Of a stretch of 34,143 bases of DNA, positions 1-34,143 are shown in pieces. This DNA comes from an uncultured Meiothermus sp. (lineage in GTDB: Bacteria > Deinococcota > Deinococci > Deinococcales > Thermaceae), in contig CALFDH010000020.1 of the NCBI GenBank assembly GCA_937950405.1, positions 1 to 34,143 on the forward strand, written 5' to 3'. The translations under genes and the position numbers were made by a program. Under the pieces are notes generated by a model. It searched no databases and was not told where the DNA came from. It saw nothing but the letters and a program-made list of their open reading frames with translations. How positions within the stretch are numbered: the stretch's first letter is position 1; each line of letters opens with the position of its first letter.

Positions 1-95
1 TCGTTTTGGGGGATATCCAGGTTCACATCCATCAGCACCTTAAGCGGCCCCTTGGCGGTACTGAAGGTTTGGTTGAGGTTGCGTACTTCAATCAT
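1..95 (-). CDS. ABC transporter ATP-binding protein, N-terminal fragment (PhnC-like), truncated by the window edge
   Basis: Reverse-strand ATG at 95..93 gives MIEVRNLNQTFSTAKGPLKVLMDVNLDIPQN, typical of an ABC ATPase N-terminus, directly downstream of a PhnD-like binding protein. Confidence 0.7.
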   Translation of the reverse strand, partial: MIEVRNLNQTFSTAKGPLKVLMDVNLDIPQN

Positions 96-151
96 GCGTC
101 CTCCGCGTTAAACGTGACTTTCCACATCAGTTTCATGTCATCAAATCATAA

Positions 152-174
152 GCCCCCAGCGAAAATCTGGGGGC
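152..174. other. Intergenic hairpin between the binding-protein gene and the ATPase gene
   Basis: gcccccag-cgaaaat-ctgggggc: perfect 8-bp stem with 7-nt loop. Confidence 0.6.
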
Positions 175-200
175 AGGGTACTCGTTGGATTTGCAGGCCT

Positions 201-1076
201 TTATTGCCCGGCTACTTTGCGGGCCTGCCGCACCACGTCGTAGTCAGAGTCCTGGGCAGGAATCATGTAGTCAATACGGTATAGGTTGAACAAGAGTTTG
301 TTTTCAGGGGTCTTGATGCCCTGCAAGGCCGCCGCAATCCCACGCGAAAGGGTGGGGTTGCGAGCAAAAAACTGTCTCGAGACCGAGAAGGTATCGCCGG
401 GGATGGGCTTGGAGTAGAAGATAGCAGTCAGTTGGGCGGCTTCCTCGGGCTTGAGGAACTGCGTCCAGGCGCCGCTCTTGTTGCGGGTATCGTTGGCAAA
501 GGTGGCGCAGGCATCCACCGATTTGTTCAGCACGGCCAGCACGCAAGCATCGTGGCGACCCGCAAAGGTCTGCTTGGCAAAGAGCTTATCCGGGTCGAGG
601 CCAGCCCCCACCACCGCCGCACGGGGGAAAACATAGCCGGCAGCCGAGTTTTTGTCCACCCAGGCAATACTCTTGCCGTCCAGGCCTTGCAGGTTCTTGA
701 TGCCCGAGTCCTTACGTACCACGATGGCGCTCCAGTAGAAGGGGCTGGTGCCTCGCACGCTCTTGAGGAGTACCTGGGCGCCCACATCCTGGTTGGCAAT
801 TACGTAGCCGTCGGGGGGGAAGAAGGCAAAGTCGAGGTTGCCGCCGCGCATGGCCTCGATGAGGCCCCGGTACTCGGTGGGGATGAAGATTTCGACTTCG
901 ATGGCCCCCTGGAAGCGGCGCTCCAGATAGTCTGCAATGGCCTGGGCCGCCGGACGAAGCTGGTCGGAGTTCTGGGTGGGGTTGAAACCAATGCGCACCT
1001 TGACCGGGTTCTGCGCGAGGCCAACCGACAAGCCAAAGGCCAGTATGGCCAGAAGGAGAAGCAAGTTACGTTTCAT
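201..1076 (-). CDS. phnD: Phosphate/phosphite/phosphonate ABC transporter substrate-binding protein (PhnD family)
   Basis: 291-aa ORF with signal peptide (MKRNLLLLLAILAFGLSVGLAQ) and PhnD-like motifs (FNPTQNSDQLRPAAQAIADYLE, GNLDFAFFPPDGYVIA). Confidence 0.8.
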   Translation of the reverse strand: MKRNLLLLLAILAFGLSVGLAQNPVKVRIGFNPTQNSDQLRPAAQAIADYLERRFQGAIEVEIFIPTEYRGLIEAMRGGNLDFAFFPPDGYVIANQDVGAQVLLKSVRGTSPFYWSAIVVRKDSGIKNLQGLDGKSIAWVDKNSAAGYVFPRAAVVGAGLDPDKLFAKQTFAGRHDACVLAVLNKSVDACATFANDTRNKSGAWTQFLKPEEAAQLTAIFYSKPIPGDTFSVSRQFFARNPTLSRGIAAALQGIKTPENKLLFNLYRIDYMIPAQDSDYDVVRQARKVAGQ

Positions 1077-1243
1077 ACGCCGCCTAGCCTACACCAGCTA
1101 CTGTCAAAATTGAATCAGGTCAAAGTTGTATCTAGCCTGAATGTAGTTTGTAACTTGGTAGGGTTTTGTGAACAACGCGCGTCGGTGGTGCACTCGAGTT
1201 TTCCACCCGCCCAGCCCCAGGACATGAAGTACACTTCACAACG

Positions 1244-2071
1244 ATGCAAGCCCTTATCTTCGACTTCGACGGCACCATCCTCGACACCGAAAGCACCGAG
1301 TTCCAGGCCTGGCAGGAGGTCTACCAGCAACACGGGGCCGAGCTTTCGCTGGACTACTGGCTCCCCTTTATCGGCAACAACTCGATTCCCTTCGACCCTG
1401 CGGGCCACCTGGAAAAACTGCTGGGCAGGCCGCTGAACAAGGAGGACATCGAAGACTGGGTTGGGCAGCGCAAACAATCCCTTAACCAGAGCCTGAAGCC
1501 CCTGCCGGGGGTATTGGACTACCTCGAGGCCGCCGAGGCGGTGGGCCTCAAGCTGGCCGTGGCAAGCAGCTCGAGGCGGGCCTGGGTCGAAGGGCACCTG
1601 GAGCGGCTGGGGTTGCTACCGTACTTCCAGGTCATCCGCACCAAGGAAGATGTGGCCCTGACCAAACCCGACCCAGCCCTCTTTTTGCGGGCTGCCGCAG
1701 GGCTCGGGGTATCGCCCCAGGAAACCATTGTGCTCGAGGACTCGCAAAACGGGGTACGAGCGGCCAGGTCGGCGGGGGCTTTTACGGTGGTCATCCCCAA
1801 CGTCCTCACCCGGCACCTGGATTTGAGCCAGGCCACCTGGTGCTTGACTGCCTTTGCGACCCTCCGCTTTGAGACCTGCTGCCCATGGCCCGGGAGTGGA
1901 GCCGCGCCCGGCTACCCACCGTTATTTAGAAAACGCAGGATGCCCAAGGCCAGGGCCTCGGCCAGGGCCTGCCGATACTCGCTTTTCTGGAGGCGGCGGC
2001 CCTCCTCGGGGTGGTTGGCAAAGCCGACCTCGACCAGAATGGCCGGGATGCGGGCATTGCGAATCACGTAA
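1244..2071 (+). CDS. HAD-superfamily hydrolase (beta-phosphoglucomutase/phosphatase-like); the genuine 3' end is probably at 1929 after frameshift correction
   Basis: DFDGTILDTES, ASSSRRAWVEGHL, KPDPALFL and LEDSQNGVRAARSAG motifs; the last ~65 aa are low-quality sequence antisense to the amidase gene. Confidence 0.8.
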   Translation: MQALIFDFDGTILDTESTEFQAWQEVYQQHGAELSLDYWLPFIGNNSIPFDPAGHLEKLLGRPLNKEDIEDWVGQRKQSLNQSLKPLPGVLDYLEAAEAVGLKLAVASSSRRAWVEGHLERLGLLPYFQVIRTKEDVALTKPDPALFLRAAAGLGVSPQETIVLEDSQNGVRAARSAGAFTVVIPNVLTRHLDLSQATWCLTAFATLRFETCCPWPGSGAAPGYPPLFRKRRMPKARASARACRYSLFWRRRPSSGWLAKPTSTRMAGMRALRIT

Positions 2072-2994
2072 AACGGAGCCTGCCGCACCCCCCGGTCTAG
2101 TGCACCGGTGGCCTGGAGCATGGCCCCGTGCACCAAATGGGCCAGTTGACGCGAGAACTTGAGGTTAGACTGGGCAATCAGATCGCGCACCAGCCGCTCC
2201 CCCACACTCTGGGCCTCGAGGGTCAGGCGGCGGCCCAGCTCGCCCCCACCGTTTTCGCGGATGACCTGGGCCAGCAGGCTGGGGTCAATGGTGTGGCCAA
2301 AATAGTAGGTCTCGATGCCCTGGGCCACGTTGGGCGCACTATTGATGTGAATCGAGACGAAGAGGTTGCGTTTGGAGTTGGCCATCTCGGCCCGCATGCC
2401 CAGATCGGTGGCCTTGTCAGAGGAAAGGTGGGTGTCGCTGCTGCGGGTGAGAACGACCTCAACGCCTTGCTGTCGCAAGAGTTTTTGCAGGCGCAAGGCC
2501 AGGTCGAGGGTGACCTCCTTTTCCACTACAAAACCCACCGCGCCGGGGTCTATCCCCCCATGCCCGGCATCGATCACCACAGTCTTGGGCTGGGAGCGGG
2601 GTTTGGGGGGCTCTGGGCGGGTAGACGCTTGCGGCGGGTTCTGGGCGGGTTGGGTCACGCTCACCACATCCACCACCAGACGCCGCCGATTGCCATCATT
2701 GAGCACAGTGGTCTTGACTTCTACACTGGGGCGCAGACGAACAAACACCGTTGCACCGCCCGCCGCGGGCACCACCTGATAAGACGCGACCTGGGGAGAG
2801 CTGACATCGGTATCGCTGGCGTTTGGAGCCACGCCGCTAAAGCGAAGGGTCAGGGTGTCGGGCGTTTGCGAAAGCTGGTACTGGGTTTTGGCCTCGAGGT
2901 CGAACACCAGGCGGGTGTAGCCTTCGTGCAGACCCAGCCTGGGAAAAGCCAGAGCCGGAGCCAGAATTACGATCAGAAAGGCTAATAACCGCAT
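1912..2994 (-). CDS. N-acetylmuramoyl-L-alanine amidase (Amidase_3) with N-terminal AMIN-like domain
   Basis: Signal peptide; VIDAGHGGIDPGAVG, FVSIHINSAPN and AILVEVGFANHPEE motifs. Confidence 0.9.
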   Translation of the reverse strand: MRLLAFLIVILAPALAFPRLGLHEGYTRLVFDLEAKTQYQLSQTPDTLTLRFSGVAPNASDTDVSSPQVASYQVVPAAGGATVFVRLRPSVEVKTTVLNDGNRRRLVVDVVSVTQPAQNPPQASTRPEPPKPRSQPKTVVIDAGHGGIDPGAVGFVVEKEVTLDLALRLQKLLRQQGVEVVLTRSSDTHLSSDKATDLGMRAEMANSKRNLFVSIHINSAPNVAQGIETYYFGHTIDPSLLAQVIRENGGGELGRRLTLEAQSVGERLVRDLIAQSNLKFSRQLAHLVHGAMLQATGALDRGVRQAPFYVIRNARIPAILVEVGFANHPEEGRRLQKSEYRQALAEALALGILRFLNNGG

Positions 2995-3098
2995 CTACGT
3001 TGGAGTATAGCCGAAAAACTTGCTTTTTTTTGATGATTTGACCCCGGTTCCCTCTGGCACGGATAGCCAGACTATCTGCACTCCGTTCGCAATTGGTC

Positions 3099-3226
3099 AT
3101 ACCAGATTCGGTTGGTTCGTTACCGAATGGTAACGAACCAACCCGACCGAAGGGAGTGCTCTGGGATTCAAAAAGATAGCCCTGGGGGTTTTTGGTTTGG
3201 TGAAGTATCTTTTTGAATCCAGTATC
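3099..3226. repeat. Copy A of a TIR-bounded intergenic repeat (~128 bp)
   Basis: ataccagattc...gaatccagtat termini; perfect 15-bp inverted repeat 3110-3124/3129-3143 (ggttggttcgttacc/ggtaacgaaccaacc); second perfect 15-bp inverted repeat 3164-3178/3206-3220 (ggattcaaaaagata/tatctttttgaatcc); ~90% identical to copy C at 27746. Confidence 0.85.
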
Positions 3227-3230
3227 GCAA

Positions 3231-3426
3231 CAGATTCGGTTAGTTCGTTACCCTTCGGCGGCGAACTAACCCGACCGGAGTTATCCGCGTAGCAAAGGGC
3301 GATACCGCTCCTTGGAAGAAAGACGTTTTTTTTCGCCGACCGAGGGGAGGGGTGTGCGCTAGGATTCAAAAAAGATAGCCCCCTGGGACTTTTGTTTTGT
3401 AAAGTATCCTATTAAACCCGGTATCA
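3231..3426. repeat. Copy B of the same repeat family, degenerate and longer
   Basis: cagattcggttagttcg...cgaactaacccgaccgg (10-bp stem 3238-3247/3262-3271) and aggattcaaaaaagatagcc...aaagtatcctattaaacccggtatc, with ~75 nt of extra sequence between the modules. Confidence 0.7.
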
Positions 3427-3560
3427 CAAACCCTTGGCTTCCTGCAGCTTTCGGCCTTTGGCAGTGTGTCTCCGCTTCTTTTGCGCATCAGAAATGGGCT
3501 TTATGGCGGTGTTGATGTTTTGCTCATTCGGTTCATCCCAGAGGCTCTAGGATTGGAAGA

Positions 3561-4184
3561 ATGAAGCACTGGATTCTGTTACTCACGCTTCTCTCGCTGG
3601 TGGGGCTGGCCTCGAGGTTTGCCGGCTTCGAGGTGCGGCCCAGGGGCAACTCGGAGCTCGATGTGGGCACCGGGATCTATACTCTGCCCACCGGCGGCAC
3701 CATCACCGACAACAAGAGCGGGCTGGTGCTGGAAGCCCGCTACATCCAGTACCGCGACGGCGACTTTATCAAGGCCCAGGGCGCCACCCTAAAGGCCAGG
3801 GAGGGCGAGTTTGCTGCTACGAGCCTCGAGTACCTGCAAAAGCCCGATACCCTGCGGATGAACGGGGTGCGTTTTAGTTCCAAAGAGTTCAAGGCCCTCA
3901 CGGCTCAGCAGGGCTTGCTCCTCAAAGAGGACGTGCTGGTGCTCAAAGGCGAGGTGCGCTCGAGCGACCCCGCTCTCGAGGCCAGTACCCTGGTGGTGGA
4001 CACCGCCAAAGACCAGGCCCTGGTGCTGGGGGTGTTTACCTATCGGGACGGCGCTACCACCCTGCGGGGCAACCGGCCCGATAGCACCCTGCTGCTCACC
4101 TTTGCCGACGGCAAGGTGCGGGCCAACACCCGCGTGCCTGCCGAGGTCTTGAACCGTCTGCGCCCCTACGCCGATAAACTGTAG
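3561..4184 (+). CDS. LptC/LptA (OstA-like) periplasmic envelope-export protein
   Basis: Signal-anchor N-terminus; repetitive beta-strand content (YIQYRDGDFIKAQGATLKAREGEFAATSLEYLQ); directly upstream of LptD-like and LptF/G-like genes. Confidence 0.6.
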   Translation: MKHWILLLTLLSLVGLASRFAGFEVRPRGNSELDVGTGIYTLPTGGTITDNKSGLVLEARYIQYRDGDFIKAQGATLKAREGEFAATSLEYLQKPDTLRMNGVRFSSKEFKALTAQQGLLLKEDVLVLKGEVRSSDPALEASTLVVDTAKDQALVLGVFTYRDGATTLRGNRPDSTLLLTFADGKVRANTRVPAEVLNRLRPYADKL

Positions 4185-4187
4185 GGC

Positions 4188-5873
4188 GTGTGGATGGGGA
4201 GAAAAAGGTACAGGGCTCCAGAGCCCACAACAGGCACAGGCGCAAAGGGCCAAGGGGCAGCGAAACCCCCTCTTCCCTGCGCCTTCTCGCCTTTTCTTCT
4301 CCTGGCCCTGCTGTTCAGTGGCCTGGCCTGGGCCTCCCCCGGCCCTGTTCCCTGCGCCGAAGCGTCTTACACCCTCGAGACCCCCGAAGGGCTGGCGGGT
4401 GGGGGAAACTTGGAATTTGATGGTGAGGTGGCCATCTTCAGCGACGGAGCCTGTTTACAGACCAAGGGTTTGTTGCTGCGAGCCCCCAGCCTGCGCTACG
4501 ACCAGACCAGCGGCGAACTGACCGCCCAGCAGATCGAGGTAGAAACCCCTCGCTACCGCTTCTGGGCGGAAAAAAGCCACATCAAGGGCCAGGTCTTGCA
4601 GGCCAGCGGGATTCGGGCGACTACCTGCAAGTGCGGCGACGACCTGCGGCTCTTGTCCGAGAGCCTGCGCTTCGATACCCAGAGCGGGGAGATGGTGCTG
4701 GAGGAGAGCCGGCTCGAGGTCTACCGGTTTGGCCTGGCCCGCTTTAGCGAGCTACGCCTGGATCCCGACCAGCCGCTGGGCGAGAACCTGGGGCTTGCCC
4801 CAGCAGGCACCGAAGCCCCCCTGGCCTTGCCGGTTCGCTTCGACTTCGACCAGGGGCTCAATGTGGGATTGAGCGAGTTTCCCCTGCCCGATTCGGGGGG
4901 TCTTGCTGGCAAGTTCAGCACCCGGCTGACCCTGCTGGGCCTGCGCCTGGGCAGCCCTGACCCCATCCTGCGGCTGGGCCTGGCCGTCCAGGAAAAAAAC
5001 CGCCGGGCCAGCCTGCAATTCGATAGCAAGCCCAGCGGCGTGGCCAGCCGGGGCGAGGTGGTGGATGGCCCCCTGTTCTTTGTGCACGATAGCGAACTGG
5101 GCCGCTATGCCTTCGGGCTCAAACAGGCTTTTGCCCTGGGGCGCTTTACCCTGATCCCTTATGGTTGGATGGCTCAGGACTGGCGCGACGGCACCCCCGC
5201 CACCCAGGTGCAGGGGCTGGCGGCAGGGGCCGAACTGCGCTACCGTTTCGAGGTGCAGGAGGGGCTCTTTCGCTTTCGCCTGGAGCCCTTTGGGGTGCTG
5301 GGCTTCTATGATCAACCCCAGCAGTACCTGGCCTACGGCGGGCAGGCCGAGGGCCGCTACGAGGGCGACTATAGCCTGCGGGTGGGCTATACCTGGGCCA
5401 TTGAGTCCACCCCCGGGCGCTTCTGGATCGAGCGCCGCGAGGCCACCCAGAAGCTCTCGGGCAGCCTGCTATACCCTGGCTTTCGCCTCGAAGCAGAACA
5501 CGATTTCCTGAAGAGCCAGACCGAGTCCAGCCTACGGATAGGCTTCATGCAGGACTACGGTGAGCTATGGGCCCAGCTCCACACCTGCTGGAACTGCGTG
5601 GGCAAAACCCTAAGCAATGGGCGCGACGACTGGGAACGCCGGGAACTGGTGGTGGGCTTCACGCCGGTTCCACTCTCCTGCACCTACGACCTCAACCTGA
5701 CCCCTTTCCTCGGGTATGATTTCCTGCGCCTGGGCGTCAGCCGCTGGGGTCTGGAACTGCGCTACGCCGACTGCTGCTTCATCTGGCGGCTAGGCTACCA
5801 GGAAATCCGCCTGGCCCAGCAGCCCGGCGAGGTGGCCAGCGGCAAACTTACTTTTGGGCTGGAAATTCGATGA
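4188..5873 (+). CDS. LptD/OstA-like outer-membrane assembly protein
   Basis: 561-aa ORF (GTG 4188 or ATG 4194); hydrophobic signal FSPFLLLALLFSGLAWA; OstA-like N-region, then a long beta-barrel-like region with alternating aromatic residues. Confidence 0.65.
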   Translation: MWMGRKRYRAPEPTTGTGAKGQGAAKPPLPCAFSPFLLLALLFSGLAWASPGPVPCAEASYTLETPEGLAGGGNLEFDGEVAIFSDGACLQTKGLLLRAPSLRYDQTSGELTAQQIEVETPRYRFWAEKSHIKGQVLQASGIRATTCKCGDDLRLLSESLRFDTQSGEMVLEESRLEVYRFGLARFSELRLDPDQPLGENLGLAPAGTEAPLALPVRFDFDQGLNVGLSEFPLPDSGGLAGKFSTRLTLLGLRLGSPDPILRLGLAVQEKNRRASLQFDSKPSGVASRGEVVDGPLFFVHDSELGRYAFGLKQAFALGRFTLIPYGWMAQDWRDGTPATQVQGLAAGAELRYRFEVQEGLFRFRLEPFGVLGFYDQPQQYLAYGGQAEGRYEGDYSLRVGYTWAIESTPGRFWIERREATQKLSGSLLYPGFRLEAEHDFLKSQTESSLRIGFMQDYGELWAQLHTCWNCVGKTLSNGRDDWERRELVVGFTPVPLSCTYDLNLTPFLGYDFLRLGVSRWGLELRYADCCFIWRLGYQEIRLAQQPGEVASGKLTFGLEIR

Positions 5874-7003
5874 CCCATCTGGATCGTTACATCCTCCGCG
5901 AAGCCTTGCCGGTTTTTTTGTTCGGGCTGGTGCTGTATGTGGGCTTTGGCCTGATTAGCAATATCCTGCCCAGGGCGCAGTGGATGGGCACCGCCGAGCT
6001 GGGTAGCATCCTCAAGTGGCTGGCCTTGCAGGTGCCTGCCGCCTCGGTGCAGGCACTACCCATTGCGGGTCTCCTTTCGATTCTGCTGGCTTTTGGACGA
6101 CTGGCTCGGGAGAACGAGCTCCTGGTGATGCAGGCCGGCGGCATCTCGGTGCTGCGTACCGCCCGGCTGTTTTTGCTGGGGGGGCTCCTCTTGAGCGGGC
6201 TCTCGCTGGTGCTCTCGGAGTGGGTGGTGCCCTGGGCCAACCGGGCTACGGCGGTGGTGTACTGGAACGAACTTGTTCCCGAGCGCACCGCTCAGTTTCG
6301 CCTGGTCGGGCGTGAGCTTTCGGTGGGTGACTACACCCTGCGCTTTGAGGGTTTCGATGCGGCCAAAGATGAGTTACAGCAGGTGCGCCTCGAGCGCTGG
6401 CAGGGCCAGACCATGACCGTGATTCTGGCCCAGAGCGCCCGCTTGCAGGGCTCGGTGATGGTGTTCCGGGACTACAAGGTATTTACCCTGGACTTTGCCC
6501 GCCTGCCCCTCCCCGAGTTTGCCACCCTCGAGCAGGCCGAAACCGGCTTGCAAGAGGTCTTCCGGGCCCAGAACATCGGCCAGGCCGGGGCCGAGCTTTC
6601 GGTGCGGCTCTCCCGTAGCCGCGAAGACCTGGAAGCCCAGTACGCCGGGGGCGGCTTTGAAACGCCGGTCTCGCTTTCGGAGTGGTGGCGCAAACTCCAG
6701 AATCCCAGCACCCCGCCCCGCGAACGGCGCGAAGCCAAGGCCCAGTGGCATTCCGGCATTGCCCTGGCCCTGGGCAACCTGATGGTGCTCATCCTGGCCC
6801 TGCCCATTGCGGTACGCCGGGCCACCAGCCCCGGTACGGCCCTGGCGTTGGCCCTGGTGCTCACCATTGCCTACTATGTGGCTTTCAGCACCGGCAAAGT
6901 GCTGGCCCTCTCGAGCCCCCTGCCCCCCGAACTCGCGGCCTGGGGCGCCAACCTGCTGGGTCTGGCGGTGGGTCTCTGGCTGGGAAAGGGCATTTACCGC
7001 TGA
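5870..7003 (+). CDS. LptF/LptG (YjgP/YjgQ) family permease
   Basis: MTHLDRYILREALPVFLFGLVLYVGF N-terminus; TM clusters at both ends around a periplasmic domain; 4-nt overlap (ATGA) with the preceding ORF. Confidence 0.8.
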   Translation: MTHLDRYILREALPVFLFGLVLYVGFGLISNILPRAQWMGTAELGSILKWLALQVPAASVQALPIAGLLSILLAFGRLARENELLVMQAGGISVLRTARLFLLGGLLLSGLSLVLSEWVVPWANRATAVVYWNELVPERTAQFRLVGRELSVGDYTLRFEGFDAAKDELQQVRLERWQGQTMTVILAQSARLQGSVMVFRDYKVFTLDFARLPLPEFATLEQAETGLQEVFRAQNIGQAGAELSVRLSRSREDLEAQYAGGGFETPVSLSEWWRKLQNPSTPPRERREAKAQWHSGIALALGNLMVLILALPIAVRRATSPGTALALALVLTIAYYVAFSTGKVLALSSPLPPELAAWGANLLGLAVGLWLGKGIYR

Positions 7004-7077
7004 AAACCACAGGCCACCAGACGACCTGTCAGCAAAAAGTTGCCCTGATGTACTAAGCTAAACGCCAGGTGTGTTGA

Positions 7078-8262
7078 ATGATTCCGATACTGGACCTGAA
7101 GCAAGAGTACCTCGAGCTCAAGAGTGAAATTGATGCCGCAGTGGAACGGGTGCTGTCTTCAGGCGGGTTTGTGGGGGGCCCCGAGGTGGCCGCCCTGGAA
7201 AGTGAGTTGGCAGCCTATCTGAAGGTGCCCCATGTGGTGACCTGTGGCTCTGGCACGGATGCGCTCTTCATTGCCCTCAGGGCCATGGGCATTGGGCCGG
7301 GGGATGAAGTCATTACCACCCCCTTTACCTTTATTGCCACCCTCGAGGCCATCCTGCATGCGGGGGCCAGGCCGGTGCTGGTGGATATCGACCCCCAGCA
7401 CTACAACCTGAACCCCGCACGGCTGGAGGCAGCCCTCACCCCGCGCACCAGGGCTATTCTGCCGGTGCACCTCTATGGGCAGGTCGCGCCCATGCAGGAA
7501 ATCCTGGCTTTTGCCCAGCGGCATGGTTTACAGGTACTCGAAGACGCCGCACAGGCCATCGGGGCCCGCTACTGTGCTTCTGGCTGCCAGCACCTTGGTG
7601 AACAGGCCCAACAGGGCTCTGTCCCGATAGGGGATCGTCTATCAGTAGGCCGGCCCTGCAACTGCCCCCAGCCGCTGGCCGGAACCCTGGGCGATGCCGG
7701 GGCTTTCAGCCTGTACCCCACCAAGAACCTGGGCGCCTATGGCGACGGGGGCTTTATTGCCACCCAAAGCGAGTCCATTGCCGAGGAGTCGCGCCTCCTG
7801 GCCGCCCACGGCTCCCGGGTGCGCTACCACCATGTGCGGGCCGCCGGCTACACCTCGAGGCTCGACGCCTTGCAGGCGGCCATTCTGCGGGTGAAGCTGC
7901 CCTACCTGGAAACCTGGAACGCCCGCCGCCGACAAATCGCCCAGATGTACCACCAGGGGCTTCGGGACAGGGTGCAGGTTCCCTGCGAGATGCCCTACGC
8001 CCTGCATATCTACCACCAGTACACCGTGCGCCACCCCGAGCGCGACCGGCTGGCCGCTTACCTGAAAAACCAGGGCATCGGTAGCAGCGTCCACTACCCG
8101 GTTCCGGCGCATCTGCAACCGGCCTACCGCGACCTGGCCCCCGAAGGCGCGCTCCCCGCCGCCGAGGCCGCCGCCCGCGAGGTGCTGAGCCTGCCCATGC
8201 ATCCTTTTTTGCAGGAGGCCCAGGTCGAAGCAGTGATTCAGGCAGTCCGAAGTTACGCCTAA
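7078..8262 (+). CDS. DegT/DnrJ/EryC1/StrS family PLP-dependent aminotransferase
   Basis: IPILDLKQEYLELKSEID, GSGTDALFIALRAMGIGPGDEVITTPFTF, LEDAAQAIGA, FSLYPTKNLGAYGDGG (PLP lysine). Confidence 0.92.
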   Translation: MIPILDLKQEYLELKSEIDAAVERVLSSGGFVGGPEVAALESELAAYLKVPHVVTCGSGTDALFIALRAMGIGPGDEVITTPFTFIATLEAILHAGARPVLVDIDPQHYNLNPARLEAALTPRTRAILPVHLYGQVAPMQEILAFAQRHGLQVLEDAAQAIGARYCASGCQHLGEQAQQGSVPIGDRLSVGRPCNCPQPLAGTLGDAGAFSLYPTKNLGAYGDGGFIATQSESIAEESRLLAAHGSRVRYHHVRAAGYTSRLDALQAAILRVKLPYLETWNARRRQIAQMYHQGLRDRVQVPCEMPYALHIYHQYTVRHPERDRLAAYLKNQGIGSSVHYPVPAHLQPAYRDLAPEGALPAAEAAAREVLSLPMHPFLQEAQVEAVIQAVRSYA

Positions 8263-8293
8263 AAGCTGCACATTCTTTATACCCAGTCCCGCT

Positions 8294-8299
8294 TATACT
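8294..8299 (+). promoter_or_regulatory. Putative -10 box (TATACT), 8 nt upstream of ATG, suggesting a leaderless mRNA
   Basis: gcTTATACTggggtgccATG. Confidence 0.45.
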
Positions 8300-8307
8300 G
8301 GGGTGCC

Positions 8308-10335
8308 ATGTCGGAGAACCCTTTGCTGGAGATTCGCTACGATATTCGGTTTGACGAAATCCAGCCCCAGCACATCGAACCTGCCATCCAAACCCTGCTC
8401 GCCCGAGCCGAAGAGGAGTTTCAGGCCATCCTGAAGGTAGAGGGGCCGCGCACCTTCGAGAATACCCTGCTGGCCCTGGATCGGCTGGGAGAGACCCTGG
8501 GCTACGCCTTTACCCTGGTAGCCCACCTCGAGAGCGTGGTCTCGAGCCCCGAGCTGCGGGCCGCCTACAACGCCATCATCCCCCCCATCAGCGCCTTCAG
8601 CACCAGGGTGCAGATTTCTGCCGAACTGTACGAGGCCCTCAAGGCCTTTGCCGCGACCCCCGAAGCCGCCCAGCTCTCGCCGGACTGGGCGCGTTTCCTC
8701 AAGCTGCGCCTGGACGAGTTCCGCCGCCAGGGGGCCGACCTCCCGCCCGACCAAAAAGCCCGCCTCGAGGCCCTCAACACCCGCCTTTCGGAGATTACCA
8801 CCCAGTTCGAGCAAAACCTCACCGACTCCACCGCCGACTGGGAGCTTTACCTGGACGAAACCCAGGTGGCCGGGCTGCCCCAAAGCGCCCTCGAGGCCGC
8901 CCGCCAGAGTGCCGGCTCCAAGGGACGGGAGGGCTACCGCTTCACCCTGCAACAGCCCAGCTTTCTGGCCATACAGACCTACCTAGACGACCCCGCCATC
9001 CGCAAACAGGTCTACCTAGCCTACTACACCCGCGCCACCGAGCCGGGCCGCGACAACCGCCCGCTGATTGATGAAATCCTGGCCCTGCGCCGTGAAAAGG
9101 CCGCGCTGCTGGGCTATGCGAACTTTGCCGACTACGTGCTGGAAAACCGCATGGCGGGCAAGGCCGATACCGCGCTGCGTTTCGAACAGGACTTGCGGGC
9201 CGCCTACGAGCCTTACTTCCACCGGGAAATCGAAGCCTTGCAGGCTTTCCGGCGAGAAATGGAGGGCCCCCAGGCACCGCCCCTGGCGCCCTGGGACATC
9301 GCCTACTACGCCGAAAAACAGCGCAAAGCCCTCTACGACTTCGACGAAGAGGAGCTGCGCCCCTACTTTGCGTTGCCAAGGGTGCTCGAGGGCCTTTTTG
9401 AGATTGTTCGGCGGGTGTTTGGCCTGGAGGTGCTCGAGGTCGAAGGGATCAAAACCTGGCACCCCGAGGTCAAGACCTACGAGATTTACCGCAAGGGCCA
9501 GCGCATCTGCCGCTTCTTCACCGACTGGCACCCCCGCGAGAACAAACGCGGCGGGGCCTGGATGAACTCGCTCATCCGGGGGGTGCGCTTCGGCGAGACC
9601 ACCGAGCCCCACCTGGGCCTGATGTGCGGCAACCTGACGCCCCCGGTAGGCAACCAACCTGCCCTGCTCACCCACCGCGAGGTCGAAACCGTCTTCCACG
9701 AGTTCGGCCACCTTCTACACCTGGCCCTCTCGAGCGTCGAAGCACGGAGCCTGGTAGGCACCCAGGTCGCCCGCGACTTTGTGGAGCTGCCCAGCCAGAT
9801 CATGGAGAACTGGTGCTGGGAGCGCGAGGCCCTGGATCTGTTTGCCCGCCACTACCAGACCGGTGAGCCCATCCCCGATGCGCTTTTCGAAAAGATGCTG
9901 CGGGCCCGCAACTACTGGGCGGCCAACCTGGGGATGCGGCAGTTGTCTTTTGGCATGCTCGACCTTGCCCTGCACGTGCACTACACCCCCAGCGATGGCG
10001 ATGTGATGCAGCACGCCCGGCAGGTCATGCAGCCCTTTGTACCAGCCCCCTTGCCCGAGGACTATGCCTTTGTGGCCGGGTTTGCCCATCTCTTTGGACA
10101 TCCCGTAGGCTATGCGGCGGGCTACTACTCCTACAAATGGTCGGAGGTGCTCGACGCCGACGCCTTCTCGCGCTTCAAGACCGAGGGCATCTTCAACCGC
10201 CAGACCGGCGAGGACTTCATTACCCACATTCTGAGCAAGGGCAACGCGGTAGACTCCGCCGAGCTCTTCCGCCGCTTCCTGGGCCGCGACCCCGACCCCA
10301 AGGCCCTGCTGGCCCGTTCGGGGTTGTTGGACTGA
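8308..10335 (+). CDS. M3 family zinc metallopeptidase (oligopeptidase A/Dcp-like)
   Basis: 675 aa; [10 protein letters not shown] zinc motif; [25 protein letters not shown]-terminus. Confidence 0.92.
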
Positions 10336-10393
10336 AAACTTGGGTCGTTTTTGACCTTGACGAGGGTTCAAAAGAGTTTAGCGATAGTGGCTA

Positions 10394-10426
10394 AGAAAAA
10401 AGGAGGGCTCGAGCCCACCCTCTTTT
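10394..10426. terminator. Putative bidirectional terminator between convergent genes
   Basis: aagaaaaaaggagggctcgagcccaccctctttt: GC-rich imperfect hairpin flanked by an A-run and a T-run, between the convergent M3 peptidase and epimerase genes. Confidence 0.5.
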
Positions 10427-10438
10427 CGTTCCAGCAGT

Positions 10439-12037
10439 TCAAGCCTGGGGGGTCGTGATGGGGGGGTTTTCCTCGGTGGTGTTTTGCAGATGGGCCCGCT
10501 CAATCAGGTCTTTCTCCCAGCCCAGGTAGTACTGCTTTACCGATTCCGAGGCAGTGTCCTCGGTGAGATACTTGACATTGGAGTATATCGAGGCCCGGTA
10601 GTCGCGTACCTTGCCGCTACGCAGGGCATCAATCACCTGCTGAATGCCCTTTTCTACCGTCCACTGTGGCACAAAGCCCAACAAGTAACGAATCTTGGAA
10701 AAGTCTACGCGGTAGTTGCGCCGGTCGCCATCGCGGCCTGAGTCAATCAGCTCGGCGTCGGGAACCAGTTTCTTGACCAGTTCGCCTACCATGCCCAGGG
10801 TCATGTTGCCGTCGTTTCCGCCCACATTAAAGGTCTCGTTGTGGACGCGCTCCTTGGGAGCCTCCACCGCCAACATCACCGCCAGCGAGGCATCGTCCAC
10901 GTGGACAAAAGGCCGCCACTGATCGCCCCCAAACACCGTGATCTTCTTGTCCACAATGGCCTTGGCAGTAAGCAGGTTGACCACCAGGTCGAAGCGGGTA
11001 CGGCCCGAGAGGCCATAAATGGTGCCAAAACGCAGGATCACCACCGAAAAGTCGTCGCTCTGGAGCTTGTGCAGCACCTGCTCGGAGGCAATCTTGCTGC
11101 GGGCGTAGAGCGAGACCGGGTTCAGGCTGCTCCGCTCGTTGAGCACCATGTCGCTGGCCCCGTACACCGAGCAGGTGCTGGCAAAGATGAAACGCCGCAC
11201 ATGCATACCCTTGGCGATCTCGGCAATGGTGCGGGTTGCCACCAGGTTGATTTCGATGGTCAGGTTTTCATCCAGGGCACAGGCCGGGTCACCCACCAGG
11301 CCGCCCAGGTGTACCACGGTGTCCACCCCGCGCATGGCCTCCACCACTTTGTCCACCTGGCGGAAATCGGCCTGGATGATTTCCAGGTTGGGGTGGTGCA
11401 GGACGTGAGCAATGGGCTCCTTACCGAACATCAGCAGGTCGAGCAAGCGCACCTTGTAGCCCCGCTCCAACAGCCGGGGCAGCAAACCCGAGCCGATATA
11501 ACCCGCACCCCCAATCACCAGGATGGTGCGGTCGTTGGTGTGGAGGTTGGGGATGGGGCTAGCCTTGGCCTCGGCCCTGGCTTTTCGCCCTAGTTCAACA
11601 ATGAACCAGTAATGCACCCAGGCACGGGAGCCCAGGGTAAGTGCTAGCGTGAAGAGAAAGCCCAAAAACACCACCAAGCTGGGTGGGTTGGCCACGGCAG
11701 GAATCATGAAAACGGTAAAGCCATATACCAAATACACCAGGGCAACGGCCTGGGCTACCACCAGCATTTTGTAACGACCCCGGTAGGCACGACCCCTGGT
11801 ATAGAAGCCGTTGGCAGCAAAAATGGCAAAGCTGACCAGCATCAGAATCCAGATGTTCTGGGCGTACACCTGAGCATACTGTCCCAACAGACTGGGGTTG
11901 GCCCCCGCTCCGTTGTAGGCCAGGAGCAAGTGAATCACCATCGCCACCGCAAAGCTTCCTGCAACCATAAGTTGGTCGGCCAGGGCCCGCAACATCACAT
12001 CGGGGCTAAAGCGCAATTCCTTCAAATTCTGAATCAT
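10439..12037 (-). CDS. Membrane-anchored NAD-dependent sugar epimerase/dehydratase (extended SDR)
   Basis: N-terminal ~170 aa with about four TM segments, then VIGGAGYIGSGLL Rossmann motif, STCSVYG and YARSK catalytic residues. Confidence 0.85.
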   Translation of the reverse strand: MIQNLKELRFSPDVMLRALADQLMVAGSFAVAMVIHLLLAYNGAGANPSLLGQYAQVYAQNIWILMLVSFAIFAANGFYTRGRAYRGRYKMLVVAQAVALVYLVYGFTVFMIPAVANPPSLVVFLGFLFTLALTLGSRAWVHYWFIVELGRKARAEAKASPIPNLHTNDRTILVIGGAGYIGSGLLPRLLERGYKVRLLDLLMFGKEPIAHVLHHPNLEIIQADFRQVDKVVEAMRGVDTVVHLGGLVGDPACALDENLTIEINLVATRTIAEIAKGMHVRRFIFASTCSVYGASDMVLNERSSLNPVSLYARSKIASEQVLHKLQSDDFSVVILRFGTIYGLSGRTRFDLVVNLLTAKAIVDKKITVFGGDQWRPFVHVDDASLAVMLAVEAPKERVHNETFNVGGNDGNMTLGMVGELVKKLVPDAELIDSGRDGDRRNYRVDFSKIRYLLGFVPQWTVEKGIQQVIDALRSGKVRDYRASIYSNVKYLTEDTASESVKQYYLGWEKDLIERAHLQNTTEENPPITTPQA

Positions 12038-12055
12038 CCCTGCTCCTCTCGCACC

Positions 12056-13279
12056 CTAGCGCGAAGCCTCTTGCATCACCTGTTCGGACACATCGGCGGT
12101 AGCCTGGATATGCTCCATGCTCAGGGTGGGGTGAACCAGGAACATCAGGGAGGTCTCACCCAGCTCCTTGGCCACCGGCAAGCGCTCGGCAGGCTGCCAG
12201 CCGCGTTTGGTAAAGGCTTTCTCGAGATAAATTTCTCCACAGCTTCCGGTGGTACATGGAATACCGGCTTCAGAAATAGCTATCATGATGCGGTCCCGGT
12301 TCCAGCCCGACTTGAGCATCTCGGGGCGCACATAGACGTAGTACTTGTAATAGGCGTGGTATAGATCGGCGGGCACCTCTGGTACGCGCAGAGCTGGGAT
12401 CTGTCGGAAGCGCTCACTCAAGTAGTGGGCATGCATCCGGCGTTTCTCGATCCAACCGTCCAGCTTGCGCAAAATCACCCGGCCAATGGCCGACTGCACT
12501 TCGAGCATCCGCCAGTTGGTACCGAAATCCTCGTGCAGCCAGCGGAAGCCCGGAGGGTGCTGGCGGTTGTAGACCGCGTCGTAGCTCTTGCCGTGATCCT
12601 TGAAGCTCCAGGCATTGCTCCAAAGCTCGTCATCGTTCAGAGTGAGCATCCCGCCCTCGCCACCGGTGGTCAGAATCTTGTCCTGGCAGAATGACCAGGC
12701 CCCTGCATGGCCGATGGAGCCCACACTCTTGCCCTTGTACTTGGCGCCGTGGGCCTGAGCACAGTCCTCAATCACCCAAAGGTTGTGCTTACGAGCCAGC
12801 TCCATGATGGGGTCCATATCCGCAGGCCATCCCGCCAGGTGCACTACAATAATGGCCTTGGTGCGGGGGGTGATGACCTTCTCGATGGTCTCGGCAGTAA
12901 TCAGGCCACTGTCACGGTCTACGTCAGCCATGATCGGCCTAGCCCCCCGCATTACCGCTGCACTGGCCGAGGCAATGAAGGTGCGCGGGGTGGTGATGAC
13001 TTCGTCACCTTCCCCCACACCCATCGCATACAAGGCCAGTTCGATCGCTACGGTGCCATTGTGCAAGGCAATGGCATGTTTAGTACCGACATAGTCGGCA
13101 AATTCGCGCTCGAAGATGCGGCCTTCCTGGCCCGTCCAGTAATTCACCTTGCCGGACTGAAGCACCCTGACTGCTGCTTCGATTTCATCGGGCTCAAAGT
13201 AGGGCCAGGGAGCAAAAGGTGTGACGGTAACGGGATTTTTCAACATCGGTGCGCTCCTTCGTAGGCTGGAGACATTCAT
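12056..13279 (-). CDS. DegT/DnrJ/EryC1/StrS aminotransferase of the polysaccharide cluster (start may be the internal Met, MLKNPV)
   Basis: ALHNGTVAIELALYAMGVGEGDEVITTPRTF, VIEDCAQAHGAKYKGKSVGSIGHAGAWSFCQDK. Confidence 0.9.
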   Translation of the reverse strand: MNVSSLRRSAPMLKNPVTVTPFAPWPYFEPDEIEAAVRVLQSGKVNYWTGQEGRIFEREFADYVGTKHAIALHNGTVAIELALYAMGVGEGDEVITTPRTFIASASAAVMRGARPIMADVDRDSGLITAETIEKVITPRTKAIIVVHLAGWPADMDPIMELARKHNLWVIEDCAQAHGAKYKGKSVGSIGHAGAWSFCQDKILTTGGEGGMLTLNDDELWSNAWSFKDHGKSYDAVYNRQHPPGFRWLHEDFGTNWRMLEVQSAIGRVILRKLDGWIEKRRMHAHYLSERFRQIPALRVPEVPADLYHAYYKYYVYVRPEMLKSGWNRDRIMIAISEAGIPCTTGSCGEIYLEKAFTKRGWQPAERLPVAKELGETSLMFLVHPTLSMEHIQATADVSEQVMQEASR

Positions 13280-13671
13280 CTCCGGAGATATGCTAGAAAG
13301 GGTAGGTCAAATAGCGTTATGCCTGCGTTATTCGCCAAAAAGTGCGATGTATAGCTGCATTGTCGCCTTCGTTACGCCTGCTCGCAAGGCTTTTTCACGG
13401 AGCAACACAGCAGTAACGTGCCTGATAACGAAGACTGACGTGAGCACAACCCCAAGGCTGCCTTCGAAATCTACAAGAAATCCCGTTCAGGAAGTTTTTA
13501 TTTCCAGGTATAGAACCATTCCGTTTCTTACCATCCGTAACCGGGTGTTACAGATTAACGGGTCATTTATCCCTATCACACAACGGCGATTCAAGACAGG
13601 TACAAAGCACCTGATTGCATTTTCAGAGTTTTTAGAAAGAATGCCCCTGTCCAATTGGGTTGAAATTTGGT

Positions 13672-14622
13672 TCAGAGGGCCCCTAGCCGATAGGCTGACC
13701 AGAATAAAAAAGCCACCACCAAGAGGATCAAAGACGCTCCTACCAGCAAAACAGCGTTGCTGACAATCAGGCCCACTTTGACCAGAATGGCCGTGATTGC
13801 CCAGACCACCAGTACGGTCTTGGCAGGGTTGCGCACATAAAGCTGATCCAGTCGGTCATAGGTGTGGTCCCGATCACCGTCGAAAATGGGCTTGCCCCGC
13901 CGCCAGCGCCGGATAATCCCCGCCGCCATATCGTAGAGTGGGAAACTCACCATGACCCCAGCGGCCAGAAAAGTGATCCAGCCGTGGGTAGCAGAGAGCA
14001 TCAACAGCACGGCCAGCATGTAGCCCGTCGAGAGGCTCCCGCAATCGCCCATGAAGGTTTTGGCCTTTGGATAATTCCACACCAAAAAGCCCACAAGGCT
14101 GCCTACCACAATAATGGCCAGCATGGCCTCGAGTTCTAGCGACCAGAGCATAACTGCCAAACCCGCGGCCGAGATCATGGCGTTACCGGAGGCCAGCCCG
14201 TTCATGCCATCAATCAGGTTCACAGCGTTGGCCATCAGCGGAACCAGCACAATCCCCATAGCCAGCCCCAACCATCCCAACTCGCTCCAGAAGTGCACGC
14301 CCAGAACCACCCCAGCCACCAATTCGGCGGCCAGGCGGGTCTTGGGCGATAGGTTGTAGCGGTCGTCAAGGGTGCCGGTAGCGGCAATAATTAGCAGACC
14401 CAGCAAAGCCCATCCTGACAAGGAGCCCGTGTACAAACCCCAGATGGCGATAGTAGCCACGATACCCATCCCTCCAAAACGCGGGGTAGGCAGGGCATGA
14501 ATCTTGATTTCCCCGGGCTTATCCACAATGCCTAGGGCTCGAGCCAGCGGAATGGACAACCCTACCAGGGCCACCGCAGACACCACCGTGAAGAGCAACA
14601 ACAACCAGTCCAACACAAACAT
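13672..14622 (-). CDS. MraY/WecA/TagO-family undecaprenyl-phosphate sugar-1-phosphate transferase
   Basis: DKPGEIKIHALPTPRFGGMGI, NLIDGMNGLASG and MGDCGSLSTGY motifs; polytopic. Confidence 0.88.
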   Translation of the reverse strand: MFVLDWLLLLFTVVSAVALVGLSIPLARALGIVDKPGEIKIHALPTPRFGGMGIVATIAIWGLYTGSLSGWALLGLLIIAATGTLDDRYNLSPKTRLAAELVAGVVLGVHFWSELGWLGLAMGIVLVPLMANAVNLIDGMNGLASGNAMISAAGLAVMLWSLELEAMLAIIVVGSLVGFLVWNYPKAKTFMGDCGSLSTGYMLAVLLMLSATHGWITFLAAGVMVSFPLYDMAAGIIRRWRRGKPIFDGDRDHTYDRLDQLYVRNPAKTVLVVWAITAILVKVGLIVSNAVLLVGASLILLVVAFLFWSAYRLGAL

Positions 14623-14628
14623 CCTCTC

Positions 14629-15783
14629 TCAGACCGGCGTCAGCACCGGCTGGCTGCCCAGTGCTTCGACATAAAGCACTTCATGAAGGTGGATAATGTT
14701 GCGCAGATCATAGGATTTCATGCGCTCGCGCCCCTTGTGCCCCATCTCCTGGCTTGCCTCGGGGTTTTCGAGGATCCACTGCATGGCTTTAGCAATAGCT
14801 TTCACGTCTCCAACCTCGGTCAGGAAGCCGCAACCATCCACCAGCAACTCGTGTACCCCCCGGATATCCGCCCCGATCACCGGGATGCCCAGTGCCAGCG
14901 ACTCCAGCACAGCTCTGGGTAGGCCTTCACGCTCGGAGGGCAGCAGGGTCGCGTTGGAAGCGCGGATGAGGGCAGGAATATCCCGCCTCCATCCCAGGAT
15001 ACGCACCTGATCCTCCAGCCCCAGGTTTTTTGACATAGCCCGGATGTCTTCCATCAGCGGGCCAATGCCTGCCAGGGCCAGCACCACGTCTTTCCGGCCC
15101 AGCTCGGCCAGCGCGTTAATTGCATCGCGGTGGCGTTTCTCTGGAGCGTATTCGGCAATCATGAAGAACAGGGGCTGGCCCTCTTGCAGGCCCAGCTCGG
15201 CCCGTACCTGGGCAACTGCCTCGTCATTTACTGCGTCGGCAGAATAGTAGTTCAGGTCTACCCCGATGCCCGGCATATAGCGCAGGCGGCTCTCGGGCAC
15301 GATCCGGTAGCGGCGGCTGGCTTCTTCATCCTCACGGTTGATGACCACCAGATAGTCTGTCCAGGGGCCGGCAATTTTTTCGATACCGAGGAATACCAAG
15401 TTCTTCAGTGGATGACCCCGCTTGTGAAAGTGGTAGCCGTGTACGGTGTAGATAATCCTGGGACGGCGCGGTACGCCGCGCAGGGCCATGCGGGCAATAA
15501 AGGCCGAGACCGGCGTATGCACATGCACGATATCGTAGCCACCGCGCTCGACCAGATCGCGTACCTGCTGTAGCCCTCGCAGGAAGTTTTGCGTGTCGAG
15601 GGGATTGCGCGTCCACTCCAAATCGAAGACCTGGTCGAAGTGCTCTACACAACGGGTGCAGTCGGGCATTTCCGCTGCAGCTGCATCTACCTGCCAACCC
15701 TGAGCACGAAAGTGATCTGCGAATGGTAACAAAAAGTCGGTGAAAAAGCGGGCGATGTTAGCGAGAAACAGGACTTTGGGCAT
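14629..15783 (-). CDS. Glycosyltransferase family 4
   Basis: HVHTPVSAFIARMALR, YTVHGYHFHKRG, LPSEREGLPRAVLESLALGIPVIGADIRGVHELL. Confidence 0.88.
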   Translation of the reverse strand: MPKVLFLANIARFFTDFLLPFADHFRAQGWQVDAAAAEMPDCTRCVEHFDQVFDLEWTRNPLDTQNFLRGLQQVRDLVERGGYDIVHVHTPVSAFIARMALRGVPRRPRIIYTVHGYHFHKRGHPLKNLVFLGIEKIAGPWTDYLVVINREDEEASRRYRIVPESRLRYMPGIGVDLNYYSADAVNDEAVAQVRAELGLQEGQPLFFMIAEYAPEKRHRDAINALAELGRKDVVLALAGIGPLMEDIRAMSKNLGLEDQVRILGWRRDIPALIRASNATLLPSEREGLPRAVLESLALGIPVIGADIRGVHELLVDGCGFLTEVGDVKAIAKAMQWILENPEASQEMGHKGRERMKSYDLRNIIHLHEVLYVEALGSQPVLTPV

Positions 15784-16930
15784 CTTTCACCTCCATTGTG
15801 AGGCCCTTGCGGCGAAGCTGCTCGGCATAGATGGCTTCCCACTGAGTCAGAACGGACTCAAGGCTATAGTGTTGCTGCACAAAAGCCCGCGCAGCCTCCC
15901 CCATGCGTCGTCTTTGCACCTCTGGCAAGGCCATGAGGCGTAGCATGGCAGCACTCAAGGACTGGGCATTTTTGGGGGGTACCAGGTAGCCGGTCTGCCC
16001 CTCCAGCACCACTTCGCGGTTGCCACCCACGTCGGTTGCCACCATGGGTAGGCCGGTAGAAGCGGCTTCTAGCAAGACCATGGGCAGGCCCTCCCAGGCC
16101 GAGGACATCACGTAACCGTCGGCAGCGTTCATTAGGGCCGAGATGTCTTTGCGTAGACCCAGAAAGCAAACTGCTTCACCTAAGCCCAGGGTTTGGGCCA
16201 ACTGCCGGGTGGCCTCCATCTGCTCCCCCAGACCCGCAATCATCAGCCGGGTTTCGGGGCGCTGGGCATGAACCCTGGCAAAAGCTTGCAGCATGTTGGG
16301 ATAGTCCTTGGCCTCAGCAAACCGGCCCACTGCCAGCCAAACAAACTGCGCATCCCAGCCCAACTCCCCCCGTAACTTGGCCCGGAGTTTGGGATCAGGG
16401 CTGAACTCGAGGCTGTTGATGCCATTGGGCATGAAGCGAATTTTCTCCTTGGGAACAGCCCCTACGCTAACGTAGCGCTCCAGGCCAGCCTGGCTCACCT
16501 GGGTGGTGAGGTCGCACCAAGGGTCGGTCAGGCGGTAGGCAATCTCGCGCCAGCGTGAACCCTCGTTGATGTTGTGGGCGGTGGAAATCAAAACCGGCAC
16601 CGGGGCCAGGAGTCGGGCGGCCCGGCCCAGTAGATTGGCGTGGACCATGTGGGTGTGAACTATTTGCGGCTTCTGCTCGCGCAGGTAGCGGGCCAGGGCC
16701 AGCACCGCTCTGGGATCAGGGCTGCCAGGCCTCATCTCCAGCGAGAGGGTAGGGATCTGAGCCTGCGCCAAGTCCTGAGCAACGTATTCCAGCGGAATCA
16801 ACGAGACCACCGAGACCTGCCATCCTCGCTCTTGGAGGCCCGTGGCCAGGCGCACCAACTGAGTCTCGGCTCCCCCCATACCCAGGGTGGTGATCACAAA
16901 AACAATTCGTTTTGGAACAATTGCGGTCAT
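15758..16930 (-). CDS. Glycosyltransferase family 4
   Basis: TTLGMGGAETQLVRLATGL, VHTHMVHANLLGR, SSAWEGLPMVLLEAASTGLPMVATDVGGNREVV. Confidence 0.9.
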   Translation of the reverse strand: MTAIVPKRIVFVITTLGMGGAETQLVRLATGLQERGWQVSVVSLIPLEYVAQDLAQAQIPTLSLEMRPGSPDPRAVLALARYLREQKPQIVHTHMVHANLLGRAARLLAPVPVLISTAHNINEGSRWREIAYRLTDPWCDLTTQVSQAGLERYVSVGAVPKEKIRFMPNGINSLEFSPDPKLRAKLRGELGWDAQFVWLAVGRFAEAKDYPNMLQAFARVHAQRPETRLMIAGLGEQMEATRQLAQTLGLGEAVCFLGLRKDISALMNAADGYVMSSAWEGLPMVLLEAASTGLPMVATDVGGNREVVLEGQTGYLVPPKNAQSLSAAMLRLMALPEVQRRRMGEAARAFVQQHYSLESVLTQWEAIYAEQLRRKGLTMEVKDAQSPVSR

Positions 16931-16934
16931 GGTT

Positions 16935-18125
16935 TTAGCTCTTCTCTACTCGCAACGCCAATGCCGGCTGCTTGGCAGACAACCAGGCCGGATAAAGCAG
17001 CTTCCAGTGGGTCAAGATCATGCCGAATACGAACCAGGTCTGCTTGCGCCACTCCCAGTTCTGGGCCATAAAAGCCAGGAATAAGATTGCCAGTGCTGTG
17101 AACCAGAGACCGCGCTCGAGGGGGGGCACCTGCCACAGCACCGCCACCACGCTCACCAGCATCAACATAAAGAGTCCCAGGCCCACCAGTCCCATCTCGG
17201 TGGCAATGGAAACAAACAGGTTGTGTGGGGCTACCCAGTCGCGGAATAGCTCGTGCTCGCGCAAGGATGCACCAAAGGCCCCTGCGCCCACACCCAGAAT
17301 GGGGTGGTCCGAGAAGTTCTGCCAACCAGCCAGCCAGATGTTGGTACGGTCGTTGAGGCTGCCCTGGGTCAGTTCCTCGCTCAAGGTTGCCAGGCGTGAA
17401 AAACTCTCCGCAGGAACCAGCATCGGAATCATCCACAAGGCCACCAAGCCCAATACTGTAGCTAGGACCTTCACCCGCCAGGAAGCTCTGGGCAGGGTGA
17501 AAAACACGAACAAGAGCCCCACCGCCACCCCCAACAAACCCGCCCTGGCTGCGGTTAACAAAATGACCATAACTGCTACAAGGGGATACAGTCGGTAAAG
17601 CCAGACCAGCCGGGAATTCTCCTTGAAGGCCAGGTACCAGGCCATCGGGATGCCCAGGGCCAGTACAAAGGACAGGTCGCCAGGGTCAAAACCATCGGCT
17701 GCAAAGCGCTGGTAATAGGCTTCAGAACCGCTCAAAAAGTTGGAGATGGTGTTGAAACCCGCCACATAGCAGCCCAGCACATAGGCCACCAAAACCCCAC
17801 GCAGTTGCTCAGGTTTTTCCAATACCGAGAACAAAATCCAGAAAAAAGCGAACAGCAATCCATACTGGAAAACACGGTTGAGGGTGTCGGCTGTTTCGAT
17901 ACTCCAGAAATAGCTGAGTGCCGCTAGCAGAGCGAACAGCACGCCCCAAACGTGGGCCTGGTGGAAGCGCAATGAACCGGAAAGCAATACATAGAGCAAC
18001 CCAATCCCTACTGCTCCGATACCCACAAAGCGGCTCAGGGTGCCCAACCCCGGAAGGGTGATGATGTTCTCCCAGGGGACGGTAAACACATACAGCCACA
18101 AGGCAAGATAGGCTAGTCGAGCCAC
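16935..18125 (-). CDS. O-antigen ligase/polymerase family protein (Wzy/WaaL-like)
   Basis: Polytopic membrane protein with GVGAGAFGASLREHELFRDWVAPHNLFVSIATEMGLVGLGLF (PHNxxL-type WaaL motif). Confidence 0.85.
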   Translation of the reverse strand: MARLAYLALWLYVFTVPWENIITLPGLGTLSRFVGIGAVGIGLLYVLLSGSLRFHQAHVWGVLFALLAALSYFWSIETADTLNRVFQYGLLFAFFWILFSVLEKPEQLRGVLVAYVLGCYVAGFNTISNFLSGSEAYYQRFAADGFDPGDLSFVLALGIPMAWYLAFKENSRLVWLYRLYPLVAVMVILLTAARAGLLGVAVGLLFVFFTLPRASWRVKVLATVLGLVALWMIPMLVPAESFSRLATLSEELTQGSLNDRTNIWLAGWQNFSDHPILGVGAGAFGASLREHELFRDWVAPHNLFVSIATEMGLVGLGLFMLMLVSVVAVLWQVPPLERGLWFTALAILFLAFMAQNWEWRKQTWFVFGMILTHWKLLYPAWLSAKQPALALRVEKS

Positions 18126-18126
18126 T

Positions 18127-19224
18127 TTACTTCCCCCTCAGCAATTGCAGGTATTGATTCACCACTACCGCCTGGGTATAGCCTGCATACGCTTCTTCCG
18201 ATGTCAGCTTGCGGGGTTCGGAGAGGGTGGCCGTGATGGCCTGAGCTAAAGCGGAAGCATTATTCATGGGTACCAGGCGACCCAGCATTCCCCCTCGCAA
18301 AATTTCCCTAGGCCCGCTAGGGCAGTCTGTAGCCACCACCGGGGTTCCCAGCGCCAGGGCTTCGATGAGTACCGTAGGCAATCCCTCCCAGTCGGAAGAT
18401 AAGACAAACATAGCAGCCCTTTTCATGTAGGCGTAGGGATTTTGCACAAACCCCGGCAAGCTCACTTCGGCTTGCAGGCCCAGCTCACCTATCAGGGCCT
18501 CGAGCGCCGAACGGTCTTCGCCCTCGCCCAAAATCATCAGGCGGGAGGGGTGCTGCTTGCGAACCTCCGCAAAAGCACGAATCAGGTTGGGAAAATTCTT
18601 CTGCTGGGTCAGGCGGCCCACCCCCAGCAAAACGGGCGGCTGACCGGGTTGGAGCCAGGGGTGCTCGACATGTTCCTCGGCCCGCTTGAAGAGATCAGGA
18701 GTCACGACCGGGTTGTGAATGACCCTCACCTTCTGGCGAATCCCGGTCATCTTGATGAAGTCGTCCACCACGCCCTGCGAAACCCCCACGATACCGGTGG
18801 CCCAGGGGTAAAAAAGCCTCATGGCCAGGGGCGTCAGGCGACCCCGAATGGAACTGGCATGGCTCGCATCCTGGGTCGGGGTGTTTTGCATGCAAACCGC
18901 CACCCGGCTCTGCCCACCCGCCAGCCGCCAAGCCCACAAGGCCACTACATTGGCATGGTCGAGGGCCGAGACCATACCCACCGGTTTTTCTTCTCGCAGG
19001 TAGCGGGTCAGTGCTGGCAAACTCGACAGCACCCGCCCTGCTTTCAAGTCCACCACCCGAACCTGTGGGGGTACCATCTTCAGGTAGGGGCCCGTAGCTG
19101 CGGCCAGCACCAGGTCTACGTCTACATCTTGCTCTGCCATCCCAATGGCCAAGTTGAGCATCGAGCGCTCAGCCCCGCCCCCCAACAAGGCTGGGAGATA
19201 GACCGCAAATCGTTCTCTAGACAT
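18127..19224 (-). CDS. Glycosyltransferase family 4
   Basis: LGVGRLTQQKNFPNLIRAFAEVR, LSSDWEGLPTVLIEALALGTPVVATDCPSGPREIL. Confidence 0.9.
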   Translation of the reverse strand: MSRERFAVYLPALLGGGAERSMLNLAIGMAEQDVDVDLVLAAATGPYLKMVPPQVRVVDLKAGRVLSSLPALTRYLREEKPVGMVSALDHANVVALWAWRLAGGQSRVAVCMQNTPTQDASHASSIRGRLTPLAMRLFYPWATGIVGVSQGVVDDFIKMTGIRQKVRVIHNPVVTPDLFKRAEEHVEHPWLQPGQPPVLLGVGRLTQQKNFPNLIRAFAEVRKQHPSRLMILGEGEDRSALEALIGELGLQAEVSLPGFVQNPYAYMKRAAMFVLSSDWEGLPTVLIEALALGTPVVATDCPSGPREILRGGMLGRLVPMNNASALAQAITATLSEPRKLTSEEAYAGYTQAVVVNQYLQLLRGK

Positions 19225-19239
19225 CTATTACCTCCCAAC

Positions 19240-20409
19240 TCATACGCTTTTGAGAGCCGCTGTGGGCTGACCCAGCACTGCCTCAAAGAGGGCCACGTAG
19301 TGGGCCACCGCCCGCTCCACCGAAAAGCGTTCCTTGACTTTGGCTCTGGCTTTTGCGCCAAATTCTGCTTGCAGTTGTGGGTCTTGCAAGACCCCGACCA
19401 GTCCATCGGCTAGCGCCTGCGGGTTACCGGTGTCCACCAAAAGCCCGTCTACCCCCGAGTTCACGAACTCCGGGGCCGTCGCAAAGCGGGTCAGCACCAC
19501 CGGCTTACCCAGGTACATGGCCTCCGAAAGAACCAGTGGTGAAGCCTCGCCAAAGGCGGAAGACATCGTAAAAACCGTAGCCCTGGCCATGTACTTGTAG
19601 GGGTTGGCCTGAAAACCGGGCATCCAGACCCATTCCCCGATACCCAGCTCCGCTACCAGCGACTCCAACTGGGGGCGCAGCTCACCTTCACCCAGGATGG
19701 CCAGCCGGGCCTGGGGGATCCGTTCCCGGACCCGTTGGAAGGCCCGCAGCAAGGTGGGAAAATCCTTCATGGTGTCCATGCGACCCACCGAGAGAACAAC
19801 GGGGGTCTGGCCCTGAAACCAGGGGTGTTCTACAGGCTCCTGGGCTTTGCGCTCGAGGTCGGGGGCAATGGCCGGGTTGTAGATGACGCGGAAGTTGGAA
19901 CCGGGATACACCGCCCCGGACAGGCGGGCCACCTTCTCCGAAACCGCCACATAGGCATCCGCATTGCGCACCAGCAAGCGTATCAAGGCTGTTTTGAGCG
20001 CACCTCGCAAGCCCGGCCCCAGGTAACCCTGAATCTCATTGTGTTCGGTGAGAATCCACTTGGGCCGCCGTGCCGGGGGCAACAACCCCAAAGCCATTCC
20101 CACTGTTAGGTGAACCCTAGGCCAGGCGGAGAGGAGCAGGTCAGGTTGGTACTCGTCCAGTATGGACAGCAAGCGCCGCACCTGCCGGGGAATTGCTCGG
20201 TGCTTCATAGCCGAGCGCTCGATAGGAGCGGGCAAGATGGTGACATTGGCGGGTAGCTTGGCCTGGGAAAGCAGGTCGCCCGGTTCGGAACCCTGGGCCG
20301 CCACCAGAATGTCGTAGTGGCCTGCCAGTCCAGCCGACAGGTACTGAACTACCCGCTCCACTCCGCCGTAGCCGAGAATAGGAATGTAGAAAAGGACTCG
20401 AGGCTTCAT
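19240..20409 (-). CDS. Glycosyltransferase family 4 (ORF open to 20457; MKPRVLFYIPILGYGGVERV is the likely start)
   Basis: GYGGVERVVQYLSAGL, LSVGRMDTMKDFPTLLRAFQRVR, GEASPLVLSEAMYLGKPVVLTRFATAPEFV. Confidence 0.88.
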   Translation of the reverse strand: MKPRVLFYIPILGYGGVERVVQYLSAGLAGHYDILVAAQGSEPGDLLSQAKLPANVTILPAPIERSAMKHRAIPRQVRRLLSILDEYQPDLLLSAWPRVHLTVGMALGLLPPARRPKWILTEHNEIQGYLGPGLRGALKTALIRLLVRNADAYVAVSEKVARLSGAVYPGSNFRVIYNPAIAPDLERKAQEPVEHPWFQGQTPVVLSVGRMDTMKDFPTLLRAFQRVRERIPQARLAILGEGELRPQLESLVAELGIGEWVWMPGFQANPYKYMARATVFTMSSAFGEASPLVLSEAMYLGKPVVLTRFATAPEFVNSGVDGLLVDTGNPQALADGLVGVLQDPQLQAEFGAKARAKVKERFSVERAVAHYVALFEAVLGQPTAALKSV

Positions 20410-21659
20410 AGGATCTTCCGCAGCTTGAGCACTATAAAACGGAACCCGGCAGCCCAAGCCTCTGCCGAGACCACCGCAATAGCCATTCCTAAAGCCCCCA
20501 TGCGCGGGGCCAGTATCAACGCCAGCACCAGGTTCAACGCGCTGGCGCTGAGCACCGAGTACATCACCTCGCGATCCATCTGCCGGGGAAACATGTATTG
20601 CATAGAAAGCGAATACCCAAAGCCCACAATGGGCAGCAGCAGAGACATCACCTGCAACACCGGAATCGAAGCTTTGTACTGCTCACCAAATAGCAAGGTC
20701 ACCAGAAGGGGGGCCAAGGCTGCCAACAGTACCCCTCCCACCAGCCCAATCCCCACCGTGGCCCACAAAGCCAGACGGCTCAGGCGCATGGCCGCGTCGA
20801 CATCGCGCTTGATGAGGTGGTTGATACGAGGATAGATGGCCTGGGCCAGCGGCCACAAAATCGCAAGCCCAGGACGCACCAGCCGATTACCATTCTCGAA
20901 AAAACCCACCTGGATGGGCGAGGTCAAAAGCCCCAGAATCACCCCATTAGCCGAGGTGTAAAAACTGTCCGAGGCCCGAGCCAGAAACAGGCTCCAACTC
21001 ACCCGCAAGGCCACCCAGCTCATACTCAGATTGGGCACCTTGAGGGGGATCTCGCGGTACATAAGCCAAAGCTCGATGATGGTGGCCAGACCATAGGCAA
21101 TGGCCTGCACCGCCAGGGCTAACCAGGTGTCTTCGGGACTGCGCACAAAAATGAAAATTCCGATCAGGTGGCCCAGTCGTATAAAGCCCTCCAAAATCGC
21201 CACTACCCAGGTGCGCTCGATGGCCTGGAAGTACCATACGGGGCTAAGGGATGCAGCCACGGCAATCATCAAGGCCCAAAAGGCCAGGGCGGTATGGGCC
21301 CGAAAGCTCTCTATCGCAAACCAGGCCAGGGCGGTCAGGGCCACCATCCCAATCACCAACAATAACTTGGCCCCCATGATGGACATCACGATTCCGGCCA
21401 CGGCGTCTTTTCGATCCCGCAATCGGGCAATGGAACGGGTAGCGGAATAGTTGAAGCCATACTCTCCCACCACCGCCAGCCAGTTAGCAAAGCTCTGGGC
21501 AAAGGCCACCAAGCCAAAGCTGGGGGGCTCGAGTACCCGTGCCAGGTAGGGCAGTGAAATTAAGGGGAGGACATATGAGAGGATCTGCACGGCATACAAA
21601 GCTGCCGCATTCTGTGCGATGCGGTTACCCAGTACCCGGCGAATTCTCGCTAAAGCCAC
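20406..21659 (-). CDS. Oligosaccharide flippase (Wzx / polysaccharide biosynthesis protein family)
   Basis: QNAAALYAVQILSYVLPLISLPYLARVLEPPSFGLVAFAQSFANW N-terminus; ~12 predicted TM segments. Confidence 0.9.
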   Translation of the reverse strand: MALARIRRVLGNRIAQNAAALYAVQILSYVLPLISLPYLARVLEPPSFGLVAFAQSFANWLAVVGEYGFNYSATRSIARLRDRKDAVAGIVMSIMGAKLLLVIGMVALTALAWFAIESFRAHTALAFWALMIAVAASLSPVWYFQAIERTWVVAILEGFIRLGHLIGIFIFVRSPEDTWLALAVQAIAYGLATIIELWLMYREIPLKVPNLSMSWVALRVSWSLFLARASDSFYTSANGVILGLLTSPIQVGFFENGNRLVRPGLAILWPLAQAIYPRINHLIKRDVDAAMRLSRLALWATVGIGLVGGVLLAALAPLLVTLLFGEQYKASIPVLQVMSLLLPIVGFGYSLSMQYMFPRQMDREVMYSVLSASALNLVLALILAPRMGALGMAIAVVSAEAWAAGFRFIVLKLRKIL

Positions 21660-21937
21660 GCGACAAGCCCCCTGCCAACTGCTAATGCTCAGAAAGCCTC
21701 ACCATATCCCTTCAAGCCTACGCGCTAAGGCGTTCCCAAGAAACCAATTCCTCACACCTTAACGGCGGGAACGCTCAGATTACGCGCAAAGTATCGAATG
21801 CCATTCACCCCCTGTATGTGGAGCGACTGGCGCCCAGGCTCTGGATTTATGAATACTTTGAACCAGAATCGCCCTTCGGCAGACCCAGGACAGGCTTCAT
21901 ACAACTCCGCTGTGTAAAGCAATACTTCTACAGAAAT

Positions 21938-23044
21938 TTACGGACGGCGCATACCACTTGTCTGGGGCGAGGCACTGCCCGCGCCCGCCAGACGAGCAAA
22001 CTCCTTGGGATCTACCGAGCGCGATTGCCCAACCTCATAGGTGATGAGTTTGCGCTTGAAGAGGTCGGCCAGGTAGGCATCCATGGTAATCATGCCGTAC
22101 TGCCCACCGGTCTGAATCACGCTCACCAGCTGGTGGCTCTTACCTTCACGGATGAGCGCCCGCACCGCCGGCGTTGCAATCATAAGTTCGTAGGCCAGGA
22201 CACGCCCTCCCCCAAAAGCCTTGGGTAGAAGCTGCTGGGTCAGGACGGCGACCAGGTTGTTGGAAAGCTGTACCCGCACCTGTTCCTGCTGGGCCTGGGG
22301 GAAAACGTCAATAATGCGGTCAATAGTCTCCGGAGCACTATTGGTGTGCAAAGTTCCCATTACCAGGTGACCGGTCTCTGCGGCGGTAATGGCAGCCGCA
22401 ATGGTTTCATAGTCGCGCATCTCCCCCACCAGAATCACATCGGGGGCCTGGCGCAACACCGAACGCAGGGCTTTGTCGAAGCCGTGGGTATCGGAGCCAA
22501 TCTCGCGCTGGTTGATGATGGAGGATTTGTGGCGGTGAAAGAACTCGATGGGGTCTTCGATGGTGACAATGTGGCAGCGCTTGCGCTCGTTGATGTAGTC
22601 AATCATCGAGGCCAGGGTGGTGGACTTCCCCGAGCCGGTAGGCCCGGTCACCAGCACCAGACCACGCGGGTTCATGGCAATATCGGCTACGTTCTTGGGC
22701 AGGCCCAATTCCTCGAAGCTCTTTACGTTGGAGGGCACCACGCGCAGCACCCCGCCCACGCTACCGCGCTGCAAGAAGATATTGACGCGGAAGCGGCCCT
22801 TGCCTGGCAGGCTGAAGGAGAAGTCGAGTTCCTTCTCCTCCTCGAAGACCCGCTGCTGCTTCTCGTCCATCAGGGCATAGGTCAGGCGACGGGTTTCCTG
22901 CGGGGTCAGGGGTTCGTATTCGGTGGGGTGGAACTCACCGTCAATCTTGACCATAGGGGGCAGACCCACCGTGATGACCAGGTCGCTCGAGCTACGGTCT
23001 ACAGCCAGGTTAAGCAAATCTACGATATCCGGGGCTTTGGTCAT
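21938..23044 (-). CDS. pilT: Type IV pilus retraction ATPase PilT
   Basis: VTGPTGSGKSTTLASMIDYIN Walker A, QREIGSDTHGFDKALRSVLRQAPDVILVGEMRD, GTLHTNSAPETIDRIIDVFP. Confidence 0.95.
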   Translation of the reverse strand: MTKAPDIVDLLNLAVDRSSSDLVITVGLPPMVKIDGEFHPTEYEPLTPQETRRLTYALMDEKQQRVFEEEKELDFSFSLPGKGRFRVNIFLQRGSVGGVLRVVPSNVKSFEELGLPKNVADIAMNPRGLVLVTGPTGSGKSTTLASMIDYINERKRCHIVTIEDPIEFFHRHKSSIINQREIGSDTHGFDKALRSVLRQAPDVILVGEMRDYETIAAAITAAETGHLVMGTLHTNSAPETIDRIIDVFPQAQQEQVRVQLSNNLVAVLTQQLLPKAFGGGRVLAYELMIATPAVRALIREGKSHQLVSVIQTGGQYGMITMDAYLADLFKRKLITYEVGQSRSVDPKEFARLAGAGSASPQTSGMRRP

Positions 23045-23202
23045 GCGTCTCTCTCCAGTAGCTACTTCAGAATACGTCAAACCGTGCCAAAGGCATGGTC
23101 ATCTGCCCCCTCAAGGTTCTGGGTTCAGGTCATACCATCCAGTAGAGGCGTAATGAGGACGCAAAGCAATGTGTTGCCTGCGCCTCCAGCAAGCGCGTTT
23201 TA

Positions 23203-23466
23203 TACCAGATTCAAAAAGTTAGTTAACACAACAAAAATTCAAGTGAGGCTGTCTTTTGTAAGTCCTATCACGCTCTTAACGACGTGCTGCCCACCCAGAG
23301 GCCACTGTTCTGTCCAGGATAAAGCTTTCTTGAACTCGGATGGCTCAAAATTTGTGACGAGCGCTCTGGAGCACACCCCTCTCTGATGGTCGGCGAAAAA
23401 AGCGTCTCCCCTGATTCTGGTTGGTTCATCCCCGACCAACGACAAACCAACCGAACCTGCTATCAC
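23203..23466. repeat. Copy D of the dispersed intergenic repeat (long form, inverted relative to copies A and C)
   Basis: Plus-strand ends ataccagattcaaaaagtt... and ...gaacctgctat; ggttggtt/aaccaacc hairpin near 23418-23453; tcgccgacc/gaggggtgtgc block shared with copy B; ccaggataaagctttcttgaactcggatggctcaaaattt block shared with copy E. Confidence 0.6.
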
Positions 23467-24002
23467 CTGGCTCCTAAATATTTGAAGTAGCGCTCGCGGG
23501 TAATCATGCCGTGAACAGTGTCCCCATCAGCCACAAACACGATCTGGTGCTGACGGAATAGGGAGCTCAGTTCGCTGGCCGCCGTTTCGCCAGGCACTAC
23601 CGGGGCCTCATCCCAGGGAACCAGCGAGTCGGCAATGCCGATGACGCCCACCGGATGCCCTGCCTCGAGCAGTACCGCGATGTTGCCCTCAAAGGATTGC
23701 AGCGCATTGATGACCGGCACGGGCCGGGCCAGCCTGCGTGCCGAGGTAGGGGCAAAAATCCCGGCAGAGAGCAGGGTGGTGGTGGTCACCTTGACGGCCC
23801 GCTTGGCAATCCAGAGGCTAAGGGTGAAGACCAGCAGGAAAAAAAGCCCCTCTACAAGGCCAAAAAAGTTCACACCCTCCCAACCAAACTGGCCCCGCCC
23901 GCCAAAAGCCAGGTGTACGAGTCCAGAAACGATCAGCCCCGCAATGAGGGCGGCAAGATAGGCAATTAGACCCGCCAGGCGTAAATCTCGAACCGTTCGC
24001 AT
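23463..24002 (-). CDS. Membrane protein with C-terminal CBS-like region, function unknown
   Basis: Two or more TM segments at the N-terminus; C-terminal VFVADGDTVHGMITRERYFKYLG resembles a CBS strand-turn. Confidence 0.6.
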   Translation of the reverse strand: MRTVRDLRLAGLIAYLAALIAGLIVSGLVHLAFGGRGQFGWEGVNFFGLVEGLFFLLVFTLSLWIAKRAVKVTTTTLLSAGIFAPTSARRLARPVPVINALQSFEGNIAVLLEAGHPVGVIGIADSLVPWDEAPVVPGETAASELSSLFRQHQIVFVADGDTVHGMITRERYFKYLGAR

Positions 24003-24352
24003 CTGGCTTTTAGTCTACACTGGTTAGAGGAGCAACTTCAGGTCAGTAGATTAGGGTTTGGTGCTTTCTGATAGCTCAAAGGTAGGCTGAAAGCTGAACG
24101 CTCAAGGGTTGCCGACAGCTAATGGGCGTCACATTGACGGCAAGTATAGCCTCTTCCGGAATCTTCCGTACGGTCCGGCCAGGTCTTGAGCCGCACCACT
24201 GCAAACCCCTCATATGTATCACACGAAAGCAAGATTGTACCTCTCTAGCGTAGGCGCATTTAGCATCCTCCCAAGCCCTGGGCGCTCTTGGCTCACTACT
24301 CGAGACGTGCGATCTCTACGCCAGGCTAGGCCAGAGCCAGAAACCGAAATAA

Positions 24353-25060
24353 CTACCTCAACCACTGCAAATCCTCTTCCTTGTCTATATCAACGCCCAC
24401 CTCGGCATAGGGGGTGATGAGCGCCCTGGCCGGAACCCCGATGATTTGCGAGACCTTGGCCTCGAGCCCGGCAATATCGGCCCGGCCCAGGAGCACCTTC
24501 AGGAGGGTTCCAAAACCGATCATCCGAGCCAGGGCCAGGGGCCTTTTTCGCAGTTCCAGCGCCCGTTTGAGCAAAGGAAGGGCCGCATAAAAGAGCTGTT
24601 TGTCAATCAGAACGATGTTACCCCCCGTAAAGGAGCCCTCCCGGATGCGGGCATAGGTGCGCCGCATGTTGGGAAAGCGTTGCTCGATGGTGGGCCTGGC
24701 AATAATGGTATACACAAAACCCGCCTGGGGCGCATGTTCCAGCACCCAGCGCACGGCTTCCCCGCTCAAAAAAGGCATATCACCGGTTGCAACCAGGACT
24801 TTCTCACCCTCGGCAGCCTGGAGGCCGGCCTCGAGGTTGGCAACCAGGCTGCCGTGGTCGGGCAGGCATAACTTGGGCGGCGGGTTCAAGGGGGCAGGAG
24901 GGCCCACCAAAATCGCTTCCAGCCCCGCCTGCGCCAGGGCTTCCAGGGTGTACTCCACCAGCGGGCGACCCCGGTAGGGCACCAGGGTCTTGCTGGCAAC
25001 GCCGAATTTCAGGGCCAGCGGGTCGTCGGCTTTGCCTCCGGCCAGCACAATCGCTTCCAC
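24353..25060 (-). CDS. MobA-like NTP transferase domain protein
   Basis: EAIVLAGGKADDPLALKFG...KTLVPYRGRPLVEYTLEAL, VATGDMPFLSGEAV; GTG start. Confidence 0.85.
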   Translation of the reverse strand: MEAIVLAGGKADDPLALKFGVASKTLVPYRGRPLVEYTLEALAQAGLEAILVGPPAPLNPPPKLCLPDHGSLVANLEAGLQAAEGEKVLVATGDMPFLSGEAVRWVLEHAPQAGFVYTIIARPTIEQRFPNMRRTYARIREGSFTGGNIVLIDKQLFYAALPLLKRALELRKRPLALARMIGFGTLLKVLLGRADIAGLEAKVSQIIGVPARALITPYAEVGVDIDKEEDLQWLR

Positions 25061-25135
25061 CGCCCTAGTTTATCGCGCTTCTTTGGTTACCCCGCTCTCT
25101 TTACCCAGCCCTTGCCACCCGATAGGCTATGGGTT

Positions 25136-25339
25136 ATGGAGGATCTGCTCGAGCGGCTGGGGAATCATCTGGTCTGGCGCATCGGCAAGGCCGAAGGCGA
25201 GGAGGTACTGGTCGTACGGGTCGGGCTGGCCTCGGCAGCCCCGGAGTTTGGCCACCTGGCCCGCCTGCGAAACGTCACCGACGAAGAAATCGAGCAACTC
25301 TCGCAAGCCGGACAGCTACGGGTCGAGTGGGTCAACTAA
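25136..25339 (+). CDS. Small conserved protein of unknown function
   Basis: MEDLLERLGNHLVWRIGKAEGEEVLVVRVGLASAAPEFGHLARLRNVTDEEIEQLSQAGQLRVEWVN; stop abuts the next start (TAAATG). Confidence 0.6.
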   Translation: MEDLLERLGNHLVWRIGKAEGEEVLVVRVGLASAAPEFGHLARLRNVTDEEIEQLSQAGQLRVEWVN

Positions 25340-25771
25340 ATGGTGCTGGAAAAAGCGTTCCAACTACGGCTAGCCGAACCCCCAGAACATCTGCTACAGC
25401 CCGAGCGGGTGTTCGCCAGCAAGCCACCTTTTGGCGAGCTGGCCCGCCAGGACACCAGCCTGAAGGGCTATCTGGTAGCCGAAGCCCCGCTGTTTGGGGA
25501 AATCCATTTTCCCTTTCAGAGCCGTATTCATCCAGAGGGCAGCAAAGCCCGCCTAGAGGCCCTGCCCCTCCCCGACCCCCCAGCCTTCTGGGCCGAGCTC
25601 GAGGGGGTGGGAGAAGTAGTGGAAGGAGGTATTGCCTACCAGCTCACCCTTCGTATTCATGCCACCCTCCCCCAGGGGGAAAAATGGGGCGGGCGGGCTT
25701 TGGGGCGGCTGGCCGAAGCCGCCTTCGAGCGCAACGTGGAGCGGGTCCTGGAGCGGTTGACCAGAGCCTGA
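25340..25771 (+). CDS. DUF3809-like protein
   Basis: 143-aa ORF (MVLEKAFQLRLAEPPEHLLQPERVF...) resembling a family I associate with Deinococcus-Thermus; directly adjacent to the preceding ORF. Confidence 0.6.
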   Translation: MVLEKAFQLRLAEPPEHLLQPERVFASKPPFGELARQDTSLKGYLVAEAPLFGEIHFPFQSRIHPEGSKARLEALPLPDPPAFWAELEGVGEVVEGGIAYQLTLRIHATLPQGEKWGGRALGRLAEAAFERNVERVLERLTRA

Positions 25772-25902
25772 CCTGGTATGCCTGCCAGAGATTTTTTAGG
25801 CGAGAGTAATAGTGCTGTTCTTTATTCTGATACCAAAGAAGCCAGGGGGACAAACCAGGAACCGGCAAGGGGCATATACTGGAAGCATTCGGAGGTGGAA
25901 CC

Positions 25903-26580
25903 GTGGTCGAAGTACGCTACCTGGGACACTCAGCACTGCTCATCAGTGACGGCACCACCCGCATTGTGGTGGATCCCTTCCTGACCGGCAACCCCAAAGC
26001 GGCCCTTAGCGCTGACCAGGTCGAAGCCGACCTGATTGTGCTTACCCATGCCCACGGCGACCATTACGGCGACAGCGTTGCCCTCAGCCAACGCACCGGA
26101 GCTCCCATCATCTCGAATTACGAAATCGTCAGCTACGCCGAGAAGCATGGCGGCAAGGGCGTAGGTATGAACCTGGGCGGCACATACAAGTTCAAGGGCG
26201 GCTGGCTGAAGTGGTTTCCGGCCTGGCACTCTTCATCTTTTCCAGACGGAACTTACGGTGGACTGGCGCAGGGCTTCATAATGGAGTTGGGCGGGAAGCG
26301 CATTTACAACTCCTGCGACACCGCCCTGTTCAGCGATATGGCGCTGGTGGCCCCATATGGTGTGGATCTGGCCATCCTGCCCATCGGCGACCACTTCACC
26401 ATGGGCCCCGACGATGCCCTGCAGGCCCTCGAGCTGACCCGCGCCAAGCAAGTTTTACCCGTGCATTACAACACCTTTCCCCCCATTGCCCAGGACGGCG
26501 CGGCCTTTGTCCAGCGGGCCGGCCTGCTGGGGGTGGGTGGAAAGGCCCTCCAACCAGGGGAGCACATAACCCTTTCGTAA
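25903..26580 (+). CDS. UPF0173-type metal-dependent hydrolase (metallo-beta-lactamase fold)
   Basis: VEVRYLGHSALLISDGTTRIVVDPFLTGNP, THAHGDHYGD, LPIGDHFTMGPDDA; GTG start with ggaggtgg RBS. Confidence 0.92.
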   Translation: MVEVRYLGHSALLISDGTTRIVVDPFLTGNPKAALSADQVEADLIVLTHAHGDHYGDSVALSQRTGAPIISNYEIVSYAEKHGGKGVGMNLGGTYKFKGGWLKWFPAWHSSSFPDGTYGGLAQGFIMELGGKRIYNSCDTALFSDMALVAPYGVDLAILPIGDHFTMGPDDALQALELTRAKQVLPVHYNTFPPIAQDGAAFVQRAGLLGVGGKALQPGEHITLS

Positions 26581-26620
26581 CGCATCCTGTGCTGAAATAC
26601 CAAGCGTACCTGGAATCCGC

Positions 26621-27484
26621 ATGGACTACCGCCGACTGACTCGTCAACACTACAAGCTCGAGATGCTCCTGGGCTTAGGGCGGTCGTCGCAGGTGTACCT
26701 GGCCCATGCCCCCGACGGCACCAAGGTAGCCCTCAAAGTGCCCCGACGCGAGGTTCGCACCGACCGGGCCCTTACCGAGCGCTTTGCCCAGGAAGTAGCC
26801 CTGTCCCTAACCCTTAACCACGCCAACCTGGTGCGTGGGCTTTCGGGCCGCCCCGAAGGAGACGGGGCTTTTTTGGCGCTGGAGTATTTCGAGGAAGGAA
26901 CCCTCGAGGACAGCCTTAAAAAAGGCCCCATGAGCCGCGAAGTGGCCCTGGAGTGTCTCAGTCAGATTGCCCAGGCCCTCATCTATCTTCATGACCGGGG
27001 CATCATCCACCAGGATGTCAAACCCTCCAACATTTTCATTGACGGTCTGTTGTTCAAACTCGGCGACTTTGGGGTAGCCAAGACCCGCGAAAACCCCAAG
27101 CCCCTAGAGCGGGCTGGGAGCCCCTTCTACATGGCCCCTGAGCTTTTCATGGGCGAGCCCGCGAGCCCCGCCTCGGACGCCTATTCATTTGGGGTGATGG
27201 CCTTCGAGTTGCTGGTTGGCAAAAGGCCCTTTGTGGGCGAGACTCTCGAGGAGATCAGCCATGCCCACTTGCACAAACTACCCCCTCCGACCAACCTCCC
27301 GCCTCATCTGGATCGGATCGTGCGAAACCTCCTGGCCAAAGACCCCGCCATTCGCGCCACTCTAAAAGCCTTTCTTCAGGTTGTACGTGGCGCCCCCCAG
27401 GGCGAACCCAATTCCAACAAAACCGCCGGAGAAGACAAACCCACTAAAGGCAAAGGGTTGTTTGGGCTGTTTCGTAAGCGATAG
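26621..27484 (+). CDS. Ser/Thr protein kinase, cytoplasmic, single kinase domain
   Basis: LGLGRSSQVYLAHAPDGTKVALKVPRR, HQDVKPSNIF, LGDFGVAKT, PFYMAPELF, DAYSFGVMAFELLVGKRPF. Confidence 0.92.
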   Translation: MDYRRLTRQHYKLEMLLGLGRSSQVYLAHAPDGTKVALKVPRREVRTDRALTERFAQEVALSLTLNHANLVRGLSGRPEGDGAFLALEYFEEGTLEDSLKKGPMSREVALECLSQIAQALIYLHDRGIIHQDVKPSNIFIDGLLFKLGDFGVAKTRENPKPLERAGSPFYMAPELFMGEPASPASDAYSFGVMAFELLVGKRPFVGETLEEISHAHLHKLPPPTNLPPHLDRIVRNLLAKDPAIRATLKAFLQVVRGAPQGEPNSNKTAGEDKPTKGKGLFGLFRKR

Positions 27485-27744
27485 CTCTGGCAGAGTGTTG
27501 TGGAAATACCCACACACTTCTACAAGGTTCCAATAGCTACTGTATTGAAAGTCAAGCAGCCTGTGCAGGCATGGGCGGGGCTCTACAGAGGTCGTACAAA
27601 GCCGTTCAACCCCGCCTGAATCCCCCCTCCGCCGTAGGAAGCGACCAAAGGCGCGGGATGTGGTTTTGGTCAGATAACGTAAAACAGGCGGTCGGATAGC
27701 CGTCGAGTCTTGCCGCGATGAATGCATTGCACAAGCATGTGTAC

Positions 27745-27871
27745 TACCAGATTCGGTTAGTTCGTTACCGAATGGTGACGAACTAACCCGACCGAAGGAA
27801 GTGCTCTATGATTCAAAAAGATAGCCCCTGGGGTTTTTGGTTTGGTGAAGTATCTTTTTGAATCCGGTATA
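27745..27871. repeat. Copy C of the TIR-bounded intergenic repeat
   Basis: taccagattcggttagttcgttaccgaatggtgacgaactaacccgaccgaagg...tatctttttgaatccggtata; ~10 differences from copy A. Confidence 0.85.
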
Positions 27872-27913
27872 CGACCTACAGATAAACTGTAGTCAAACAA
27901 AGCGAGGTCGGCC

Positions 27914-29839
27914 ATGAGCGAACCCATCTGGTTTCCATCGGACAACTACAAGCACGGCAGCCACATCGAAGCCTTGCTACGGCACCTGAACCTAGATAGC
28001 TACGAGGCGCTCTACGCCTTCAGCATCCAGCAGCCGGAGGCTTTCTGGGAGGCCACCTTACAGTTTCTGGGCATCGAGTGGTTTGTCCCCTACCATCAGG
28101 TATTGGATGTTTCGCAGGGGCCACAGTGGCCCCAGTGGTTTGTGGGGGGGCAGCTGAACCTGGCCTACAACGCCCTCCATCATGCCAAAACCCGGCCCCA
28201 CGACCAAGCCCTTATCTGGGAAGGGGAAGACGGTGCTGTGGTGAGGTTAAGTTATGGCGACCTCGAGGCCGCCGTAGCCCAGACAGCCCATGCGCTCAGG
28301 TCGCTAGGCATTGGCAAGGGCGACCGGGTAGGCCTCTTCCTGCCCATGCTGCCCGAGACCGCTATCAGCGCCCTGGCCCTGGCCCAGATCGGTGCGATTT
28401 TTGTACCTATCTTTTCTGGTTATGCCGCCGAGGCAGCGGCCACCCGCCTTCAGGATGCCGAGGCCAGGCTCATCATCACCGCCGATGGCTTTTACCGCCG
28501 GGGCAGCCAGGTCAAGCTATTGGACAACGCCCGCGCTGCTGCGGCGCTTTCACCCAGCGTGCAGCAGCTATTGGTGGTCCGCCGTTTTGGAAATGTGGCG
28601 CTAGCACCCAACGAGGTGGCCTGGGATCAAATCGTTCCGCAGCAACCCTCCAAAGCCCCTTACGAACCCATGGGCAGCATGGACCCCTTCATGCTGATCT
28701 ACACCTCAGGCACCACCGGCAAACCCAAGGGCACCGTGCACTACCACGCGGGTTTTCCCATCAAGGCCGCCCAGGACATGGCCCATCTCTTCGACCTGCA
28801 AAAGCACGAGACCCTGTTCTGGTTTACCGATATGGGCTGGATGATGGGCCCGTGGGCCATCCTGGGAGCCCTAACCATCGGAGGCACTGTGCTGCTCTAT
28901 GAAGGCGCCCCCGATTACCCCGATGCAAGCCGGCTATGGTCTATTTGTGAGCGGCACGGGGTCACCCACCTGGGCCTCTCCCCCACCCTGGTACGGGCCC
29001 TGATGCCCCTGGGCGACGAGCCCGTTCGCAAGCATGACTTGTCCAGGCTGCGGATGCTGGGCTCCACCGGCGAACCCTGGAACCTGGAGCCCTATCTGTG
29101 GTTTGCCAGAACCGTAGGTCAGAATCGCGTACCCATCATCAACTACTCCGGCGGTACCGAAATTGGCGGTGGCATCCTGGGCTGCACGGCCTGGCGGCCC
29201 ATCAAGCCCATGGGGTTCAACACCGCTGTTCCGGGCATGCACGCCGAGGTGCTGGACAGTACCGGACAGCCCGTGCGGGACGAGGTAGGTGAGCTGGCCG
29301 TGATGGGGCCGTGGCCCGGGCAGACCAAAGGTTTTTGGAAGGCCCCCGAGCGCTACCTGGACACCTATTGGAGCCGATTTGAAAACATCTGGGTGCATGG
29401 CGACTGGGCCATTCTGGATCGGGAGGGCCACTGGATGATCCAGGGACGCAGCGATGACACCCTCAAAATTGCCGGGAAGCGGGTGGGCCCCGCTGAATAC
29501 GAGAGCGCCGCTGTCGAGCACCCCGCAGTGAAGGAAGCTGCTGCCATTGGCATTCCCCATCCCGTCAAGGGCGAGGCTGCGGTGGTTTTTGTGGTGCTGC
29601 GGGCCGAGCACGCTCCGAGCAAGGAAATGGAACAGGCTATTGCAGAAACCATTGCCACTCGGCTGGGCAAAGCGCTCAAACCCGAAAAAATTCTTTTCGT
29701 CTCCGACCTGCCCAAAACCCGCAATGCCAAAGTGATGCGACGGGTGATTCGAGCCGCTTATCTGGGACAAAACCCTGGCGACCTGTCGGCCCTCGAGAAT
29801 CCACAAGCCGTGGAAGCCATCCAGAATTCCTCGAGGTGA
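27914..29839 (+). CDS. AMP-dependent acetyl-/acyl-CoA synthetase
   Basis: YTSGTTGKPKGTVH, YSGGTEIGGGILG, GDWAILDREGHWMIQGRSDDTLKIAGKRVGP, KTRNAKVMRRVIR. Confidence 0.92.
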   Translation: MSEPIWFPSDNYKHGSHIEALLRHLNLDSYEALYAFSIQQPEAFWEATLQFLGIEWFVPYHQVLDVSQGPQWPQWFVGGQLNLAYNALHHAKTRPHDQALIWEGEDGAVVRLSYGDLEAAVAQTAHALRSLGIGKGDRVGLFLPMLPETAISALALAQIGAIFVPIFSGYAAEAAATRLQDAEARLIITADGFYRRGSQVKLLDNARAAAALSPSVQQLLVVRRFGNVALAPNEVAWDQIVPQQPSKAPYEPMGSMDPFMLIYTSGTTGKPKGTVHYHAGFPIKAAQDMAHLFDLQKHETLFWFTDMGWMMGPWAILGALTIGGTVLLYEGAPDYPDASRLWSICERHGVTHLGLSPTLVRALMPLGDEPVRKHDLSRLRMLGSTGEPWNLEPYLWFARTVGQNRVPIINYSGGTEIGGGILGCTAWRPIKPMGFNTAVPGMHAEVLDSTGQPVRDEVGELAVMGPWPGQTKGFWKAPERYLDTYWSRFENIWVHGDWAILDREGHWMIQGRSDDTLKIAGKRVGPAEYESAAVEHPAVKEAAAIGIPHPVKGEAAVVFVVLRAEHAPSKEMEQAIAETIATRLGKALKPEKILFVSDLPKTRNAKVMRRVIRAAYLGQNPGDLSALENPQAVEAIQNSSR

Positions 29840-29840
29840 C

Positions 29841-30080
29841 ACCGGGTTCAAAAAGACAGTTGACAAAACCAAAAGCCCGCCAGATCGTCTTACAGCGCTC
29901 TTCACAGACGTGGCCGCCCGCGAAAACGAAAAAGTGCCTAGCCCAGACGCACATTACGCACTCGAGCGTGGTCCGGGTTCGGCCCACGGTTGCTCGGGTT
30001 TCGAGTTTCCAGGCGACCATCGTTGTATCCAGGACAAATCTTTCTTGCAATCGGATGGCTTGAATTTTATGAAAAGTGCA
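29841..30080. repeat. Copy E, divergent partial member of the dispersed repeat family
   Basis: accgggttcaaaaagacagttgacaaaaccaaaag end plus tccaggacaaatctttcttgcaatcggatggcttgaatttt block, both matching copy D. Confidence 0.5.
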
Positions 30081-30107
30081 CCATATAGCGTTGTATTATC
30101 CTCGAGA

Positions 30108-30141
30108 CCAAAAAATAACCGACTCCAGAGCGGAGTCGGTT
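30108..30141 (-). terminator. Rho-independent terminator of the H1-like gene
   Basis: On the minus strand: aaccgactcc-gctct-ggagtcggtt followed by attttttgg. Confidence 0.85.
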
Positions 30142-30156
30142 TACTAAACTTGCGCC

Positions 30157-30402
30157 CTACTGCTTGGCAGCCGCTTTCTTGGGAGCAGCCTTCTTCGCGG
30201 CAGGTTTCGCAGCGGCCTTGGCCGCAGGCTTGGCAGCGGCTTTTTTGGGAGCCGCTTTGGTCGCAGCCGGCTTGGCAGCAGACTTAGCGGTAGACTTCGC
30301 AGCAGCCTTGGCCGCAGGCTTGGCAGCAGGCTTCTTGGCTGCGGGTTTGGCGGCGGCTTTCTTGGCAGCAGGCTTCTTGGCGGTTTCTTGGTTTTCAGGC
30401 AT
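30157..30402 (-). CDS. Ala/Lys/Pro-rich histone-H1-like nucleoid protein
   Basis: 81 aa composed almost entirely of A, K and P (KKPAAKKAAAKPAAKKPAAKPAAK...); aggagg RBS upstream (ctaaggaggaacatacATG); strong terminator downstream. Confidence 0.85.
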   Translation of the reverse strand: MPENQETAKKPAAKKAAAKPAAKKPAAKPAAKAAAKSTAKSAAKPAATKAAPKKAAAKPAAKAAAKPAAKKAAPKKAAAKQ

Positions 30403-30560
30403 GTATGTTCCTCCTTAGTTCAGAGTGGAGTCATCTGAGCAGAAACCCCCGAATCATGCGCTATCCAGCGGACGATTCGCCCATTGCACATAACCAGGTT
30501 TCTGGCATTGCGCGGAATGTGGACGAGCGTTTCTGTTAGATTGTTGCTCCACTGACCTCA

Positions 30561-30577
30561 ATTATACAACATGTTGT
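30561..30577 (-). promoter_or_regulatory. Putative -10 (TATAAT) overlapping the palindrome ACAACATGTTGT upstream of the H1-like gene
   Basis: Minus strand acaacatgttgTATAAT; the 12-bp perfect palindrome spans 30566-30577. Confidence 0.4.
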
Positions 30578-31082
30578 GTGGTTTTTGCACGTCAAGTACA
30601 ACTTATGGGTGAATTTTCGATTCGTCTGATTGGCATCAATACATCGGTTTTTGCCTTTCTTATCGTGTTTTTTTGCTTTGCAAATTTTCTCGAGGGTATC
30701 TTAATCAATTTCGCCCGCATCGAGTGAATCGGGTGGCTGGCATTTCAGCATGTTCAAACTTCGACCATCATCAAATGCCATTCATACCGTGTCTATCGAG
30801 ACAATGCGGATCTCCAGAATTCCGCCTTACACTTGCCTCGACCAGGCACAAATGAAGAAAAGATGGCGATAATTTTTTGCCGATCGCTGCAACGGTCATA
30901 GCCTAGCGCAATGTGGCAACGTGCAAACTCGGTCAAAAATCAGGGGCAGATAGGCCCGTGTTCATCGCATAATCTCGCGCAGCTATTGAACCCCTCTGCG
31001 ATCTATTGATGCTCGTTGCTTTCTCCAAACCAGTCTCCCGACCCAAAGCGCGATGCTGTACGACCTTTACAAATCCCTGCGA

Positions 31083-31088
31083 TAGAAT
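31083..31088 (+). promoter_or_regulatory. Putative -10 box (TAGAAT), 7 nt upstream of the GTPase ATG
   Basis: gaTAGAATacagagcATG. Confidence 0.4.
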
Positions 31089-31095
31089 ACAGAGC

Positions 31096-32742
31096 ATGTT
31101 GGATTCCAAAATATTGGCCCTGGCCCAAGATGTGCGTGCGTTGCTGACCCGAGGGCTGGATGCATTGGCTCGAGTGGGACTGGAAACCGAACCGCTCAAG
31201 CAAGCCTTGTTGGATCTGGATGGCCCCTTCTTGTTGGTGGTAGCAGGTGAGTTTAATAGCGGCAAGTCGTCTTTGCTCAATGCCCTCCTGGGGGGCGATT
31301 TTTTGAAGGAGGGGGTCACACCCACCACCGACCGCATCAACCTGATCGGCTATGGCCCCGAACCCAAACTACAGCCGGAGTCTCCCGAGCTGGTGCTCAT
31401 CCAGTTGCCGCACCCATTGCTCAAGGATGTACGACTGGTAGACACCCCCGGTACCAACGCCATCCTGCAACATCATCAGGTTCTGACCCAAAAATTTCTC
31501 CCGCGCGCCGACCTGATTCTGTTCGTCACCAGCGCCGACCGACCCTTCACCCAGTCCGAAGCCGACTTCCTAAATTTCATTCGGGCCTGGGGCAAGAAGG
31601 TGGTGCTCATCATCAACAAAGTAGATTTGCTCACCGAGCTTGAGCTACAACTAGTGCTCGAGTTCGTTCGGAAAGGTGCCGACCAGACCTTAGGACACAT
31701 CCCTCCTATCTTCTCTGTGTCGGCCCGCCGGGCCCGGCAAGGCAACGCGGCTCAAAGCCATATTCCCGAGCTCGAGGCCCATATCCGGCAGGTGCTCACC
31801 CACGAGGCCGCCAATCTCAAGCTAGGCTCACCCCTGGGGGTGCTGGCACGGCTCTGCGAGGAAGCCAAAGGGGCCCTCGAGACCAGGCTCAAAGAAGCCG
31901 AGAAGCAGCTTGCCACTTGCCGTGAGCTGGATAGCCTGCTCCAGCGTCATGAAGAACGCACCCGCCGCGACTTCAACGGGCAGGTCGCGATGGCGCTGCA
32001 AGCCATTGACGAGGTTCGCAGCAGGGGTGAACGCTGGCTGGACGAAAAAGTGCGTTTCTCCAAATTTCTCGAGCTGCTGCAATCCAGCAAGCTCAAGCAG
32101 AGTTTTATTGATGATGTGGTCAAAGGGGCCAACCAGGACATCGAGCGCCGCGTACTCGAGGCCATGAACTGGCTGGCCAAGCGTGACCGCGAACTGCTCG
32201 AGGATGCCCTATCGCTGCTGCGGGAAGCACCCGGCCTGCGGCAAACCGAGCAGGTCGGCCCGGAAGAGCGCACCATTGCGGGCAACCTGGAAGAAGCCCT
32301 GCGCTCCTTTGACGCCGAGGCCGAGGCCATTCAGTTGCGCGACTTCATCCAGGAGAGCCTGCGCGGCACCGCCCTGGCTGAAGTGGGGGTGATGGGACTG
32401 GGCCTGACCATCCTGCTGGTCGCCCAAAAAATTGCCTTCGATATTCTGGGCATTTTTGCCACGGTGTTTGGTGCTATCCTGGCTACCTCCATCCTGCCCC
32501 GCCGCAAGGAGACCGCCAAAGCCCGCCTGCGCGAACGGCTGGCGGAGTTGCGCAGCACCCTCGAGCGAGCCCTTAGCGAAACCCTGAACACCGAGATGCA
32601 GCGCACCCGCGAACGCTTCAATAGTCTGTACCGCACCCCCTGCACCCGGCTGGAAAACAGCCGCGACACCACCCTGGCCCAACTGCAACAAACGGAGCAA
32701 TTGAGAAGCGAAGCCCTCGAGCTGCACCGTCGGCTGGGGTGA
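31096..32742 (+). CDS. Dynamin-like GTPase
   Basis: GEFNSGKSSLLNALLGG (G1), VDTPGTNA (G3), NKVD (G4); coiled-coil regions; C-proximal hydrophobic segment (VGVMGLGLTILLVAQKIAFDILGIFATVFGAILATSIL). ORF is open from 31006 but 31096 is favoured. Confidence 0.88.
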   Translation: MLDSKILALAQDVRALLTRGLDALARVGLETEPLKQALLDLDGPFLLVVAGEFNSGKSSLLNALLGGDFLKEGVTPTTDRINLIGYGPEPKLQPESPELVLIQLPHPLLKDVRLVDTPGTNAILQHHQVLTQKFLPRADLILFVTSADRPFTQSEADFLNFIRAWGKKVVLIINKVDLLTELELQLVLEFVRKGADQTLGHIPPIFSVSARRARQGNAAQSHIPELEAHIRQVLTHEAANLKLGSPLGVLARLCEEAKGALETRLKEAEKQLATCRELDSLLQRHEERTRRDFNGQVAMALQAIDEVRSRGERWLDEKVRFSKFLELLQSSKLKQSFIDDVVKGANQDIERRVLEAMNWLAKRDRELLEDALSLLREAPGLRQTEQVGPEERTIAGNLEEALRSFDAEAEAIQLRDFIQESLRGTALAEVGVMGLGLTILLVAQKIAFDILGIFATVFGAILATSILPRRKETAKARLRERLAELRSTLERALSETLNTEMQRTRERFNSLYRTPCTRLENSRDTTLAQLQQTEQLRSEALELHRRLG

Positions 32743-32904
32743 TACTGCAAAAGCCCAAGGCTGTGTCTTCGGGTTGGTCATGTTGCTACTTTGTGCTGTG
32801 GGTTTATTCCTGGCAAATCTCGGGTCTCTATTGCACTCTTGCAGGCGGTGTATTTGCAGCCCTCGGCTTCAGGCTCTGAGTAAGTATTGACCACTGCCCT
32901 TCTT

Positions 32905-33489
32905 CTAAACCTGGTGCGTCTCCTCGAGGTTCAGCAGCACCGCAATACCCAGCAAATACACCACCACCACACCAAGCGCCACCGCCAAAAAGCTGAGGTG
33001 TACGCCCACCCAACCAGCGGCCATCATGGCCACACCAAAGATGATGCCGCCTGCTCCCCAGTAGCTGCCCATGCTGCGGCCCCGGAAAGCCCGGCGTGTG
33101 ATATCGCCCAGGTACACCGCCTCGATGGTGTCCCAAAAACCATCGGTCAGGCCATCCAGCATCAGCACCGCTACCAACACCCCGTACAACCAGGGCTCAC
33201 TCAAATACTGGCTCAGGGGATAGGCCAGGTAAACCCCCACACTCAGCGCCGCGCTTACCAGCAAGAAGGGTTTGCGCCCGTAGCGATCCACCAGCCCCCC
33301 CACAAAATAGGAGCCCAGTGAGTCCATCGCGGTAATAATTCCCAGGCCCACCCCCGCCCCCTCCTTGCCCTCCATGTCGTACTGGAACGCAATTAGAAAT
33401 GGGTAGTAGAACCCATCGGCCAGCGACAAAAGGGCATTGGCCAGATAAATCGTTTGAAAGCCTCGGGTGGACATCTCACTGGCTTTCAT
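32905..33489 (-). CDS. MFS-type transporter, half-length (about 6 TM)
   Basis: GLGIITAMDSLGSYFVGGLVDRYGRKPFLLVSAALSVGVYLAY includes the MFS motif A (G-x-L-x-D-R-x-G-R-K/R); only 194 aa. Confidence 0.75.
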   Translation of the reverse strand: MKASEMSTRGFQTIYLANALLSLADGFYYPFLIAFQYDMEGKEGAGVGLGIITAMDSLGSYFVGGLVDRYGRKPFLLVSAALSVGVYLAYPLSQYLSEPWLYGVLVAVLMLDGLTDGFWDTIEAVYLGDITRRAFRGRSMGSYWGAGGIIFGVAMMAAGWVGVHLSFLAVALGVVVVYLLGIAVLLNLEETHQV

Positions 33490-33690
33490 AACTTGCCTCC
33501 AACTTTCTTTTCTCAGGCACGCGGCATTCCGGGCCGCTCCGAGAAGCTTCGTATCTGCTTATAACGTTTATTGAACAATATGTTTCACGCCTCAAAACCG
33601 AGCCACCATCTCAAAGCTTGTCTAAATCGGATTTGAAACCATAACGCCCTGCCCTGCGACGTTTCTCTGACTGTATTGACCCCAGCGAAG

Positions 33691-34068
33691 TTATGGGCTC
33701 CTGACCATCAGCACAGGAATGGTCGAGGCCCTTACCACTCCTTCGGCAACCGAACCGAGGCCCTGGCCCCCTTGACCACTCACACCCATCACAATCAGAT
33801 CGGCCCCCCAGGCTTTGGCCGACTCCACTACTTGCTTAACAGGGCTTCCCTGCACGACCTCATGACCCGGCAGGCTGGATTCGCCTTTCCAGGCATCGGA
33901 TACCAGCATCTCCAGCTCGAGCAAAGCCTCGGTTGCGGTGAAAGGCGATTCCTCGGTTATCACATGCAACACACGAACCTCTGCCTGGGGAAAGTGTACC
34001 CGAGCCAGCTCCAGTGCGCGCTGTGCGCAGGGCGAAAAATCGGTGGCGACCAGTACCTTTTTGAACAT
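33691..34068 (-). CDS. Universal stress protein (UspA family)
   Basis: MFKKVLVATDFSPCAQRALELA, GADLIVMGVSGQGGQGLGSVAEGVVRASTIPVLMV. Confidence 0.92.
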   Translation of the reverse strand: MFKKVLVATDFSPCAQRALELARVHFPQAEVRVLHVITEESPFTATEALLELEMLVSDAWKGESSLPGHEVVQGSPVKQVVESAKAWGADLIVMGVSGQGGQGLGSVAEGVVRASTIPVLMVRSP

Positions 34069-34143
34069 AGCCCACCCCCATCACAAATCCCGGCAGCCTC
34101 GAGCCTAGCCTAGCGGCATGCTGGGGGCTTTGTGTCCCTCTAG

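Follow-up and report, generated by a model that had tools for sequence, protein, structure and literature searches.

The intergenic repeat described here belongs to a MITE family that is shared by three Thermaceae genera and is an element of a known kind. This gene-less family inserts at TNA with a 3-bp duplication, and on the strength of sequence comparison we think it likely that it is moved in trans by an IS630-type transposase. Like bacterial MITEs, its members are shorter than ~250 bp and free of coding genes, end reproducibly in terminal inverted repeats, and show target-site duplications together with empty sites. No earlier description of the family was found in the literature searched, where coverage of subscription journals was small.

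Copies in the window and distribution of the family

The window is the whole stretch of DNA analyzed, positions 1 to 34,143 of contig CALFDH010000020.1 (assembly GCA_937950405.1) from an uncultured Meiothermus sp. The initial annotation had described two copies of ~127 bp with about 10 differences, at 3099-3226 and 27745-27871. Both copies (A and C) are real, but their true edges, as set by target duplications and empty sites, lie 1-2 bases inside these limits, so that each is 125 bp long, with 9 differences over 125 bp. A third copy (B, 3228-3423), which had been overlooked, adjoins copy A, and a TCA target is common to both. The features are as follows.

3097..3099, + strand: left target duplication of copy A, TCA (placed by the 3-bp duplication rule)
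3100..3224, + strand: copy A, short-form MITE, 125 bp, TACCAGATTC...GAATCCAGTA
3225-3227: right-hand target copy of copy A, TCG and not TCA
3228..3423, + strand: copy B, long-form MITE, 196 bp, left end eroded, CAACAGATTC
3424..3426, + strand: right target duplication of copy B, TCA
27742..27744 and 27870-27872, + strand: target duplication of copy C, TAC, identical on both sides
27745..27869, + strand: copy C, short-form MITE, 125 bp, TACCAGATTC...GAATCCGGTA

From the order TCA-A-TCG-B-TCA, copy A appears to have inserted into TCA beside copy B. Copy C has a protein-kinase gene on one side and an acetyl-CoA synthetase gene on the other. The matching inverted termini reported previously are terminal inverted repeats, TACCAGATTC / GAATCCrGTA, and, in line with the earlier statement that the window lacks a transposase, no transposase family was matched among the 20 main ORFs tested. 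Elsewhere in the window, the minus strand carries surface polysaccharide genes at 10439-21659 (an epimerase, a DegT aminotransferase, several glycosyltransferases, and a flippase-like Polysacc_synt) and, at 30185-30391, 90-bp direct repeats in tandem with 4 registers, resembling a low-complexity Ala/Lys-rich coding repeat.

Most copies of the family are 123-127 bp long and a minority are 194-196 bp long. The long form, including copy B, holds ~70 bp more than the 125-bp form, located between two CCGACCG repeats. The short form looks like the product of a deletion between these direct repeats, by which a ~195-bp form would have lost ~70 bp to give the common 125-bp form. All size classes are devoid of a coding gene and too short for a transposase gene.

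The annotation had proposed searching this and related genomes for further copies, and dozens to >100 copies per genome were recovered from the source genome and its relatives. In the source genome, 40 near-full copies were scored at 86-100% identity, from 168 first-look candidates. Exact matches to the target joined to the left end, TNA + TACCRGATTCRGTT, came to 77 there and to 126, 156, 84, 43, and 70 in five relatives, whereas a reversed control pattern gave 0 matches in all six genomes counted. Among 111 genomes of the order, 19 contain the family, and these belong to three genera of hot-spring bacteria only, namely Meiothermus, Calidithermus, and Allomeiothermus (all Thermaceae; from named records, with some genus assignments being presumptive). 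The listed genomes of another genus of the same family (g5, presumably Thermus) contained none, and neither did the phage and viral collections; two plasmid records carry copies. Since the window itself has no more than three copies, one might think of a segmental duplication there or of chance similarity, but hundreds of dispersed copies with sharp edges in 19 genomes reduce that explanation to practically nothing.

A second repeat family, with the sequence ...GTGGTCTGGTAAC..., was observed in one genome (G014, loci L194, L298, L302, L306, L311, and L312), and several MITEs occupy the same point inside copies of it. Because these MITEs share one point in the GTGGTCTGGTAAC-containing repeat, part of the MITE count of this genome may reflect carriage.

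Edges, target duplication and empty sites

We examined edges and targets in 156 distinct copies with flanks. The terminal ends are identical across all of them, making the edges reproducible, and the 3-bp flanks on the two sides are identical in 114 of the 156 (22% expected by chance), almost always as TTA, TAA, TCA, or TGA. Among the 125 copies with TNA on both sides, the middle base is the same in 112, compared with 35 expected.

Empty sites are seen within and between species. An insertion in one species (L322, G002) is empty in another (L340, G003), with 98.7% identity over 297 bp and a single TAA; reciprocally, L322 is empty where L340 carries its insertion, with 90.5% identity and a single TGA. 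For a long-form copy (L194), the empty counterpart (L311, 99.7% identity) lies in the same genome, within a repeated region. The length of 3 bp is settled, since the empty sites hold a single TAA or TGA. These sites prove that the target duplication of the family is 3 bp, with the TA lying inside the element. A plain IS630-type duplication of TA was rejected, the empty sites being five bases shorter than a TA-only duplication predicts.

The claim of a non-autonomous mobile element is thus upheld by the many copies, the reproducible edges, the 3-bp target duplications, the empty sites, and the lack of a transposase inside; copies confined to the window or edges varying between copies, either of which had been named as counting against it, were not found. 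Beyond the reach of that annotation were the target (TNA), the long-form copies, nested ISs mimicking parents (see below), and the likely IS630-type partner.

In a first count, 16 of 79 insertions fell on stop codons, with 6.5 expected. The excess was gone with stricter gene calls (8 versus 5.7 expected, p 0.17; 4 versus 4.3, p 0.66), and a special preference for stop codons was rejected. Because TAA and TGA are themselves TNA sites, an insertion at a stop codon rebuilds the stop, and a MITE landing exactly on a TAA or TGA stop can leave the protein intact.

Hairpins and gene context

Each short-form copy of the window contains two hairpins.

3110..3143, + strand: copy A hairpin 1, GGTTGGTTCGTTACC / GAAT / GGTAACGAACCAACC, 15 bp, perfect
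3164..3220, + strand: copy A hairpin 2, GGATTCAAAAAGATA ... TATCTTTTTGAATCC, right arm overlapping the right terminus
27755..27788, + strand: copy C hairpin 1, GGTTAGTTCGTTACC / GAAT / GGTGACGAACTAACC
27810..27864, + strand: copy C hairpin 2, GATTCAAAAAGATA ... TATCTTTTTGAATC

Two perfect hairpins had been claimed; hairpin 1 is indeed perfect in copy A but has one T-G wobble in copy C. The second inverted repeat, with its right arm entering the right terminus, is present in both copies as described. Both strands of the window copies fold far better than shuffled sequences, none of 200 shuffles doing as well (z -4.2 to -6.4). In an alignment of 29 diverse copies (A1), both hairpins are kept, with 98.5% of cells paired and 12 pairs showing two-sided change; none of 500 shuffles equals these values, and the signal disappears once the partner is shifted.

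The tips of hairpin 1 exist as mutual reverse complements, i.e. GAAT/ATTC, GAAC/GTTC, and AAAG/CTTT, in the pairs CCGAATGG/CCATTCGG, CCGAACGG/CCGTTCGG, and CCAAAGGG/CCCTTTGG. Such tips would be explicable by tip inversion or by strand switching between the arms, either of which can also yield compensatory changes. Because strand switching can make compensatory changes as well, the covariation indicates that the arms stay paired and is not by itself proof of selection on RNA. Conservation of the arms may come from selection for a structured single strand, from strand-switch repair between the arms, or from both.

These observations bear on whether the repeat is a structured element retained for a function in RNA or DNA (ending transcripts, stabilizing RNA, or binding a nucleoid protein) and spread by transposition, like ERIC in Yersinia. 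The alternative of a "structural element" raised in the initial annotation was partly right, given the covariation in both hairpins. The low folding energy of the copies fits a retained function too, as do their position mostly outside genes and the excess of convergent (38) over divergent (17) gene pairs around the insertions on crude gene calls. On the same calls, 24 insertions are inside an ORF. However, the window has no match to any Rfam family, the copies have neither a fixed orientation nor a single gene context, their insertion sites differ between species, and the reverse-complement tips are also a product of strand switching. We regard retention for such a function as rather unlikely.

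Candidate transposases and related elements

The annotation had also suggested looking for a transposase gene with ATACCrGATTC-type ends. None was found: searches with PF13586, PF01609, PF13340, PF13359, and NF033545 retrieved no IS with exact TACCRGATTC ends from the genomes searched, and none turned up when public genomes were scanned for relatives of the IS630-type protein. The source genome (86% complete, 237 contigs) had no IS630 match.

At three loci (L080/G002, L148/G002, and L191/G014), a transposase does lie between MITE ends. Each of the units (1166, 1343, and 1304 bp) lies between TACCRGATTC ends flanked by a TAA duplication, as an autonomous parent would, but every inner IS has inverted ends of its own and a separate target duplication inside the MITE. 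The L080 IS, which is IS5-like and matches PF13340/PF13586/PF01609, was rejected as parent for its GAGGCTGTCGTAAAAG ends and TGA duplication. The same applies to the IS701-family IS of L148 and L178 (G002; 1211 bp, ends TCAAGAGATTGA), which sits in the loop of MITE hairpin 2 with a TGAT duplication and has four other copies outside MITEs. The third, an IS630-family IS rejected on its own ends, its GAA duplication, and its other copies outside MITEs, is placed as follows.

L191:1477-2582, minus strand: IS630-family IS nested in a long-form MITE, 1106 bp, NF033545 match

Because each has its own ends and duplication within a MITE, the three inner ISs are hitchhikers or intruders in MITE copies, and it is very improbable that any such unit is an autonomous parent.

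The L191 IS is nonetheless informative. Its ends, TACCAAATCTC / TACCAACTCT, start with TACC, and its insertion into the long-form MITE duplicates GAA; when the flanks are joined with one GAA, the interrupted MITE agrees with an intact long-form copy at 191 of 195 positions. Other copies of this IS in Meiothermus are flanked by TTA/TTA or GAA/GAA. This IS630-type element duplicates 3 bp, with the TA lying within its own end, as proven by its own empty site. In identical copies, its transposase is split over two overlapping frames near GGAAAAAGGGGGGC, at a run of A and G, possibly a programmed frameshift.

Further IS630-type ISs behave likewise. Flanks of TGA/TGA or TAA/TAA surround an IS of 1128 bp (ends TACCAACCTTAGATAGATAG / TACCAAATCTATGTAGATAA), TGA/TGA is found around Calidithermus ISs (ends TACCCTTTC), TCA/TCA around a lineage whose ends are TATGAAATCC or TAAGAAATCC, and TAA/TAA around a relative from Chloroflexi (ends TACCAATC). 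Overall, the IS630-type ISs other than that of L191 have TACC or TAxGAAATCC ends and duplicate TGA, TTA, TAA, or TCA. In six IS630-family ISs (L191, L205, L197, L199, L230, and L239), the terminal TA is part of the element and TNA or GAA is duplicated. Two more (L201 and L227) have unequal flanks (TAA at one end, TTA at the opposite end), indicating that insertions are not always clean. The candidate helper transposases match the IS630 model NF033545 and DDE_3 / HTH domains. It counts against such helpers that the genome of M. luteus (G007) has the IS630-type IS and no MITE and that the source genome shows no IS630 match.

The IS630-type ISs share the initial TACC and the 3-bp duplications with the MITEs, and none has the full TACCRGATTC. 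We infer that this lineage is the best transposase candidate, its ends fitting those of the MITEs better than do the ends of IS5-like ISs; the assignment is held to an inference because a parent with exact TACCRGATTC ends was not found. In the proposed mechanism, a transposase encoded elsewhere would recognize the two ~10-bp terminal inverted repeats of each MITE (TACCAGATTC on the left and TACCGGATTC on the right, read inward) and join them to a TNA target cut with a 3-bp stagger. Judging by the matching ends and duplications, the enzyme would belong to the IS630-type lineage of these genera with TACC starts.

The duplication alone cannot name the enzyme, because IS5-type ISs of the same genera also duplicate TNA. 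The same kind of MITE could depend on an IS5-type (IS1031/PIF-like) transposase, a group where 3-bp TNA-type duplications are usual: TNA target sites have been described in eukaryotic IS5 relatives (PMC4482050), the NuwaII group (PHIS; IS5-family / PIF-Harbinger relatives) is reported to make a 3-bp duplication with a TNA consensus (PMC4482050), and the IS5-like IS with GAGGCTGTCGTAAAAG ends and a TGA duplication resides in the same genomes. The 3-bp TNA duplication of the MITEs would fit such an IS5/IS1031-dependent element. Nevertheless, the ends of the IS5-like ISs are wholly unlike those of the MITEs, GAGGCTGTCGTAAAAG having nothing in common with TACCRGATTC. The IS630-type ISs, by contrast, have the same TACC and, in part, the same six bases after it. 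An IS5-type mobilizer is therefore unlikely, and the mobilizer of the family is probably a borrowed IS630-type transposase.

Among described systems, RUP with IS630-Spn1 is the closest parallel by description. RUP is ~107 bp long, has about 108 intergenic copies with terminal inverted repeats, and is proposed to be mobilized in trans by an IS630-family transposase (PMC2229807). It inserts at TA, whereas the Meiothermus family duplicates three bases (TNA) and carries the TA inside; the parent IS of RUP is known, in contrast to the lack of an IS with full TACCRGATTC ends here. ERIC / IRU of enterobacteria, with 127 bp, terminal inverted repeats, TA at the termini, a target duplication, and long stem-loops in RNA (PMC2229807), is alike by description in all these respects; it differs in host group, in lacking the 3-bp TNA duplication of our family, and in its demonstrated role in RNA stability. 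REP/BIME elements (IS200/IS605-like RAYT; Y1 transposase, single strand) are without a target duplication, unlike the Meiothermus MITE with its 3 bp.

ISY100 and the Shigella IS630 duplicate TA (PMC2170065), whereas ISs and MITEs of the Meiothermus group keep the TA inside and duplicate TNA or GAA. A lineage of IS630 elements duplicating 3 bp is unusual because the studied members duplicate TA only. More tentatively, and with considerable doubt, the spacing of strand transfer in a branch of IS630/Tc1-mariner in Meiothermus and its relatives may have shifted from TA (2 bp) to TNA (3 bp). This branch would then drive the MITE family across the genus, with selection on both hairpins as structures that serve in transposition or in RNA.

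In summary, the family accounts for a repeat that is abundant between the genes of Meiothermus, Calidithermus, and Allomeiothermus, and the IS630-type ISs with 3-bp duplications provide a testable exception to the family rule of TA duplication.
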